Source: Chryseolinea sp. H1M3-3 (lineage in GTDB: Bacteria > Bacteroidota > Bacteroidia > Cytophagales > Cyclobacteriaceae). Taken from it: a stretch of DNA of 64,000 bases. Of the stretch, positions 1-64,000 are shown piece by piece. The notes under the pieces are model-generated. The model did not search any database. It saw nothing but the letters and a program-made list of their open reading frames with translations, and was not told where the DNA came from. The stretch is taken from assembly GCF_029360725.1 (NCBI RefSeq), contig NZ_JARKMY010000002.1:1-64000 (forward strand), read 5' to 3'. Position 1 is the stretch's first letter. Every line of letters begins with the position of its first letter. A program made the position numbers and the translations under genes.

Positions 1-114
1 CTTGCCTCAAGATGAGACTTCCATTAAGGGACGTCAGAGACTATGACGTTGATAGGCTGCAGGTGTAAAGGCAGAAATGTCAAAGCTGAGCAGTACTAAT
101 TACCCGAACGCTTC
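1..114 (+). rRNA. 23S ribosomal RNA, 3' end (partial)
   Basis: The first bases carry the conserved 3'-terminal segment of bacterial 23S rRNA: GACGTTGATAGGCTGCAGG followed by GAGCAGTACTAATTACCCG, the region that closes the large-subunit RNA. The 5' part lies outside the window. A 5S gene and a terminator follow in the same orientation, the usual 23S-5S order of an rrn operon. The exact 3' end is estimated. Confidence 0.95.
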
Positions 115-253
115 AGATAAAGAAAAACAATTTCAAATATCAAAAACGAGAACACTCTTATGTGCTCGCACTATTTACTACACACTACTCTTTCATCACA
201 CCCATGTTAAAATTATTGATAGAAAATATTTATCAAAAGATATTAAAGATCTT

Positions 254-363
254 AAGGTGACTATAGCGGTGGGGATCACCTCTTCCCATTCCGAACAGAG
301 CAGTTAAGCCCACCAGCGCTGATGGTACTAGGATAACACCCGGGAGAGTAAGTCGTTGCCTAT
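254..363 (+). rRNA. 5S ribosomal RNA
   Basis: The stretch includes the conserved loop sequence CCCATTCCGAACAGAG and GATGGTACTAGGATAACACC typical of bacterial 5S rRNA. The ends can pair as helix I: AGGTGAC at 255-261 with GTTGCCT at 355-361, allowing G-U pairs. It lies about 140 bases after the 23S end and directly before a terminator, so it closes this rrn operon. Confidence 0.95.
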
Positions 364-371
364 CTTTTATT

Positions 372-410
372 AAAGCCTTCATGAGAAATCGTGAAGGCTT
401 TTTTGTTTTT
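372..410 (+). terminator. Intrinsic terminator of the rRNA operon
   Basis: AAAGCCTTCA (372-381) pairs perfectly with TGAAGGCTTT (392-401) around a 10-base loop, and is followed by a T-rich run to 410. It sits 9 bases after the 5S gene. Confidence 0.92.
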
Positions 411-450
411 AATCAACCAAAGAATTTACGGCGATCGATAACTATCGGGA

Positions 451-467
451 CGTTGCCTATCTTTTAT
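451..467 (+). repeat. 17-bp direct repeat of the 5S rRNA 3' end
   Basis: CGTTGCCTATCTTTTAT at 451-467 is an exact copy of 354-370, which spans the 3' strand of 5S helix I and the bases after it. The rest of the 5S gene is not present at the second copy. A weaker terminator-like hairpin lies 35 bases further on, as if the tail of an rRNA operon had been duplicated. Confidence 0.85.
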
Positions 468-470
468 CGC

Positions 471-498
471 ATCCACCATAGCTTTAGCGAAGGCGGAT
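471..498. repeat. REP-like imperfect palindrome
   Basis: ATCC..CC..GCTTTAGC..GG.GGAT forms an imperfect stem (ATCC/GGAT, CC/GG and GCT/AGC) in non-coding DNA. The composition resembles short dispersed intergenic palindromes seen in Bacteroidota, but no second copy was noticed in this window, so the repeat status is inference. Confidence 0.35.
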
Positions 499-501
499 TC
501 T

Positions 502-532
502 AAAGCCTCATCCTCAAATGAAGCTTTTTTTT
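502..532 (+). terminator. Degenerate second terminator-like hairpin
   Basis: AAAGCCTCAT (502-511) pairs with ATGAAGCTTT (517-526) with one C/A mismatch, followed by a T run to 532. Arm sequence and T tail resemble the strong rRNA terminator at 372-410. It may be a decayed copy of that terminator or a backup site. Confidence 0.5.
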
Positions 533-697
533 ATAAACACTTTATCGATGGTGGACACCACCTTCCTTTTGAATTTACGGGGGAAGGGATTACCTAATGT
601 TGTTTTAAAATTTCAATCTTCCGACATCCGGATCATCGATTTAGTCAGTTACATCAACTACCTTCAGAAAAAATCTTCAGATCCTCGCTTCAAGTAG
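518..697 (+). CDS. Possible 59-aa protein or gene remnant
   Basis: An ATG at 518 opens a 59-codon frame ending in TAG at 697. The predicted product starts MKLFFINTLSMVDTTFLL and ends with a Lys/Asp-rich tail (YLQKKSSDPRFK). The start codon lies inside the right arm of the terminator-like hairpin, which argues against efficient expression. The product was not recognised. It could be chance, or the 3' remnant of a lost gene in this degraded stretch. Confidence 0.2.
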   Translation: MKLFFINTLSMVDTTFLLNLRGKGLPNVVLKFQSSDIRIIDLVSYINYLQKKSSDPRFK

Positions 698-851
698 CAT
701 GGGAGTTCAAAATACAAAACGGACAAGTCCACGAACGACAACATTATCTATACTAAACGATCCGTCAACACGTTATGGAAGACAATGACTGTTACTGTCT
801 ATTTATTTAAGTTGTTGAATTATTTTTTCACCACTATCTTCAACCTTTTAA

Positions 852-3566
852 ATGCTCGCAAAGTACTCAGTGAAAAAACTTCCATTACTAATAACGCTAG
901 GAATCATCATTGCAGTCGTCGGTGGATATTTTTTGTATGAACATCTTGCGATAAAAAATAAACTTGGCCCCTGGGATCTCGTTCCGTCTGAAACTATTTT
1001 GGTATATGAAGCAGGGCCCTGTGAATCTTGCCAAGATCAACTTAAAAATTCCAGTGTATTACAGATAATCAAACAAGCTGTTTTTTCTACTGAACAGGAC
1101 TCGTTGCAGCATCTTACAGATTTTGTGCTATCACAATTGGAGCCAGGATCTTTAATCTCCCTACACGTAACGCGAAGAGATGACTTTGATTTCATCTTTT
1201 ATGCTTCAGCAAAGACTAATCTTGAACAACAATTTAATTCAGTACTCGAAAAATTAAGAAAGAGCAAAGGGATTGCTTTTTCGGAAAGACAATACAACGG
1301 GGTTCAGATTTTTGAAATTTCACAGAAGCAAAGAACTTTTTCCTGGGTTAAAATTGAAAACGTTTGGGTCGGCAGCTTTACACCAATCCTGATTGAAGAT
1401 GTTATACGAATGCACAATTCAGATGGCGTGACATATAAAGAGAGGTTAGGAAGTGTATATCAGCTTCCGCGCGTACAAAATGACGGCGGAAATGTCTATT
1501 TGAGTCTGAAAAATTTTGCTGAATGGTTTTCTTTGTTCATCAATGAGCCGCCTTCCCCGCTCGTTCAGCATTTCGGTCAATCCGCTCTTCTCGATGTTAA
1601 AATAAACAACGACAACAATTTTATAATGAATGGTTTCAGCGTCGATAGCATAACACACGCAAATTATATTCTGTCAGCTTTTAAAAATCAGGTTCCGGTC
1701 CCTTTTGGATTGAAGCAGTTTATTTCTAATCGCGCGTTAATGGTAGTGAGTTATGGGGTTAGCAATGGAGCGGATTTTCAGAAAGACTTGCAATCGTTCA
1801 ATAAAGGACCACGGGCAATTCGAGACACGCTTAGCCAGCTTTCAAAATTGTCGTCAGTCGATTTTCAAAAAATGATGGGTAACCTGGCCGGTGAAGTAGG
1901 TGTGGTTTGGTTAGAAGCTAAGGGACAAGGCACATCAAAAGTTGTTGTTATTGATTCTCATAATGGCGTGGATAACTGGGTCAAGACATTTAATACGCTG
2001 TCCCAGAAGGTTAGCATTGATACAATATTTTTTGAAAAATATTCCGGATATGAAATCCGTGAACTCCCCGTGCATCGTTTCCCTGAAAAGTTATTCTATC
2101 CGTTGATATCTGGTTTTAATACCAGTTATTATACCAATGTGGGTAAAACATTATTTATAGGCGAAGACCTCAACGAGCTCAAGCGTTACCTTGATGACAT
2201 AGATCGCGAAGATACGTGGGGTAAATCGGTAGCGCAGAATCAATACCTGGAATCAACTTTACTGGAATCCAATATTAGCCTATTCATCAATACGCCAAAA
2301 ATTTGGAATGTGTTGGAAAGCTCCTTGCGCCCGAGGTGGAAAAAATTCGCAAAGGAAAATCGAACCCTGTTGCGATCGCTTGGAATGGGTGCCGCACAAT
2401 TTAGTCACCTGAACGATAGTTATTACACCAACATCGCATGGGCATATCAACCATCCAAAGTATCGCGTAAGCAGGAACAGGTTTCTTCAGAAAAACTAAT
2501 TACAAATTTCGCTAATACCCTGGTTAAGTTTGCCGTCGTTAGAAGTCATGTAGACAAGAGTAATGAGATTCTGGTTCAGGATTCCACCTGGAATGTCAGT
2601 CTTGTCTCCTCAGAGGGTAAAATTTTATGGAAGATTCAAACTGATGGGCTAATAGCAGATGAAATCATTCAAATTGACTACCTGAAAAACGGCAAATTGC
2701 AGTATTTCTTTGCAACGCCGGGTACCCTACACGTTGTTGATCGTTTAGGTAATTACGTAAAACCCTTTCCTGTAAAAATACCTGAGACAGACATTGAGTT
2801 TGTTACGCTGGTCGATTATGACCATAGTAAAAATTATCGATTTTTTATAACTGGTAAGTCAGGAAAGATATGGATGTACGACAAAGATGGTACTAATCTG
2901 GAAGGCTGGCAGCCCAAAGAGATAGGGGAAAGTCTTTTTGCTTCTCCAAGGCATTATCGAATTCGAGGGAAAGATTACATCATCGCTATTCGAGATGATG
3001 GTAATGCTTATTTAATGAACCGTCGGGGTGAATTGTTGAAAAAATTTCCTCTTAACCTGAATGCGAGGCCGGCAGGTGATTTCTATTTGGAGACCGGCAA
3101 AACGCTGGAGAGCACCTATTTCGTTTTAGTATCACGAGATGGTTTTAGAATCAAGTTTAATCTTGATGGAAAAATTACCAGGGAAGCGTTAGTAAAAAAT
3201 ACGGTTGACGCCAGCTTTAGTCTCATAGCAGAGAAAGATTCAAAATCCTACATGATAGCGCGCCACGAAGCCAAGCAGTTTACCCTACTAGATGAAAAAC
3301 TTAATACAGTATTGACGAGCGATTTCATTGATCGATCGGCGCAAACCCAATACTATGACTTTGGTTCAGGTAAAATTTATATCACCGTGACAGATACCAA
3401 CCAGGATCTATCGTTTGTATTCGATGCGCAAGGCAAATTAGTAACCATATTACCTTTTGAAAGTTATTCCATCGCGCTGCGTCCGTTGGATGCGGACAAA
3501 GTGAGTGTATACACGATTTTTGAAAATGCGCTTACCATTCAGCCTCTTCAAAGTTCGAATGAGTGA
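852..3566 (+). CDS. Membrane-anchored protein with C-terminal propeller-like repeats
   Basis: The 904-aa product has one N-terminal hydrophobic segment at about residues 10-29 (LPLLITLGIIIAVVGGYFLY) that should anchor it in the inner membrane with the rest in the periplasm. Residues 30-550 form a large domain that resembles Bacteroidota DUF3352-like proteins. From about 600 the sequence has repeating strands with 'GKI/GNY..F..DG' turns (GKILWKIQTDG, GKIWMYDKDGT, GELLKKFPLN), suggesting a PQQ- or WD-like beta-propeller. There are no catalytic motifs. The gene stands alone after the rRNA operon and converges on bioA with only one base between the stop codons. The function is unknown; a structural or scaffold role is a guess. 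Confidence 0.85.
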   Translation: MLAKYSVKKLPLLITLGIIIAVVGGYFLYEHLAIKNKLGPWDLVPSETILVYEAGPCESCQDQLKNSSVLQIIKQAVFSTEQDSLQHLTDFVLSQLEPGSLISLHVTRRDDFDFIFYASAKTNLEQQFNSVLEKLRKSKGIAFSERQYNGVQIFEISQKQRTFSWVKIENVWVGSFTPILIEDVIRMHNSDGVTYKERLGSVYQLPRVQNDGGNVYLSLKNFAEWFSLFINEPPSPLVQHFGQSALLDVKINNDNNFIMNGFSVDSITHANYILSAFKNQVPVPFGLKQFISNRALMVVSYGVSNGADFQKDLQSFNKGPRAIRDTLSQLSKLSSVDFQKMMGNLAGEVGVVWLEAKGQGTSKVVVIDSHNGVDNWVKTFNTLSQKVSIDTIFFEKYSGYEIRELPVHRFPEKLFYPLISGFNTSYYTNVGKTLFIGEDLNELKRYLDDIDREDTWGKSVAQNQYLESTLLESNISLFINTPKIWNVLESSLRPRWKKFAKENRTLLRSLGMGAAQFSHLNDSYYTNIAWAYQPSKVSRKQEQVSSEKLITNFANTLVKFAVVRSHVDKSNEILVQDSTWNVSLVSSEGKILWKIQTDGLIADEIIQIDYLKNGKLQYFFATPGTLHVVDRLGNYVKPFPVKIPETDIEFVTLVDYDHSKNYRFFITGKSGKIWMYDKDGTNLEGWQPKEIGESLFASPRHYRIRGKDYIIAIRDDGNAYLMNRRGELLKKFPLNLNARPAGDFYLETGKTLESTYFVLVSRDGFRIKFNLDGKITREALVKNTVDASFSLIAEKDSKSYMIARHEAKQFTLLDEKLNTVLTSDFIDRSAQTQYYDFGSGKIYITVTDTNQDLSFVFDAQGKLVTILPFESYSIALRPLDADKVSVYTIFENALTIQPLQSSNE

Positions 3567-3567
3567 T

Positions 3568-4851
3568 TTACTTTTTTGTTTCTAGTAAGAATTCTTCAAT
3601 GCAGGTATAGATGTGGTCAAGTTCATGTGCTTGAATTACATAAGGGGGCACAATGTAGATCACATTTCCCAGAGGCCTCAATAAAATATTTCTGGCTAAG
3701 AAGAATGGATATACTTTTTTCCGGACTTCATTGAAGTAAGAAGTCTTTTCATTTGTTTTCAATTCAACGGCGAGAATAGTACCCAGGCAACGGATGTCCT
3801 GCACGAGCTCCATTGCCTTGATCTTATTTCGAAAATTAAGGTGTTGACTTTCGATACTTTTTATTTGCTTCTGACAACTTTCATTTGTTAACAGTTCAAA
3901 ACTTGCGTTGGCAGCGGCACAGGCCAGGGGATTTGCTGTGTAAGAATGTCCGTGAAAAAAAGTTTTGTCATCATCACGTGATAGGTAAGCTGAAATAATT
4001 TTTTTAGAACAACTTGTTACTCCCAACGGCATCGTGCCGCCTGTAATACCTTTTGAGATTGAAATGATGTCAGGCTGGTTGGATAGATAATCAGACGCGA
4101 ACATTTTTCCGGTTCGTCCAAATCCCGTAAATACTTCGTCTGCTATACAAATAACATCATGCTTATGTGCTTCGTGAATTAACGTATCCAAAATACCTGC
4201 AGTATAAATCCGCATACCTGCTGCTCCCTGCACCAATGGTTCAAAAATGAATGCACCTACATCATTATTTTTGATTAACGCTTTAAATTGATTCAAGATA
4301 GTACCTTCGTTATTCTCGGTAGGAAAGTCAATGTACACAACATCAAACAAGTAAGGGATAAAAGCCGCCGTAAAACTACCCCGCTCGCCCACTGACATAG
4401 AACCAAACGTGTCTCCGTGATATGCGCCACGAATAGCAATCACTTTTTGTTTATTATTGACACCCTGGTTATGCCAAAATTGAAAAGCTATCTTTAGGGC
4501 AACCTCAACAGCAGTGCTACCGTTGTCAGAAAAAAATATTTTTGTCTGATTGTTCGGCAAAATGCTTAAAATATTTTTTGAAAGTTGAATGGCGGGTCTA
4601 TGGGTGAAACCGGCAAAAATAACATGCTCCAGTGTCTGAGCCTGCTCCGCTATTGCCTTCGCTATAACGGGATGACTATGCCCATGGAGGTTAACCCACC
4701 AGGAAGAAATGGCATCCATGATTTTACGCCCATCTGATGTATGGAGATAAATACCGTCTGCTTTTTCTATGAGAATCGGTAAATCCTCACTTCCTAGTGA
4801 AGTAAAAGGATGCCAGATATTGTTCTTATCAAGTTGCTGAAGATTATCCAT
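3568..4851 (-). CDS. bioA: Adenosylmethionine-8-amino-7-oxononanoate aminotransferase
   Basis: BioA transfers an amino group from S-adenosylmethionine to 8-amino-7-oxononanoate (KAPA), giving diaminopelargonate in biotin synthesis; it uses PLP in the cytoplasm. The 427-aa length is normal for this class-III aminotransferase. Visible landmarks are HPFTS near the N-terminus, WWVNLHGHSHP, YHGDTFGSMSVG, the metal-free 'ADEVFTGFGRTG' stretch with the PLP aspartate, and the Schiff-base lysine in SISKGITGG. The ATG overlaps the end of bioD by 8 bases, indicating translational coupling in a bioF-bioD-bioA unit. Confidence 0.95.
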   Translation of the reverse strand: MDNLQQLDKNNIWHPFTSLGSEDLPILIEKADGIYLHTSDGRKIMDAISSWWVNLHGHSHPVIAKAIAEQAQTLEHVIFAGFTHRPAIQLSKNILSILPNNQTKIFFSDNGSTAVEVALKIAFQFWHNQGVNNKQKVIAIRGAYHGDTFGSMSVGERGSFTAAFIPYLFDVVYIDFPTENNEGTILNQFKALIKNNDVGAFIFEPLVQGAAGMRIYTAGILDTLIHEAHKHDVICIADEVFTGFGRTGKMFASDYLSNQPDIISISKGITGGTMPLGVTSCSKKIISAYLSRDDDKTFFHGHSYTANPLACAAANASFELLTNESCQKQIKSIESQHLNFRNKIKAMELVQDIRCLGTILAVELKTNEKTSYFNEVRKKVYPFFLARNILLRPLGNVIYIVPPYVIQAHELDHIYTCIEEFLLETKK

Positions 4852-5458
4852 TCCAATTTGATTTCAATTTTCTTGCATATTCTTGAATTACTTTCCCATT
4901 CATGCTTTGCTCTTTATCAATATGCAATAACGGTATTAAACCTGTGTGATGCAGGATGATTCGTTCCGATTCCGAATTATATACGCCGTTGAAAATAATA
5001 CCCTTTACAGGGATATTTCTGCTTCGTAATGCTTCGTATGTCAACAGGGTGTGATTAATGCTGCCGAGATAGAAATTCGAAACAAGGATTACGGTTGCTT
5101 TGAATTTGGTCGCGAGGTCGATGACCAAGTCACGATCGTTTAAAGGTACCAGGCAACCTCCGGCTCCTTCAATAATCAAATCGTTATCATGATCCGGAAC
5201 TTCAAAGTCTTCTAATTGTATTTTAATATTCTCCAACGCAGCGGCTGCATGCGGTGAAGCAGGTGTTTTCAGAATGTAACGCTCGGGGTGAATGATTGTC
5301 TGGCCATCATCATTTAATAATTCTTTTACTGTTTCAGAGTCGGTAGGAAACCCCGCCTGAACAGGTTTCCAGTAGTCTGCCTGAAGCGCCTCGCATAAGA
5401 TTGCAGAGGCTACGGTTTTACCACTATCCGTTCCGATGGCTGTGACAAAGTAAATCAT
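4844..5458 (-). CDS. bioD: Dethiobiotin synthase
   Basis: BioD closes the ureido ring of biotin: it carboxylates diaminopelargonate with CO2 and ATP to give dethiobiotin. The 204-aa product begins with the P-loop variant GTDSGKTVAS (residues about 8-17) typical of the family and carries EGAGGCLVPL, the substrate/ATP-site loop. It lies 6 bases after bioF and overlaps bioA, so the three genes are probably cotranscribed. No biotin synthase (bioB) occurs in the window; it must lie elsewhere if the pathway is complete. Confidence 0.94.
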   Translation of the reverse strand: MIYFVTAIGTDSGKTVASAILCEALQADYWKPVQAGFPTDSETVKELLNDDGQTIIHPERYILKTPASPHAAAALENIKIQLEDFEVPDHDNDLIIEGAGGCLVPLNDRDLVIDLATKFKATVILVSNFYLGSINHTLLTYEALRSRNIPVKGIIFNGVYNSESERIILHHTGLIPLLHIDKEQSMNGKVIQEYARKLKSNWNG

Positions 5459-5464
5459 GAGTGC

Positions 5465-6583
5465 TTACAACTTCTTTAATGCAGCTGTAAGTTTAGTAAT
5501 TTCCTTTAAGGTATTGTAGGTGTGAAGGCAAATTCTAAGCCGTTCTGACCCCGCAGGAATAGTCGGGGATAAAATTGGACGCACGTCAAAGCCAGATTGC
5601 TGAAGGATATTTGCCGCGCTCTTCACATTTTCGTTTCCAGGAAAAATAACCGTTTGTATAGCACTGTTGCTAGGCGTTCGATTGGTTAAAGATTTAAGGC
5701 CGTCCAGATAGGCGTTTATCAATTTGGTCAAATCCGTTTGGAGATGTGTATGTTTATCAAGGTACGCAAAAGCACATGCTATTGAAGCTATGCTATGAGG
5801 AGACAATGCCGTGGTGTAAATAAAAGGCCTCGAGAAATTTATAATGTATTGAATGAGATTTTTCGAACCTGCAATACAGGCACCATGAATCCCCATTGCT
5901 TTTCCAAAAGTATAAATCCTGATGTCAATTTCATTTTCTATTCTAAATGTGGTTGCAAGTCCGCTGCCTTTAGCTCCCATTACCCCTGTGCTATGCGCTT
6001 CATCGAGGATGATAAACGCTCCATATTTTTTTGCCAGGATTGTTAGTTCGGGCAAGGGGCATGCATCCCCGTCCATCGAGTAAATCGATTCAACGGCAAT
6101 GAAAATTTTACCTGATGCCTTTTTTAGTTTGGATTCAAGGTCATTTAAGTCATTATGATTAAAAGTGAAACGTTTTGCCAGACTTAATCTTGCCCCATCT
6201 TTTATCGAAGCGTGAGCAAGTTCGTCCAAAATGATCGTATCATTTCTTTGCGGTATGGAAGAGAAGACCGCGAGGTTTGCCGTATAACCTGAATTCAAAA
6301 TTAATGCCGCTTCACTTTTGAAAATTGATGCCAGTATATCTTCAACGTCTTGTGTATACGCACTATTGCCCGAGATTAACCGGGAACCGGTAGATCCGTT
6401 CCTTCTAAATGGAAGGGCTTTAGTCCGCTTATTGATTAAATCAAATAATTCTTCGGAGCGTGCAAGGCCGAGATAATCGTTCGAGCAAAAATCAACTAGG
6501 TCTGTTTCAGGTTTTAATTCCCTGAAAAGATTTTTTTCTTTTCGCTCGCCCAGCTTTTCTACAAACCAAGTATTTAGTTTCAC
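5465..6583 (-). CDS. bioF: 8-amino-7-oxononanoate synthase (AONS)
   Basis: BioF condenses pimeloyl-thioester with alanine, releasing CO2, to give KAPA; it is a PLP enzyme of the alpha-oxoamine synthase family. The 372-aa product shows the family marks NDYLGLA, GSTGSRLISGN, LDEAHSTGVMG and the PLP lysine in TFGKAMGIHG. The start is GTG at 6583, since no in-frame ATG gives a full N-terminus. Close relatives (KBL, ALAS) differ in length and flanking motifs, and the adjoining bioD and bioA settle the assignment. The gene is 6 bases from the barrel-protein gene upstream. Confidence 0.93.
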   Translation of the reverse strand: MKLNTWFVEKLGERKEKNLFRELKPETDLVDFCSNDYLGLARSEELFDLINKRTKALPFRRNGSTGSRLISGNSAYTQDVEDILASIFKSEAALILNSGYTANLAVFSSIPQRNDTIILDELAHASIKDGARLSLAKRFTFNHNDLNDLESKLKKASGKIFIAVESIYSMDGDACPLPELTILAKKYGAFIILDEAHSTGVMGAKGSGLATTFRIENEIDIRIYTFGKAMGIHGACIAGSKNLIQYIINFSRPFIYTTALSPHSIASIACAFAYLDKHTHLQTDLTKLINAYLDGLKSLTNRTPSNSAIQTVIFPGNENVKSAANILQQSGFDVRPILSPTIPAGSERLRICLHTYNTLKEITKLTAALKKL

Positions 6584-6589
6584 GTATGT

Positions 6590-7132
6590 TTATTTGAAAG
6601 TGAAATGATATCCAATGCTGAAAGCAATCGGTAAAGGTTCGGCTGCAATAGAAATGTTAGGTTGTTGTTTGAGCGAATTCCATCTATCGTGAAATGCTTT
6701 TGGACGAAATGGAACTACCAACTCAAGGTTCATAAAATTCGCCCTTCCTCCAAAGTGAAACTCCATTCCTCCGCTTAAAGATGTTCCGTAGTATATTTTG
6801 TCGTACGCCGCCGCATTTTGAACTTTGATTACGCCGTTGTAACCATACATCACGCCAAAGGTGGGACAAAATTTGTTATCGGGCGCGAATCGAACTTGCG
6901 CACCAACGTTATAGCCAAAATCAACCAGCGCATAACCAATGCCACCAAAAACAGCCAACCGCTTGGTGGGAAGAAATGTTATCCTCCCTCCAATGCCACC
7001 ATAATCCAAACCAATGCCTAGGCCGAGGTTCAATTTTGAATGTTGTTCGGGTAAGTCATAGCGGGTGTACTCCTGTGCATGAACACAAAGTGTCTGGCAC
7101 CACAGATAACAGATTAACAAAACTGATTTCAT
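6590..7132 (-). CDS. Small outer-membrane beta-barrel protein
   Basis: The 180-aa product starts with a Sec signal peptide (MKSVLLICYLWCQTLCVHAQ, cleavage probably after VHA or HAQ). The mature part alternates hydrophobic and polar residues with many aromatics and glycines (LGLGIGLDYGGIGGRITFLP, GIGYALVDFGYNVGAQVRF) and ends in a strand with terminal aromatic residues (GYHFTFK), as in eight-stranded outer-membrane barrels. It lies between the SDR gene (16 bases) and bioF (6 bases), so it may share their transcript, but nothing links it to biotin. The specific function is unknown. Confidence 0.8.
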   Translation of the reverse strand: MKSVLLICYLWCQTLCVHAQEYTRYDLPEQHSKLNLGLGIGLDYGGIGGRITFLPTKRLAVFGGIGYALVDFGYNVGAQVRFAPDNKFCPTFGVMYGYNGVIKVQNAAAYDKIYYGTSLSGGMEFHFGGRANFMNLELVVPFRPKAFHDRWNSLKQQPNISIAAEPLPIAFSIGYHFTFK

Positions 7133-7148
7133 GAAATCGTTTCAAACA

Positions 7149-8006
7149 TTATTTGCCTCGCATCTTTTCGAGCATGTCCCACATTTCTCCCGGAATGTTT
7201 TCCAGGTGGCTGAACTCGCCTCCGTTTCGCAGCCACTCCCCACCATCAATGGTGATGACCTCACCATTTACGTAAGCTGAGTAATCAGACATTAAATAGG
7301 CCGCAAGATTAGCAAGCTCCTGGTGCTCACCTACTCGTTTTAAAGGAACCCGTTCAGCAGGATCAAATTTTTTAGCAAGATCACCAGGGAGTAACCTGCT
7401 CCAGGCGCCTTCAGTTGGAAAAGGACCAGGTGCAATGGCGTTGCTTCTAATTTTATATTTGGCCCATTCTACAGCCAGCGATCTTGTTAGTGCAAGTACA
7501 CCTGCCTTGCTACACGCAGACGGAACAACATAACCACTACCTGTCCATGCATAGGTAGTAACGATATTTAAAAATGTTCCAGGTTGTTTTTTTGAGATCC
7601 AGTTTTTGCCTGCTGCGAGCGTTGTATAATAAGTTCCCTTCAAAACAATATCGACAACGATGTCAAAGGCTCGATGTGATAATCTTTCGGTAGGGCTTAT
7701 GAAATTGCCTGCAGCATTATTGACAATGCCGTGAATTTGTCCGAACTCAGCTTCTGCGAGTTTAATAACATTTTCAATTTCATCGTATTTGCGTACATCA
7801 CATGCTATAGGGAGTACCTTTCCCCCTTTTTCTTTTGTCATTTCGGTAGCTGCATGCTGTAAAACTTCAGCTTTGCGACTCGTGATGACGAGATTAGCAC
7901 CTAACTCCAAAAAATACTTTCCCATTGACTTGCCTAAGCCTGTGCCCCCACCTGTGACGATGATGGTTTTGTCCTTCAGGCTTCCGGGTTTTAACATTCC
8001 TTCCAT
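7149..8006 (-). CDS. SDR oxidoreductase, 2,4-dienoyl-CoA reductase-like
   Basis: The 285-aa product is a classical short-chain dehydrogenase/reductase: nucleotide motif TGGGTGLGKSMG near residue 18, CDVRKYDE, and NNAAGNFISP. The region that usually holds the catalytic YxxxK reads SACSKAGV, so the tyrosine is missing while the lysine remains. This is characteristic of the 2,4-dienoyl-CoA reductase branch, which reduces dienoyl-CoA with NADPH during oxidation of unsaturated fatty acids. RSNAIAPGPFPTEG also fits that branch. It is the first gene of a leftward group leading to bioFDA. The substrate assignment is inference. Confidence 0.85.
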   Translation of the reverse strand: MEGMLKPGSLKDKTIIVTGGGTGLGKSMGKYFLELGANLVITSRKAEVLQHAATEMTKEKGGKVLPIACDVRKYDEIENVIKLAEAEFGQIHGIVNNAAGNFISPTERLSHRAFDIVVDIVLKGTYYTTLAAGKNWISKKQPGTFLNIVTTYAWTGSGYVVPSACSKAGVLALTRSLAVEWAKYKIRSNAIAPGPFPTEGAWSRLLPGDLAKKFDPAERVPLKRVGEHQELANLAAYLMSDYSAYVNGEVITIDGGEWLRNGGEFSHLENIPGEMWDMLEKMRGK

Positions 8007-8151
8007 AGGTTTCGAGGTTATAAGTAAAGATAGGTGAAAAATTATAGGCCAAGCAAAACGGTTGGCTACTAGGCCAAATCGGTATCCCTAACTTCTGACT
8101 TTAAAAAACTTCGGGATTTGTTAGCGAGCTGGAAGGATGGCGAGGCTGCAA

Positions 8152-8180
8152 AATAAAAATCCCCGCATGGAACGGGGATT
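8152..8180 (-). terminator. Intrinsic terminator of the basic small-protein gene
   Basis: On the minus strand AATCCCCG pairs with CGGGGATT (plus coordinates 8158-8165 and 8173-8180) around a 7-base loop, followed by TTTTATTTT. It lies 3 bases after the stop of the gene at 8184-8510. Confidence 0.88.
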
Positions 8181-8183
8181 AAA

Positions 8184-8510
8184 TTAGTTTATTGCCGGTC
8201 TGTCTTGAGCATCGTGCTTGTCTCTGCGAAGCTGACGGTTTGCTTTATTTTGTTTGTGATGAAGCTTGGTACGTTCTGCAGGAGTAACAACACCGTCGGC
8301 TTTTACACGTCTTTCAGATCGTCGGATCTTTCGCTGATTATGTCGGGCATCTGCGGCTTCAGCCTTTGTTAATTCGCCGCTGGCAACGCCTTGCTGTATG
8401 CGGTGACGTTGATTTTTCTGACGTTGATCTACCACCGGCGTTTGTTGAGCTTGGGTTTCGATTATGCCTGCAAAAACAATGAATGCTAGTAATGCAAATA
8501 GTTTTTTCAT
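8184..8510 (-). CDS. Small secreted basic protein
   Basis: The 108-aa product has a Sec signal peptide (MKKLFALLAFIVFAG...TQAQ) and a very basic, helix-prone mature part: GELTKAEAADARHNQRKI, RRVKADGVVTPAERTKL, then KQNKANRQLRR. Proteins with this 'SGELTKxE...KADGVVTxxER' pattern are common in Bacteroidota and of unknown function. The paired GELT/GVVT segments look like a duplicated short helical motif. It is a monocistronic gene with its own terminator. The start is the ATG immediately before the signal peptide. Confidence 0.82.
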   Translation of the reverse strand: MKKLFALLAFIVFAGIIETQAQQTPVVDQRQKNQRHRIQQGVASGELTKAEAADARHNQRKIRRSERRVKADGVVTPAERTKLHHKQNKANRQLRRDKHDAQDRPAIN

Positions 8511-8580
8511 GTCTGTAATAATTAATTATTCCTTTGACTACAGGGTCGTGGCAAGGTTTAATGCTTTGGAAAGAATATTG

Positions 8581-10647
8581 CTATTTATTTGAAATGGGCA
8601 AATGGATTATGAACTCGCTTCCCTTTCCTTTTTCAGATATTAATTCAATGGTGCCTTTCATCCGATCCACCAGCGTTTTTACGATTGCTAAGCCAAGTCC
8701 GTTGGATGATTCGCCAGCGGTAGGTCTCGAACTGAGTCTCTTGAATTTTTGAAACAGATCCCGCTTATCTTTCTCTGAAAAACCTTGTCCCTGATCTTTA
8801 ATCGAAATCCAAATACGATCATCAGACTTTCCTGCAGCTACCTCTACCGAGGAGTTTTTATTGGAAAACTTGATGGCATTTGTGATGAGGTTATCTATGA
8901 TCCGGCTTAAATAGTCCGCATCTAAATAAACTTCCTCATTTTCTATTCTTGTAATGTGAAGATGAATATGTTTTGCTTCGGCTGCTGTTTGGTACCCATT
9001 TACTTTTCTCAATAAGAAATCACTAATGTCAAATAATGAATAATTGGGAAGCACATTTTCTTCAAGCATGTGCACATCCAACAGATCTTTGATCAGGTAA
9101 AGGCCGGCTTGTGTAGCTTCCTTTGTCATTGAAATATATCGTCGCTGATCGGCGGTCAAACCACCTTCCATTTCCATTAGGTCAGCAACACCTTTAATAG
9201 TATTTAATGGAGATTTCAGATCATGCGCAACAATACTCATCAGCGTATCTTTCTCATGATTCAAATCTGAAAGCTGCTGATTCCGACGGGAGAGCTTTTC
9301 ATTTTGTTCAACAATTTCACGGCGTTGGTTTTGGATGAATTGATTTTGTTGTGCTAACGTTTCGTTTACTTCTCTTCTCTTCTTACTGCTTTGCCATTGA
9401 ATGAATCCCAAGACACTCACGAAACCAATGATAATTATCAGGACAATATTTTGTAGCTTCTGTTGTTCAACGGTGATAGCAGTTTTTGCCTGGTTAACTT
9501 TCAACAGTTCATTCTCCTGTTCTTTTCTTTCAATTTCAATTTCAAATTGCAGTCGCTCAACTTGTCTCGCCAGGTCGAGATCTTTAATCGAGTCTTTTAA
9601 TATTAAGTATTGGTTAAGGTTTTCTAGTTCTGCATTCCTGTTTTTTTCTTTTTCTGAGAGTTTCCAAAGAAAATAATGCGCCCTCATTCTTGAGGCCAGG
9701 TCCTTCGTTGAAGTGGCGATCGTAAGAGCCTGTGTAAAATATCTTCTTGCTTCACGTAAATCGTTTTTTTGAGCCTTGATCTGACCTAATGTGAGAAAGG
9801 CTTGGGGGAGCATGCGCACAATGTTTTTCGACTGAATTACACGAAGGCCATCGAGGCAGATTTTTTCTGCTTCATTTAAAGAATCCTGATGTAAATAATT
9901 CTCGGCGATGAACGTCTTGATCTCCGCCAAATTTATCTCATCGTGTATCACCATTCCCGCAGAGTCAGCCTTATGCAAATAGTACAATGCTTTATCAGGC
10001 TCGTTGGTCTCTTCGTATAGTCGGGCCGTTTGCAAGTACGCGGACATAATATCGCGTGTGTTGCCTAATGATAGCCTGATCTTGTTAGCCTTTAAATAAT
10101 TGTTTTCAGACTTAATATAATCGCGTTGAGACTTATACAAGTTGGCTAAACTCTGATAGGTATAAGCGATCCCTGTGGAGTCGTTGATATTTTCAAAAAT
10201 GGACAAAGCTTTTATGAAAAAGGTATACGAGCGTGCCAGCAGACCCTGCTCAAAAAATAATCGCCCCAAATTGTTATTAGAATGGGCAATCTGAACTGAA
10301 TCCATTTGTGCGGTGGATATTTTCAGTGCTTCTTCATAGTGTTCAAAAGCAGCAATGCGGTCGCCTTTATAATTCAGCGCCACCCCGATAAAATTCATAG
10401 GCTTAGCCATCGATTTAGTAAGCTTCAAGCTATGCCCAAGAGTATTAGCTTGTTTTGCATAATAAATCGTGCTGTCAGGATATGCCCACCGGTATTCCCA
10501 TGCTAAGTCATTCAATAGTCCAAATCTTCTGTGTGCCTGTGCGTTCTCCAGTTGTTGCCGGATACTGTCAATAAGCTGAAGATTTTGCGCTAAAGCAGGA
10601 ATTGTAAAGGCTACAAAAGCCAGAAAAATGAAAAATTTTTTTGTCAC
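8581..10647 (-). CDS. TPR sensor histidine kinase
   Basis: The 688-aa product has a signal peptide (FFIFLAFVAFTIPALAQ), then roughly residues 30-345 of tetratricopeptide repeats (for example IAHSNNNLGRLFFEQGLLAR, TGIAYTYQSLANLYKSQRDY), one transmembrane helix at about 397-415 (IVLIIIIGFVSVLGFIQW), a coiled coil, and a cytoplasmic kinase. The phospho-acceptor is His475 in IVAHDLKSPLN. ATP-binding marks are NLITNAIKFSN, DQGQGF and NGLGLAIVK. The start is GTG at 10647. No response regulator is adjacent, so the partner is probably encoded elsewhere. Periplasmic TPRs suggest sensing through protein contacts; the signal is unknown. Confidence 0.92.
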   Translation of the reverse strand: MTKKFFIFLAFVAFTIPALAQNLQLIDSIRQQLENAQAHRRFGLLNDLAWEYRWAYPDSTIYYAKQANTLGHSLKLTKSMAKPMNFIGVALNYKGDRIAAFEHYEEALKISTAQMDSVQIAHSNNNLGRLFFEQGLLARSYTFFIKALSIFENINDSTGIAYTYQSLANLYKSQRDYIKSENNYLKANKIRLSLGNTRDIMSAYLQTARLYEETNEPDKALYYLHKADSAGMVIHDEINLAEIKTFIAENYLHQDSLNEAEKICLDGLRVIQSKNIVRMLPQAFLTLGQIKAQKNDLREARRYFTQALTIATSTKDLASRMRAHYFLWKLSEKEKNRNAELENLNQYLILKDSIKDLDLARQVERLQFEIEIERKEQENELLKVNQAKTAITVEQQKLQNIVLIIIIGFVSVLGFIQWQSSKKRREVNETLAQQNQFIQNQRREIVEQNEKLSRRNQQLSDLNHEKDTLMSIVAHDLKSPLNTIKGVADLMEMEGGLTADQRRYISMTKEATQAGLYLIKDLLDVHMLEENVLPNYSLFDISDFLLRKVNGYQTAAEAKHIHLHITRIENEEVYLDADYLSRIIDNLITNAIKFSNKNSSVEVAAGKSDDRIWISIKDQGQGFSEKDKRDLFQKFKRLSSRPTAGESSNGLGLAIVKTLVDRMKGTIELISEKGKGSEFIIHLPISNK

Positions 10648-10709
10648 AAAAGGGAGACTTTACTATTTCGCTAGGGCAGGCTTAGGCAAAAATTTTCACA
10701 AGATACGAA

Positions 10710-11936
10710 CTAATCGATCTCTTCAAAATTGAGATCACGTCCATATGTCTCATCAATAAGCTGTAAGGCGATAAAAGCGATAATGATCGTTAAAACCCCT
10801 ACGATAAGGGCGCCATAGATGATGCCGAATTCAGCTCTTAAGTATTTAAATCCCAATGTTAATGGCACTACCGTACCACGAATAAAATTCGGTACTGTCG
10901 TCGCAGCCGTGGATCGAAGATTGGTTCCGAATTGTTCGGCTGCAATCGTCACAAACAACGCCCAGTATCCTATGCCAACACCGAGGCAAAAACAGGCGAA
11001 ATAGAAAAATCCTGAACTTTTAACCGGATTAAACAGGTAGTAGAATATGAATGCGAGTGTGAGCAACATAAAGATCTTAAGAACCTTTTTTCTTGATCCC
11101 ACGATCTGGCTGCTTACACCGCTAGCCATATCGCCAACGGCTAATCCGATATAACTAAACATTACAGCGTCTCCGGCACCGATAGTACCTTCTATGTTAA
11201 GTTCCTTAGCAAATTCAGGGGAGAAAGTGATTAAAATGCCAATTGCATACCAAATGGGTAAGCCGATAAAAATGCAACCCATAAATTTCAGGAACCGGTC
11301 ACGCTTTGTAAAAAATTGAAAGAAGTTACCCCGTTGTACTTTCTTCTCTTTGGATTTTAAAAACATACCGGATTCGAAAACACTAACCCGGGCAATCAAC
11401 AACAAAAGACCGAGGCCGCCACCAATGAAATAGGAGATTTGCCATTCGAACATTTTTGATAAAAAGTTACCTACAACAGCACCCATCAGTCCAACAGTTG
11501 CAATAATTGTGGTACCATAACCTCTTAAGTTGGCGGGAAGTATTTCGGAGACCAACGTTACCCCTGCACCAAGTTCGCCCGCTAAACCAATGCCGGCAAT
11601 AAAACGCAACCATGCATATTGATCTAGTGATGTAACAAATCCATTGGCAATGTTAGCAAGTGAATACAATAGGATGGAACCAAACAACACTGAAAGTCTT
11701 CCCAGCTTATCACCCATAATTCCCCAGATTAGTCCACCGACCAGGAGTCCTGTCATTTGTATGCGAAGGAGATATTCTCCTGTTGCAAGCAACTCGCTTT
11801 CTGCAATTCCTAATGACAGGAGACTGTCGCGACGAACGATACTAAAAAGAAGCAAGTCATAGATGTCAACAAAATAACCGAGGGCAGCAACAATGACGGG
11901 TACACTAAAAAGAACGCTGTAGTTTTTCTGTTCCAT
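10710..11936 (-). CDS. MFS transporter
   Basis: The 408-aa product has 12 predicted membrane segments and major facilitator motifs: DKLGRLSVLFGS between segments 2 and 3 (motif A) and RFIAGIGLAGELGAGVTLVSE in the fourth/fifth segment, resembling the sugar/aromatic-acid/metabolite:H+ symporter groups. A shortened central loop carries basic residues (KSKEKKVQRG). The substrate cannot be told from the sequence. It is flanked by the TPR kinase and a PLP enzyme with 60-90 base gaps, so it is probably transcribed on its own. Confidence 0.88.
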   Translation of the reverse strand: MEQKNYSVLFSVPVIVAALGYFVDIYDLLLFSIVRRDSLLSLGIAESELLATGEYLLRIQMTGLLVGGLIWGIMGDKLGRLSVLFGSILLYSLANIANGFVTSLDQYAWLRFIAGIGLAGELGAGVTLVSEILPANLRGYGTTIIATVGLMGAVVGNFLSKMFEWQISYFIGGGLGLLLLIARVSVFESGMFLKSKEKKVQRGNFFQFFTKRDRFLKFMGCIFIGLPIWYAIGILITFSPEFAKELNIEGTIGAGDAVMFSYIGLAVGDMASGVSSQIVGSRKKVLKIFMLLTLAFIFYYLFNPVKSSGFFYFACFCLGVGIGYWALFVTIAAEQFGTNLRSTAATTVPNFIRGTVVPLTLGFKYLRAEFGIIYGALIVGVLTIIIAFIALQLIDETYGRDLNFEEID

Positions 11937-12027
11937 TGGGAAATTTGGCTTCTAAAATAGGAAAAGTCCGTTTAGTTATTAGGGAATAGTTAAAGTTATA
12001 AGGACTTTCGCTAACAACTTCGTTTTC

Positions 12028-13173
12028 TCAAACCTTACCCAATGCTTGTTCTAAGTCTTGCAATAAATCTTCAATATCCTCTACGCCAATACTTAACCGG
12101 ATCAACGAGTCCACCAATCCGTTTTTTACTCTTTCTTCTTTCGGGATACTGGCGTGTGTCATTGATGCCGGATGATTAATTAAAGATTCAACTCCCCCTA
12201 ACGATTCAGCCAACGAGAACAGTTCAACACGCTCCATGAGCAGGGTCGCTTTCTCCATGTTATCATCCTTCAATGTAAAGGAAAGCATGCCTCCAAAATC
12301 TTTCATTTGTTTTTTTGCTATCGCATGGTTGGGATGGTCAGCAAATCCTGGCCAATAAACTCGTCCTACTTTTGGATGACTTTTTAAGTATTCGGCAATT
12401 TTTCTTCCATTAAAACAATGGCGTTCCATCCTGAGGTGAAGTGTTTTGATTCCCCGGAGAACAAGAAAGGAATCCTGTGGCCCAGGAACGGCACCACATG
12501 AATTCATGATGAATGACAAATCCTGGTATAATTTCTCATCGTTCATCACAAGGGCGCCCATGATAACATCCGAATGACCACCGAGATATTTCGTAACTGA
12601 ATGCATCACAATGTCGGCACCTAATGCTAACGGATTTTGTAAGTAGGGTGAAGCAAATGTGTTATCGACAGCAACGGTAATATTTTTTCCTTTCACTAAA
12701 TCAACACATGCTGCAATGTCCACGATGTTCATCAATGGATTGGTAGGTGTTTCTAACCAGAGCAATTTTGTTTTATTATTCAGGACCGGTTCAATGTTGG
12801 ATGTTTTTGTAAGGTCAATGAAGTGAAATTTTATCCCATACTTTTCGAAGACGCGTTTGAACATTCGATACGATCCACCATATAGATCATTGCTTGTAAT
12901 AACTTCATCCCCCGGATTCAACAATTTGATTACCGCATCCGTTGCCCCCATGCCTGAAGAAAAGCAGATTCCGAATTTTCCATTCTCTAATGCAGCAATG
13001 CTTTTTTGAAGCGAATTACGCGTGGGGTTTGCGCCACGGGCATAGGCATATCCCTTGTGTTTGGCGGGAGATTCCTGCACATAGGTAGAAGTTTGATAAA
13101 TGGGTGTCATGATGGCACCTGTTGACGGGTCTGGCTCCACGCCGGCATGTACTGCTTTTGTTCCGAATTTCAT
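12028..13173 (-). CDS. Cystathionine gamma-synthase/lyase family PLP enzyme
   Basis: The 381-aa product belongs to the Cys/Met metabolism PLP enzymes, which catalyse gamma- or beta-replacement or elimination on homoserine esters and cystathionine. Marks are GYAYARGANPTRNSLQ, CFSSGMGATDAV, NDLYGGSYRMF, VDNTFASPYLQNPL and the PLP lysine Lys195 in HSVTKYLGGHSD. The C-terminal SLGGVESLINHPASMTHAS and RLSIGVEDIEDL are typical. Synthase, gamma-lyase and O-acetylhomoserine sulfhydrylase members are hard to separate by eye; the wording NHPASMTHASIPKEER fits the cystathionine gamma-synthase/lyase group. Confidence 0.88.
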   Translation of the reverse strand: MKFGTKAVHAGVEPDPSTGAIMTPIYQTSTYVQESPAKHKGYAYARGANPTRNSLQKSIAALENGKFGICFSSGMGATDAVIKLLNPGDEVITSNDLYGGSYRMFKRVFEKYGIKFHFIDLTKTSNIEPVLNNKTKLLWLETPTNPLMNIVDIAACVDLVKGKNITVAVDNTFASPYLQNPLALGADIVMHSVTKYLGGHSDVIMGALVMNDEKLYQDLSFIMNSCGAVPGPQDSFLVLRGIKTLHLRMERHCFNGRKIAEYLKSHPKVGRVYWPGFADHPNHAIAKKQMKDFGGMLSFTLKDDNMEKATLLMERVELFSLAESLGGVESLINHPASMTHASIPKEERVKNGLVDSLIRLSIGVEDIEDLLQDLEQALGKV

Positions 13174-13293
13174 GTGATAAGGATTTGGGAAGCAAAGTTA
13201 TTCCTTATCCGTTATCAGTGAAAGTTATTGATTAAAAGTTCATGAAGAGCAAGAGCGTTTGATTCTAAACAAAGTACAATGTCCGCATCACGC

Positions 13294-13635
13294 TTATGGC
13301 CGATTTCTCCAATACTGCCGGATGGCATTTTTCCAATCACTTCCATGCTGGAGGTAAAGGGCTGTGTTGATCAGCATTTTGTCTTCCGGCAAAGAATTTT
13401 TTTGATCTTCCAATGATTGGATAATGAATTCGTATAGTTTCTTTCTAAATGCAGGATCGTCTTTTGCGCCGATGTCATTGAATGTGTTTTGTACAAGTAT
13501 ATTTTTTGTATCGGCTGAGCTAACTTCAGATGTAGTTTCTACAGTAGCGCTGAATGTTTCGGGTGTAACCAATGTTGCTGCCTGTTGCTTTAGAAACGCA
13601 TTAAGATCCTGTAGTGTGTTTTTTTTCTTGCTCAT
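13294..13635 (-). CDS. Small partner protein of ParA-like ATPase
   Basis: The 113-aa product overlaps the end of the ParA-like gene by 4 bases (ATGA arrangement), indicating coupled translation. It starts MSKKKNTLQDLNAFLKQQA, has a Thr/Ser-rich middle likely to be disordered, and an ordered C-terminal half (DDPAFRKKLYEFIIQSLEDQ) with helices and a final WKNAIRQYWRNRP. No known domain was recognised. By position it may be an adaptor or activator of the ATPase, like the small partners of other chromosomal ParA/MinD-like proteins; that is inference. Confidence 0.75.
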   Translation of the reverse strand: MSKKKNTLQDLNAFLKQQAATLVTPETFSATVETTSEVSSADTKNILVQNTFNDIGAKDDPAFRKKLYEFIIQSLEDQKNSLPEDKMLINTALYLQHGSDWKNAIRQYWRNRP

Positions 13636-14252
13636 AAAATGTTCAAAATAGACTGTGCTATTGGTAAGTATTCTTTCTCTGCTTCTAATGTGCTGTAATT
13701 GACAAAGAGATTTTTTTGAGGCACGATCACGGGTAAAACGATAGCGTCAAGATCTTTCAAACTTTGTCGCACCGTATAGATATTTGTGGCACCGTGAATC
13801 CGATTGGGAAGAATCAGGATTTTGAGTTTGTGATTTATGTCCCGTGCGGGTGCAAGGTCAGTTACCGTTTGATAAGTTACCAACAAATCATTTTGCGTTA
13901 AACTCGTAGGGACAATAACGATGTCGCTCACGAGGCAAAGTTTCTTTAAGCCTTCATCCGTGGTTTTGCCGGCGCTGTCGACAATAATGATATCTTCCTG
14001 TCTGGTTTCTTTTATGGTGGCAAGTTCGTTAGCAACATTGTTATCTTGCGATCCCAATATTTCAAAACCGTTTTTTGTTTCGTTGGCTTTGAAAAGCTCC
14101 ATCTTGCGAAGTGTGTTCAGCGTATAGTTGGTATCCGTTTCAATTAATAAAACACGCTTGCCCATCTGATAGAGCGTGGTTGCAAGATTAATTGCGTTGG
14201 TAGTTTTACCTGTTCCCCCTTTACGGCTGATGAAGGATATGATTTTAGCCAT
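13632..14252 (-). CDS. ParA-family ATPase (short form)
   Basis: The 206-aa product is a P-loop ATPase of the ParA/MinD type with the deviant Walker A KGGTGKTTNAINLA at residues about 11-24, ETDTNYTLN in the switch I area and IIVDSAGKT (Walker B). It is shorter than plasmid and chromosomal Soj/ParA proteins (about 250-260 aa) and has no N-terminal DNA-binding extension. Single-gene ParA proteins of this size often position cellular machines rather than chromosomes. No parB gene or parS-like site is adjacent; the coupled gene encodes an unrecognised 113-aa protein. Confidence 0.88.
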   Translation of the reverse strand: MAKIISFISRKGGTGKTTNAINLATTLYQMGKRVLLIETDTNYTLNTLRKMELFKANETKNGFEILGSQDNNVANELATIKETRQEDIIIVDSAGKTTDEGLKKLCLVSDIVIVPTSLTQNDLLVTYQTVTDLAPARDINHKLKILILPNRIHGATNIYTVRQSLKDLDAIVLPVIVPQKNLFVNYSTLEAEKEYLPIAQSILNIL

Positions 14253-14315
14253 AAATAAAAATAGGAAACCCTTGGGTCTGTTAGACCTTCGTGTAAGGAA
14301 ATCAGCATTTATGCA

Positions 14316-15629
14316 TCAGAGCGAACGGCTTGTATCAAATTTTTCAAGGTAATCAGCTACACGCCTTACCATACTTCCTCCAAGTGCCCCGTCCACCACA
14401 CGGTGGTCATAGGAGTGAGACAGGAACATTTTATGACGAATGGCAATCGAATCACCATATGGTGTTTCAATAACCGCCGGTTTCTTTTGAATTGCGCCTA
14501 ACGCGATAATGCCTACCTGGGGTTGAACAATTATAGGCGTTCCCATTACGTTGCCGAAAGAGCCGACATTTGAAATAGTGAAAGTACCGCCTGATAGTTC
14601 ATCGGGTTTGAGTTTATTATCACGAGCTCTTTTAGCAAGATCATTTACCACTTTAGCTAATCCGGCAAGATTAAACTGATCTGCATTTTTGATTACAGGA
14701 ACAATAAGATTTCCGGAGGGTAGTGCTACCGCCATGCCGATGTTGATGTCTTTCTTCCGTATAATTTTGTCACCGTCCACCTGGATGTTTATCATCGGAT
14801 AGTCTTTGATTGCATTTACGACAGCTTCAATGAAAAAGGGTGTATACGTGAGGGTGTCACCGGTGCGTTTCTGGAAGTCATTCTTCATCTTATTCCTCCA
14901 AAAAATAATACCAGTAACATCAGCCTCTACAAAAGAAGTTACATGAGGAGCAATTCGTTTGGATTCAACCATGCGTTCAGCAATCATTTTCCGCATGCGA
15001 TCCATCTCAATAATTTCATCTTCTGCGCCTAACGACACCGATACTTTAGGCGAGGGCGTTTGTACGGAGATAGAATGTTGAATTGGTTTTATGGTTGAAC
15101 CTAATTTCCGGTTTTCAACATAGTCGAGGATGTCTTTCTTCGTAATTCTGCCTTCCGCTCCTGAGCCCTCTATGGTCTCGAGTTCTGCGATAGTTATATT
15201 TTCCTCCTTGGCAATATTTTTAACTAAGGGCGAAAAAAACTTTGAGCTGGATTTAAAATCCATCGCATGGTTCTTTCCATTGTTATGGGAACGAGCAGTT
15301 TCATTGACGTCTGGCGTGGATATTGAAAGTTGGCGTTTAACTGGTGTACCAGGCGTTGTTTCTTCTGCAGCGCCATTTACTTCTTCAGCATCCACCGTCA
15401 GGGTTGCTATGGCTTTTCCTACCTGAACAATTTCTCCCTGTTGCACCAATATTTCTTTAAGGACCCCGGCATGTGTTGATGGTATTTCAGTATCTACTTT
15501 ATCGGTAGCCACTTCCAATACCGATTCTTCTAATTCAATTTTATCGCCAGGCTTTTTTAGCCAAGACAAGATCGTAGCTTCCGTAATGCTTTCGCCCATT
15601 TTAGGCATAATGAGTTCTACAAGCGCCAT
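14316..15629 (-). CDS. Dihydrolipoamide acyltransferase (2-oxoacid dehydrogenase E2)
   Basis: The product is an E2 core subunit that carries acyl groups on a lipoyl arm and transfers them to CoA. Domains in order: lipoyl domain at residues 1-75 with the lipoylated Lys44 in VATDKVDTEIP; a Ser/Pro-rich linker; a peripheral subunit-binding domain near 135-170 (FFSPLVKNIAKEENI, GSGAEGRITKKDI); and a C-terminal catalytic domain ending with SHSYDHRVVDGALGG, the HxxxDG active site. ATG at 15629 is preferred because MALVELIMPKMGE is the canonical N-terminus; a frame 16 codons longer exists upstream. The E1 and E3 genes are not adjacent, so pyruvate, 2-oxoglutarate and branched-chain types cannot be distinguished firmly. 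Confidence 0.93.
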   Translation of the reverse strand: MALVELIMPKMGESITEATILSWLKKPGDKIELEESVLEVATDKVDTEIPSTHAGVLKEILVQQGEIVQVGKAIATLTVDAEEVNGAAEETTPGTPVKRQLSISTPDVNETARSHNNGKNHAMDFKSSSKFFSPLVKNIAKEENITIAELETIEGSGAEGRITKKDILDYVENRKLGSTIKPIQHSISVQTPSPKVSVSLGAEDEIIEMDRMRKMIAERMVESKRIAPHVTSFVEADVTGIIFWRNKMKNDFQKRTGDTLTYTPFFIEAVVNAIKDYPMINIQVDGDKIIRKKDINIGMAVALPSGNLIVPVIKNADQFNLAGLAKVVNDLAKRARDNKLKPDELSGGTFTISNVGSFGNVMGTPIIVQPQVGIIALGAIQKKPAVIETPYGDSIAIRHKMFLSHSYDHRVVDGALGGSMVRRVADYLEKFDTSRSL

Positions 15630-15778
15630 GAGAAATGATTTTGGTAGTAAAGGTAATATTTTTAGAGAGAAGTCCACCGGCGGGGTCTATGGTAACTTGC
15701 GTGGCTGCGCTTGCTTTACAGGAAGCCGCGCTGCATAAGCGATCGAAAAATCAACACTCAATTGCCCACGGTACCTGT

Positions 15779-17026
15779 CTAGGTCTTCAATCCTAACCGG
15801 ATTAAGTTTAACGCTGCCTGTGAACTGTATTTGATATTAAGTATTCTGTCTTTTGTGAGTTGAAGTTTTTTAGCGATAGTCTGATTTTTATCGGAGAACG
15901 CAATCCATACCGTCCCCACCGGTTTCTCTGGCGTAGCGCCGCCCGGGCCTGCTATGCCACTGGTTGCAACTCCAATATCAGTTTTGAATTTCTCTCGGAC
16001 CTTCGTTGCCATTTCGCGGATCGTCTCTTCACTTACTGCTCCAAACCTTTCCAATGTTTCGGGTATCACTCCCAACTGCTGCATTTTAATTTCATAAGCA
16101 TAAGGAACAATACTACCTTGAAAGTAAGCAGAGCTTCCTGGTACAGTCGTGATGAGATGTGATAAGTATCCGCCGGTGCAGCTTTCCGCTATAGCCAAGG
16201 TTAGTTTTTTTTCCAATAATGTTCTCCCGATAACAACTTCGAGCGGCTCGTCTCCATAACCGTAGATAAAGTCACCCACTAACGGAATTAACTTTTCGGA
16301 AAGTTGTTTGGTTTCCGCTTTCAAAGAATCAAGAGAATCACCAATGCCAGTTAACCGCAGTTTTACTTCTCCAAGTCCGGGTAAATAGGCTAGCTTGATA
16401 TGTTTTGGTAACGACTTCTCCCAATCTGCAATTTTGTCTGCAAGAAATGATTCTCCAATACCAGCGGTGCGAATTACCAGATGATGAATGACAGGTGTCT
16501 CAAAAGTTTTTTTGAGTTTAGGGACAATAATGTCTGTCATCATCAGTTTCATCTCGTGCGGAACTCCAGGCATAGAAACAAAAACCTTTCCGTTACGGAA
16601 GAACCACATGCCTGGAGCGGTGCCTACTTTGTTGGTAATTTTTTCACAGCATTCTGGCAACGCAGCTTGCTGACGGTTGACCTCCGTTAGTTCCCGTCCA
16701 CGGCTTTTAAAAAACTCAGTTACTTCTGCTAAGGCTTCTGGGTGAATCTTTAATTCGCAGTTAAAGAATTTCACCAAACAAGGCTTGGTAAGGTCATCAC
16801 TTGTTGGCCCCAGGCCCCCCGTGATCAAAACGATGTCGGCACGTTTCTCAGCTTCTGCGAGTGCATTAAGTATCTCATCTTCCAAATCGCCAACGGTAGT
16901 TTTACGAATTACTTTTATACCTGCGTTGCTTAACGCTGCACTCATCCATTGCGCGTTGGTGTCTACAATCTGACCGTAAAGAAGCTCATCACCAATGGTC
17001 AGGAGTTCCGCGTTTATTGTTATCAT
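15779..17026 (-). CDS. cinA: CinA-family protein (nicotinamide-nucleotide amidase type)
   Basis: The product is about 415 aa and has the full-length CinA layout: an N-terminal molybdopterin-binding-like (COG1058) domain with TIGDELLYGQIVDTNAQW and ITGGLGPTSDDLT; a middle segment; and a C-terminal amidohydrolase domain from about residue 265 with AESCTGGYLSHLITTVPGSS and GVATSGIAGPGGATPEKPVG. The C-terminal domain in characterised homologues deamidates nicotinamide mononucleotide; the N-terminal domain can be an ADP-ribose pyrophosphatase. ATG at 17026 is preferred to a TTG two codons upstream. It is probably monocistronic. Confidence 0.92.
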   Translation of the reverse strand: MITINAELLTIGDELLYGQIVDTNAQWMSAALSNAGIKVIRKTTVGDLEDEILNALAEAEKRADIVLITGGLGPTSDDLTKPCLVKFFNCELKIHPEALAEVTEFFKSRGRELTEVNRQQAALPECCEKITNKVGTAPGMWFFRNGKVFVSMPGVPHEMKLMMTDIIVPKLKKTFETPVIHHLVIRTAGIGESFLADKIADWEKSLPKHIKLAYLPGLGEVKLRLTGIGDSLDSLKAETKQLSEKLIPLVGDFIYGYGDEPLEVVIGRTLLEKKLTLAIAESCTGGYLSHLITTVPGSSAYFQGSIVPYAYEIKMQQLGVIPETLERFGAVSEETIREMATKVREKFKTDIGVATSGIAGPGGATPEKPVGTVWIAFSDKNQTIAKKLQLTKDRILNIKYSSQAALNLIRLGLKT

Positions 17027-17174
17027 GCTCAAGTATAAAAAATTTTACTGACCATCCAACGTTATGAACTGCATTCTGGTCTTACTAATTGAACGTTCAT
17101 TTAAAAATTAATCGTAAAAGAAGTGGAATGCGAGTAGCAGGCAAACTTTATAACCACAATTCAACACGAACAGC

Positions 17175-18449
17175 ATGAAACCAACACCAATATCGAATAG
17201 AATTAAATCGCTTTATAAAATCTTATGGATGATGGCGGTCACCATAGTAGCCATATCCTGCGACATGCTTGAATCTGATCCGGACATACTTCAGCCGACG
17301 ACGGAGTTAGAAGGCAAAGAAGTATTTGTCTTGTCTAACAGTGCTTCCTTTATTGATTTGAATGCGTCTCTTAAAAGCAATGTGCCGGCCCGAATAGCAG
17401 TTACATCTGATACTCGGTTGGGAAAGATTACGGATTTAGGTAAAGGGATTTTGCAATATGAACCCACTATCGGTAATTCAAAAGGGAGGGATAATTTTGA
17501 ATTCACGGTCTATACGTTAAATAACGAAATCATCAAGCGTGATACAGTTATTATCGTGATTGAAAATGATTCAACAAACTTGCCTTGCAACATTTATCCA
17601 AGACCGGATTACGTGTATGGTGTAAGTCAGGACTCTGTCGTCATTGATGTGTTGGGTAACGACATTATTTGCGGCAGTAGTGTCACCGTCTCTGTATTCA
17701 AACCGTCCAATTCGTTTCCTCCTTATTTCGGGCAGGCTGAAGTGCTGGGGAATAAAATCAAATATGTGCCGGGTTCAAATTTTCAGGGAGCCGATAAAAT
17801 CATGTATAAAATTTCTTCTGTTAATGATTCGTCGCATGTAGCCTACGGTATGGTTTATATTACCAATGATTCAGCATGTAATTTTCGGTTGTCTAATGAT
17901 CAGTATGTCTTCAATCATCATGCAGTTGATAGTTTAGCGGTGTTACCGGTCTTTGAAAATGATTCCCTATGTCATGCGTTAAACAGATATCTGATTAATT
18001 TGAAAGCAGGGCCACAATTCGGTCAGGTGTTTCGGGTAGCCAACGGATTTAGTTATAAGGTGCCCGCTACAATCAGCTATCCTTTTACAGATAATTTTAC
18101 CTATGAAGTTTGTCTTGATGCCGTATGTAAAACAGCGAGGGTAGATATCAAAGTAAAACAAGATTCTCTGATGGCATGTACCATTTATGCGAGACCTGAT
18201 TCGTTCGATATTTCGACGCTGAGTACTAACGTCGCCAGCTTACAAGTTCTGCTTAACGATTCGATTTGCGGAAGTTTAAAAACGTTTGAAATTACCCGGT
18301 CGCCCAAGTATGGAACCTCGGTTATAAACAACAATGTGATTAAGTATGAACGAACCATGCAAATTGCTACATATGATTCGTTGCAGTATAGGATATGTAA
18401 TGATGTTGGGTGTAGTGTGGCTGCAGTAGTTATTAAACGACACGACTAA
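17175..18449 (+). CDS. Lipoprotein with cysteine-flanked Ig-like repeats
   Basis: The 424-aa product has a lipoprotein signal ending in VTIVAISC, with Cys29 as the probable lipidated residue. After about residue 50 come four modules of roughly 90 residues. Three of them begin at a cysteine (CNIYPRPDYVYG, CNFRLSNDQYVFN, CTIYARPDSFDIS) and contain a 'VxxNDxxC' turn (VLGNDIICGSS, VFENDSLCHAL, VLLNDSICGSL), with later Cys pairs. The layout resembles tandem cadherin-/Ig-like 'tandem-95' or VCBS-type folds of surface proteins. The last module seems to stop at the C-terminus without a sorting domain. It is terminated by the strong hairpin that follows. The function is unknown; adhesion or envelope anchoring is a guess. 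Confidence 0.82.
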   Translation: MKPTPISNRIKSLYKILWMMAVTIVAISCDMLESDPDILQPTTELEGKEVFVLSNSASFIDLNASLKSNVPARIAVTSDTRLGKITDLGKGILQYEPTIGNSKGRDNFEFTVYTLNNEIIKRDTVIIVIENDSTNLPCNIYPRPDYVYGVSQDSVVIDVLGNDIICGSSVTVSVFKPSNSFPPYFGQAEVLGNKIKYVPGSNFQGADKIMYKISSVNDSSHVAYGMVYITNDSACNFRLSNDQYVFNHHAVDSLAVLPVFENDSLCHALNRYLINLKAGPQFGQVFRVANGFSYKVPATISYPFTDNFTYEVCLDAVCKTARVDIKVKQDSLMACTIYARPDSFDISTLSTNVASLQVLLNDSICGSLKTFEITRSPKYGTSVINNNVIKYERTMQIATYDSLQYRICNDVGCSVAAVVIKRHD

Positions 18450-18458
18450 GATACTTCG

Positions 18459-18491
18459 GGAAATCCTTGCTGCGGCAAGGATTTCCTTTTT
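18459..18491 (+). terminator. Strong intrinsic terminator
   Basis: GGAAATCCTTGC (18459-18470) pairs perfectly over 12 bases with GCAAGGATTTCC (18475-18486) around a TGCG loop, followed by TTTTT. It ends 5 bases before the ATG of the sigma factor gene, so it both closes the lipoprotein gene and lies where a sigma-factor leader would be. Confidence 0.92.
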
Positions 18492-18496
18492 AAGTG

Positions 18497-19057
18497 ATGC
18501 ATAGCTATTACGACATTTTTGAGCAATGTAAAAAAGGGGATGCGAAAGCGCAGCGTATCCTCTACGATCTTTTCAAGGGAAAGTTGATGGGATTATGCCG
18601 ACGATATACCCAAAGCAGGGAAGAAGCGCAGGATGTTCTGCAAGAATCTTTCATCCGGATTTTCAGTCATTTTAATCAATTAAAAGAGTCTGATAAATTG
18701 GAGAGTTGGATGAAGTCTATCACTGTGCGAACTGCAATAAACTATTACCATAAAGGCAAAGGCCGCGCATTGATGTTTTCGAATGTTGAAGAGGTAGAGC
18801 ATCACCCGGTGACGGATGAGAGTTCTCTGCAAAATTTCACAGATGAATATTTGGTTTCTGTTATCAATGCATTGCCCGATGGCTGTCGAATTGTTTTTAA
18901 TTTGTTTGCTATTGAAGGATATAGTCACGCCGAAATTGCAGGCATGCTTCATATTTCAGAAGGAACCTCTCGCTCCCAATTTTATCATGCGAAGTATTTG
19001 TTAAAGGAGAAATTGAAATGTCAGAATTTGATGCACTACTATGAAAAATTTTCCTGA
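18497..19057 (+). CDS. ECF RNA polymerase sigma factor
   Basis: The 186-aa product is a group-4 sigma-70 factor. Region 2 covers about residues 10-85 (LYDLFKGKLMGLCRRYTQ, EEAQDVLQESFIRIF, KLESWMKSITVRTAINYY), and region 4 about 120-180 (LPDGCRIVFNLFAIEGYSHA, EIAGMLHISEGTSRSQFYHA). ATG at 18497 is preferred to GTG at 18494. The 3' end overlaps the next gene by 17 bases, so the two are coupled. The start follows a terminator closely, meaning that expression may depend on read-through or on a promoter inside or very near the hairpin. Confidence 0.93.
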   Translation: MHSYYDIFEQCKKGDAKAQRILYDLFKGKLMGLCRRYTQSREEAQDVLQESFIRIFSHFNQLKESDKLESWMKSITVRTAINYYHKGKGRALMFSNVEEVEHHPVTDESSLQNFTDEYLVSVINALPDGCRIVFNLFAIEGYSHAEIAGMLHISEGTSRSQFYHAKYLLKEKLKCQNLMHYYEKFS

Positions 19058-20279
19058 CCAAGATCAATTCAATGAATTGCAGCATCGGCTTGAATCATAT
19101 ACCGAACAACCTGATGAGTTAGTTTGGAAAAACATTGATGCTGCGCTAAGGCCTAATCGGACGCCGGCTTGGCTGCCGTGGATCGATCGCTTTGCGGGTG
19201 GGGTCACGGTTTTGTTGTTCGCTGTCCTAATGACAGGAACAGAGCGTGTAGGCATTTTGGAAAAAGAGAAAATCACAGTTGCCGAATCTAAAACATCTCG
19301 TCAGAAGGAGACTAAAACATTTCCCGAGTTAAAAATACCCGATGGAAATCGTGATCAGGTTTCTCCTCAACAAACCAACGTTTTCAGATCTCCTACGAAC
19401 GGAAATCAAAAGCCGCTGGTGGTGGATCGTAATCTCTACACGAAGTGGGGCAACGACAAACAACCGGGAGGAGGTTTTGCGGATTCGGCTACACGTGCAA
19501 CACTGAAAACGGCTAAGACTGAAAATTTTAATTTTGAAACAACTTCAAATGACACACTTGTGAATTCGCCTATCGCTCTGAAAACGGACTCGGTTGTACA
19601 AGTGAACGTTAGTGAAAACCAGGACCCGAAAAAGATACCAAAAAGAAATCATACTTTTTATATTACTGCAACGCCCATGCTGTCCTTTCAACGTGCTATT
19701 CCGATCAGTAGGGATGGCGTTATTGTTACCGATATTTCAAATCCGTCTATACTTTCCACAGAACGATTTGCGATCAACCTGGACTTTGGAATTCAAGGAT
19801 ATATTAGCAAACGCCTGGAGTATTATGGTGGCATATCATTTTATCAGCAAAGCCAAACTTTGCAATTCAAATATCAATCGACAGATGGATCAAACGTGGA
19901 GTCAAATGGTGACGGGAATTATGTCGTTACGCCAAAATCGTCTAAAGGAGTCGTAAATTATGACATGATCAATCTTGGCATTCAGGCAGGTGCGCTTTAT
20001 CATCTTTATGGCAAATCGTTCGCACATAAGTTTGGTGCAGGTATTTTGTTTCAGCAAGGTTTGAAAAACAAAAGTCTAGAAGGTTATGATAATTCAGGAT
20101 CCAACTATCTCTCTTACCAGCTTTTTTACCGGAATGAGTTACGGTTGAATGCCCGAACGCGCGTTTTCATTCAGCCTACTTTCATTCAATCCATTCATGT
20201 TCGTGAAAAACTAAAGGCACCTTTTAATTTAAAACCTTACAAGGCGGGAATCGGTTTTGGAATACTTTATAACTTCTAG
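19041..20279 (+). CDS. Putative anti-sigma/outer-membrane-barrel hybrid
   Basis: The 412-aa product overlaps the sigma gene by 17 bases. Residues 1-45 are hydrophilic and helical with PDELVWKNIDAALRP, as in Bacteroidota proteins encoded beside ECF sigma factors. One membrane segment follows at about 50-67 (FAGGVTVLLFAVLMTG). Residues 75-195 are a polar, probably disordered linker. From about 200 to the end there are alternating strands ending in an aromatic residue (HTFYITATPMLSFQRA, AGIGFGILYNF), the pattern of an outer-membrane beta-barrel of eight or so strands. An inner-membrane sigma-binding part joined to an outer-membrane domain would bridge the envelope; both the role and the topology are inference. 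Confidence 0.75.
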   Translation: MKNFPDQDQFNELQHRLESYTEQPDELVWKNIDAALRPNRTPAWLPWIDRFAGGVTVLLFAVLMTGTERVGILEKEKITVAESKTSRQKETKTFPELKIPDGNRDQVSPQQTNVFRSPTNGNQKPLVVDRNLYTKWGNDKQPGGGFADSATRATLKTAKTENFNFETTSNDTLVNSPIALKTDSVVQVNVSENQDPKKIPKRNHTFYITATPMLSFQRAIPISRDGVIVTDISNPSILSTERFAINLDFGIQGYISKRLEYYGGISFYQQSQTLQFKYQSTDGSNVESNGDGNYVVTPKSSKGVVNYDMINLGIQAGALYHLYGKSFAHKFGAGILFQQGLKNKSLEGYDNSGSNYLSYQLFYRNELRLNARTRVFIQPTFIQSIHVREKLKAPFNLKPYKAGIGFGILYNF

Positions 20280-20429
20280 AACAGGAGGAGGTTTTTATAA
20301 TGGAATACTTCTGAGTAAACTGGTATTCTAGCCGATTAAATACACTCAATCTCCGTTCATGCGTAATCTACCGAAACAAGCCTTTGCAACTGGCAGACTT
20401 TTTTTACCTTGATGGCTCATCATATAGCT

Positions 20430-21146
20430 ATGAAAAAGATTCTGCTTGTTGTAGGTATTTATATTGTTACAGGTTGCAGCAGTACGCAAATTAACCAGAC
20501 TTTAGGGGAGGTAAACAAAGCCCTTGAGCTTGAGCAGCCGCTTACAACGGATGAGGTAGCCCAAGGGTTAAAGGAGGCGTTGATTAAAGGGATTTCAACG
20601 GGCTCTGACCTGGCATCTATGGTAGATGGATACTTCAAAAATCCGGAAATAAAAATTCCGTTTCCGCCTGAGGTAAAAAAAGTGGAGGAAAAACTTCGGC
20701 AGCTTGGATTAAATAACGAAGTCGATCGATTTATTCTGACGCTGAATAGAGGTGCAGAAGAAGCTGCCAAGGAAGCTAAACCAATTTTTATTACGGCTAT
20801 CAGATCGATGACCATTCAGGACGCGTGGGGTATACTAAAAGGCGAACCGGATGCTGCAACCCAATATTTAAAACGGACAACGACGTTGCAGTTAAAAGAA
20901 AAATTCAAACCTGTAATTCAAAATGCGTTGAATAAGGTGAACGCCACAAAATATTATAGCGACATTGTTAATACTTACAATCAAATTCCGTTTGTTCAGG
21001 ATGTCAACCCTGATCTAAATGAATATGCTACCGAAAAAGCAATGGAAGGCCTGTTTATTTTAATCGCTAAAGAAGAAAAGAACATTCGTGAAAATCCTTT
21101 GGCCCGAACCACAGAATTGTTGAAACGTGTTTTTAAAACCCAGTAG
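20430..21146 (+). CDS. DUF4197 lipoprotein
   Basis: The product of about 238 aa starts with a lipoprotein signal, MKKILLVVGIYIVTGC, the final Cys being the lipidation site. ATG at 20430 is chosen because it starts the signal peptide directly; an in-frame ATG at 20412 and TTG at 20409 would add a few residues. The body matches DUF4197: EVAQGLKEALIKGISTGSD, NPEIKIPFPPEVKKVEEKLR, LNRGAEEAAKEAKPIF and ITIQDAWGIL-like SMTIQDAWGILKGEPDAATQ, then YLKRTTTLQLKEKF. Proteins of this family are mostly helical, envelope-located and of unknown function. It is monocistronic. Confidence 0.88.
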   Translation: MKKILLVVGIYIVTGCSSTQINQTLGEVNKALELEQPLTTDEVAQGLKEALIKGISTGSDLASMVDGYFKNPEIKIPFPPEVKKVEEKLRQLGLNNEVDRFILTLNRGAEEAAKEAKPIFITAIRSMTIQDAWGILKGEPDAATQYLKRTTTLQLKEKFKPVIQNALNKVNATKYYSDIVNTYNQIPFVQDVNPDLNEYATEKAMEGLFILIAKEEKNIRENPLARTTELLKRVFKTQ

Positions 21147-21293
21147 TGAGATTTTTTTTCCGCTCTGGTAGCGTAGTCTTTCAGTAAAGCGGCAACATCC
21201 ACAAATTGCAAGTTTTTGATCACTCTATGTTAATCCAAATTCCCATTGGATTTGTAGCCATGAAGATTTCGGAATGCAAAGGTACTGGTACCA

Positions 21294-21914
21294 CTACTCA
21301 CGCAATTTCCACAGCCCATAAGTAAAAAGCGCATAACAAATAAGTAGCAAGTAAGCATGCGCAGTAATGGCCGTCATAAAAGTTTCGGAGTCCATAAACT
21401 TCCAGCTCATGTAATAGATGCCACTTCCTAAAAAGAAAAACATAACAACTGCATTGACGAACCTGAACTTCTGCGAAGTCTTCATTGCCGACATCTCGTA
21501 AAAAGCATATAAGCCCATCCCGAAGAAAAATACACACTCGTAGAGAATGCCAATTACATTCACAGGGCTTTGGTCGATTGAGTATTCAGCAACAATTACA
21601 AACAGACCTACCCATGCAAGTACGGTGGCTATCGTGCACGCCTTTTCATTTTTGAAGATGCTTTGATAAAACATCGTCACGATCAGGATTTCAAAAAAGC
21701 TCAGCATCATGTATACCAGCCAGTTGTTTTGACTCTCAACCCGTAGGATATAGGCGACTGTCTCAATAACTAACCAAGCTGCCATTAACCAGGTCAACCA
21801 TCGGCCAGGCGAAGGTAAACGGCGATATGTAGCCAGTCCTGTTACAAAAGGAATGGCTACGGAGAAGGACGCGATCGTAACCAGCGGTATCACTTTTAGC
21901 AATAAGGTGGACAA
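21294..21914 (-). CDS. Multi-pass membrane protein, unknown function
   Basis: The 206-aa product has about seven hydrophobic segments over its whole length, with short polar loops such as YRRLPSPGRW, RVESQNNW and MSAMKTSQKFR. No recognised motif is present. Translation probably begins at TTG 21914, inside the 3' end of the preceding 95-aa gene (19-base overlap), because the first in-frame ATG would remove the first membrane segment. The overlap suggests coupled expression with the 95-aa protein. Seven-segment proteins of this kind occur widely in Cytophagales without assigned function. Confidence 0.72.
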   Translation of the reverse strand: MSTLLLKVIPLVTIASFSVAIPFVTGLATYRRLPSPGRWLTWLMAAWLVIETVAYILRVESQNNWLVYMMLSFFEILIVTMFYQSIFKNEKACTIATVLAWVGLFVIVAEYSIDQSPVNVIGILYECVFFFGMGLYAFYEMSAMKTSQKFRFVNAVVMFFFLGSGIYYMSWKFMDSETFMTAITAHAYLLLICYALFTYGLWKLRE

Positions 21915-22183
21915 GGCCCACCGCGATTTTCCGCAGTGGCATAAATGAGTTCATTGTTTTTATCCCGGCCAACCAGCAACACAGTATCAAGTCCATTATC
22001 ATCTTCGCCGTAGAAAACGGATACACTAAATACATCCGGATTACTTAAAATCCGTTCGAAGGTTTCACGATGAAAGATAACTGACTTTGTTTTCTTGGGA
22101 TTGTTTTTTTGAAAGCGGTTGACGTAGTTATCAAATTCCGCTTTACCGATCTTTGCTCCAAAAGGGCCTTTAAATTCTGCCAT
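21896..22183 (-). CDS. Conserved 95-aa protein with C-terminal GGPCPPYC
   Basis: The 95-aa product begins MAEFKGPFGAKIGKAEFDNY and ends TAENRGGPCPPYC, with two cysteines only in the last five residues. It is otherwise charged and lacks a signal peptide. Small Bacteroidota proteins with a CPP(x)C end and a strand-rich middle (VFYGEDDNGLDTVLLVGRD) are known to me as a recurrent uncharacterised group. Its stop codon lies inside the start of the seven-segment membrane protein gene, so the two may act together. The end could be a metal- or thiol-reactive tail; this is inference. Confidence 0.75.
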   Translation of the reverse strand: MAEFKGPFGAKIGKAEFDNYVNRFQKNNPKKTKSVIFHRETFERILSNPDVFSVSVFYGEDDNGLDTVLLVGRDKNNELIYATAENRGGPCPPYC

Positions 22184-22418
22184 AGTTAAAATAGTTACAT
22201 GAGAGGAGTTATATTGAATTACAAATATTTCGTGATTGTTGGATCCTTTAACAGATTGATCGTGGAAAGATATCCTATCACACTATGGCCCCGCTCATAT
22301 ATCCCGCCAATGATGCTACACCTGTAACTAGTTACGTTGTCTTGCATATTGTTGTTGTTTGAAAGCATCTTACTTAAGCACCCTCCGAAAGGCGATTATT
22401 AAAGTAATGCATTCATTG

Positions 22419-22490
22419 TAGTCCCGACAGGAATCGAACCTGCATCAAAAGTTTAGGAAACTCCTATTCTATCCATTGAACTACGGGACC
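22419..22490 (-). tRNA. tRNA-Arg (anticodon CCU)
   Basis: The minus strand folds as a 72-base tRNA: acceptor arms GGTCCCG and CGGGACT (with a G-U at the first pair), anticodon arm GGAGT-TTCCTAA-ACTTT, and T arm GCAGG-TTCGATT-CCTGT, with discriminator A at 22419. Anticodon bases 34-36 are CCT, reading AGG. CCA is not encoded. Confidence 0.94.
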
Positions 22491-22619
22491 AATTGTCTGC
22501 TCAGGCAACTTGCCTTTGCCTTTATATAGTTTTGAACGGTCGCAAAGATAGAAATATTGAATAAATGTGAAACTTAACTCCCAATCTTATAATAAGTTAA
22601 AAAGAATTACTGACCTTTT

Positions 22620-22652
22620 ATGTCATTATTCTGGGTGTTTTGGTGTTCGTAA
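22620..22652 (+). CDS. Possible 10-aa leader peptide with two Trp codons
   Basis: ATG at 22620 opens MSLFWVFWCS and stops at TAA 22650-22652. The stop is followed within 2 bases by a small hairpin and then by an intrinsic terminator. A short peptide with two tryptophan codons just before tandem hairpins resembles an attenuator leader, but the gene downstream is not a tryptophan gene. It may be chance. Confidence 0.25.
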   Translation: MSLFWVFWCS

Positions 22653-22654
22653 AA

Positions 22655-22669
22655 ACAGGCTAACCCTGT
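22655..22669 (+). promoter_or_regulatory. Small hairpin preceding terminator
   Basis: ACAGG (22655-22659) pairs with CCTGT (22665-22669) around CTAAC. It directly follows the short Trp-containing frame and stands 3 bases before the terminator stem, as the 5' element of a possible leader structure. Confidence 0.35.
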
Positions 22670-22672
22670 CAG

Positions 22673-22708
22673 GGAGAACCCCGAGGAGTAAGGGTTCTCC
22701 TTATTTTT
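22673..22708 (+). terminator. Intrinsic terminator with no assigned upstream gene
   Basis: GGAGAACCC (22673-22681) pairs perfectly with GGGTTCTCC (22692-22700) around a 10-base loop, then TTATTTTT. The nearest upstream plus-strand gene ends at 21146 and the tRNA is on the other strand, so the transcript ending here is unannotated: a small RNA or an attenuated leader. Confidence 0.82.
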
Positions 22709-22815
22709 CAAAATCCGTTGGTTCCTGATTTTTGCTGATTTATCGGGTGGTAGCTTTGAGGCAAGCTTTATTCGTCGATGAGTGGAGGAAGTTTTTAAAA
22801 CGGTCTATAGCTAGT

Positions 22816-22935
22816 ATGAAATCAAAGAGAAAGGTATCCCACGAAGTAACTATTGTAGAGTTCATTACTTTCGGTTTCTATGCCGCTTTGGTACTCAGTA
22901 TCCTTTGGGCCTTGAGCATTGTTTTTTATAACTGA
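22816..22935 (+). CDS. Small single-pass membrane protein
   Basis: ATG at 22816 opens a 39-aa frame: basic N-terminus MKSKRKVSHEV and one hydrophobic helix FITFGFYAALVLSILWALSI, ending VFYN. An upstream in-frame start at 22732 would give 67 aa with a less convincing N-terminus. It lies just after the orphan terminator, so read-through could control it. The coding status is plausible rather than certain; the function is unknown. Confidence 0.45.
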   Translation: MKSKRKVSHEVTIVEFITFGFYAALVLSILWALSIVFYN

Positions 22936-23135
22936 GTGATACGCCGGTACGGCGACTAGGACCACTCCACTCTTATGCAAACTACGCACTCTCCCAGTCT
23001 CCTCAATTCGCTACATTGATTTGAAACGTTTGGCAATTAGTCAATGACTTCCAATTTTGCTTTTTAGTAAGGTTGAGCGCCGCCTGGAATACCGGTTATA
23101 AATTAAGATATTCGTGATCTGATGAGCTTAGAATT

Positions 23136-23573
23136 ATGGACCGTAAGCAAACCATCGACTATTATATCCAGAGACTTTCGGATAAAAATTTTCAGATCTA
23201 CGATGTAAGGCGAGAACTGGAGCAACAAAAAGTTGAAGAAGAAGAGATCAAAATAATTGTAAGAGCAGTAGATGATGAACTTCATCACAGGTTGCTGCAC
23301 GGAAATGCGGGTAAAACAGCTACACAGTTTATTCGCATTGGTTTTATTTTCGCCATCATCGGGCTTATCCTTACAATTCTTGCGTTGAGCGGTATCCTTC
23401 AAATGGGAAGATTAGTTATTCTTGCCTATGGTCCTTTTTTTATTGGACTGTCCATGGTCCTGGTGGGATATCTAAAACGCAAAACCAGTAATCCTAAATC
23501 CCTTTCGCTGAATCGAGATGATGAATTGCAAATAAAACGAGATATTTCATTTCGTAAGAAGGGCGATCAATAA
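23136..23573 (+). CDS. Small membrane protein, unknown function
   Basis: The 145-aa product has a charged helical N-terminal half (YYIQRLSDKNFQIYDVRREL, EQQKVEEEEIKIIVRAVDDE) followed by two membrane helices at about residues 65-86 (FIRIGFIFAIIGLILTILAL) and 92-113 (LVILAYGPFFIGLSMVLVGY), then a short basic/acidic tail. No known domain was recognised. It stands 43 bases before the Ldh-family gene in the same orientation. It may be an anti-sigma-like or scaffolding protein, but nothing in the sequence decides. Confidence 0.78.
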   Translation: MDRKQTIDYYIQRLSDKNFQIYDVRRELEQQKVEEEEIKIIVRAVDDELHHRLLHGNAGKTATQFIRIGFIFAIIGLILTILALSGILQMGRLVILAYGPFFIGLSMVLVGYLKRKTSNPKSLSLNRDDELQIKRDISFRKKGDQ

Positions 23574-23616
23574 TAATTAGGCCTGGAAAATTTTTATACT
23601 AACCTGCCATTTAAAA

Positions 23617-24708
23617 ATGTCACAGCCGCAATATTTTGTTTTTCCCTCTTCAACCTTAACGGACTATTCGACCCAAGTTTTCATGCACTTTGGCGTTTCG
23701 GAAAAGGATGCACGTCAGGCTGCTGATGTTTTGTCGAAGGCTGACCTCAGAGGAATTGATTCGCATGGCGTAGCACGCCTTCGAACCTATGTAGATATGT
23801 TTAAGATTGGAAGAATAAATCCGAAACCAAATGTTAGGATTATTCGCGAGAAAAAAAGCGTCGCAACCGTAGATGGTGACCGTGGATTAGGATTGGTTGT
23901 CGGGCCGAAAGCAAACGAGATTGCAATGGATAAAGCGGCACAATATGGATCGGGTTGGGTAAGCGTTAGTAATACAAATCATTATGGAATAGCTTCCTAC
24001 TATTCCTTGAAAGCGTTGGAGCGCGATATGATCGGATGGTCCATGACCAACTCGTCCAAGATAGTCGTACCGTTGTGGGGTGCCGAACGGAGATTGGGAA
24101 CGAACCCCATCGCTATAGCGTTTCCGGGTTTCAAAAATCCACCGATTGTCATTGATCTTGCCACCAGCGTTGTGGCTTTTGGGAAAGTTGAAATTGCAGA
24201 GCGGCAAGGTAAGAAGATTCCTGAAGGCTGGATTGTGGATCAGAATGGAAATAACTCAACCTTACCTGCAGATGTTTATAGCGGGGGTCTCCTTCCATTG
24301 GGTGGAACCCGGGAATCAGGAGGACACAAAGGATATTGCCTGTCCGCTATGGTTGATATTTTATGTTGCGTGCTGAGTGGTGCAAACTGGGGTCCGTTTG
24401 CGCCGCCGTTTGCCATATTTGAAGATGCTCCCAAAGAAAGCGTAGGCAAAGGTATCGGCCACTTTTTTGGAGCAATGGAAATTGATGGTTTCGAAGATAT
24501 TGACGTGTTTAAAAAAAGAGTTGATCATTGGATTGATGTCTTCAGAAGTACAAAACCAATTCCCGGACGGGATGCTGTTCTTATTCCGGGGGATCCCGAA
24601 CATGAAGCTGAAAAAATCAGGACCAAAGACGGTATCCCTGTCATTGAAGCAGTGGTGAATGACCTTAAGCAGATTTCGAAAGAAACTGGAATTTCTTTTA
24701 ACATTTAA
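23617..24708 (+). CDS. Malate/L-lactate dehydrogenase (Ldh) family oxidoreductase
   Basis: The 363-aa product belongs to the NAD(P)-dependent Ldh_2 family (malate/ureidoglycolate/2,3-diketogulonate type dehydrogenases), which is unrelated to classical LDH. Marks are DLRGIDSHGVARLRTYVDM, VDGDRGLGLVVGPKA, SNTNHYGIASYYS, TNPIAIAFPG and GGHKGYCLSAMVDIL. It is cytoplasmic with the usual length of the family. It precedes a Gfo/Idh/MocA enzyme and a sugar isomerase-like protein, so the natural substrate may be a sugar-derived 2-hydroxy acid, which is inference. Confidence 0.9.
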   Translation: MSQPQYFVFPSSTLTDYSTQVFMHFGVSEKDARQAADVLSKADLRGIDSHGVARLRTYVDMFKIGRINPKPNVRIIREKKSVATVDGDRGLGLVVGPKANEIAMDKAAQYGSGWVSVSNTNHYGIASYYSLKALERDMIGWSMTNSSKIVVPLWGAERRLGTNPIAIAFPGFKNPPIVIDLATSVVAFGKVEIAERQGKKIPEGWIVDQNGNNSTLPADVYSGGLLPLGGTRESGGHKGYCLSAMVDILCCVLSGANWGPFAPPFAIFEDAPKESVGKGIGHFFGAMEIDGFEDIDVFKKRVDHWIDVFRSTKPIPGRDAVLIPGDPEHEAEKIRTKDGIPVIEAVVNDLKQISKETGISFNI

Positions 24709-24830
24709 GTCGCGGTGGCACTTTACAAAATGAAAACGTGAGGTATTGCGTTGGTGTAAAACAATGCAAACGATGAAGTGAATTTTGCTAACTTCCCATC
24801 TAAACCCGCGTACCTTCAAATTACAATCTT

Positions 24831-26174
24831 ATGTCTGAACCTATTAACCGTGGAGAATTTATACGCCGGATATCACTGGCTAGTGGCAGCTTGGTATTAT
24901 CTCCATACCTCTCGACAGGCGCCGCTTTTTTCAAAGGCGCTCCGAATACAAAAGTTGTCATGGGCATTATGGGTACCAACAGCAGAGGTATGTTTTTGGC
25001 AAAGGCGTTTGCTAAACTTCCCAACGTGGAGGTCGCCTACATCTGCGATCCCGACGCCACGGTATTAGCGAAAACAATTAATGAAATCGCGACCATCACC
25101 GGAAAGAAGCCAACTGGCTTTGCAGACATTCGTAAGATGTTGGAGAAAAAAGATTTCGATGCCTTAGCGATTGCTGCTCCGGATCATTGGCATACACCCG
25201 CGGCACTCATGGCACTGCAATCTGGTAAACATGTATATATCGAAAAACCTTGTAGTCACAATCCGCAAGAAGGAGAAATGCTTGTAGAAGCTACCAATAA
25301 ATACAAACGGTTAGTTCAAATGGGCAGCCAGCGAAGATCCTTTTCAAACGTGCAAGGTATGGTGACCAAACTACGCAACGGTGTGATTGGGCGAGTTTAT
25401 TTTGCGAGGGGATGGTACGTCAATAATCGTAAGTCAATCGGTAAAGGAACAGTAGTTCCCGTGCCTTCAAATTTGAACTTTGACTTGTGGCAAGGGCCCG
25501 CACCCCGAAAAGAGTACAAAAGCAATTTAATTCATTATAACTGGCATTGGTTCTGGCATTGGGGTACAGGTGAAGCGTTGAACAATGGAACGCACGAGCT
25601 TGATGTTATCCGGTGGGGATTGGGTGTGGATTATCCTACGAAAGTTGTTTCAGGCGGTGGCCGCTTTCATTTTAATGATGACTGGGAAACACCGGATACC
25701 CAAACAATCACGTATAACTTTGCCAACAACACCGCCTGTACCTGGGAAGGTCGTAGTTGTAATGGTTATGAATCGGAAGGTAGCGGCCGAGGCGTAATTT
25801 TCTATGGGGAAAAAGGAACAATTGTTTATCCTGGTGCCAATAGTTACAAAATTTTCGATAATGATAAGAATGCGTTGATAGAGGAAGTGAAAGACAATAC
25901 GCCGTTTGATGCCACGAATAAAGTAAGTCCCTTTGAAACGTTAGACACTATACATCTTAAAAACTTTGTGGAGGCTGTTCGCGAGAATGAGAAAATTAAT
26001 GCACCCATACTGGAAGGTCATAAATCCACTTTACTGCCGCAGCTGGGAAATATTTCGTTCCGTGTAGGCAGGGCGTTAAATTGTGATCCCTCAAACGGCC
26101 ATATCCTGAACGACAAAGAAGCGATGCAACTTTGGAGCCGCGAATATGAAAAAGGCTGGAGTATCCATGTCTGA
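24831..26174 (+). CDS. Exported Gfo/Idh/MocA-family oxidoreductase
   Basis: The 447-aa product begins with a Tat-like leader, NRGEFIRRISLASGS, followed by a hydrophobic stretch, so it is probably exported folded with its NAD(P). Then come the Rossmann motif VVMGIMGTNSRG, AIAAPDHWHTPAALMAL, the conserved EKPCSHN (EKP motif) and the C-terminal domain with the metal-ligand-like HYNWHWFWHWGTGEALNNGTHELDV, a Trp/His-rich variant common in Bacteroidota and Planctomycetes homologues. It acts on a sugar or cyclitol derivative. It lies 47 bases before the TIM-barrel isomerase gene, which is also exported. Confidence 0.9.
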   Translation: MSEPINRGEFIRRISLASGSLVLSPYLSTGAAFFKGAPNTKVVMGIMGTNSRGMFLAKAFAKLPNVEVAYICDPDATVLAKTINEIATITGKKPTGFADIRKMLEKKDFDALAIAAPDHWHTPAALMALQSGKHVYIEKPCSHNPQEGEMLVEATNKYKRLVQMGSQRRSFSNVQGMVTKLRNGVIGRVYFARGWYVNNRKSIGKGTVVPVPSNLNFDLWQGPAPRKEYKSNLIHYNWHWFWHWGTGEALNNGTHELDVIRWGLGVDYPTKVVSGGGRFHFNDDWETPDTQTITYNFANNTACTWEGRSCNGYESEGSGRGVIFYGEKGTIVYPGANSYKIFDNDKNALIEEVKDNTPFDATNKVSPFETLDTIHLKNFVEAVRENEKINAPILEGHKSTLLPQLGNISFRVGRALNCDPSNGHILNDKEAMQLWSREYEKGWSIHV

Positions 26175-26221
26175 TTGAATGTCTACCTTACTTAAATACT
26201 AAATACATAAAAAGAAATTTC

Positions 26222-27070
26222 ATGAAACGAATTGTTGTTTTATTTATCCTGGTCATTTGTTCGAACTTTTGTTTCGCCCAGTCTTTCGGAAAGACATTGA
26301 AGAATACTCCTGGTATAGTTTCTTACACTTACCGGAAGAGCTTCGAAAAGGATGTTGCTGCCACATTAGATACAATCAAACGTCTTGGTATCACAAATAT
26401 TGAATTTTCAAACTTGTTTAAAAGAACTGCTAAAGAAATACGGGAGATGTTGGATGAGCGGGGAATGCAGTGCACTTCATTTGGAGTAAGTTATGATGAC
26501 CTGGTGAACAAAACTGCCGAAGTCGCCGAGAATGCTAAGACGCTGGGCGCATCATTTGTTCGTGTTGCCTGGATCCCGCATGAAGGAACTACAGTTAATG
26601 CCGAAATTATTAAAAAGGCAGCCGACGATTTCAATAGAGCAGGAAAGTTTCTAAAGGAAAATCATAACCTGACATTTTGTTATCATAATCATGGATATGA
26701 ATTTGTTCCCTATGAAAACGGTACCTTATTTGACTATCTGGCGGCTAATACAGATCCCAAATTTGTTAGCTTTGAATTGGACATTGTATGGGCCTACCTT
26801 CCAGGCTACGATCCAGCCGATTTAATCAAAAAGTATGGTTCGCGATTTAAGCTTATGCATGTAAAGGATGTTCGAAAAGGTGTGAAAGGCGATGCTACAG
26901 GAAAAATCGATACCGACAGTAATGTTGCATTGGGCACTGGCCAAATTAACATTGCCTCCATTATGAAGGCAGCTAAAAAGTCTGATATTCAACACTACTA
27001 CATTGAAGACGAAAGTAATGCTGTGAATGTCCAGGTGCCTGCAAGCCTGGCGTACTTGAAGAGCTTGTGA
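26222..27070 (+). CDS. Exported sugar phosphate isomerase/epimerase-like TIM barrel
   Basis: The 282-aa product has a Sec signal (MKRIVVLFILVICSNFCFAQ) and an AP-endonuclease-2/xylose-isomerase-like barrel: GITNIEFSNLFKRTAKEI, LGASFVRVAWIPHE, FCYHNHGYEFVP (metal ligand region), FELDIVWAYLPGYDPADLI and FKLMHVKDV, then YIEDESN. The conserved His, Glu and Asp residues of a divalent-metal site are in place. It probably isomerises or lyses a keto-sugar made by the neighbouring exported oxidoreductase; the pairing is inference from position and shared export. Confidence 0.88.
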   Translation: MKRIVVLFILVICSNFCFAQSFGKTLKNTPGIVSYTYRKSFEKDVAATLDTIKRLGITNIEFSNLFKRTAKEIREMLDERGMQCTSFGVSYDDLVNKTAEVAENAKTLGASFVRVAWIPHEGTTVNAEIIKKAADDFNRAGKFLKENHNLTFCYHNHGYEFVPYENGTLFDYLAANTDPKFVSFELDIVWAYLPGYDPADLIKKYGSRFKLMHVKDVRKGVKGDATGKIDTDSNVALGTGQINIASIMKAAKKSDIQHYYIEDESNAVNVQVPASLAYLKSL

Positions 27071-27143
27071 TCTTATAATTACTAAGAGACACTTTAGTAA
27101 GACGAAATTATAACATAGCGGTTACCAGATTGTTTTAGCATGC

Positions 27144-27524
27144 ATGGAGCTAACAACCCAGCTGATCTGGTTATTTATTCTGTCAATTCCGGTGGCGTGT
27201 ATTGCATGGACGGTAACACACGAAGAAGTTTTTCGTGAACCGCGTGAGTATTGTCAAAAAAGGTCAGAGTCCTCTAAATCGTTTGCACTCAGAAAGTTCT
27301 TTTACCTTTTTACCTGTGAATATTGTTTCAGTCATTACGTAACGATCTTTATGCTGATCATAACCCGTTACCAATTATTACTCGATAATTGGGCCGGATA
27401 TCTCATTGCAGGTTTTTCAATCGTTTGGATTGCAAATCTTTATATGAGCATCTATGCTTTTATCCGCATCGATATCAAAAAAGAAAGGATAATCGCTAAG
27501 AAAGAGGAAGAAAAACTAAATTAA
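27144..27524 (+). CDS. Membrane protein with CxxC motif (DUF1360-like)
   Basis: The 126-aa product has membrane segments at about residues 7-24 (IWLFILSIPVACIAW), 65-82 and 90-110, and a conserved-looking FTCEYCFSHYVTIF between the first and second. The CEYC-S-H/P-W/Y-V pattern recalls small DUF1360-type membrane proteins whose CxxC faces the cytoplasm. The C-terminus is Lys/Glu-rich (IKKERIIAKKEEEK). The function is unknown; it is not obviously tied to its neighbours. Confidence 0.75.
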   Translation: MELTTQLIWLFILSIPVACIAWTVTHEEVFREPREYCQKRSESSKSFALRKFFYLFTCEYCFSHYVTIFMLIITRYQLLLDNWAGYLIAGFSIVWIANLYMSIYAFIRIDIKKERIIAKKEEEKLN

Positions 27525-27626
27525 TCTTGTTCTTCCTTTCAGCAAACATTGCATACCTTGTGGCACTCGGTTGTCAGGCTTCAGCGTTCCTTACAATCGG
27601 AGAGCTTCGTACACCATTAATTTACG

Positions 27627-28526
27627 ATGAATCAAAAGCATTACGCCGCTGCTGTTTCGGCATTTGTTATCTGGGGCTTTTTCTCCATTCCCTTGCGCGC
27701 ACTTCAAAATTATTCGGCCGGTGAGATTTTATATTTCCGAATACTTTTTTCTGCAATCACATTACTGATTATCATTTCCTTCTTTAAACGTAACGAGCTC
27801 CGGCATGACAGGCAGATTTTTGTGTCCATGACCGCGCATAAGAAACGCACTGTGCTATTGCTCACACTCGTGGGTGGCGCATTGTTATGTGTGAACTGGC
27901 TAACGTTTATTTACACAGTGAATGCCATCAACATTAAAACGGCTTCCTTTTCATACCTTATATGCCCTGTTATTACAGCAGTGCTAGGCTATGTTTTGAT
28001 TCGAGAACGGTTGACGGTACTCCAATGGATATCGGTAGGCCTATGTGCCATAAGTTGTGTAATCATGGGACTAAGTTCTTTGCTGGAATTGGGCTATAGT
28101 TTTTTAACAGCTTTGACTTACGCGTTATATTTGATTTCACAACGAAAGAATCAAGGATTTGACCGGATATTAGTTTTGGGTGTCCAGATTCTATTCTCCC
28201 TCTTTCTTCTTACGCTAATTTATGGTTACCTCATCGACGCTGTGCCGGACGCTCCTGGCTTCTACGGCATCATCACCGTCATCGCTATTTTTTTTACCGT
28301 TCTTCCCTTGTTTCTCAATCTCTTTGCATTAAATAAAATCAATTCTGCAACGATTGGTATACTGATGTACATTAACCCGATCATTAACTTCACGATCGCA
28401 TTAATAATTTTTAAGGAGCATGTCACAGCGCTGCAGGTGATAGGTTATAGCATTATCAGCATTGCTCTTGTCCTGTTTAATTACCCATACCTAAGGAAGA
28501 TCAGGACAACGGCGCTTGGGAATTAG
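27627..28526 (+). CDS. rarD: RarD-type EamA transporter
   Basis: The 299-aa product has ten membrane segments and two EamA halves. The start MNQKHYAAAVSAFVIWGFFS and PLRALQNYSAGEILYFRILF are typical of RarD, as is NWLTFIYTVNAINIKTASFSY. RarD belongs to the drug/metabolite transporter superfamily; the natural substrate is not established. The reading frame begins inside a short overlapping frame at 27527 that has no support. It converges on the response regulator gene 16 bases away. Confidence 0.9.
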   Translation: MNQKHYAAAVSAFVIWGFFSIPLRALQNYSAGEILYFRILFSAITLLIIISFFKRNELRHDRQIFVSMTAHKKRTVLLLTLVGGALLCVNWLTFIYTVNAINIKTASFSYLICPVITAVLGYVLIRERLTVLQWISVGLCAISCVIMGLSSLLELGYSFLTALTYALYLISQRKNQGFDRILVLGVQILFSLFLLTLIYGYLIDAVPDAPGFYGIITVIAIFFTVLPLFLNLFALNKINSATIGILMYINPIINFTIALIIFKEHVTALQVIGYSIISIALVLFNYPYLRKIRTTALGN

Positions 28527-28542
28527 CTATTAGAATAAACGA

Positions 28543-28968
28543 TTAAATTTTACTTTTGAAATTCATCAAATCGATCATTAGGTTGAATGCATCCATGGAC
28601 GAAGGGTTATTTAGTTTCAGTGGCTTAACAATGTAGCCAGAGATACCTAATTCTTTTGCGGCCATACGATCTACCTTTTCATCTGAGGTAGTAATAATAA
28701 AACATTTTAAATCTTTCCATTCGTCCATCTTCCTGATGGTGCTCAAAAATTCAAGCCCATTCATCTTGGGCATGTTAATATCGATGAGGGCAATATCCAA
28801 ATCAGCTTCATGGGATTTTGTCTTACTGTTTAGCAATGCAAGCGCGTCTTCTCCATTTTTAGCGACCGTCATATTGTTGAGAATCCCCATTTTATCCAAT
28901 GATCGTCTAACGTCAATGACGTCAAGATTGTCATCTTCAACTAGTAAAATGTTTACTACTTTGTCCAT
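28543..28968 (-). CDS. CheY-like response regulator (Rcp1 type)
   Basis: The 141-aa single-domain receiver has acidic residues VEDDNLD, phospho-acceptor Asp63 in IALIDINMPKMNG, the switch Thr in IITTSDEKVD and the conserved Lys in YIVKPLKL. There is no output domain, so it acts through protein contacts, as Rcp1-family regulators do with CHASE3/phytochrome kinases. It follows the histidine kinase gene after 6 bases, making a cognate pair likely. Confidence 0.93.
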   Translation of the reverse strand: MDKVVNILLVEDDNLDVIDVRRSLDKMGILNNMTVAKNGEDALALLNSKTKSHEADLDIALIDINMPKMNGLEFLSTIRKMDEWKDLKCFIITTSDEKVDRMAAKELGISGYIVKPLKLNNPSSMDAFNLMIDLMNFKSKI

Positions 28969-28974
28969 ACAATA

Positions 28975-30447
28975 TTATTTAGGCCATGTAAATGAAAAAA
29001 TTGCTCCCGTCCCCGCATCGGAAGTGATGTGAATTTTTTGATTCCTGTCGTCAAGAATTTTTTTCACAATTGCTAATCCGACGCCTGTACTTTCAAGTGT
29101 GTCCCTTTCTTGTAAAGTCTGGAAAATTACGAAAATTTTATTGTGATAGTTTTTGCCAATGCCTGGCCCGTTGTCTTCAACAAAAAATTCGTAATGCTGT
29201 AAATACTCTTTGTGATATATTTTAATTACACCATTCTTTTTATCGTGGTGCTTAACGGCATTACCAATAAGATTTGAAAATACTTGTTCAAGTGGCACCT
29301 TTTCAGTAAAAAGTTTAGGAAGCTTGGGGTACACGAGAATTTTTATTCCTGATTTCATCGTTAACGATTCTCCGATCTCATCAACTAGCTGATTCAAATC
29401 TACATCTTCTTTTTCTTGTGTCTCTTTACCAATGCGTGCATAGGAAAGAATTCCATGAATCAAATTTTCTGCCCTGAGGAGTCGCCCTTTAATGATATGA
29501 ATGTATTCGATCAGTTTGGGTGACATCTCCGCAGAATGGTCTTCCTCTATCCAGGAAACCACATTATCGATTCCCCGAAGGGGTGCCTTAAGATCATGCG
29601 AAACAATGTGGGCAAATTGATCAAGCTCTTGATTTTTACGTTTTAATAGGGTGATGTTTTCTTTTAAAACTTGGGCCATGTTGTTCAGCGAGTGCGCAAG
29701 GTTACTTAGCTCATCTCTTCCAGAATCTTTAGTGTATACTTCGTAATTTCCGCCAGCAATTTCATTTGCCATTTTAACCATCAACATAATACGAGTGGAG
29801 ATGCGATAGGCTAAGAATATAGAAATTATTGAGCCAACAATTATGGATAGAGTTGTAAGCACGAACGAAATGGCACGGGTACGTCGCACGGATTGATCGA
29901 GGATTTGCGTTCTTTCATCACGGCTGTTATACTCGTTGTTGATGAATACCCGGATTTTCTCCTGCAGTTGGCGGTTTAGATACCGTTCTGTGCCTTGCGT
30001 GAGTTTCTCCCGGTATAATTTATTAAAGCTTATGAGGGTACTGTCAGAATCGTCGGCCAGTTTTTTGGCTTCGATTAAAGGCGTTGAAAAATCATTAAGC
30101 CAGTTATCATTAATGTTCCTAATCTCCCCCAGCAGGGTCGCCTGCGCGGTGCGCGGCGGGATCAGTGCTGTCAGTTCCGATAATATCGTTTCGTTTTCGG
30201 CTTTAGCAGAGTCATAGGCTTGGATAAAATAATTCTCACTGGTAAATAAATATCCTCGCAAACCGCTGATCATATTTAGAATATTACGCTGGAACCGGTT
30301 GCTGTTCCGGATGATGGTAGTTGATTGATCTACCCACTTTGAGTTCTCGCTTACTTCCTCGGATTGCTGAAAATTGATGTAAGTTGTGATCGAGAATAGA
30401 AGGAGGATAAAGAGAAAACTAAAAAAAATCAGAAAGGAAATTTTCAT
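28975..30447 (-). CDS. CHASE3-HAMP sensor histidine kinase
   Basis: The 490-aa product has a first membrane helix at residues about 3-25, an extracytoplasmic CHASE3 domain (DQSTTIIRNSNRFQRNIL, ISGLRGYLFTSENYFIQAY), a second helix near 190-213, a HAMP segment (ANEIAGGNYEVYTKDSGRDE), a coiled coil, and a kinase with phospho-acceptor His284 in IVSHDLKAPLRG. ATP-binding marks are NLIGNAVKHHD, EDNGPGIG and STGVGLAIVKKI. It is coupled with the single-domain regulator. The CHASE3 signal is unknown. Confidence 0.93.
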   Translation of the reverse strand: MKISFLIFFSFLFILLLFSITTYINFQQSEEVSENSKWVDQSTTIIRNSNRFQRNILNMISGLRGYLFTSENYFIQAYDSAKAENETILSELTALIPPRTAQATLLGEIRNINDNWLNDFSTPLIEAKKLADDSDSTLISFNKLYREKLTQGTERYLNRQLQEKIRVFINNEYNSRDERTQILDQSVRRTRAISFVLTTLSIIVGSIISIFLAYRISTRIMLMVKMANEIAGGNYEVYTKDSGRDELSNLAHSLNNMAQVLKENITLLKRKNQELDQFAHIVSHDLKAPLRGIDNVVSWIEEDHSAEMSPKLIEYIHIIKGRLLRAENLIHGILSYARIGKETQEKEDVDLNQLVDEIGESLTMKSGIKILVYPKLPKLFTEKVPLEQVFSNLIGNAVKHHDKKNGVIKIYHKEYLQHYEFFVEDNGPGIGKNYHNKIFVIFQTLQERDTLESTGVGLAIVKKILDDRNQKIHITSDAGTGAIFSFTWPK

Positions 30448-30732
30448 CTGCTCACGTTATAGAATAACACCCATTTAAATTGCAAGGTATCGATCGATGC
30501 TTGGCTTTTCAAGGATAAGTTAACAATTGGACTACCACTGGGGTTTTGCCGGGGAAATGGGATGTTTATTCTGCAAAATATTGGTTGTTTTAAAGCAAAT
30601 CCTGACCCGTTTCGCCCGCTATTAAAAGACTTTTCCAGTTGTTTGCACGTTTTTTCTTACATGGGCGTTTAGTCGAAGGTGTGTCGCGTAGTTTATTTAC
30701 CCATTATTTCCCAATTTCAAGGTTTTAAGTTT

Positions 30733-33700
30733 GTGAAAAGAATTAAGGTATACGTACTCATTTCTTTTGTTTTTTCGGCCTTTTTGGTGACGGCTCAAAA
30801 GAAATCTGACACGAGTCCCGTCAGCTTTCCTGATAGTGTACGCCTTGCCCTGGAAAATACCCGAAAAGACGATGCCGTTGCGGCGAGCGCTGCGTTTGCG
30901 ACGGCTTGGGGCAGTTTAAGAGTAGACCAGCAAATTGCCATACAGGGGCAGGTTTGGAAGATGAGGAAGAAAAAATTTCCCGTTCGTCCCCACTTGGTTA
31001 ATTATTTTAATGCCATAGCCAGTGCCGTAAATGTTGAAAAAGCAGATGCCGCTAAAATCTCTGACTTTATCCGTGTTGCGGGTCTCGTTATCGAATCAGA
31101 GTCTTCTGCAAAAGCCCTTAATTTTCTAAAAGTAAGCAATACGTTTTTTACACATCATGCATTGCATTATGAAAAGTCCTCCAGGTTATATGCAAGGGAT
31201 GATGACTATTCGTTCGACTACATCGCGCCGGCACCAACCATCGATTTAAATGATACAACGTCACAGCTATCTTCAGACGAAACAGTTGTAGAGGAAAATC
31301 TAACCTCAACGGATTCCTTTGATCCATTATCCGACACCACATTTGTCGAACCCCCGTTGTGGATGAATCCGCCACCACCTCCTATCATTGAGGGGCCTGT
31401 AATTCGGTTTTCAAAAGTATCGTTGAATTTTGTAACGGCTTACGACTCTGTTTTTCTGAAGAACACAGAAGGAATGATTTCTCTTCGCACAAATATATTT
31501 GTAGGTGAGGAGGGTAGGTTTGATTGGTCTTCAGCGCACCTCAGTGCCGACAGTGTAATCTGCAATGTGGTTTCTTATAACTTTAATGTTGCCAAACCAG
31601 AATTCCGGTCCGACTTGGTAAAATTAAATTACATCGGAAAAACACCAGGTTTTGTTCCTGGTATCTTAGAATATAAGTCGGTTGCGCGAAAAGATTCTGT
31701 GCCCTCGACATATCCCAGATTTAAGTCTTTTCAGAATACCCTACAAATACAAGGAATCGGCGATGAAAACGTAAAGTATACAGGGGGATTTGGGCTGATT
31801 GGCAGAAAAGTAACAAGCGCTTCCGTGTCGGGAGCACTTTCCACGATTGAAGTATCGCATCAGGGACAGCCTAAGTTCATTGCGCGCTCGTCCGACTTTC
31901 AAATTACGGACTCGACAATTATTTCGTTAAAGGCCCGCATCAATATCATTCAAGGCAAAGACTCGATTACCCACCCCGTTGTACGGATGAAATATTCATT
32001 TGGTGATAGCACACAACGGCTTTTGTTAAAAAAGGACAAAGGCGCTATGAAACATTCTCCGTATTCATCTACATTTTTTAATGTAGACTTTGCCTCAGAT
32101 GTAATTCAATGGGACCTGAATTCCGATAGTCTCAATCTACTAACGGATGGCGGGCGGAATACGGTGCCATTGATTATTGAATCAATAGATTTTTATGACC
32201 CCGAAGATTTTCGGTTATTGAAAGGACAGGGGTTTTCGTTTCATCCGCTGGCGCTGGTCGCCAACTACTGTTTGAAAAACAATGTGAAGGAATTTTATTC
32301 CGGCGATTTGGCTGCTTTTTCAGGTAAAGAAATGCGTGATATTAAAGCGGCAATTGAATTCTTGAACGAAAAGGGACTGATCGTCTATTATCCAAACATG
32401 GACCTTGTAAGGGTGAAGGATAAGGCGCTTTTGATTTACAAAGCCTATAAGGGTGAAATGGATTATGATAACCTGAAAATTCACTCCGTGATCGATAGTT
32501 TTCCAAATGCGACGTTAAATTTTCCGGAAGGTTATATGATCGTTCGCGGCGTAGACGAATTTAAGGTGAGTGATTCATTAAATGTTCGGATTAAACCTGA
32601 TAGCAGTATTATAACCATTCTGCAAAACCGTGACATCAAGTTTGATGGATCCATTACGGCGGGAAACTTTGAGATCAGTGGCAAAGGGTTTACACTCAAA
32701 TACGACAGTTTCTTTATCAAACTTACCCACATTGATTCGATCAATTTCTTCGTGACTGAAACGAATTCACGTGGGCAAAGCATGCGGAGAAAAATTAATA
32801 ACTCGATGGTTAGTGCTGATTCAACAGCTGCGGCTGTAGGCGGACTTGGCGATCAATCAAAATCCTCCGGAACGTTATTTATCAGTAAGTCGAACAACAA
32901 ATCTGGTAAGAAAAGGATACCCGATTTTCCACGACTTGACGCCGCGGCGGGAGGAGCGATTTATTTTGACCGGGAGGAAGTATTGGGTGGCGTATATGAC
33001 CGGTCGATGTTTTTTGTTGTGCCCGCTTTTAAACTTGACAGTTTGAACAATGCCGATCCGGCATCCATAAATTTTGAGGGGACTTTTGTTTCCAGTGGTA
33101 TGTTCCCATCTTTTAAAGAAAAGTTGCATACACAACCAGACAAGTCGTTGGGTTTTGAACACAAAATACCGGCTACCGGCTATCAGCTTTATGAAGGCGA
33201 TGGGCGGATGAAAGGAAATCTTACAATGAATAACCGCGGACTTCGCGGCCTCGGTACGATTAATTTTCTTGCAGCTTCTGTAACTGCAAATGATTTCGTC
33301 TTTTATCCCGATTCTGTAACAGCAAAAGGAACGGATGCCCGGCTTGAGCGGAAGCAATTTGGCGAAGTCACTTTTCCGCAAGCAACCCTGACAGATTTTG
33401 AAATGAAATGGTTTCCGAAAAAAGATGAAATGCGAATCAAGAATGTAAAAGCACCATTCATGTTTTATGACTCGTCCGCACAAATGCAGGGAACTGTTAT
33501 TGTATCGAAGAATGGTGTTTCAGGTATTGGTAAACTGGAGACCCGGGGAACAGAATTGGTTTCAAAAAGATTGAGTTTTAACGGAAAAGATTTTGGTGCA
33601 CGACGCGCACGATTTCGTGTAAAATCCGATGACCCTACCAAACCATTGCTACAGGGTAATGATGTGAAATTGAAATTCGACCTGGAGCAAAACTATGCAG

Positions 33701-35688
33701 ACATCAGTCCGGAAGTAGAAGGTGAAGCTGCAATTGATTTTCCATTTGCACAGTTTAAGACTTCGATCCCTAAAATGCGGTGGGACTTGGATGAACAGAA
33801 AATCACCATGAGCAAAGATCCAGGTGTACCGTTGGAGAATTCTTACTTTTACTCCACTCGCAAAGAACTTGACTCGCTTAATTTTAATGCCGAAAAAGCG
33901 GTCTACAACTTAAAGACACAGGAGCTGAAAGTAAGTGGTATCCCTTACATCATTGTGGCCGATGCCAAGATTACCCCGGAAAATAACGAGGTGTTAATTC
34001 TTGAGAATGCTAAAATCGGAACCTTAAAAAACACCACCATTGTGTTGGATACGTTAAACGGTTATCATCGACTTACCGAAGGAGTGGTAGACATCGTCTC
34101 GCGAAAGGAATTTTCGGGATACGCTACCTATCAGTATGTTAATTTCTTGAACGACACTTTTGCAATCAAGATGTCAGACTTCCATCTGGAACCAATCGTT
34201 GCAGAAGAAGAAACCAAAAGATCCTCCCGTAGAAAAGCTCCTAGTGCAAGTATGCAAACCGTAGCAACGGGTTCAGTATCTGATACAGAAAATCTTGTAT
34301 TAGGTGCAGGGATGTTTTATAAAGGTGACATGATCATGTATGCTACCCGTCCAGCACTGCAACTGAACGGATTTGTGAAATTGGATATCAAGCGTATAAA
34401 AAATTATAACAGTTGGATTACGTATAGTCAGACCGGTGACGAGACCGATGTGCTCATTGATTTTAATACGGCTACGACAGAAGATGGTGCTGATGTCAAT
34501 GCGGGACTACATGTAGGCTCAGCGGACAACGATCTTTACTTCACGTTTCTAAACAATAAGCATTCTGAGGATGATGAAGACTTTTTTCAGCCCAACGGAA
34601 TGTTGTATTATGACACGGCTTCTCATGAGTTTAAAATCGAAGACATTGAAAAAGCCAGGGGAAATAAGCTTTCAGGTAAAGTTTTTGCCTACAAAGATGA
34701 AACTATGCAAGTTCGATTTGAAGGACCTGTAAACCTGTTTAAGGGAAGCAAGGATTTCAATGTTACGGCTTCCGCCATCGGACAAGGCAACATGGAGACG
34801 AATGAGGTTAAAATGAACTCGTTTCTTATGGTTGACTCAAATATTCCGATTCAGGCTTTTGACATCATGGCGAAGCAAATTCAAGATGTGATCAAAAATG
34901 AAGGAGCAGATGAAGGGCTGGGCGATCAGACAGAATTGCTATACAAGATCGCTGATTTTCTGGGTGAGCGTGCTGTTAAAGAATATGAGCAAAAGAGCTT
35001 GCAAGGTTATGTTTCGTTAGGCACATTGATGCCATTAGCGAAACCACTTGTTTTTTCGAACGTGAACTTGAAATGGTCTCCTAAGCATAAAGCATTTTAC
35101 AGCGAGGGTAAGCTTGGGATGTCAAATATCGGTAGGAATGATATTAACGGAGCATTTGAAGGATTTATGGAGGTCAAGAAAACAGAGGACGGTGGCCCGG
35201 TATTTAATGTATTTATAAAAGCATCCCCTGAAGCATGGTTTTACTTTGGCTTAGAAGATAATCGTTTACTTGTTCAATCTTCCAATTCGGAATTCAATAG
35301 CATCATTACCAAAAAGACCAACGGCGGAAAAGCTAAAATAGGAGAGGTAGCTTTTATTCCCGGAAGTGACGACGAGACACTGTCATTTATCAACCGGTTC
35401 CGGAAAGATTATTATGATATCGATGTGCCTTATGATTTGAATGAAAGCGCAGCACCAGCAGTGACGCCTTATGCCCCAGGCGAAGAAGTACAACGTATAC
35501 CACAACAAACAGAACAAGCTCCGGTGCAGACGCCACAAGTACAGGAAGAGACACCTCAGGACGCGCCTAAAAAAGAAGAAAAACGAAGGAGAGCAACGCA
35601 GAAGAAAGAGAAGAAAACTACAGAACAAGCTCCCGTTGAAGAACAGCCTAAGAAGGAAGCGGCGGAAGGCGATGACGAAGGATTCTAA
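30733..35688 (+). CDS. Giant exported repeat protein of unknown function
   Basis: GTG at 30733 gives a 1651-aa product beginning with a Sec signal (VKRIKVYVLISFVFSAFLVTAQ); a further GTG at 30679 would place 18 residues before the signal and is unlikely. After a helical region (about residues 25-140) and an acidic, Pro-rich linker (WMNPPPPPIIEGP), the bulk is strand-rich with recurring patterns such as 'LxxxxFxxxxVxxxD', 'GEAAIDFPFAQFKTSIPKM' and 'NAKIGTLKNTTIVLDTLNG', suggesting long beta-solenoid or AsmA/LPS-transport-like folds. The last 90 residues are Gln/Pro/Lys/Glu-rich and probably disordered. There are few cysteines and no sorting domain. No family was recognised. Cell-envelope structure or transport across the periplasm is a guess. 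Confidence 0.85.
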   Translation: MKRIKVYVLISFVFSAFLVTAQKKSDTSPVSFPDSVRLALENTRKDDAVAASAAFATAWGSLRVDQQIAIQGQVWKMRKKKFPVRPHLVNYFNAIASAVNVEKADAAKISDFIRVAGLVIESESSAKALNFLKVSNTFFTHHALHYEKSSRLYARDDDYSFDYIAPAPTIDLNDTTSQLSSDETVVEENLTSTDSFDPLSDTTFVEPPLWMNPPPPPIIEGPVIRFSKVSLNFVTAYDSVFLKNTEGMISLRTNIFVGEEGRFDWSSAHLSADSVICNVVSYNFNVAKPEFRSDLVKLNYIGKTPGFVPGILEYKSVARKDSVPSTYPRFKSFQNTLQIQGIGDENVKYTGGFGLIGRKVTSASVSGALSTIEVSHQGQPKFIARSSDFQITDSTIISLKARINIIQGKDSITHPVVRMKYSFGDSTQRLLLKKDKGAMKHSPYSSTFFNVDFASDVIQWDLNSDSLNLLTDGGRNTVPLIIESIDFYDPEDFRLLKGQGFSFHPLALVANYCLKNNVKEFYSGDLAAFSGKEMRDIKAAIEFLNEKGLIVYYPNMDLVRVKDKALLIYKAYKGEMDYDNLKIHSVIDSFPNATLNFPEGYMIVRGVDEFKVSDSLNVRIKPDSSIITILQNRDIKFDGSITAGNFEISGKGFTLKYDSFFIKLTHIDSINFFVTETNSRGQSMRRKINNSMVSADSTAAAVGGLGDQSKSSGTLFISKSNNKSGKKRIPDFPRLDAAAGGAIYFDREEVLGGVYDRSMFFVVPAFKLDSLNNADPASINFEGTFVSSGMFPSFKEKLHTQPDKSLGFEHKIPATGYQLYEGDGRMKGNLTMNNRGLRGLGTINFLAASVTANDFVFYPDSVTAKGTDARLERKQFGEVTFPQATLTDFEMKWFPKKDEMRIKNVKAPFMFYDSSAQMQGTVIVSKNGVSGIGKLETRGTELVSKRLSFNGKDFGARRARFRVKSDDPTKPLLQGNDVKLKFDLEQNYADISPEVEGEAAIDFPFAQFKTSIPKMRWDLDEQKITMSKDPGVPLENSYFYSTRKELDSLNFNAEKAVYNLKTQELKVSGIPYIIVADAKITPENNEVLILENAKIGTLKNTTIVLDTLNGYHRLTEGVVDIVSRKEFSGYATYQYVNFLNDTFAIKMSDFHLEPIVAEEETKRSSRRKAPSASMQTVATGSVSDTENLVLGAGMFYKGDMIMYATRPALQLNGFVKLDIKRIKNYNSWITYSQTGDETDVLIDFNTATTEDGADVNAGLHVGSADNDLYFTFLNNKHSEDDEDFFQPNGMLYYDTASHEFKIEDIEKARGNKLSGKVFAYKDETMQVRFEGPVNLFKGSKDFNVTASAIGQGNMETNEVKMNSFLMVDSNIPIQAFDIMAKQIQDVIKNEGADEGLGDQTELLYKIADFLGERAVKEYEQKSLQGYVSLGTLMPLAKPLVFSNVNLKWSPKHKAFYSEGKLGMSNIGRNDINGAFEGFMEVKKTEDGGPVFNVFIKASPEAWFYFGLEDNRLLVQSSNSEFNSIITKKTNGGKAKIGEVAFIPGSDDETLSFINRFRKDYYDIDVPYDLNESAAPAVTPYAPGEEVQRIPQQTEQAPVQTPQVQEETPQDAPKKEEKRRRATQKKEKKTTEQAPVEEQPKKEAAEGDDEGF

Positions 35689-35781
35689 TACTTAAGTCAC
35701 AAAAGAGGTTAGCTCTAAACCAATCACTACCCCAAGCTAAATAGTCGTGCGAAAACCAAATACCAAACTTCACAATGCATT

Positions 35782-38196
35782 ATGGAAGCAATTCTGGTTA
35801 TTCTTTTCCTGATCATATTCTTTATTCTGCTAAGTATTAAGAATAGCATTTCCAACAAGTTCCAAATGCTTCAGGAAAGAATTGACTTGTTGTCTGCGGA
35901 ATTAAAAACACAACGTCAGAACGCCACCCGACCGGAGGCAAAACAATCAACGGCTGAGGAAGTGGTGAAGCCCGCTTTTACAATGCCCGAGGCGCCCGTT
36001 AAAGAAACTTTTGCCGCCGAACCTGAAATTAAGGAGGAGGTGATGCAAAAAGAAGAGACCGCTGTAATTAAGCCGGCAATTTCACCGCCCCCTTCTCGCG
36101 GACCTGTTCGCCAACCGATTCCAAACATTACCAAACCCAAGAAGCCAGGTTTCTTCGAACGCAATCCTGATCTGGAGAAATTCATTGGTGAGAATCTCGC
36201 GAATAAAATCGGGATCGGGATCTTGGTGCTGGGCATAGGATTCTTTGTGAAGTATGCCATAGATCAGGATTGGATTAACGAGATCGGTCGCGTTTTTATC
36301 GGTATTCTATGCGGAGGAATTTTGTTAGGCGTAGCCCACAAGTTGCGAAAGACGTTTGTTGCATTTAGTTCAGTGCTTGTTGGTGGAGGTCTTGCAATTT
36401 TATACTTAACTATTGCTATTGCATTTCACGAATATCATTTGTTTAGTCAGACGGCTGCTTTTGTGATGATGGTGGGTATAACTGCTTTTGCCGTTGTGTT
36501 ATCGCTAGGATACAACCGAGTTGAACTGGCGATACTTTCCATATTGGGAGGTTTTGGTTCGCCATTTATGGTCAGCACGGGCGAAGGTAATTACGTCGTC
36601 CTATTCATCTACATTTTTATTCTCGATGTTGGCATGCTGGTGTTGGCATATTATAAGAAGTGGAATTTAGTCAATATTGTTTCGTACGTATTCACCGTGT
36701 TACTTTTTGGTACATGGCTGATCGAGAGTTTCGAAAGTGATGAACCTTCCATGGTGTGGGGTGGATTGATATTTTCTACGCTGTTTTACCTGGTGTTTTT
36801 TGCCATGAACATCATTAATAATGTGAGGAATAGAGCCGCATTTAAAAGTCTTGATATTAGTTTGTTGCTGAGTAACACTTTTTTCTACTACGCAGCAGGC
36901 ATGACGTTGTTGAATAATACATATGGCGAAGATTACAAAGGTCTCTTTACAACTGCATTGGGAGTGTTCAATTTTATTTTCGCCTATACGCTCCATCGTA
37001 GCGGCCGTGTCGATAAGAATTTAGTTTTTCTTTTAATTGGATTGGTTTTGACGTTTATAAGCTTAGCGGCCCCAATCCAATTGGAAGGCAATTACATTAC
37101 GCTTTTTTGGTCGGCTGAGGCAGTGCTTCTTTTGTGGCTTTCGCAAAAATCGGGTATTCGGTTAATGAAGTTAGCTTCTGTCGTTATTACCGGATTGATG
37201 GTTATCAGTTTGGCAATGGACTGGCAGCAGCTATATAAAGGCAATGAGGAGACAATTTTAAGAATAGTGTTTAATAAAGCGTACATAACAAGTGTTGTTG
37301 CATTCGTTTCGTTGATCGGTACACTTTTTTTGTTAAGGTTAGAGAAATCTGAGCTGTCAGAAAATGTCAGGATATATAAAACCGCTATTACAACGGTCGC
37401 CATAGGTATTCTGTACATGGCTAATTTTTTAGAACTTCAGTACCAGCTTTTTGAACACGGGTTTAATTATTCGACACAAAACGTCATCATTGGAAGCTAC
37501 AACATGTTATTTCTGGCCGGGCTGTTGGTGGCACATAAGAAATTTGTATTGCCGGCAGATGTTAAAGATGCATTTGCTCTTTTGGGTGTGGTCGCCATGT
37601 TGTCATATCTTTTCTTTTATCAAGGCGAGATCATCGCTGTGCGGAATGACTATGTGAACGGCATCGACGTAAGTACCGGATTTATATTTCATTACGTGTT
37701 GATCGGGTTGTTATTGTTAGTCGTTGCTTTAAGTCTTGTGAGAATTCAACAGATGAAAGCTTTTAATGAAAAGACGTATAACCTCTATTCGTGGTTTTAT
37801 GTTTTTTTCTTTGTCTTCCTGACTAGCGCTGAGTTGGACAATGTCGTGGTCGTAATGGCGTACGAACCTGATGAATCATTGTCGCACATTTTAAATCAAA
37901 ATCATAAAATCGGGTACCCGATCTTGTGGGGTATTACCTCTTTTGTATTGATTGCGATAGGGCTGAAAAAGAAAATAAAACATCTGCGCATCATTTCGTT
38001 AACGCTTTTTCTAATTACGCTTATAAAACTATTTCTTATTGACATCAAAGGAATTTCGGAAGGCGGTAAAATTGCAGCGTTTATTTCTTTGGGTGTGTTG
38101 TTACTAATTGTTTCATTTATGTATCAGCGATTAAAGAGGCTTTTGCTGGCCGATGTGCCAGTTACAGATAAAACAGAAAATAAAAGCGCATCATGA
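35782..38196 (+). CDS. DUF2339 multi-pass membrane protein
   Basis: The 804-aa product starts with one helix (ILVILFLIIFFILLSI), a coiled coil (MLQERIDLLSAELKTQRQ), a Pro/Glu-rich linker to about residue 125, and then some 20 membrane segments. FIGENLANKIGIGILVLGIGFFVKYA is the signature start of DUF2339 proteins, with LSILGGFGSPFMVSTGEGNY and LITLIKLFLIDIKGISEGGK further on. DUF2339 proteins are commonly paired with DUF3999 proteins, as here. The function is unknown; an envelope role is assumed. Confidence 0.93.
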   Translation: MEAILVILFLIIFFILLSIKNSISNKFQMLQERIDLLSAELKTQRQNATRPEAKQSTAEEVVKPAFTMPEAPVKETFAAEPEIKEEVMQKEETAVIKPAISPPPSRGPVRQPIPNITKPKKPGFFERNPDLEKFIGENLANKIGIGILVLGIGFFVKYAIDQDWINEIGRVFIGILCGGILLGVAHKLRKTFVAFSSVLVGGGLAILYLTIAIAFHEYHLFSQTAAFVMMVGITAFAVVLSLGYNRVELAILSILGGFGSPFMVSTGEGNYVVLFIYIFILDVGMLVLAYYKKWNLVNIVSYVFTVLLFGTWLIESFESDEPSMVWGGLIFSTLFYLVFFAMNIINNVRNRAAFKSLDISLLLSNTFFYYAAGMTLLNNTYGEDYKGLFTTALGVFNFIFAYTLHRSGRVDKNLVFLLIGLVLTFISLAAPIQLEGNYITLFWSAEAVLLLWLSQKSGIRLMKLASVVITGLMVISLAMDWQQLYKGNEETILRIVFNKAYITSVVAFVSLIGTLFLLRLEKSELSENVRIYKTAITTVAIGILYMANFLELQYQLFEHGFNYSTQNVIIGSYNMLFLAGLLVAHKKFVLPADVKDAFALLGVVAMLSYLFFYQGEIIAVRNDYVNGIDVSTGFIFHYVLIGLLLLVVALSLVRIQQMKAFNEKTYNLYSWFYVFFFVFLTSAELDNVVVVMAYEPDESLSHILNQNHKIGYPILWGITSFVLIAIGLKKKIKHLRIISLTLFLITLIKLFLIDIKGISEGGKIAAFISLGVLLLIVSFMYQRLKRLLLADVPVTDKTENKSAS

Positions 38197-39428
38197 GAGG
38201 GATAATTGTCACCATTTTTGTGTTGAGCTTTTCTTATAGCGGCGGGCAAACGTTCAAAGCGGAGGCGGCTTTACCTGCTATAGAGAAAGATGACTTCTAT
38301 CGGATAGTTTTATCACCACAAATAGGCACTCATTTAAATGACGTCTTGTCGGATATTAGGATCTATAATAAAAAAGGCCTCGAGGTCCCTTACATCCTGC
38401 AACAGGAGTTGCCAAATTATTATCAGGAAAATTTTATTGAATATGAAATCCTTGAGAAGGATAGTAAACCCGGTTGCTGTACGTCCTTGTTATTAAGGAA
38501 CGCGAAAAAAAATCCCATTAACAATATACATCTAAAGATAAAGAATGCTGATGCGTGGCGGGAGGCATCTCTGTTGGGAAGTGATGATCAGAAAAAATGG
38601 TTTGCGATTAAAGACTATTTTGCCCTGAGTGCACCCGGTGGTTCGCAGGAGACTGAAGAAATAAAACTAGTTGGCTTCCCCTGGAGCAACTACGAGTTTT
38701 ATTTACTTAAAATAAGCGATAGTGCTTTGGCCCCACTGAATATTCTGAAAGTAGGATACTATGAATCTGAAACGTCAACAGGAAAATTTACAGAGCTCCC
38801 TGTAGGAACACATGCTTCCGATAGTGCGGTGCAAAAGAAAACCTATGTGCGTTTAGCGTTAAGTTCACTTCAGTTTATAGACAAGCTTGAAGTAGTTGTA
38901 AGCGGCGCAAAATATTATAGAAGAAATGCAACCGTTCTCGAGAAAAGAATTAGGATATCCAAAAATGGGCAACGATCGGGCTATTATAAACCGATTAAAA
39001 AGTTTGAGCTTACCTCCGGACGAACCGCCTTTGTTGAATTGTATGACACACGAGCTCAGGAATTGGTAATTGAAATTGAAAACGAAGATAACCCACCGCT
39101 CACGATAGCCGATGTAAAAGCATTTCAATTAAACCGTTATTTAACGGCATGGTTAGATCACGACGACCAATACGTTCTTAAATTCGGTGATCCGGAATTG
39201 ACGCCTCCTGTTTACGACCTTTCTTTTTTTCGCGATAGCATTCCAGCTAAAAGCGCTATGCTGGAAGTGCATGAAATCAAATTTTCACAAACCGTTTCGG
39301 AAGAAACCCCGCATACTTTCTTTACAAGTAAGACGATTATTTGGGTAGCGATTGCGCTAGTAACGGTAGTGTTGGGCTTTATGTCGATCAAGCTTGTGCG
39401 TGAAACTGCGAAGGAACGGACAAAATAG
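38193..39428 (+). CDS. DUF3999-family exported protein
   Basis: The 411-aa product overlaps the DUF2339 gene by 4 bases (ATGA). It has a signal peptide, a long strand-rich periplasmic part (FYRIVLSPQIGTHLNDVLSD, EVPYILQQELPNYYQ, ARAQELVIEIENEDNPPLTI) and a single C-terminal membrane helix (TIIWVAIALVTVVLGFMSI) followed by a short basic tail. The architecture and the coupling to DUF2339 match DUF3999. The two proteins probably form one membrane complex. The gene converges on the lipid cluster 35 bases away. Confidence 0.88.
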   Translation: MRGIIVTIFVLSFSYSGGQTFKAEAALPAIEKDDFYRIVLSPQIGTHLNDVLSDIRIYNKKGLEVPYILQQELPNYYQENFIEYEILEKDSKPGCCTSLLLRNAKKNPINNIHLKIKNADAWREASLLGSDDQKKWFAIKDYFALSAPGGSQETEEIKLVGFPWSNYEFYLLKISDSALAPLNILKVGYYESETSTGKFTELPVGTHASDSAVQKKTYVRLALSSLQFIDKLEVVVSGAKYYRRNATVLEKRIRISKNGQRSGYYKPIKKFELTSGRTAFVELYDTRAQELVIEIENEDNPPLTIADVKAFQLNRYLTAWLDHDDQYVLKFGDPELTPPVYDLSFFRDSIPAKSAMLEVHEIKFSQTVSEETPHTFFTSKTIIWVAIALVTVVLGFMSIKLVRETAKERTK

Positions 39429-39463
39429 ATTTTTAATGTCAGTTGTTTGGAAAAGGCGATAGA

Positions 39464-40543
39464 TCAATCAAGCCCCGTCAACAAGATAAATGTAAAGCTC
39501 TTCCCCATATAATGATTGAGCACTAGAATATTCTTTAGCCTTTCGGGTAATTGGGTTTTCTTAACTTTCACAACCTCCGGTACTGTTTGATTTTTTAGCA
39601 TAGATGCCCCCAGCCAAAGTGCAAACGCGGTGGCTGTGCAGTACTCTCCGGATAAATGTTTGAACCGCGTTTGAAAGGTGGTATGTAAACTGGACTGAAT
39701 GACCGAATCCAGGATTGCATCATGATCGATATCGCCACTGGCGCCGCTCACAATCAAGTCGATATCCTTCGGTTGAATATGATTTTTGGACAGGAATGTT
39801 TTTAGGGCGTCGTTTAATTCATTCCCTTCAGGCTTATATACAACGTGCATGTCCAGAAGGCCACACCATGTAGAAACCGATTGTTTTCGAGTTAACATAA
39901 AGAAGGCAGAACCTTCACCTTGAATCGATCCTTTCGTAGGGGTCTCAAAAAGTGAAAGGTTGTTGATGCATTCTTTTTTAAAATGTTCTACACGCATGCT
40001 GGCTTTGTATTGGACTTCTGCAGCCTCATCGTAAGCGCCAACCAGAAAATTGGCTGAAGCGTTTTCGTTTAACTGCATCATGACATCAGTCAACGCATTC
40101 TCAAAGGCATATCCTTTGCTTGCAAAGGTGTTATTATAACCCATGCATTTTATTGTTAGCGCAACAAGTCCAGCCAAAGCATTTGACGTGCTTTGCATAA
40201 AGTACGTTGGCGTCAGCTGTTTTTCGTTTTGTTTAAGCACCTCTCCAAGAAATTTTGCAGTCTCGTCTAGGAAACCATATCCAGTCGCTGTGACAATCCC
40301 ATCAGGCATGAATACCTTAGAATCGCGTAGGCATATCGTTGCAGCTGACAGCCCGATCCTAAGCATGCGACTTAAGCGGCGCATTTGTATCGGATTTATA
40401 TAGGCTTTAAAATCCGGCGTTATACAGGTTAAAACATTTTTATCATATTGGGCAACATCGGTCAGAAAGACGTTAGAATCGAAAGTCTTCTGCGGTGAGA
40501 TTATACCTGCACCATTAATAAAATATTCAACCTTTTCTCCCAT
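39464..40543 (-). CDS. Ketosynthase-like protein lacking the active-site Cys
   Basis: The 359-aa product has the beta-ketoacyl synthase fold layout but not its chemistry. The region around the usual nucleophile reads FMQSTSNALAGLVAL, without a cysteine; the second motif reads VSGASGDIDHDAIL instead of HGT; and the third reads HLSGEYCTATAFAL instead of GHxxGAAG. It resembles the inactive partner (chain-length factor) of type II polyketide synthases and aryl-polyene clusters. It lies 4 bases after the active FabF-like ketosynthase and probably forms a heterodimer with it. It is the last gene of the operon. Confidence 0.82.
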   Translation of the reverse strand: MGEKVEYFINGAGIISPQKTFDSNVFLTDVAQYDKNVLTCITPDFKAYINPIQMRRLSRMLRIGLSAATICLRDSKVFMPDGIVTATGYGFLDETAKFLGEVLKQNEKQLTPTYFMQSTSNALAGLVALTIKCMGYNNTFASKGYAFENALTDVMMQLNENASANFLVGAYDEAAEVQYKASMRVEHFKKECINNLSLFETPTKGSIQGEGSAFFMLTRKQSVSTWCGLLDMHVVYKPEGNELNDALKTFLSKNHIQPKDIDLIVSGASGDIDHDAILDSVIQSSLHTTFQTRFKHLSGEYCTATAFALWLGASMLKNQTVPEVVKVKKTQLPERLKNILVLNHYMGKSFTFILLTGLD

Positions 40544-40547
40544 GCCC

Positions 40548-41756
40548 CTACACTGATGCTAAAAGTAGTGAAGATGTATTACCTCCAAATCCGAAAGAAT
40601 TGGATAATACATTCTTTAAGTCAATTTTCTGTTTTAATGTTGTTATTGGTTCAATGCCAAGTTCGGGCATCATATGTTTGTAATTCAAATTTGGCCAGAT
40701 CATTTGATGTTTTATTGCCATCAAACAATAAGCAGCCTCGACACTGCCGGCTGCCGCGAGGGTGTGGCCAGTATACGGTTTGGTTGAACTGAAATATGGA
40801 ATTGTATTGCCAAATACACGTTTCATGCCCAAGCCTTCAGATAGATCATTGTTTTCGGTGGCCGTTCCGTGTGCATTGACATAATCCACTTCGTCCGGGT
40901 TTAATCGGGCAGAAGAAAGCGCTAATTTCATGGCGCTATAAGCTCCTGCACCATCCGGTGAAGAAGCTGTCTGGTGGAAGGCATCGTTTGCATTGCCGTA
41001 ACCTTTCAGTTCTGCAATGGGTTTTCTCTTCTTTCTGTTTACTTCAGCCTCCGATTCCAGCACGAGGTAGCAAGCACCTTCGCCAAGATTGAGTCCACTT
41101 CGTGAGCTGTCAAAAGGGCGGCAATGATCCTTGTCAAGAATCATCAATGCATTAAACCCATTCACGGTGAATTTTGACAATGCTTCTGCGCCCCCGCATA
41201 TTACACGATCAAGTTTATTGTTCTTGATCAGTTGAGCACCGTGCATTAAAGCGTTTGCTGAGGAGGAACATGCAGTGCTGATGGTGCCCAGGTATTTTTT
41301 AATTCCGACATAATCTGCCAATCGTTCACAGTGTTCTCCCGATGTGGCAGTATCTGTAAAGCGAACAAAGTCACCCTGAAGTTCAGGATCCATCAATTCG
41401 TAGTAGAATTTTTCAAATTCGCGTATCCCACCCGTTGTTGTGGCGGAAACCAATCCCGATGTTTTTACTTCTTCGTGTGTTAGTCCTGCATCATTAATTG
41501 CTTCTTGGAGGGAGATCAAACCTAATACGCTTGTCCGTGTAAACCCTTGCTTAGCGTCGACGCCAGCTTGTTCATATAGTTCTTTGTCGGCGAATTTTAC
41601 CTCGCATGCCGATAAGGAATTCCGATGGACGGTTTCCAGAACTTCCAAGGGTCCAAAACCATAATTACCTTTGACAAGCGATTGGAAATTTTCTTCTGCG
41701 TTCTTACCAATGGATGTGATGATGCCAAAACCTGTGATAAACACACGATGACTCAT
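40548..41756 (-). CDS. FabF-like beta-ketoacyl-ACP synthase
   Basis: The 402-aa product is a complete condensing enzyme: nucleophile Cys163 in STACSSSANALMHG, His in NAHGTATENND, second His in KPYTGHTLAAAGS, and GFGGNTSSLLLA at the C-terminus. The start MSHRVFITGFGIITSIGKN is typical of FabF. It overlaps the ACP gene by 4 bases and lies next to a Cys-less partner, a KSalpha/KSbeta-like pair. In this cluster it would extend or condense fatty acyl chains on the dedicated ACP before DarB acts. Housekeeping FabF is possible but the context argues for a specialised role. Confidence 0.92.
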   Translation of the reverse strand: MSHRVFITGFGIITSIGKNAEENFQSLVKGNYGFGPLEVLETVHRNSLSACEVKFADKELYEQAGVDAKQGFTRTSVLGLISLQEAINDAGLTHEEVKTSGLVSATTTGGIREFEKFYYELMDPELQGDFVRFTDTATSGEHCERLADYVGIKKYLGTISTACSSSANALMHGAQLIKNNKLDRVICGGAEALSKFTVNGFNALMILDKDHCRPFDSSRSGLNLGEGACYLVLESEAEVNRKKRKPIAELKGYGNANDAFHQTASSPDGAGAYSAMKLALSSARLNPDEVDYVNAHGTATENNDLSEGLGMKRVFGNTIPYFSSTKPYTGHTLAAAGSVEAAYCLMAIKHQMIWPNLNYKHMMPELGIEPITTLKQKIDLKNVLSNSFGFGGNTSSLLLASV

Positions 41757-42028
41757 ACTTGTGGCCTGTTCTTAGCAATATATTCAGCCATCGTTCGAAT
41801 ACTTTGAAATACGTGACGACCCTCTTTCGGGTCTTTTAATTTAATACCATAATTTCTATCCAAAAGCACGACCAGCTCCAACGAATCGATGGAATCAAGC
41901 CCGAGGCCTTCTCCAAATAGGGGCGTATTCTCATCAAAGCCTTCCGGAAGGGTGTCTTCGAGATTAAGTTGTTTGATGAGCTCTTCCCTGAGTTCTACGA
42001 TAAGTTCATCTATAGTCTGTTGCTTCAT
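41753..42028 (-). CDS. Acyl carrier protein
   Basis: The 91-aa product is an ACP with phosphopantetheine attachment Ser46 in GLGLDSIDSLELVVLLDRN. The sequence is acidic and helical as usual, with a slightly long N-terminal helix (TIDELIVELREELIKQLNLE). The attachment serine is in the 'DSID' form frequent in specialised Bacteroidota lipid clusters. It sits between the ABC exporter genes and the ketosynthases, overlapping the latter by 4 bases, and is probably dedicated to this pathway. Confidence 0.93.
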   Translation of the reverse strand: MKQQTIDELIVELREELIKQLNLEDTLPEGFDENTPLFGEGLGLDSIDSLELVVLLDRNYGIKLKDPKEGRHVFQSIRTMAEYIAKNRPQV

Positions 42029-42049
42029 GGTTTGGTATTTAAAATTTGT

Positions 42050-43321
42050 TTACACAACTGTTCTGGACTTGTGGATAATTACGCTGGTAGCCAGTGCTGC
42101 CATCGCAAAACCCATTAATCGTAAAACATTTGGTAATATGGCGCGTATCGAGGCTTGACGCAAAAATAAATCATTAAAGGATTCCAATCCCCAACTCATG
42201 GGAGAAAATCGGCTAACGGTCTGTAAAATCTCGGGCATCACATACACGGGCACCCAAACACCTCCGATGGCCGAAAGAATTACAACCGACACAGACCCAA
42301 AAGAAAGCGCTTGCTGCGGCGTACGGAAATATACTGCTATCAGCACGCCATATCCTGTGGCTGCCATCGCAACGGAGCTGGCCGTAAGCAATATACCTAA
42401 CGGATTGCTGCCCAGTACAAGTTTTGTTAAGCCGAGCAATGGCATGATGTAAATGCCGACGGCAATCATTAATACAAATTGCAAAAGGCATATCATGAAA
42501 TAGAAACCAAACTTGCCTGAAATTACAGGCCATTGCGATCCTGAAATGAGTCGAAGACGAAGCATGCTTCCTTCTTCTCTTTCCTTGATAAAATTTCCGG
42601 CCAAGGGATAAAGGATAAAGAACATGGCAAACATGGTCCATGCAGGAACATTATGCTGTACAGAATTCAACATCAATCCCTGGTATTTATTTTCCGATGC
42701 ATAGCGCTCGTCGATGCGCATGATCTTGGTGATGTCAAAAGTAATTTTTTGGGGTGCTTCTTCTCTTCCCTCGCTCAGCTGTTGTTGTAGTTCGTCTAGC
42801 ACCCACTCGGTTTGCACATTTGCTGCAATTTTTTCTACCGCGCCCGATAACGCTTGTCTATAATTCGATTTAATAGTGGGATCAAAAAATATTTTAATAT
42901 CAATGACTGGAAGTGTGGCGGAGTCAGTTTCGGCTGAAAAGCCAAAATTGGCAAACACCCTTGAAATTAACTGTTTTGTTTTTCGCCGCAGATCGGCACT
43001 TGCATTTTTCGGAAGTACAATAGCCGCTTTAAAATTTCCCGCCTGAACAAGTTTCTTTGCTTCCGTGGTATCGTTTTTTACGATTAGGCTAACATTGGGA
43101 GAAGCCTTAAAAGCCTTCAATACTTTGGCACTTAATGAATCGCGATCCTGATCAACAAAAATTACTTCAAGTTTTATTTCCTGGTAGTCCCTAAATGGTG
43201 CGTCTTGTACCAATGCCATTACAATTACTAGTGCAAGCGGCATGATAAAAATTAGGGCCATCCCTCCGGGATCACGGATCAGCAGCAGAAACTCCTTATA
43301 TATGGTGGCTAAAATTTTCAA
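42050..43321 (-). CDS. ABC-2 type transporter permease
   Basis: The 423-aa product has one N-terminal membrane helix (GGMALIFIMPLALVIVMALV), a large extracytoplasmic domain (about residues 45-200) and five further helices near the C-terminus, the layout of ABC-2 exporters such as those for drugs, polysaccharides and lipids. IKEREEGSMLRLRLISGSQ is the typical coupling region. Translation appears to start at TTG 43321 within the stop of the ATPase gene (TTGA), a coupled arrangement. It probably exports or flips the lipid made by the surrounding enzymes. Confidence 0.88.
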   Translation of the reverse strand: MKILATIYKEFLLLIRDPGGMALIFIMPLALVIVMALVQDAPFRDYQEIKLEVIFVDQDRDSLSAKVLKAFKASPNVSLIVKNDTTEAKKLVQAGNFKAAIVLPKNASADLRRKTKQLISRVFANFGFSAETDSATLPVIDIKIFFDPTIKSNYRQALSGAVEKIAANVQTEWVLDELQQQLSEGREEAPQKITFDITKIMRIDERYASENKYQGLMLNSVQHNVPAWTMFAMFFILYPLAGNFIKEREEGSMLRLRLISGSQWPVISGKFGFYFMICLLQFVLMIAVGIYIMPLLGLTKLVLGSNPLGILLTASSVAMAATGYGVLIAVYFRTPQQALSFGSVSVVILSAIGGVWVPVYVMPEILQTVSRFSPMSWGLESFNDLFLRQASIRAILPNVLRLMGFAMAALATSVIIHKSRTVV

Positions 43322-44067
43322 TCGCGAATATTTTTACCTGTCAATTTTAAAAATACCTGTTCAAGGTTTTTGCAGTCATCGTGTGCACCCATGATCGAAG
43401 TGCGGGTTCCTGTGGAAATCAATTTACCCTCATCGATAATTCCCAAATGCGAGCAAATTCTTTCAACTTCTTCCAATACATGTGAGGAATAAATGATCGT
43501 CGTACCCTCCTTCTTCAAGGTTTCCAGGAAATCGAGGATCATGTTTCGCGATTGTACATCTACCCCAGCCGTTGGTTCGTCGAGTATAATAAGTTTTGGC
43601 TGATGGAGTAAGGCAGCAATAAGGTTCAGCCTTTTTTTCATGCCGCCCGAAAATGTCGATACTATTTTATTTCCTTTTTCACTTAAACCAAAAACCTGTA
43701 AATATTTTTTAATCTGCGCACGAATTTCTGAGGCTTTCAACCCATACATACGGCCAAAATAAAACAGATTTTCATAGGCAGTGAGGGTTGGGAATAGCGC
43801 TATTTCCTGAGGTGCTACGCCAATGTGTTTTCGGATATCGGCACCATTTTCCATCACATCTGTGCCGAAGACAGAGATGGATCCCGAATCCGGACGCATA
43901 AGACCGCATAGCATCATGACTGTGGTAGATTTTCCCGCGCCATTGGGACCCAGTAAACCGAACACCGATCCTTCCTGAATTTCGAGTGTTAATTCTGAAA
44001 CAGCGCGTTTAGCTGAGTTGGGGTACTGCTTCGTGATGCTATCTAATCGTATGGCCCCTGTACTCAT
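43318..44067 (-). CDS. ABC transporter ATP-binding protein
   Basis: The 249-aa product has Walker A GPNGAGKSTTVMM, signature TFSGGMKKRLNLIAAL, Walker B LIILDEPTAGVD and the switch His in SSHVLEE. The sequence resembles the DrrA/CcmA group that pairs with ABC-2 permeases. It overlaps the genes on both sides by 4 bases, so BtrH-like protein, ATPase and permease are coupled. Export of the lipid product is inferred from context. Confidence 0.93.
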   Translation of the reverse strand: MSTGAIRLDSITKQYPNSAKRAVSELTLEIQEGSVFGLLGPNGAGKSTTVMMLCGLMRPDSGSISVFGTDVMENGADIRKHIGVAPQEIALFPTLTAYENLFYFGRMYGLKASEIRAQIKKYLQVFGLSEKGNKIVSTFSGGMKKRLNLIAALLHQPKLIILDEPTAGVDVQSRNMILDFLETLKKEGTTIIYSSHVLEEVERICSHLGIIDEGKLISTGTRTSIMGAHDDCKNLEQVFLKLTGKNIRD

Positions 44068-45071
44068 TTTGATTTGCTAACTTCATAGAGTTGGCGGAAA
44101 ATTTCATGTTCCTCCGCAGCGCAAGCTTCCAGCATGTCAGCGAGTTCAGCAAAAGTTTTGGTATCCGACTTGCGATTTTTACAAACTCTTCCGGCGTAAT
44201 ATGCAAAATCGCGAAGCTGATCCCCGCTTTTTGTAAGTTGCCTGGAAAGGTTGAAAAGTTTGTCATTCTCTAATTTCGCACTTGCCTGATCAAGGAAGGC
44301 TGCATAGATAAAACGAAATCCCGCGCCGCCTGTTCCAATCTCCTCCTGCATCCTTATAAGATTACCTAACCATTGAATGGCCTTTCGATCGCCGATTCGT
44401 TCTGGCCAGTATCTCAACCGTTTTGAAAGATATTTCATGCCTTTGGAGCCGACGATGGGTACTGGTATACGCGTCATATTGTCGCTCGTTTGTTTAATGC
44501 CTTTCCATAATGCTTTCTCCAGGCTGAAGTCTTTTGGCACTTCAACGGGATAATACATCCGGCCGCTGGGTTCGGGCATTCCTTTTGCAAAGCGCGCGCG
44601 AACAAGGTCGTCATAAGATATCTCCGTTGTGTATTCCATTACCGGATCGCTCACCAGGTATTTTCCGTTTTCTTTTCCAAAGACAATCAGGTTATGGGCA
44701 TTGAAATGAAAACGGTATGCGGCAGGAAGATAATTCAGGTAAAACACGGATGTAAGCATTCCGACCGGTTGGCCTTTCTCCAGCATCTGATCGAGGGCCG
44801 TCATGGCCTTTGTTGGATTAGAAAATTTTTTAGTCTCGATTTTAATGCCGATGCGATCGGCGAAACGTTTAAAGATTTGCCCTGGCCAAATCCGGTAAGC
44901 AGCTACAGGGATACCGTTAACCTTAATAAACGGCAGGTAGGAAAAGAATAAACCAGAGCCGATCCCAAAGACCATTGGCTCATCGAATTCTAATCCATGA
45001 AAGCGCAACAGATTTGAAACGACACCACTTTCACAGTGTGCAGATTGTTTGTGAGTGAAGTTAACGATCAT
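44064..45071 (-). CDS. BtrH-like acyltransferase/peptidase-fold protein
   Basis: The 335-aa product has an N-terminal domain like BtrH of butirosin synthesis, a papain-like fold that moves an acyl group from an ACP to an acceptor. A Cys-His-Asp set is visible: Cys13 in SAHCESGVVSNLLRFHG, His126 in FNAHNLIVFG and Asp142 in LVSDPVMEY. The C-terminal half (from about 165, FSLEKALWKGIKQTSDNMTR) matches the helical DUF4872-type extension. It overlaps the ATPase gene by 4 and the upstream gene by 11 bases. It probably transfers or releases an acyl group in the resorcinol pathway; the substrate is unknown. Confidence 0.85.
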   Translation of the reverse strand: MIVNFTHKQSAHCESGVVSNLLRFHGLEFDEPMVFGIGSGLFFSYLPFIKVNGIPVAAYRIWPGQIFKRFADRIGIKIETKKFSNPTKAMTALDQMLEKGQPVGMLTSVFYLNYLPAAYRFHFNAHNLIVFGKENGKYLVSDPVMEYTTEISYDDLVRARFAKGMPEPSGRMYYPVEVPKDFSLEKALWKGIKQTSDNMTRIPVPIVGSKGMKYLSKRLRYWPERIGDRKAIQWLGNLIRMQEEIGTGGAGFRFIYAAFLDQASAKLENDKLFNLSRQLTKSGDQLRDFAYYAGRVCKNRKSDTKTFAELADMLEACAAEEHEIFRQLYEVSKSK

Positions 45072-45480
45072 TTTTTCTGAGTGATTCTATATCGGTGAGC
45101 TCTTCAACGGTTATGCGGAACGTGTATGCGTATCGCTCCAATGTCTTCCGGGAAAGTTTATTAAAAAAATATGGATAACAATGCAGTCTTACCATGAAGC
45201 CAAACGTTGAGGCATAGCTGGCTACCATTGCATGGGTCATGATATTTTTTCTGATGTGGTACAACAGCGGGCTGGCTTTGCCTTGTAATACTTTTGTTCG
45301 GGCTTCTTCTACCTCGTCAAACACCACATCCCATGCTTGCTGCATGGCCACTGTCTCAGGCTCCCACCCAATGCTATTTACTTTAACATAGTGGCCTTTG
45401 TCGTCAGTTGCATAGTAGAGTTTTGCAAGCTTGCCTTCGTTTAGGTTTACCTGATCTTGTGGTACCTGATCTTTTTCCAT
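45061..45480 (-). CDS. Small conserved protein of the DAR cluster
   Basis: The 139-aa product is hydrophilic and mainly helical: EPETVAMQQAWDVVFDEVEE, GKASPLLYHIRKNIMTHAMV, and the C-terminal SRKTLERYAYTFRITVEEL. No signal peptide or known catalytic motif is seen. The C-terminal stretch could resemble a helix-turn-helix, but the rest does not fit a regulator. It overlaps the BtrH-like gene by 11 bases and is 74 bases downstream of DarB, so it belongs to the operon. An accessory or scaffold function is a guess. Confidence 0.75.
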   Translation of the reverse strand: MEKDQVPQDQVNLNEGKLAKLYYATDDKGHYVKVNSIGWEPETVAMQQAWDVVFDEVEEARTKVLQGKASPLLYHIRKNIMTHAMVASYASTFGFMVRLHCYPYFFNKLSRKTLERYAYTFRITVEELTDIESLRKNDR

Positions 45481-45554
45481 ATTGTGATCCGTTTGAGGTT
45501 CATTTTTAAGAAGTACGTCAGAAAACTTTCATCATATAACGGATAACGGGGTGG

Positions 45555-46694
45555 CTAAACTACTGTTAACAAAATGTATGCATAATTAAACCGTGCGCTT
45601 TCCGGAACCATCATCAATAGCTGATCATCTTTCTTCAGCTTACCAGAATTAAATAATTCTTCCAGCATAAGGAAAGGTGAGGCAGCACCTACATTGCCTA
45701 CCCACGACAAGTTTGTAAACCATTTTGAAGACGGAATATTCAATCCTATTAATTCCAGCTCTTTCGCGATGCGGGAAGCAAAATATTGAGACGAAAGATG
45801 CGGCAGGAAGTACGTTACTTTTTCGGGATCGAACTTTTTTGATGCAGCGAGATCCTTCAGAAGCTGTCCGCCTTTTTTTACAATAAAATCGCCAAGCAAT
45901 TTAGTATCCTGTTTGATGGCAAAGACAGACTCACCCGTCCATACATCCTGATCCAAATCACTCCATCCGATGAATTCACCGGCCTCATCTTTTATCGCAC
46001 CAGCATACATACAAGCAGGCAGTTCGTGCGCAAAGGATCGTTGTTCTATCCATTCTATCTTAAGGGATAAACTATTTGCATTAGGCATATCTTGCAGTAA
46101 TGCTGCGCTGGCGCCATCCGATAGCATGAAACGTAGAAAGTCCTTTTCAAAAGCGATAATTCCATCACCCTCCAGTTGAGCAACCTTTTCGCCTTCTTCT
46201 TTGAAATATTTTGCGAGCATCCAGATGGAAAATCGTTCTGAGCCGGTACACACTGCGTTAGACGCGGTACCGGACAGGATAGAAAGATATCCAAACTTTA
46301 ATGCTTGTATACCTGCACTGCAGGCCCCCGTAGTAGAATTGATCTCAACAGGATTTCCCCCAAGCGCGCCATGAACCATTGCGGCATGTGCAGGTAAAAG
46401 CTGATCGGGTGACGTTGTTCCACAAGACAAAACTTCAATGTCTTCCAAGCCAAAACTCTTATCAAAAAGTTTTTCGACAGCTAATTTTGTCAGCTCTGTA
46501 TTGGTATGGGTAGGATTTCCCTCTTTGTCGGAAGCGTAATACCTGGTTTTAATTTGATTATTGCGTAAAATAAGAGGCTTCGCCTTGGATGCTTGATTAT
46601 TGATCTTCCCGAGAATATTCTCCATCTCGTCATTAGACACGGGATCATTAGGTAAGAAACTTGCTAATTTGGTTATGTAAACACTCCTATTCAT
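45555..46694 (-). CDS. darB: KASIII-type condensing enzyme, DarB-like
   Basis: The 379-aa product is a ketoacyl synthase III homologue with catalytic Cys125 in STTGACSAGIQAL, His in YFLPHLSSQYF and Asn in NLSWVGNVGAASP. In dialkylresorcinol and flexirubin biosynthesis, DarB joins two beta-ketoacyl-type units to a cyclohexanedione, and DarA then aromatises it. The adjoining DarA homologue makes this more likely than housekeeping FabH, and the sequence is longer than FabH (about 320 aa). It follows darA after about 215 bases in the same orientation. Confidence 0.82.
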   Translation of the reverse strand: MNRSVYITKLASFLPNDPVSNDEMENILGKINNQASKAKPLILRNNQIKTRYYASDKEGNPTHTNTELTKLAVEKLFDKSFGLEDIEVLSCGTTSPDQLLPAHAAMVHGALGGNPVEINSTTGACSAGIQALKFGYLSILSGTASNAVCTGSERFSIWMLAKYFKEEGEKVAQLEGDGIIAFEKDFLRFMLSDGASAALLQDMPNANSLSLKIEWIEQRSFAHELPACMYAGAIKDEAGEFIGWSDLDQDVWTGESVFAIKQDTKLLGDFIVKKGGQLLKDLAASKKFDPEKVTYFLPHLSSQYFASRIAKELELIGLNIPSSKWFTNLSWVGNVGAASPFLMLEELFNSGKLKKDDQLLMMVPESARFNYAYILLTVV

Positions 46695-46909
46695 TCTCTG
46701 CTATAAGTTTGCGGTCTTTGTTGCCAGTTTTTATAAGGGCAATTTGAGTTCGAAAGTACTTCTTTCCTATAAGAATTAAAAAATTTAAAGCCTTTTTGGG
46801 GTCATCGACAACGTATGGTAATTGGTGAAACCTGATAGTGATAACGTACTAACACCTTGGTATTACAAAAAATTTCGTCTTGTACCTTTTTCAATTTTTA
46901 AAAATGATC

Positions 46910-47830
46910 TTAATTGTTGCGTAGCGAATTCTGTTTATAATACTCAACATCCTGTATTAGTTCTTTCCTTTTTACAGTTAGCAAAATCCGTGAGAGCATC
47001 CACAATAATGGGGACAAAACAAAAATTGCCGCAGGTAATAAATACATAAAAATGTAAACCCTGATTTTCCTTCCTGTCGAGTGGACAGGCCCACCGGAAG
47101 CAATAAATTTAGACCACACCGAGAAAGCTTTTTGCCCACGTCGTTCCAACAACACCAGGTTGGGTTTAATGTCTATAGCCCCCGCTTCATTTAATTTTGT
47201 CTGCAAGTTTTCTAGCTCATTTTTTACAAGAGCTTGATTAATAATTTCCCCAAAGGTTTGGGTATGCTCTATATCACGATCGGAAACTCCGGCGGCGGGA
47301 AAAATCCAGAAAGGTTTTTTGTCGCCGGTAAACATCCATCTCAGGATCGTAATCAAGCTTGTTAAGTTAGCCGATCGGTCCATGAGCGCGATATGGCCAA
47401 TGAGTTTTGCGTCAGCTTCTTTTAATTTTTTCTTCACTTTTTCCTGAGCGCCGAGCCACATGTTTCGACAACCCAGAACCGTTACCACTGGTTTATCAGA
47501 TAATACCCGTCGGCCTTCCGCACTTTGTAAAAATGAACTAACCGGCCTTGAAGGAGTAAGAAACCACGGCTGATAGCCTAAGATGACTAAGTCATATCCG
47601 TTTGCAGCTTTGGAGGATATATTTTTTAAAGATTGGGGCTTCTGACTGAACACCTCCGGAAATGCATTGAAAAACTGATATGAGCTCCATGGAAAAGGAA
47701 ACTTTTCCTCAGGTTGTATCTCTTCAAAGTGTATAGTATGCCCTGCGTGAATGAGAGGTTTTGCAAGTGATTGAAGTATGGACAACAGTTGTCCGGATTG
47801 TGTATAGTATAAGATGAGGATTCTTTTCAT
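46910..47830 (-). CDS. darA: DarA-like dialkylresorcinol-forming (aromatising) enzyme
   Basis: The product is about 306 aa. ATG at 47830 is chosen because MKRILILYYTQSGQL is a flavodoxin-like FMN-binding start; the frame could extend 9 codons upstream. The flavodoxin-type core (YDLVILGYQPWFLTPSRP, VVTVLGCRNMWLGAQEKV) is followed by a C-terminal hydrophobic segment (IFMYLLPAAIFVLSPLLWML) that may bind the membrane. These are features of proteins annotated as dialkylresorcinol condensing enzyme DarA, which aromatise the DarB product. It is the first gene of the leftward operon. Confidence 0.82.
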   Translation of the reverse strand: MKRILILYYTQSGQLLSILQSLAKPLIHAGHTIHFEEIQPEEKFPFPWSSYQFFNAFPEVFSQKPQSLKNISSKAANGYDLVILGYQPWFLTPSRPVSSFLQSAEGRRVLSDKPVVTVLGCRNMWLGAQEKVKKKLKEADAKLIGHIALMDRSANLTSLITILRWMFTGDKKPFWIFPAAGVSDRDIEHTQTFGEIINQALVKNELENLQTKLNEAGAIDIKPNLVLLERRGQKAFSVWSKFIASGGPVHSTGRKIRVYIFMYLLPAAIFVLSPLLWMLSRILLTVKRKELIQDVEYYKQNSLRNN

Positions 47831-48003
47831 TGAGGTTCTTTTCCAATCAAGCCGCAAAGTAAAAGTTTTTTTACAGCATTCTTTTTAATCACCATACTGG
47901 GTGTACCATATTTTAATGGATCGAATTTTTTGGAAATAATCGATGTCAAGACCCCTAGCACAGATATCCGGCCTGTTAATACTCTGTACTGCAATCGATT
48001 TTC

Positions 48004-48094
48004 TACGTAATTAAATCCGTTACGTTAATATTTTTACGTATTTATACGTAATAATACTTGTTGTTTACTTATTTTTAATACGTAAATAAACGTA
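48004..48094 (+). promoter_or_regulatory. Repeated TACGTA operator-like motifs before the nitrate cluster
   Basis: The palindrome TACGTA occurs at 48004, 48035, 48045 and 48079, with one-mismatch versions TACGTT at 48021 and AACGTA at 48089. Two pairs have identical geometry, TACGTA-N4-(T/A)ACGTA, at 48035-48050 and 48079-48094, each with starts 10 bp apart (one helical turn). This lies 24-114 bases before the nitrate transporter ATG and nowhere else obvious in the window. It looks like tandem binding sites for a regulator of nitrate assimilation. Confidence 0.65.
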
Positions 48095-48117
48095 GTTATA
48101 AGTTAACAACCCCGGAT

Positions 48118-49458
48118 ATGAAAGCTACCAAAATTAGTCTGTTGGATTTTAAATCGGTTCCCATGCGGACTTTTCACATCACCTGGATAACCTTTTTTCT
48201 TTGTTTTTTTGGCTGGTTTGGAATTGCCCCATTGATGCCGATTGTGCGTGAAGACCTGGGACTCACCAAGGGGCAAATTGGCAACATCATTATCGCATCT
48301 GTAGCGATCACCATATTTGCTCGCCTTTTTTTTGGTTGGCTATGCGATAAAATCGGACCACGCATCGCGTATACAAGTTTACTTTTAATAGGCTCCCTGC
48401 CGGTTATCTTCATTGGGTTTAGCAACAGCTATGAATCCTTTCTTTTGTTCCGGTTAGCCATTGGTCTTATTGGGGCGTCATTCGTAATTACCCAATATCA
48501 CACGTCGGTGATGTTCGCTCCGAATGTCGTTGGCACTGCGAATGCTACCGCAGCAGGCTGGGGGAATATGGGCGGCGGAGTAACGTTGATGGTTATGCCC
48601 CTGGTGTTTGCTGCATTCGTAGGAATGGGGTATCTAAATGAACAAGCATGGAGATACAGCATGGTGATTCCAGGCATAGCGTTGTTTGTTATGGGAATTG
48701 TATATTATTTTTTCACACAAGATACGCCAGACGGCAATCTGCGGGATCTGCGGAAATCCAATCCTGACTATAAGGCAAAAGCAAAAGATTCTAAAGGCAG
48801 TTTCTTAAGCGCGTGCCGGGATTACCGGGTATGGGTACTCTTTCTGGCATATGGGGCTTGCTTTGGCATAGAAATCACTATCGACAATATTGCTACGTTA
48901 TATTTTGTCGACTACTTCGATCTTGGCCTTAAGGAAGCAGGAATTATTGCAGGCACTTTTGGCATGATGAATATTTTTGCCCGCGCATTGGGCGGGATAT
49001 TCGGAGACAAGGCAGGCAAAAAATGGGGGTTGAAAGGAAGGATTTTTATCCTCGGAATCTTCCTTTTGCTGGAAGGTCTCGGAATCATGCTTTTTTCCAC
49101 AATGGACGTGTTGGTATGGGCTATCGCAACCATGTTGCTATTTGCGCTATTTCTTAAAATGTCAAATGGTGCGACCTATTCAGTCGTGCCCTTCATTAAC
49201 CAAAAGGCTATGGGCGCGGTATCTGGGATTGTTGGCGCTGGTGGTAACGTAGGGGCTGTACTTGCAGGTTTCTTATTTACTTCTGAAACGATCTCCTATC
49301 GCGAAAGCCTCTTCTTCATCGGAATAGCTGTAACACTGGTTTCATTCGTTTCACTTGCGTTGAGCTTTTCCAAAAATGTTAATCCCGATACCGTGCATGT
49401 GGATACAAAATCGGAATCTCGGCAGCCAAAGCCAGTTTTGAAGGAGGCTATCGCCTAA
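48118..49458 (+). CDS. narK: NarK/NasA-type nitrate/nitrite MFS transporter
   Basis: The 446-aa product has 12 membrane segments and the two nitrate signature regions of this MFS branch: TAAGWGNMGGGVTLMVMP in segment 5 and SGIVGAGGNVGAVLAGFLF in segment 11. LGLTKGQIGNIIIASVAITI and FFGWLCDKIGPR are also typical. It imports nitrate (or exchanges nitrate and nitrite) across the inner membrane. It is the first gene after the TACGTA-bearing promoter and leads the nitrate cluster. The basic C-terminal tail is short. Confidence 0.93.
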   Translation: MKATKISLLDFKSVPMRTFHITWITFFLCFFGWFGIAPLMPIVREDLGLTKGQIGNIIIASVAITIFARLFFGWLCDKIGPRIAYTSLLLIGSLPVIFIGFSNSYESFLLFRLAIGLIGASFVITQYHTSVMFAPNVVGTANATAAGWGNMGGGVTLMVMPLVFAAFVGMGYLNEQAWRYSMVIPGIALFVMGIVYYFFTQDTPDGNLRDLRKSNPDYKAKAKDSKGSFLSACRDYRVWVLFLAYGACFGIEITIDNIATLYFVDYFDLGLKEAGIIAGTFGMMNIFARALGGIFGDKAGKKWGLKGRIFILGIFLLLEGLGIMLFSTMDVLVWAIATMLLFALFLKMSNGATYSVVPFINQKAMGAVSGIVGAGGNVGAVLAGFLFTSETISYRESLFFIGIAVTLVSFVSLALSFSKNVNPDTVHVDTKSESRQPKPVLKEAIA

Positions 49459-49547
49459 CTATTAACCCGACCAACTTAACCGAAAAAGTAAAAAGACAAG
49501 AACAATTCCCCGAGGAAAGTTACCAGGTAGCCAACCTCAAAAAAAGA

Positions 49548-49582
49548 GTCCCCTTTCAGAACCACGAATTCTTCCAGGGGAC
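49548..49582 (+). promoter_or_regulatory. Stem-loop in the narK-porin intergenic leader
   Basis: GTCCCCT (49548-49554) pairs perfectly with AGGGGAC (49576-49582) around a 21-base loop. No T run follows, so it is not an intrinsic terminator. It lies 33 bases before the porin gene and could protect an mRNA end or serve as a leader structure. Confidence 0.45.
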
Positions 49583-49614
49583 AAGCATTTAGTTGTAACA
49601 CTAAACTCAAAAAT

Positions 49615-50991
49615 ATGGATAAGAAAACTTACTCACCAATTTTAGCCTTTCTTTTTTGCTTGTGCCTGACGAGCCAACTTCAGGCACAATTCACTGTTTC
49701 CGGACAAATCAGAACACGAACTGAACTCCGGGATGGACAGGGCACACCATCTGTTAAGGACACAGTACCCGCCTTTTTTACCTCGCAACGTACCCGTATC
49801 AACTTTGGATATTCAGCTTACCGATTCAAGCTCTATGCTTCTTTGCAAGATGTAAGAGTCTGGGGACAGGATGCTTCATCCGTGAACCGTATCACCACTG
49901 ATGCTTATGATGGATTTATGGTTCACGAAGCATGGGGAGAAATCAGTTTGGTTGATACAGGAAAAGTTATTAAGAACTTTGCTTTAAAAATCGGTCGTCA
50001 GGAATTGGTATATGATGATGTCCGATTACTTGGAAATCTAGACTGGCTTCAGCAGGCCCGTCGTCATGACGCTGCACTTCTTAAATTTGATCACAACGGC
50101 TGGACTGCTCATCTCGGAGTTGCATATAATCAAAACGCAGAGCGTAAATCAAATCACATATATAACGGTGTACCTACGGGATATCCCGCCAGTACCAACG
50201 GCATGGGGGCGATGTATAAGTCCATGCAGTTTTTATACGTTGCCCGAAAACTTCACTTCGGAAATGCATCGTTACTTGCTTTCAAAGACGACTTCAGTAA
50301 ATTCCATTTTGCAGAGACAGATCTCGAGAGGAAAACGCCCATATACGATAAAGGAGTATGGAGCCGTTTCACGATAGGAGGTCATTTGGTTGGTACCGCG
50401 GCCAGAAAACTTGCCTTTACAGCAAGCGCCTTTTATCAAGGAGGAAAATATCGTGAAGGAACTTCACTCGATGAGTATTTGCTTTCGCTTTCAACCATGT
50501 ACTCGGTCGGAAGGAAATTCAGCTTTGGCCCAGGCGTTGACGTCACCTCCGGGAATAATGGCGCTGATCCTTCAAAGAAGTTTCAACGCTTTGATCCTTT
50601 ATACGGAACACCGCATAAGTTCTGGGGATACATGGACTACTTTTATGTAGCCGATGGATTTGGCCCCAGCGGTCTTGTTAACTACTATTTAAAATCCAAA
50701 TACAAACCAAAAGATAATCTAACCCTTTCATTGGATGTCCACCAATTTGCATTGCCATCTGCCGTAACGAATGAGGCAGGTGTAGCGCTGGATAAATCAT
50801 TAGGAACTGAAATTGATTTTGTGTTTAGCTATGCGATGACGAAGGTAATCAACATTGAAGGGGGATATTCCTCGATGTTTTCTACTTCGACATTGACGTC
50901 GGCCAAGGTTAAGAATGTGAAAAATGCAGATAGCTTTTCAAGCTGGGCATATCTAATGATCTCCATCAAACCTGAATTTGTTTTCAAATAA
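49615..50991 (+). CDS. Outer-membrane porin, alginate-export (AlgE-like) family
   Basis: The 458-aa product has a Sec signal (FLFCLCLTSQLQAQ) and a beta-barrel body: QIRTRTELRDGQG, SQRTRINFGYSAYRFKLYAS, LQDVRVWGQDAS, FALKIGRQELVYDDVRLLG, DWLQQARRHDAALLKFDHNG. These match the alginate_exp/AlgE-like porin family, which in nitrate clusters of Bacteroidota probably serves as a general anion pore. It ends in a strand with terminal Phe (ISIKPEFVFK). It is 17 bases before the nitrate-binding protein gene, so both are probably cotranscribed. Confidence 0.88.
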   Translation: MDKKTYSPILAFLFCLCLTSQLQAQFTVSGQIRTRTELRDGQGTPSVKDTVPAFFTSQRTRINFGYSAYRFKLYASLQDVRVWGQDASSVNRITTDAYDGFMVHEAWGEISLVDTGKVIKNFALKIGRQELVYDDVRLLGNLDWLQQARRHDAALLKFDHNGWTAHLGVAYNQNAERKSNHIYNGVPTGYPASTNGMGAMYKSMQFLYVARKLHFGNASLLAFKDDFSKFHFAETDLERKTPIYDKGVWSRFTIGGHLVGTAARKLAFTASAFYQGGKYREGTSLDEYLLSLSTMYSVGRKFSFGPGVDVTSGNNGADPSKKFQRFDPLYGTPHKFWGYMDYFYVADGFGPSGLVNYYLKSKYKPKDNLTLSLDVHQFALPSAVTNEAGVALDKSLGTEIDFVFSYAMTKVINIEGGYSSMFSTSTLTSAKVKNVKNADSFSSWAYLMISIKPEFVFK

Positions 50992-51008
50992 CCTAAACCG
51001 ACATCCTC

Positions 51009-52256
51009 ATGAAAAACATAAAAACTTATATAAAATCGATTACCTCGTGGTTCTTCCTTCCCGTATTATTGATGGTCCTTACATCATCCAGTCCCTTGAA
51101 TACAGATGTAAGTCAGAAGCCAGTAATTCGTCTTGGAATTATTCCACTTACTGACTGTGCACCCATTGTCATGGCTAAAGAACTAGGGCTGTTTGAAAAA
51201 TATGGTGTCAATGTCGAAATATCCAAAGAAGCTTCCTGGGCTAATGTTAGAGACAAAATTCTGACTGGTGAATTAGAAGGAGCTCATTGTCTTTCCAGTA
51301 TGCCGCTCTCAGTATATACTGGCGTTGGCGGAAAAGCGGGATCTGAAATGAGAATTGCGATGATTCTTAATAATAATGGTCAGGCCATTACATTATCAAA
51401 AGATTTTTGTGGCAAAGTAGGTTTTAAGCAGACCACCAAGGTTGCGCCAGTAGTTGCATCCAAGCTAAAAGCGGATAAAGAAGTTACGTTTGCCATGACT
51501 TTTCCTGGTGGTACACACGATATCTGGTTACGTTACTGGCTAGCAGCTGCAAACGTAAGCCAGAAGACTTCAAAGATCATTACTATTCCTCCACCCCAAA
51601 TGGTTGCTAACATGAAAGTTGGAAACATGGACGGTTTTTGTGTAGGCGAACCGTGGAATGGCGTAGCTGTGAAGCAAAATATCGGATTTACGGAGATATC
51701 AACTCAGGACATCTGGAAACACCATCCTGAAAAAGCATTGGTCGTGAATAAAAAATTTAGTGAGGAAAGAAGAGAAGATTTAAAAGCAGTCATGAAAGCC
51801 GTCCTGGAAGCTTGTAAATGGTTAGACAACAGGGCGAACAGAAAAAAGGCGGCCGAAGTAATCGGAAGAACACCCTATGTCAATGCACCTGCGGACGTAA
51901 TTGAAGCCCGACTATTAGGTGATTACAACCTGGGTTGTAATCAGGGAACTGAAATCTACACCGATGATTACATGCTCTTTCATCGTAGCGGTGAAACCAA
52001 TTTTCCGCGGAAATCTCATGCGATCTGGTTTATGACACAATTTGTAAGATTTGATTATCTAAAAGAAGCCCCGGATTACAAAGCTATTGCTGACAAATTG
52101 ATCATGCAGGATTTATATAAGGAGGTCGCCGCTAGCATGAAGATCAAGATCCCCGATGACGACATGAAGCCGTTCACCATTGATCTTGATAAAGCCAAAT
52201 TTGATCCGAACAGTCCAGGAGAATATTTGAAACAGGTAAAAAGTATTAATCAATAG
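51009..52256 (+). CDS. nrtA: NrtA-like nitrate-binding protein of ABC importer
   Basis: The 415-aa product is a periplasmic binding protein with a signal peptide (SWFFLPVLLMVLTSSSP), no lipobox, and the CmpA/NrtA motifs PVIRLGIIPLTDCAPIVMAK, ASWANVRDKILTGELEGAHC, TFAMTFPGGTHDIWLRYWLA and MVGNMKVGNMDGFCVGEPWN-like NMKVGNMDGFCVGEPW. It binds nitrate (or nitrite/bicarbonate-like anions) for NrtB/NrtD. It is followed by an 11-bp perfect stem-loop before nrtB, which may let this subunit be made in excess over the permease. Confidence 0.92.
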   Translation: MKNIKTYIKSITSWFFLPVLLMVLTSSSPLNTDVSQKPVIRLGIIPLTDCAPIVMAKELGLFEKYGVNVEISKEASWANVRDKILTGELEGAHCLSSMPLSVYTGVGGKAGSEMRIAMILNNNGQAITLSKDFCGKVGFKQTTKVAPVVASKLKADKEVTFAMTFPGGTHDIWLRYWLAAANVSQKTSKIITIPPPQMVANMKVGNMDGFCVGEPWNGVAVKQNIGFTEISTQDIWKHHPEKALVVNKKFSEERREDLKAVMKAVLEACKWLDNRANRKKAAEVIGRTPYVNAPADVIEARLLGDYNLGCNQGTEIYTDDYMLFHRSGETNFPRKSHAIWFMTQFVRFDYLKEAPDYKAIADKLIMQDLYKEVAASMKIKIPDDDMKPFTIDLDKAKFDPNSPGEYLKQVKSINQ

Positions 52257-52263
52257 TATTCAC

Positions 52264-52295
52264 GTCAACCTCGGTCAATGCAGGCCGAGGTTGAC
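52264..52295 (+). other. Perfect intercistronic stem-loop between nrtA and nrtB
   Basis: GTCAACCTCGG (52264-52274) pairs perfectly over 11 bases with CCGAGGTTGAC (52285-52295) around a 10-base loop. It is followed by an A-rich, not T-rich, stretch, so it is not a classical terminator. Its place just after the binding-protein gene fits an mRNA-stabilising element. Confidence 0.75.
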
Positions 52296-52311
52296 TTAAA
52301 AAAATAACAGC

Positions 52312-53181
52312 ATGAAAAGAGCCATAACACTCACAATGACGCTGACAAGAGATTGGATGAAAGGAACTACTCCTTCGTCATCTCAAGGATTGCACACGAC
52401 TATAAAACGAATTATATCCATTTTTACGGGATTATCTTATAACCTTATTGGTATAGTGCTTTTGCTTGGAATTTGGCACGTTGTAAGCCTGGTTACCGAT
52501 GGTGAATTGCCAGGGCCTATCGCAACGTCATCCGTTTTTTGGGAATTGATCAGCAATCCGGTATACGACTATGGACCCAACGATAAAGGTATAGCCTTAC
52601 AGTTATACAGTTCATTGAGCCGTGTGTTTACAGGGTTTATATTAGGATCAATAATAGCCATCCCGATAGGTTTGTTAATGGGGGCAAACTCTTTCTGTCG
52701 AAAGATTTTTTATCCTATTGTGCAAATTTTAAAACCCGTTTCGCCGCTTGCCTGGTTCCCTATTGGCCTGGTTGCGTTTCAATCAGCGAGTGATGCCACG
52801 ATTTTTATCATTGTCATTACTTCCTTATGGCCCACGCTTATTAACACCGCTTTTGGTGTAGCTTCTATACCTGACGATCATAAAAATGTGGCTAAAGCTT
52901 TTGGTTTTTCCAAATGGAAATATCTTACAAAAGTACTTCTGCCATACAGTCTCCCTCATATCATTACTGGACTGCGTCTTAGTATAGGCGTAGCGTGGTT
53001 GGTGATTGTTGCAGGCGAGATGTTGTCAGGAGGTATGGGCATTGGATTTTTTGTGTGGGACAGCTGGAATGCTTTGAGCCTTGAAAAAGTTATTTCAGCG
53101 ATCCTCATCATCGGGCTCGTGGGTCTGTTGCTTGACCGCGTGTTTTCTTACCTGGAAAAGAAAGTTACCTATTCAATCTAA
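52312..53181 (+). CDS. nrtB: NrtB-like nitrate ABC transporter permease
   Basis: The 289-aa product has an N-terminal polar stretch and six membrane segments. The binding-protein-dependent permease motif lies around VAKAFGFSKWKYLTKVLLPYSLPHI (EAA loop), with LKPVSPLAWFPIGLVAFQSA and GVAWLVIVAGEMLSGGMGIG typical of nitrate/sulfonate/taurine permeases. It sits between the binding protein and the ATPase, 11 bases before the latter. The initiator could be one of several nearby Met codons. Confidence 0.92.
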   Translation: MKRAITLTMTLTRDWMKGTTPSSSQGLHTTIKRIISIFTGLSYNLIGIVLLLGIWHVVSLVTDGELPGPIATSSVFWELISNPVYDYGPNDKGIALQLYSSLSRVFTGFILGSIIAIPIGLLMGANSFCRKIFYPIVQILKPVSPLAWFPIGLVAFQSASDATIFIIVITSLWPTLINTAFGVASIPDDHKNVAKAFGFSKWKYLTKVLLPYSLPHIITGLRLSIGVAWLVIVAGEMLSGGMGIGFFVWDSWNALSLEKVISAILIIGLVGLLLDRVFSYLEKKVTYSI

Positions 53182-53192
53182 ATGTGAAATGT

Positions 53193-54011
53193 ATGAGCTA
53201 TCTGAAAATTGAAAATATGGAAATCGCCTTCAACTCTTTGAAGGGCAAATTTGTAGCGGTAAAAGATATCAACCTGGAAGTTGAAAAGGGACAAATCATT
53301 TCAATCATTGGACATTCGGGATGTGGTAAATCAACTATCATGAATGCGATTGGCGGAATGGTGTTCCCGTCAAAGGGGAAGGTCGTTTTAAATGGGAAAG
53401 AAATTAAAGGTCCTGGTCCAGACCGCGGAATAGTATTTCAAAATTATTCTTTGCTGCCCTGGTTAACGGTTTACCAGAATATTTTTCAGGCTGTAGATGC
53501 AGCCTTGCGTAATAAAAACAAGTCGGAGAAACATGAATTGTCTGAGAAGTACCTGAAGATGGTAAACCTTTGGGAGCATCGCGAAAAATATCCCAAGCAA
53601 ATTTCAGGAGGTATGAAGCAACGTGTCGCAATAGCGAGGGCATTTGCCATTGACCCAGAAGTGCTGTTGCTAGACGAGCCTTTTGGCGCACTGGATGCTT
53701 TGACAAAAGCTTCACTTCATATTGAGCTATTGAAATTATGGAATCTTACACATCGGTCTAAGACCATCGTCATGGTGACACATGATATTGAAGAAGCTGT
53801 TTTTCTTTCTGATCGGATTGTGGTGATGAACAATGGACCGGCAGCAACCATCCGAGAAATTGAGGAGGTGCATTTACCTCGGCCAAGAAATAAAAAAGAC
53901 ACTGTGAACTTACCTGAATATAAAATTATCCGCGAACGCTTATTGAATTTATTAATTGAGAAAGTAGCGTTGGATGAATCGGAATTTTATAAGGAGGAGC
54001 GGGCAGCTTAA
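53193..54011 (+). CDS. nrtD: NrtD-like nitrate ABC transporter ATPase
   Basis: The product of about 272 aa has Walker A IGHSGCGKSTIMNAIGG, Q-loop FQNYSLLPWLTVYQN, signature QISGGMKQRVAIARAFA, Walker B VLLLDEPFGALDAL and switch His VTHDIEEAVFLSD. It energises nitrate uptake through NrtB. ATG at 53193 is preferred to GTG at 53184. There is no NrtC-type fused binding domain, so the system has a single ATPase working as a homodimer. Confidence 0.92.
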   Translation: MSYLKIENMEIAFNSLKGKFVAVKDINLEVEKGQIISIIGHSGCGKSTIMNAIGGMVFPSKGKVVLNGKEIKGPGPDRGIVFQNYSLLPWLTVYQNIFQAVDAALRNKNKSEKHELSEKYLKMVNLWEHREKYPKQISGGMKQRVAIARAFAIDPEVLLLDEPFGALDALTKASLHIELLKLWNLTHRSKTIVMVTHDIEEAVFLSDRIVVMNNGPAATIREIEEVHLPRPRNKKDTVNLPEYKIIRERLLNLLIEKVALDESEFYKEERAA

Positions 54012-54068
54012 TCGTCATTCAAAGTTATTGGATGGGGTTCATTTATGTAGCACAAAACAATTTGTAAC

Positions 54069-57000
54069 GTGGCAATCAAAAGAGATGGTAGTTTTAAAAC
54101 AACGTGTTCCTATTGCGGTGTAGGCTGCGGCATTGTTGTTAAGAAGGATCGAAAAAACAACCTGGTGATCGAAGGTGACAAAGACCATCCGGCAAACAGG
54201 GGAATGTTGTGTTCGAAAGGAATGAACCTTCACTACGCGATGCAGGATACGCGCGACCGGCTGCTTTATCCGGAAATGCGGTGGAGTAAAAATCATCCTT
54301 ACCAACGCGTCACCTGGGACGCCGCCATGCAACGGAGCGCCGCTGTTTTTAAATCGATCATTCAAAATTATGGACCTGATGCAGTAGGATTTTACGTATC
54401 CGGACAATGTCTCACAGAGGAATATTATCTGGCCAACAAACTGGTAAAAGGGTTTATTGGAACGAACAACATAGATACCAACTCGCGACTTTGCATGAGC
54501 AGCGCAGTTGCGGGTTATGCAAATATGCTTGGAGAGGATTCCGTACCTGTTTCTTATGAGGATATTGAAATTGCAGATTGTTTTTTAATTGCAGGCGCCA
54601 ATCCCGCCTGGTGTCACCCGATTTTATTCAGGAGAATAGAAGCGCATAAGCAAAATAATCCGGACGTTAAGATAATCGTTGTAGATCCACGAAAAACACA
54701 AAGCTGTTCTATTGCCGACCTGCACCTTCAAATTACGCCAGGTACCGATATTTATGCATATAATGCCATTGCTCGTGTACTGATTGAAAATGGTGAAGTC
54801 GATTTTGATTTCATTGCCAAACACACGGAGGACTTTGAAAAATATCGTGATTCTGTTTTTAAAATTTCCATCGAGGAAGCTGCTGACAAATGTGATATCA
54901 CGATCGATCAAATCAGGTTGGCTGCAAGCTACATTGCGTCTTCTAAAGGTTTTCTTACCCTTTGGGCCATGGGTCTTAATCAAAGTGTGATTGGGGTAAA
55001 GAAAAATTTCGCGTTGATTAGCCTTAATCTCATCACAGGTCATATTGGAAAGCCTGGATCAGGACCATTCTCACTAACGGGACAGCCCAACGCAATGGGA
55101 GGCCGGGAAGTAGGAGGATTGGCTACCATGCTTGCAGCGCACCGAAGCATTGCGAATCCTCAACACAGAACCGAAGTGGCGGAGTTTTGGGGCGTTCCTA
55201 AGATCTCAGACAGGCCTGGTCTTACAGCAACACAAATGATTGAAGCGTTAGAACGTGGAGATCTTAAAGCTGTATGGATTGTTTGTACAAATCCTTTAGT
55301 CAGTTTGCCGGACGCACGGCGGGCTGAGGCAGCGCTCAAGAAAGCGAAATTTGTGGTCGTTCAGGATATCTCTCGAAATTCTGACACGTTGCAATTTGCC
55401 GACGTTATTCTCCCTGCCGCAGGGCATTTTGAAAAGGAAGGAACCATGACAAATTCCGATCGTCGCATAAGTCATCTGAGCAAAATTGTAAATGCTCCCG
55501 GTGAAGCGTTACCGGATGCTGAGATACTCTGCAAATTTGCTAAAGCGATGGGCTTCCAGGGATTCGATTATAGCAATCCATCTGAAATTTATGATGAGCA
55601 CTGTCGACTTACTAAAAACACAAACATTGATATCAGTGGACTTTCCTACGAAAGATTAAAATCCGAAGGTACTTTCCAATGGCCAGTACCGTCAGCCGAT
55701 CATGGAGGCACCAAAAGATTGTTTACGGATCATACGTTTTTCACGCCATCCAAAAAAGCAAGATTTTTTCCGCTCGATCATCCTGAAAATCTTTCCGAGC
55801 CAGTGAGTGAAAAATTGCCATTGATCCTTACAACGGGACGTATACGCGATCAATGGCACACCATGACCAAAACCGGTAAGGTGAATAAGCTTCGCCAACA
55901 TATTGACAAACCGTATGTCGAAATTCATCCCGAGGACGCTGACGCCAGAAATATAAAAGAGGGCGATGTCGTGATCGTTGAAAATGGAAGAGGTGAAGTA
56001 AGGGTATGCGCAAAAGTCACGGAGGATATTAAACGTGGTGTTGTTTTTTTACCGATGCATTGGGGTAAAATCCTAAACCAGGATTATGCCCGTGCAAATA
56101 ATCTGACAAGCACACTGGTCGACCCGATATCAAAAGAACCTGATTTTAAATTCGCAGCAATAGAAGTAAAAAAATATAAGAAGCCTGTTGAAAAAATCAT
56201 TATCGCTGGCGCAGGGGCTGCATCATACAGATTTCTGTGTACGTATCGTTCCCTGAATCCTACGGATGAAATTCAGGTGTTCTCTAAAGAGAAATATCCC
56301 TTTTATAACCGGGTTCTACTCCCCGAATATGTGAATGATAAATTATCGTGGGATAAACTGCAGAAATTTCAAGTTGGAGAATTTGAAGTTTTGAATGTGA
56401 AGTTAAACCTGGAAACTGAAATAGTTGAAATCAACCGAAGTGAAAAATATGTCGTTGATAAACACGGCAAGAGGCACAATTATGACAAATTAATTTTAGC
56501 GACCGGTACCCGTGCACATGTGCCAAAAGATGCTCCCGTCAACTTACCTGGAATATTTACCATGCGCACACGGCATGATGCTGACACCCTTAAGAATTTT
56601 CTGGAACCCAAAGGCCATGTGTTGATTATTGGCGGTGGACTGCTAGGCCTGGAGTTAGCGGCATCGTTGAGTGACATTGATGTAAATGTTTCCATCCTTC
56701 AATTGGGAAGCCGGCTGATGGAACGTCAAATCGATAATTTGGCAGGAGAGCTCCTACGGGATTTCATTGAAGAAAAGAACATCACCGTCTACATGAACGA
56801 CCAGGTACAAGTAGTGGAACCTGCGCATCAAAAAGGAAAGTTGCGTGCCCGGTTGCGCAGCGGAAAAATTTTGCAGGCTGATGCGGTAGTGTACGCGGTC
56901 GGGACCCGGCCGAACATTGAATTCGCAGTGGAGTCCGGACTTGATTCTGCTCAGGGAATTATCGTAAACGACTATATGCAAACAAGCGACCCGGACATTT

Positions 57001-57581
57001 TTGCTATTGGTGAAATTGCTGAGCACCGGGGACGCATGATGGGTATCACCGCTGCGGCTGAAAAACAAGCGGATGTGTTGGCGAATTTCATCCATGGCGA
57101 TTTCCAAAGCTTATATGAGGGCGCGGTGCCCATGAATATTCTGAAGCTCTCCGGATTCGACCTTTGCTCACTTGGTATTCCGGATGTTCCGGTTAACGGA
57201 GAAGGTTATGATGAAATTTTATTCATCGACAAATCTTTGCGGTATTATAAGAAATGTATTATCAAGGACGACCGGTTGGTAGGAGCAATTTTGATTGGTG
57301 ACAAAAGTGAATTTGCCGAATTTAAATCGCTCATTGAGAGTAAAATCGAATTGTCAGAGCGAAGAATGCAGCTGTTGCGGTCAGGTAAAAAAGTTGAGCC
57401 GGTAATTGGTAAATTGATATGCTCTTGTAACCAGGTAGGCGAGGGGAATCTTACCAAATTGGTGGAGGAAGGATGTCACACACTTACGGCACTTTGTCAA
57501 AGATCCGGAGCGGGCCTAGGATGCGGCAGTTGTAAACCTGAAATTCAAAAAATAATAAAGGAGAGTCTGGTGAAGGTATAA
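54069..57581 (+). CDS. Fused assimilatory nitrate reductase and NirB-like flavoprotein
   Basis: The 1170-aa product reduces nitrate to nitrite in the cytoplasm. Residues 1-700 are a NasA-type molybdopterin enzyme: [4Fe-4S] ligands Cys13, Cys16, Cys20 and Cys48, ISGQCLTEEYYLANKL-like VSGQCLTEEYYLANKLV, and LITGHIGKPGSGPFSLTGQP. A C-terminal molybdopterin-dinucleotide domain carries DQWHTMTKTG (about 595). From about 705 to 1105 it is an FAD/NAD(P)H oxidoreductase like the N-terminal half of NirB (GAGAAS, PFYNRVLLPEYV, VLIIGGGLLGLELAASL). The end is a BFD-like [2Fe-2S] domain with Cys1118, Cys1120, Cys1152 and Cys1155. NAD(P)H can therefore feed electrons to the molybdenum site within one chain. 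The start is GTG at 54069. The gene is part of the nrt operon. Confidence 0.92.
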   Translation: MAIKRDGSFKTTCSYCGVGCGIVVKKDRKNNLVIEGDKDHPANRGMLCSKGMNLHYAMQDTRDRLLYPEMRWSKNHPYQRVTWDAAMQRSAAVFKSIIQNYGPDAVGFYVSGQCLTEEYYLANKLVKGFIGTNNIDTNSRLCMSSAVAGYANMLGEDSVPVSYEDIEIADCFLIAGANPAWCHPILFRRIEAHKQNNPDVKIIVVDPRKTQSCSIADLHLQITPGTDIYAYNAIARVLIENGEVDFDFIAKHTEDFEKYRDSVFKISIEEAADKCDITIDQIRLAASYIASSKGFLTLWAMGLNQSVIGVKKNFALISLNLITGHIGKPGSGPFSLTGQPNAMGGREVGGLATMLAAHRSIANPQHRTEVAEFWGVPKISDRPGLTATQMIEALERGDLKAVWIVCTNPLVSLPDARRAEAALKKAKFVVVQDISRNSDTLQFADVILPAAGHFEKEGTMTNSDRRISHLSKIVNAPGEALPDAEILCKFAKAMGFQGFDYSNPSEIYDEHCRLTKNTNIDISGLSYERLKSEGTFQWPVPSADHGGTKRLFTDHTFFTPSKKARFFPLDHPENLSEPVSEKLPLILTTGRIRDQWHTMTKTGKVNKLRQHIDKPYVEIHPEDADARNIKEGDVVIVENGRGEVRVCAKVTEDIKRGVVFLPMHWGKILNQDYARANNLTSTLVDPISKEPDFKFAAIEVKKYKKPVEKIIIAGAGAASYRFLCTYRSLNPTDEIQVFSKEKYPFYNRVLLPEYVNDKLSWDKLQKFQVGEFEVLNVKLNLETEIVEINRSEKYVVDKHGKRHNYDKLILATGTRAHVPKDAPVNLPGIFTMRTRHDADTLKNFLEPKGHVLIIGGGLLGLELAASLSDIDVNVSILQLGSRLMERQIDNLAGELLRDFIEEKNITVYMNDQVQVVEPAHQKGKLRARLRSGKILQADAVVYAVGTRPNIEFAVESGLDSAQGIIVNDYMQTSDPDIFAIGEIAEHRGRMMGITAAAEKQADVLANFIHGDFQSLYEGAVPMNILKLSGFDLCSLGIPDVPVNGEGYDEILFIDKSLRYYKKCIIKDDRLVGAILIGDKSEFAEFKSLIESKIELSERRMQLLRSGKKVEPVIGKLICSCNQVGEGNLTKLVEEGCHTLTALCQRSGAGLGCGSCKPEIQKIIKESLVKV

Positions 57582-57652
57582 AAATAGCAGTTATCCAAAA
57601 CCGGTAACACTTGAACGTGAATGATCTTCCAAAAAACTAATAAATCAAAACT

Positions 57653-57687
57653 AGCTTTCTGCATTCAGCTTTAAGCTTTTAGCTTTA
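57653..57687 (+). repeat. Heptamer tandem repeat (AGCTTTN)
   Basis: AGCTTT occurs at 57653, 57667, 57674 and 57681, spacings 14, 7 and 7, so five 7-bp units with the second one degenerate (TGCATTC). It ends 4 bases before the ATG of the rubredoxin protein gene, inside the region where the ribosome would bind. Confidence 0.8.
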
Positions 57688-57691
57688 CTCC

Positions 57692-59134
57692 ATGGAAATG
57701 AAAAAGAAGAGCGATCTGATCCGGGCCTTTGTAAAAGGTGGATTTATATCACCGGCAGATCTGTTGAAGATCATGGAATTGTCACGAAACCTGGGAAATA
57801 AGTATGTGCTTTTCGGGTCTCGTCAGGACATTATGTTTCCCTCTAACAACGCTGATGAACAGTCGCTCGCAAAGGCATTTCAGGCGCTTAATATAGATTA
57901 CGAGCTTGGCAGTGATCAGTCTGTCTACCAAAATATCGTTAGTTCTTATGCTGTCGTCAACGTAGTGGAAACAACTAACTGGGTTAAAGAAGATACATAC
58001 AATGTTATCATCGACGGCTTTGACTACATGCCCCGTTTAAAGATCAATATTGTTGATCCGGTTCAAGGGTTGGTTCCTCTTTTTACAGGTGAATTAAATT
58101 TCATTGCATCGAAAGAGGAAAATTACTGGTACTTGTACATCCGTGATCCGCGAAAGGGCCAGGTGATAGAATGTTGGCCGCGGCTGATATATGGCCATGA
58201 TATTCCAAAGATTGCAAAAGAACTTGAGAAAATATTTCTGGAGCTATTGCCCTTTACGGCAGAAGAGCTTCACATGATCCTGAAGAACAATTATGTTCGC
58301 ATCAACTATAAATCCATTCCTGAGAAACTAAAATTTCCTGAAACGACTTTTCCATATTATGAGGGCCTGAACGCCATGCTTAACAATCAGTATTGGTTAG
58401 GGCTCTACTGGCGAAACAATCAGTATGATATTGATTTCATGACCGCCGCATGCCGGTTATGCCAGGAAACTAACATTAGCAAAATCAACATTATTCCCTG
58501 GAAGGCATTTGTCATTAAAGGAATAAAAGCTTCAGATCGCATACGCTGGGAAAAACTGATGGGTAAATTCGGCATTAACGAACGTCACTCTTCATTGGAA
58601 TTGAATTGGCATTTACCGGTGATCGATCGTGAAGCGCTTGAATTAAAAAAGTTTCTGGTCCGCGAGTTAGATCAACAGGACATCAGTACGCACGGTTTGA
58701 CGTTTACGATCAAGACGAACCGTGATATGTTTTTATTTACTGCCATTGTTATCGAAAAGAGTTCAACACCTGGAGAACATTACAATATTTTGTATGCTAA
58801 AAATTTCAACCCTAATAATATTATTCACCATACCTATGCGCGCAATGTAAAAAAGGAAATGATTCCTTCACTGCTGATCGAGTTAAGTAAATTATACTTC
58901 CGGCAACTAAATCCTGAAAAGGAACACAGTGGTGATGCAAAGCAGGAAGTTCATGTGAATGGATTTGTAACAAGCTATCAGTGCAGCAATTGTTTAACCA
59001 TATATGATAAGAAGTATGGAGACCCTACTTCCAACATTCCAGCTGGGGTACCGTTCGAAGATTTACCCGATACATACAAATGCCATGTTTGCGAAAGTGC
59101 GAAGAAATATTTTTTGCCGGTAAAGGATTATTGA
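57692..59134 (+). CDS. Rubredoxin-domain protein with nitrite/sulfite reductase-like body
   Basis: The 480-aa product ends in a rubredoxin with Cys431, Cys434, Cys464 and Cys467 (YQCSNCLTIYDKKYGD, YKCHVCESAKKYF). The first 80 residues (FVKGGFISPADLLKIMELSR, then FGSRQDIMFP) and residues 290-370 (HGLTFTIKTNRDMFLFTA) look like the ferredoxin-like half-domains of siroheme nitrite/sulfite reductases. The cysteine pairs that bind siroheme-[4Fe-4S] are absent; only CRLCQE remains in the body. It is 110 bases after the nitrate reductase. It may be an electron carrier or docking partner for that enzyme; catalytic nitrite reduction is unlikely. Confidence 0.85.
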   Translation: MEMKKKSDLIRAFVKGGFISPADLLKIMELSRNLGNKYVLFGSRQDIMFPSNNADEQSLAKAFQALNIDYELGSDQSVYQNIVSSYAVVNVVETTNWVKEDTYNVIIDGFDYMPRLKINIVDPVQGLVPLFTGELNFIASKEENYWYLYIRDPRKGQVIECWPRLIYGHDIPKIAKELEKIFLELLPFTAEELHMILKNNYVRINYKSIPEKLKFPETTFPYYEGLNAMLNNQYWLGLYWRNNQYDIDFMTAACRLCQETNISKINIIPWKAFVIKGIKASDRIRWEKLMGKFGINERHSSLELNWHLPVIDREALELKKFLVRELDQQDISTHGLTFTIKTNRDMFLFTAIVIEKSSTPGEHYNILYAKNFNPNNIIHHTYARNVKKEMIPSLLIELSKLYFRQLNPEKEHSGDAKQEVHVNGFVTSYQCSNCLTIYDKKYGDPTSNIPAGVPFEDLPDTYKCHVCESAKKYFLPVKDY

Positions 59135-59295
59135 CCGTCGTCTGAACTGGCCATCATTCTTCCACTGAGTGCGTATTTTAGCCGGATCATGCCGAAGTGT
59201 GTCGTGAAAGCAGCGAAAAGAATCGGATCTTTTGTTGATAGATTTGGGTTAGCCTTAAGGTAGCTCAGGGTTAGCTCCACGTTAACTTCATCCAT
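59128..59295 (-). CDS. Possible 55-aa protein at the end of the nitrate cluster
   Basis: On the minus strand ATG at 59295 opens a 55-codon frame ending with TAA at 59128-59130, overlapping the last bases of the rubredoxin gene tail to tail. The product starts MDEVNVELTLSYLKANPN, continues LSTKDPILFAAFTTHFGM and ends SGRMMASSDDGQ, a natural-looking amphipathic composition. The start codon lies in the last unit of an 11-bp tandem repeat. No family was recognised. Confidence 0.4.
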   Translation of the reverse strand: MDEVNVELTLSYLKANPNLSTKDPILFAAFTTHFGMIRLKYALSGRMMASSDDGQ

Positions 59296-59336
59296 CTTAC
59301 AGTCATCTTACATTCATCCTACAGTCATTGTACAGT
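59293..59336. repeat. Four tandem 11-bp repeats
   Basis: CATCTTACAGT, CATCTTACATT, CATCCTACAGT and CATTGTACAGT stand head to tail at 59293, 59304, 59315 and 59326. The unit consensus is CATCTTACAGT with changes at a few positions only. The unit length is close to one turn of DNA. On the minus strand each unit ends in ATG, and the last ATG starts the possible 55-aa frame. Confidence 0.9.
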
Positions 59337-59494
59337 GAGGGGGGTGGGAATGGAGGTGGGAAATACCACGGCTGTGAAAAGACCTGACGGACCCGAATTG
59401 CAAGTCTAAGATACAATTTTTAGGGCGTTGTTCTATGAGGACCGTTAGAAAATATGAGGAGAGTTTTTTCGCTCATCTCAATGTTGTAGCAATG
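59337..59494. other. Intergenic stretch after aspartate kinase
   Basis: Together with 59135-59336 this forms a gap of about 360 bases with no established gene. Beyond the 11-bp repeats and the possible 55-aa frame, it holds a purine-rich GAGGGGGGTGGGAATGGAGG stretch at 59337-59356 and nothing else recognised. No clear terminator for aspartate kinase was found. Confidence 0.55.
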
Positions 59495-60736
59495 TTATTT
59501 AACCAGTACCTGAAGCGTACTTCTGGACGATTGTTCTAACAACACTCCTTTTTGTTTCCGGTATGTTTCGAAGGAAGCTTCATCGTAATTTTTTATAGTA
59601 ATTAACGTCAGGCCGGTATTGTAGAAAACTTCGAAATGCTGCTGCAACTTTTCTATCAGTTTTAGTAATTTGTTTTCACGGAAATCTATACAGAATGAAA
59701 ATGATATGGCGGAGTTCTGCATCATGTTCAGACGAATATCCAATTCAGAAAGTGCATGAAAAATATTCGTAAGCTGTTGCTCTGAGACAAAAGTGTAGTC
59801 AGTCACTTTGCACGAAATGAGGCATTGATTTTCCTTAAAGACGATGAGCGGCGGAAGATTTTCAACGGTGCACTCGTGAATCTTGGTTCCAGGCAGCGAC
59901 GGGTCCGTAAAATTTTTAACATACAACGGAATACCTTTGTTGGCCAAGGGCTTTATGGTTTTTGGATGGATAACAGAAGCACCATAGTAAGTCATTTCAG
60001 CAGCTTCCTTGAAAGGTAATTCCCTGAATACAGTAGCGGTAGGGATACGTTTGGGATCCGCGTTCATTACCCCCGGAACATCTTTCCAGATAACAACGGA
60101 TTCTGCATTGAGACAGGAAGCAAAGATTGCAGCAGAAAAATCGGAGCCTTCGCGTCCTAATGTAGTTGTAAAACCATCTGGCGTTTTGCCAATGAATCCT
60201 TGCGTGATGATAATCTTCTCTTCCAGAATGGAGCGCAATGGATTAATGGAAACGGCAGTCTTGGTCCAATCGACGCGACCTTCACGGAAATTCTTGTCCG
60301 TACAAATTCCGTTTCGTGAATCGAACCAGAAACTTGAAATGCTTTTAGAAAGTAAATAATGGTGCAGAATGATGGAAGAAATCAACTCTCCTTTACAAAC
60401 GACTTGATCATAAAGCTGATCTGAGGCGGCGTGTGTGAGCAGTTCATTTTCCAAATCATTAAAATGAATATCCACTTCACGTAGAACGGATATTGGCTTT
60501 TGAAATAAATCGTCGACAATGTTGTGATGATATTCCTTAAGTTCATCCAGTACGACCTGATAATCCTGGTTTGACGACGCCAATGATAGTATGCGCTCCA
60601 GTCTATCCGTTGTTTTTCCCATGGCAGAGACTACCACGAGTAAGTCATGGCGGGTTTGAGAAGCGATAATTGAAGCCACGTTCCTGACACCTTTCGAGTC
60701 TTTCAGGGAGGCCCCGCCGAATTTAAAAACCTTCAT
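59495..60736 (-). CDS. lysC: Aspartate kinase (monofunctional)
   Basis: The product of about 413 aa phosphorylates aspartate at the start of lysine, threonine and methionine synthesis. ATG at 60736 starts the canonical MKVFKFGGASLKD; upstream codons are not needed. Marks are VVVSAMGKTTDRLE, ITQGFIGKTPDGFTTTLGREGSD with the catalytic loop, KDVPGVMNADPKRIP and AAEMTYYGASVIHPKTI. Paired ACT-type regulatory segments follow (LISCKVTDYTFVSEQQLTNI, LNMMQNSAISFSFCID). It is not fused to homoserine dehydrogenase. It diverges from fbp with 54 bases between the starts. Confidence 0.92.
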   Translation of the reverse strand: MKVFKFGGASLKDSKGVRNVASIIASQTRHDLLVVVSAMGKTTDRLERILSLASSNQDYQVVLDELKEYHHNIVDDLFQKPISVLREVDIHFNDLENELLTHAASDQLYDQVVCKGELISSIILHHYLLSKSISSFWFDSRNGICTDKNFREGRVDWTKTAVSINPLRSILEEKIIITQGFIGKTPDGFTTTLGREGSDFSAAIFASCLNAESVVIWKDVPGVMNADPKRIPTATVFRELPFKEAAEMTYYGASVIHPKTIKPLANKGIPLYVKNFTDPSLPGTKIHECTVENLPPLIVFKENQCLISCKVTDYTFVSEQQLTNIFHALSELDIRLNMMQNSAISFSFCIDFRENKLLKLIEKLQQHFEVFYNTGLTLITIKNYDEASFETYRKQKGVLLEQSSRSTLQVLVK

Positions 60737-60790
60737 GTACAATGATGTAAATTGTTTTAAAACTAACTTGTAGTAAGTAAGTTCAAAAGC

Positions 60791-61813
60791 ATGCAAAGAT
60801 CAATGAATAAAACTAATGCAACAAGTATTGAATCTTCCAGAATCGCTCAATCGATTGGACTGACGTTGGATAGATTTATAAAAAACAATCAGGATCAGTT
60901 CCAGTATGCCAGCGGAGAACTTTCGCAATTGCTTCGTGACATTGCCTTGGCGTCCAAAGTGGTGAATCGTGAAGTGAATAAAGCTGGCTTAATTGATATT
61001 ATGGGTGCAATGGGTACGCAAAACATGGCTGGAGATAATCAGCAAAAGCTGGATGTACTGGCAAACATCCGGTTTACACGCGCCCTTGCCAAGGGTGGTG
61101 AAGTTTGTGCATTGGTTTCGGAGGAGGCGGAGTCGTTTGTGGACTTGAATAATGAAGGTAAATATGTTATCGCCATAGATCCGCTTGATGGCTCCTCTAA
61201 CATTGATGTTAATGTTTCGATCGGGACAATTTTTTCTATTTACAGACGGAAAACACAAACAGGGACGCCCTTACAATCTATTGATATTTTGCAAAAGGGA
61301 TCAGAACAAGTTGCCGCAGGGTATGTATTGTATGGTTCTTCCACCATGATGGTCTACACGACGGGGCATGGTGTAAATGGATTTACTTATGAGCCGTCGC
61401 TGGGCGAGTATTTCTTATCACATCCCGATTTAAAGATGCCTGAGGACGGAAAAATTTATTCTATTAATGAAGGCTCGTCAAACTCTTTTTCGAACGCCAT
61501 CAGAGATTATATTCAATATTGCAAAGATCAGAATTATACTGCGCGATACATTGGATCACTCGTCGCCGATTTTCATCGGAATATGCTGAAGGGCGGAATT
61601 TACATATACCCGATCACATCAAAGGATCCCCATGGCAAGTTAAGATTGATGTACGAATGCAATGCACTGGCATTCATCGCCGAACAAGCAGGAGGAAAAG
61701 CATCGAACGGCCATAACCGAATATTGGACATCGAATTGAAAGAACTCCATCAAAGAACCGCGTTTTACGTAGGCTCAAAAAATATGGTTACAAAAGCTGA
61801 GACTTTTAAGTGA
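60791..61813 (+). CDS. fbp: Fructose-1,6-bisphosphatase, class I
   Basis: The 340-aa product hydrolyses fructose-1,6-bisphosphate in gluconeogenesis. Signature residues are seen in the metal/phosphate site [20 protein letters not shown], in [10 protein letters not shown] upstream, in [20 protein letters not shown] and in [23 protein letters not shown]. The start at 60791 or, four codons later, at 60803 are equally plausible. The gene shares a short divergent promoter region with aspartate kinase. It is probably monocistronic; it ends convergent with the DUF5606 gene. Confidence 0.95.
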
Positions 61814-61862
61814 CGGCCTCAGATTAGTTTCTAAAGAAAAGAACATTATCCCCGATAGGAGC

Positions 61863-62306
61863 TTATTCTTTTTCCGTTTTTTCTTCGGGTGAATTCTTCT
61901 CTTCTGAATTTTCAGTTAGCAATTCTGGCGCATACTTCAGGATCGTGTCATACCAGCGGATCAACTTTTTAATATCCGATACATAAACCCGGCTCTCGTC
62001 GTAAACGGGAAGGATGGATTTTAAAAATGATTTTAATTCGGCAGGATCAGAGTTACCGTCTACACCTAAATCATCCCCAAACTCCGCCTTCATTTTCTTC
62101 AGAACCTCTTCCAATGATACTGTTCCTTCTTTGGTCGTTGTATAAATTGATATCTCATGAAGCAATGACAAACGATGAGAGGTAGTCGCCACTAACTTTG
62201 TTTTCGCCTCATCAAGAGATTCCAGAATTACGCCTGACTTTGTTGGTGCTACTACTTTAAAAAGACCTCCCTTACCACTTATAGATGCTATTTCAGCTAA
62301 AGTCAT
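61863..62306 (-). CDS. DUF5606 protein
   Basis: The 147-aa product begins MTLAEIASISGKGGLFKVVA and continues TKSGVILESLDEAKTKLVA, then SLEEVLKKMKAEFGDDLGVD and VYVSDIKKLIRWYDTIL, the layout of the Bacteroidota-specific DUF5606 family (a small barrel-like N-terminal part and a helical C-terminal part). The acidic Glu/Lys tail is probably disordered. It is cytoplasmic with no known function. It lies about 200 bases after engB in the same orientation. Confidence 0.9.
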   Translation of the reverse strand: MTLAEIASISGKGGLFKVVAPTKSGVILESLDEAKTKLVATTSHRLSLLHEISIYTTTKEGTVSLEEVLKKMKAEFGDDLGVDGNSDPAELKSFLKSILPVYDESRVYVSDIKKLIRWYDTILKYAPELLTENSEEKNSPEEKTEKE

Positions 62307-62506
62307 ATACAGTTTATTGTTAAGCGGGCAAAGCTAACGCAATTGTCTGCAAAAGTCCAACCGGTATTTACTGATAAACTTTTCTTGCTCCCATTTAAAT
62401 TGACGTTCCTATTATAGGCGAACATTTTCGCGATACGCCGTCTTTCTTCACAAGCGTGAAGACGAAATGGATCGTGTATGTATGCGGGTATTGATTTCTC
62501 GAATAC

Positions 62507-63112
62507 CTATTTTTTGCTAAATCCCTCAATCAATTCATCTACCAGCGATAAAATTTCTTCTTTACCTTGTTTCTTTTCAGATGAAGTCAAGATAATAGTA
62601 GGCAGTTCTTCCCATCTTTTGAGCAGTGTCTCCTGGTACTTCTTCATATTCTTTTCGAGTTCGTTGCGCTTTAGCTTATCGATCTTTGTGAAGATAATGG
62701 CTAAGGGAATGTCCTTGCTTCCTGCCCATTCAATAAAGTCTAAATCAATTGCTTGTGGCGTTAATCTAGCATCCAGCAGTATAAATAGGCATGTGAGGTT
62801 TTCACGCTTTAATACATAATTCTCAATCATTTTACCGAATCCTGCTCTCGTGCTTTTGCTGACACTGGCGTAGCCGTAGCCTGGCAAGTCGACAAGATAC
62901 CACGAGGAATTGACCAAATAATGATTGATGGTTTGGGTTTTCCCTGGAGTTACGGAAATCTTGGCAAGTTTCCGTGAGTTGGTCAGCATGTTTATTAAAG
63001 AAGATTTCCCGACATTAGATCTCCCGATGAAGGCAAATTCCGCTTTATCTGGCAAGGGACACTTTGCTACATCTGCGTGGCTACTGATAAATTCTGCTGT
63101 GGTTATCTTCAT
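62507..63112 (-). CDS. engB: Ribosome-assembly GTPase EngB (YihA/YsxC)
   Basis: The 201-aa product is a single-domain TRAFAC GTPase with G1 IGRSNVGKSSLINML, G2 in VTPGKTQTINHYL, G3 DLPGYGYA, G4 TKIDKL and G5 near LTSSEKKQG, exactly the EngB arrangement and length. It is needed for 50S subunit maturation. The start is the ATG at 63112, followed by KITTAEFISSHADVAKCP. It is divergent from the PD40/OmpA-type gene. Confidence 0.95.
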   Translation of the reverse strand: MKITTAEFISSHADVAKCPLPDKAEFAFIGRSNVGKSSLINMLTNSRKLAKISVTPGKTQTINHYLVNSSWYLVDLPGYGYASVSKSTRAGFGKMIENYVLKRENLTCLFILLDARLTPQAIDLDFIEWAGSKDIPLAIIFTKIDKLKRNELEKNMKKYQETLLKRWEELPTIILTSSEKKQGKEEILSLVDELIEGFSKK

Positions 63113-63265
63113 TTGTTAAAGTAATGATTGAAGGCCAAAATACTAAGAATGTAAGAATCGAGTGCCTTATGCACAACTTTTAATACTTCCAAATCCGGCC
63201 TTTTTCCTAACTTGGGGTGTAATTAGATAATTTTTTACAAGTGTATTGCTAAATTTTTTAAACAA

Positions 63266-64000
63266 ATGAACAGTATCCCAAGAGTACTGATTTTTTTAGC
63301 TTTTTTATTGCCTCTTTTTACTACTTCGGTTTATGGTCAGGAAGATCCCAAGGAGATTGCCCGGCAATACATGGAACAAGCTGAATTGATCATGGCTGAA
63401 ACCAAGGCTATGGATGATGCCAGAGAGCTTATGGTCACAGCTGCTGACCAGGATACTACGTTCATTAAGGCTAACTATGAGGCTGGACGCATGCATCTCG
63501 CAACTGTTGGTAAAAATCGTGCCGTAAAATATTTCATGCGTGTGTTTCGTCAGGATCCAGCTTACCGATTTGATATCGAATATTTGATTGGACGGAGTTA
63601 TCAATACGGCGAGAATTTCGACAAAGCATTAGAGTTTTATAATCTGTATAAGAAGAAGCTTGCTGGTAAACCTGGATATCAGGGTAAGGATAAGGTTGAT
63701 TTGGCAACGGTTGACCGAGCCATTTTTGAATGCGAAAACGGAAAGGAATTTGTGTCTTCGCCAGGTGAATTCTCCATTGTTAATATCGGACGCGAGATCA
63801 ACTCAGAATACGAAGACTACGCACCTGTACTCAATGAAAATGAAGACGAGATTGTTTTTACAACCCGCAGGCGTGAGGACAACTTAAATGAGAATGTGTA
63901 TGAGGATAACAAACCTTATGAAGATATTTTCACCGCGAAAAAGGCAGGAGGTGCCTGGAGCTTTGCTAAGAATATTGGACCTGTAGTTAATACGCCGTAT
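63266..64000 (+). CDS. TPR/PD40 outer-membrane protein (partial, OmpA-type likely)
   Basis: The frame opens at ATG 63266 and stays open to the window edge (245 codons). It encodes a signal peptide (RVLIFLAFLLPLFTTSVYGQ), TPR-like helices (DPKEIARQYMEQAELIMAET, TTFIKANYEAGRMHLATVGK, YQYGENFDKALEFYNLYKKK) and then, from about residue 165, FSIVNIGREINSEYEDYAPV, NENEDEIVFTTRRRED and KPYEDIFTAKKAGGAWSFAK, the start of PD40 (WD40-like) repeats. In Bacteroidota this layout usually ends in an OmpA domain binding peptidoglycan, as in PorE-like proteins of the type IX secretion system. The C-terminus lies outside the window, so the precise class is open. Confidence 0.85.
   Translation, partial: MNSIPRVLIFLAFLLPLFTTSVYGQEDPKEIARQYMEQAELIMAETKAMDDARELMVTAADQDTTFIKANYEAGRMHLATVGKNRAVKYFMRVFRQDPAYRFDIEYLIGRSYQYGENFDKALEFYNLYKKKLAGKPGYQGKDKVDLATVDRAIFECENGKEFVSSPGEFSIVNIGREINSEYEDYAPVLNENEDEIVFTTRRREDNLNENVYEDNKPYEDIFTAKKAGGAWSFAKNIGPVVNTPY

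Follow-up and report, generated by a model that had tools for sequence, protein, structure and literature searches.

A dialkylresorcinol operon of Chryseolinea sp. H1M3-3 as the very likely resorcinol half of a two-locus flexirubin pathway

Flexirubin, a well-known orange bacterial pigment, has been shown by others to be an ester of a dialkylresorcinol (DAR) and a polyene. Here, we describe a nine-gene operon of Chryseolinea sp. H1M3-3 that very probably encodes the DAR half of the flexirubin pathway, the aryl-polyene half being encoded by a separate flx cluster on the same contig and DarH being the putative enzyme that esterifies the DAR with the carrier-bound polyene. DarB would condense two fatty-acid-type thioesters into a cyclohexanedione-type ring, which DarA would aromatise to a 2,5-dialkylresorcinol. 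DarH would load its Cys13 with the completed aryl-polyene acyl group held by a carrier protein and then hand this group to a resorcinol hydroxyl, yielding the flexirubin ester. The acyl carrier protein (ACP), ketosynthase (KS) and partner of the operon would be a set of paralogues particular to dar, with the task either of providing DarB with its acyl substrate or of bringing the acyl group to DarH, and the ABC-2 exporter may move product or intermediate outwards. DarG presumably has a role as well, and the strain itself presumably produces flexirubin pigment.

With the polyene half encoded at another place in this genome, the finding is an ordinary one: the operon most likely adds a member to the known flexirubin-type dar clusters and is not a new pathway. 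An earlier note on this DNA had presented it as a candidate undescribed pathway. We reject a stand-alone undescribed resorcinol pathway in view of the flx genes in the same genome and of a gene order that is the same as that published for known pathways. The note's suggestion of a coupling between the resorcinol and a further group was right. The DAR operon is hereby removed as a false lead. Because the flexirubin pathway is often encoded at two loci, a DAR operon lacking ammonia-lyase genes is no evidence of a new pathway, and single-locus cluster calling would misread dar loci as orphan resorcinol clusters.

Layout of the dar operon

Inspection of the open reading frames of the window (the whole 64,000-nucleotide stretch of DNA analysed) identified nine intact genes at 47830-39464, all on the minus strand, in the order DarA-like, DarB, DarG, DarH, ABC ATPase, ABC-2 permease, ACP, ketosynthase and Cys-less partner, which bears out the gene set and order described previously. 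The genes had been called tightly packed; this holds from darG onward, where neighbours overlap by 4-11 nt or are separated by 4-21 nt, but not for the darA-darB and darB-darG intervals of 215 nt and 74 nt, respectively. A scan of the window for a Bacteroidota-type promoter consensus gave 0 matches versus 4.0 expected by chance. Pfam searches of the operon proteins detected BtrH_N plus DUF4872, ABC_tran, ABC2_membrane_3, PP-binding, and the N- and C-terminal ketoacyl-synt domains. The description of a DAR operon that brings with it both an ABC exporter of its own and an acyltransferase resembling BtrH is upheld.

The darA-like gene (46910..47830, minus strand), for a putative DAR aromatase/condensing enzyme, encodes 306 aa from an ATG, or 315 aa from a TTG at 47857. 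Its product had no Pfam match and no strong match among the family models, none of which was over its cut-off (flavodoxin matched weakly, E 0.003). We assign it as a probable DarA on its position in the gene order and on an alignment covering 302 of its 306 residues, at 45% identity, with the product of the gene preceding darB in Chitinophaga pinensis YS-16. The following gene, darB (45555..46694, minus strand), encodes a 379-aa KAS III-like DAR cyclase that scores 568.5 bits against NF053539 (cut-off 550) and contains the motifs GACSAG, FLPHLSS and WVGNVGA. Each of the two is single-copy in the genome, and together they supply the darA-darB pair of a flexirubin-type dar operon, darB by family model and darA by identity and order. 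C. pinensis DarB plus DarA has been shown by others to yield DAR in a heterologous host (PMC3992019), and the division of labour given above for the two enzymes is the one named in an Azoarcus paper (PMC3949708).

The small conserved protein DarG (45061..45480, minus strand; 139 aa) scores 139 bits against its family model, NF053536 (cut-off 70), and 144.7 bits against the narrower flexirubin_DarG model, NF053545, which is under the cut-off of 170. We count this shortfall against the best explanation; as the broader DarG family model is matched, it weighs against the narrow sub-family label only. A search of the DarG sequence against solved structures had a best E of 0.5, and Foldseek with its AlphaFold2 model (pLDDT 85.1) gave weak matches, none at E<=0.001. 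The C-terminal half of the model may resemble a Cro/SinR-type helix-turn-helix; because the best fold match has an E of 0.041, this likeness is a lead and not a result.

Beyond darH, the exporter is encoded by an ABC transporter ATPase gene (43318..44067, minus strand; 249 aa; PF00005, 123.7 bits; Walker A GPNGAGKS, signature SGGMK) and an ABC-2 permease gene with a TTG start (42050..43321, minus strand; 423 aa; PF12698, 122.3 bits).

The flx cluster and related dar loci

The earlier note had concluded that the operon, lacking ammonia-lyase, ligase, ketoreductase and dehydratase genes, was not a flexirubin cluster. All four functions are encoded approximately 285 kb from the operon, by a flexirubin polyene cluster that occupies 329.4-354.9 kb of the same contig. 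This cluster encodes FlxA (tyrosine ammonia-lyase, 808.9 bits; cut-off 700), FlxB (ketoreductase, 400.6 bits; cut-off 340), FlxY (ligase, 671.9 bits; cut-off 520) and a FabA-like dehydratase domain (32.6 versus a cut-off of 23), so that the FlxA, FlxY, FlxB and dehydratase set of a flexirubin pathway is complete in this genome. Also present are LolB2_flexi (121.3 bits; cut-off 60), LolA, an MMPL exporter, a methyltransferase, further ACPs and KSs, and a C45-family acyltransferase/hydrolase (215.6 bits; cut-off 85). The FlxJ methyltransferase, at 528.5 bits, is under its own cut-off of 560 and counts against the best explanation; because methylation differs among flexirubins, FlxJ is not regarded as essential.

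A dar/flx split has been published for C. pinensis (PMC3992019), which likewise possesses one dar locus and one flx locus. The published experiments used strain DSM 2588 and the genome compared here is that of YS-16, whose dar locus (L072) shows an identical nine-gene order, with identities of 58% for DarB, 58% for DarH, 48% for DarG and 45% for DarA. As far as tested, it differs from the Chryseolinea operon by sequence divergence only; in Chryseolinea both loci are on one contig. The dar cluster of Azoarcus sp. BH72, azo0283-0293, which directs arcuflavin synthesis, also has this order when compared by table (PMC3949708, Table 1): darA, darB, darD (conserved hypothetical), darE (BtrH-like), darF (ATPase), darI (permease), darC (ACP), darJ (KS) and darK (hypothetical). 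Its polyene genes are also in unlinked loci; it differs in having two toxin-antitoxin-like genes inserted between ATPase and permease, and in a xanthomonadin-like polyene that derives from 3-hydroxybenzoate and not from tyrosine (PMC3949708). The earlier note had named, as the observation that would refute it, correspondence of the cluster with a characterised pathway gene by gene; at the level of gene order, such correspondence is provided by C. pinensis YS-16 and by Table 1 for Azoarcus BH72. In Flavobacteriaceae such as Flavobacterium johnsoniae, the flexirubin genes form a single cluster that shares the dar block A-B-G-H-ABC-ABC (e.g. L129, L132 and L095), but there the block adjoins flx genes, and other flx genes (KS2, small protein) precede the ACP-KS-partner set, of which one was seen in these loci.

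A wider survey considered 80 named loci, the best of at least 571 confirmed and several of them short. DarG, DarH and the ABC exporter follow darB in the operon, as in 51 of these best 80 of at least 571 loci, and the complete nine-gene order occurs in 15, YS-16 included (best-match labels flxACP, flxKS3 and flxCLF were taken as ACP, KS and CLF, and matches under 40% of query length were ignored). FlxA was found within the fetched DNA of 0 of these 15 loci; it was over its cut-off elsewhere in all nine genomes tested, eight of which carry loci from the 15. Within the genus, DarH and FlxA are both present in 5 of 5 sampled genomes, far apart or on different contigs. Across 247 genomes of the class, DarH was found in 42, strong FlxA in 44 and both in 39 (Fisher p 2.7e-36, a value that ignores kinship). 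Genomes that have DarH without strong FlxA (3 of 42) or FlxA without DarH over cut-off (5 of 44) count against the best explanation, though they are explained in part by fragmented or incomplete assemblies. For DarH, 47 rows matched and the 42 over cut-off were kept (leaving out G041, G046, G185, G191 and G207); for FlxA, 217 matched at E<=0.001 and the 44 at >=683 bits were kept, 40 of them over the cut-off of 700; for DarB, 48 matched at E<=1e-100 and the 43 at E<1e-130 were kept (leaving out G011, G031, G181, G192 and G240).

These distributions bear on whether the operon, which has an ACP, a KS pair and an ABC exporter to itself and is distant from the flx cluster, makes and exports a free dialkylresorcinol independently of flx, as an antibiotic or signal like the 2-hexyl-5-propyl resorcinol of Pseudomonas. 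We consider this very unlikely, since the operon strongly conserves DarH, which FlxA accompanies in 39 of 42 genomes, and since the same nine genes occur in C. pinensis, whose product is reported to be a flexirubin containing the DAR made by its DarB and DarA (PMC3992019).

DarH and the ester-forming step

DarH (44064..45071, minus strand; 335 aa), a putative BtrH-related papain-like acyltransferase, scores 465.7 bits against NF053550 (cut-off 300) and 170.5 bits for its Pfam BtrH_N domain, and residues C13, H126 and D142 are invariant across 19 DarH sequences. A sequence search against solved structures returned, below E 0.1, only designed coiled coils. Foldseek with the predicted DarH structure gave 16 matches at E<=0.001, all of them chains of AziU3/U2 (3), CtaG (8) or CcbD (5), with E from 3.2e-10 to 9.8e-6 and fold-alignment identities of 13-14% to CcbD and 12-14% to CtaG. 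The best-scoring matches are to AziU3/U2, which is not known to be an acyltransferase. The C13/H126/D142 triad matches in spacing the residues altered in the CtaG entries (C11A, H128A, D144N), and DarH combines the papain-like fold, as predicted, with the Cys-His-Asp/Glu residues of a BtrH/CcbD-type acyltransferase. CcbD is described as moving a carrier-bound acyl group via a Cys-His-Glu triad to make amides (PMC12945683), whereas the product proposed for DarH is a phenol ester.

From the predicted fold we infer that DarH may transfer an acyl group from a carrier protein and, by extension, form the resorcinol-polyene ester. To the fuller proposal we give an even chance: that DarH serves as the ester synthase of flexirubin, being a papain-like enzyme of the BtrH/CcbD/CtaG type that produces a phenol ester instead of an amide and is fed by the dar ACP, and that the dar ACP-ketosynthase-partner set is a long-standing paralogue dedicated to the resorcinol half. 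Alternatively, the DAR half may be as described above while a flx enzyme, FlxW-type or C45-family, forms the ester and DarH acts otherwise, e.g. by loading or releasing the acyl chain for DarB. This alternative concerns one step only and overlaps the best explanation; we regard it as a real but lesser possibility. The ligase-like FlxW was put forward for the ester step by the C. pinensis authors (PMC3992019), the C45-family enzyme encoded within the flx cluster could perform it, and DarB was undetected within the fetched DNA of 21 of the best 80 of at least 571 DarH loci, many of these 21 being short or truncated. Against it, the predicted fold and invariant Cys-His-Asp of DarH match those of carrier-dependent CcbD and CtaG. 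The fold match makes the ester-forming step directly testable.

The ACP, ketosynthase and Cys-less partner

The last three genes, all on the minus strand, encode a 91-aa ACP (41753..42028; NF006617, 80.4 bits, cut-off 70; phosphopantetheine motif GLDSID), a 402-aa beta-ketoacyl synthase (40548..41756; PF00109 and PF02801) and a 359-aa chain-length-factor-like ketosynthase partner (39464..40543; PF13723, 48.8 bits). In the aligned active-site columns the synthase has Cys163, His296 and His331 and the partner, in which the active-site residues are absent, has Gly, Gly and Glu; the pair thus consists of one Cys-His-His member and one without, and for this reason the prior description of an active ketosynthase and a Cys-less partner stands.

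A first KS tree, with 49 rows of which two were far outgroups, split the dar copies of Chitinophaga and of the window into two separate groups at an unresolved fork. Only a second tree, from which 4 of the 49 rows were dropped (two outgroups, one identical row and the long branch L057), united these dar copies in one 15-row group with support of 97/91. Sisterhood of the dar and flx copies of the host genome, a pair chosen for testing after the first tree had been viewed, had a p-AU of 8.3e-50, and the dar ketosynthase set is thereby ruled out as a recent copy of the flx set of the same genome. Because the operon has its own paralogue set, not sister to the flx copy, that set could build another acyl chain, and DarH could join the resorcinol to some acyl group that is not the flx polyene, giving an undescribed lipid. 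We judge this extremely improbable, given that FlxA and DarH co-occur and that C. pinensis, with an orthologous dar set in the 15-row group, has flexirubin as its reported product (PMC3992019). Two KS copies are likewise present in C. pinensis YS-16, one with the dar genes and one on the FlxA contig.

Gene content of the dar operon and the flx cluster

Nine intact genes occupy positions 47830-39464 of the minus strand in the order DarA-like, DarB, DarG, DarH, ABC ATPase, ABC-2 permease, ACP, ketosynthase and ketosynthase-like partner, and their NCBIfam/Pfam-type domains, identity and order uphold the gene-by-gene reading of the earlier note. DarB (NCBIfam 568.5 bits, cut-off 550), DarH (NCBIfam "BtrH-related acyltransferase", 465.7 bits, cut-off 300; domains BtrH_N and DUF4872) and DarG (45061-45480; NCBIfam DarG family, 139 bits, cut-off 70) exceed their cut-offs, a flexirubin-specific DarG model stays under its own (144.7 bits, cut-off 170), and the DarA-like gene is probably DarA, judging only from identity and gene order. 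As that note had it, the ketosynthase is equipped for activity (Cys163/His296/His331) and its partner lacks all three residues. The tight packing it described holds from darG onward, where genes overlap or lie no more than 21 nt apart, but not for the darA-darB (215 nt) and darB-darG (74 nt) gaps. Because the genome contains one strong DarB match (next best, 32.5 bits) and one DarA match, the operon is the only dialkylresorcinol (DAR) source found in it.

Across the 19 contigs of the genome (6.88 Mb in all), the ketosynthase domain model matches nine times, and four of these matches lie at 332-342 kb of C12, the contig bearing the window, about 285 kb from the operon. The flexirubin aryl-polyene (flx) cluster there (loci L009 and L010) encodes the tyrosine ammonia-lyase FlxA (808.9 bits, cut-off 700), FlxB (400.6, cut-off 340), the FlxY ligase (671.9, cut-off 520), LolB2_flexi (121.3, cut-off 60), an FlxJ-like methyltransferase (528.5, under the cut-off of 560), a FabA-like dehydratase, LolA, an MMPL-type exporter that carries fused acyltransferase and methyltransferase domains, two ACPs, several ketosynthases and a C45-family acyltransferase/hydrolase. 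A tryptophan-halogenase-like flavoprotein (L010:1119-2363; PF04820 80.5 bits, cut-off 21) suggests that the flexirubin may be halogenated. Thus, the ammonia-lyase, acyl-ACP ligase, ketoreductase and dehydratase, whose absence had been taken to argue against a full flexirubin cluster, are in the genome as FlxA, FlxY, FlxB and the FabA-like dehydratase. The operon most likely supplies the resorcinol half in a flexirubin pathway split between two loci, a kind of system already known.

Published precedents and conservation

According to the available text of PMC3992019, darBA (Cpin_6850-6851) and the flx cluster (Cpin_1853-1877) of Chitinophaga pinensis are separate loci, and its darB and darA, expressed elsewhere, yielded the DAR of flexirubin. 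C. pinensis YS-16 (L072) has the same nine-gene order as the window (identities 38-59%), with FlxA on another contig. The published dar cluster of Azoarcus sp. BH72 shares this order apart from two inserted toxin-antitoxin-like genes, and the polyene genes of that strain occupy mutually unlinked loci (PMC3949708, available text). With such precedents for its order and flx genes on the same contig, the operon is not the undescribed pathway that had been proposed.

Among 80 named DarH loci, the best 80 of at least 571, the six-gene core occurs in 51 and the full nine-gene order in 15, with FlxA inside the fetched stretch in none of these 15. DarG adjoins DarH in 76 of the same 80, and the two remain paired even where the other dar genes lie apart from them. 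In L088, L093, L105, L106, L126, L134 and other loci, no further dar gene was recognised in the fetched DNA. Two dar-type loci (L115 and L140) lie in metagenome-assembled genomes labelled Desulfobacterales and Verrucomicrobia, explicable by either lateral transfer or mis-binning.

FlxA exceeded its cut-off in 9 of 9 genomes searched for it, eight of which belong to the 15 with the nine-gene order; close ketosynthase homologues number two in each of the nine, and in six the second shares a contig with FlxA. In a class survey of 247 genomes from 136 genera, DarH was present in 42, strong FlxA in 44 and both in 39 (Fisher p 2.7e-36, kinship ignored). The two lie within 24 kb in 9 of these 39; in two others they share a contig at distances of 186 and 285 kb (285 kb in Chryseolinea sp. 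H1M3-3), and in 28 they are on different contigs, where, the assemblies being drafts, separation is no proof of distance. All five same-genus genomes sampled have both, on one contig in two (0.54 and 4.3 Mb apart) and on different contigs in three. Among the 53 other relatives of that sample, DarH exceeded its cut-off in none, and FlxA exceeded its own in four (G282, G288, G303 and G304), which possibly make polyene pigments lacking the resorcinol half.

The genome's own flx cluster contains a set paralogous to the operon's ACP, ketosynthase and partner (47, 46 and 35% identity). In a tree of 45 sequences, the dar ketosynthase groups with dar copies of Chitinophaga and its kin (15 rows, support 97/91) and the flx ketosynthase with their flx copies (100/99); a tree test rejected the two as sisters. 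The dar and flx sets are therefore old, which suggests that they may do separate jobs.

DarH and the proposed ester step

The AlphaFold2 model of DarH is confident (pLDDT 87.4), and at E<=0.001 Foldseek matched it to 16 chains, all of them AziU3/U2 (3), CtaG (8) or CcbD (5). The top matches, AziU3/U2, are not known to be acyltransferases, and this counts against DarH as the ester enzyme. C13, H126 and D142 of DarH are invariant, and CtaG entries list variants at the counterpart residues C11, H128 and D144. The available texts describe CcbD as moving a carrier-bound acyl group via its own Cys onto an amine (PMC12945683), and class BtrH_N, found in an ACP:aminoglycoside acyltransferase, with papain-like enzymes (PMC10318531). 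From fold, invariant residues and these precedents, we infer that DarH would load a polyenoyl group from a carrier and then esterify a resorcinol hydroxyl with it. However, the known reaction of CcbD yields amides, and FlxW has been proposed for the ester step in C. pinensis (PMC3992019, available text). Among the papers searched, PMC3949708 is the only one whose available text mentions flexirubin together with BtrH or DarH; it gives the name darH to a different gene and calls its BtrH-like gene darE, and no test of darE was found in that text.

A second, lone BtrH/DarH-like gene (G000:C12:1222228-1223163; L177:8195-9175) scores 182.1 bits, under the DarH cut-off, and no dar or ACP gene was recognised by eye in its neighbouring ORFs.

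DarG, promoters and adjoining genes

The predicted C-terminal half of DarG resembles a Cro/SinR-type helix-turn-helix, with weak Foldseek matches (best E 0.041); DarG might be a regulator, or else a scaffold that has been reused. The Bacteroidota promoter pattern TTTG-N17..23-TANNTTTG has 0 matches in the 64-kb window against 4.0 expected. The opposite strand adjoining the operon (48118-53181) encodes a NarK-like transporter (306.6 bits, just below the cut-off of 311.7) and a porin-like protein, together with two ABC components, a substrate-binding protein and a permease; the group is read as putative nitrate uptake.
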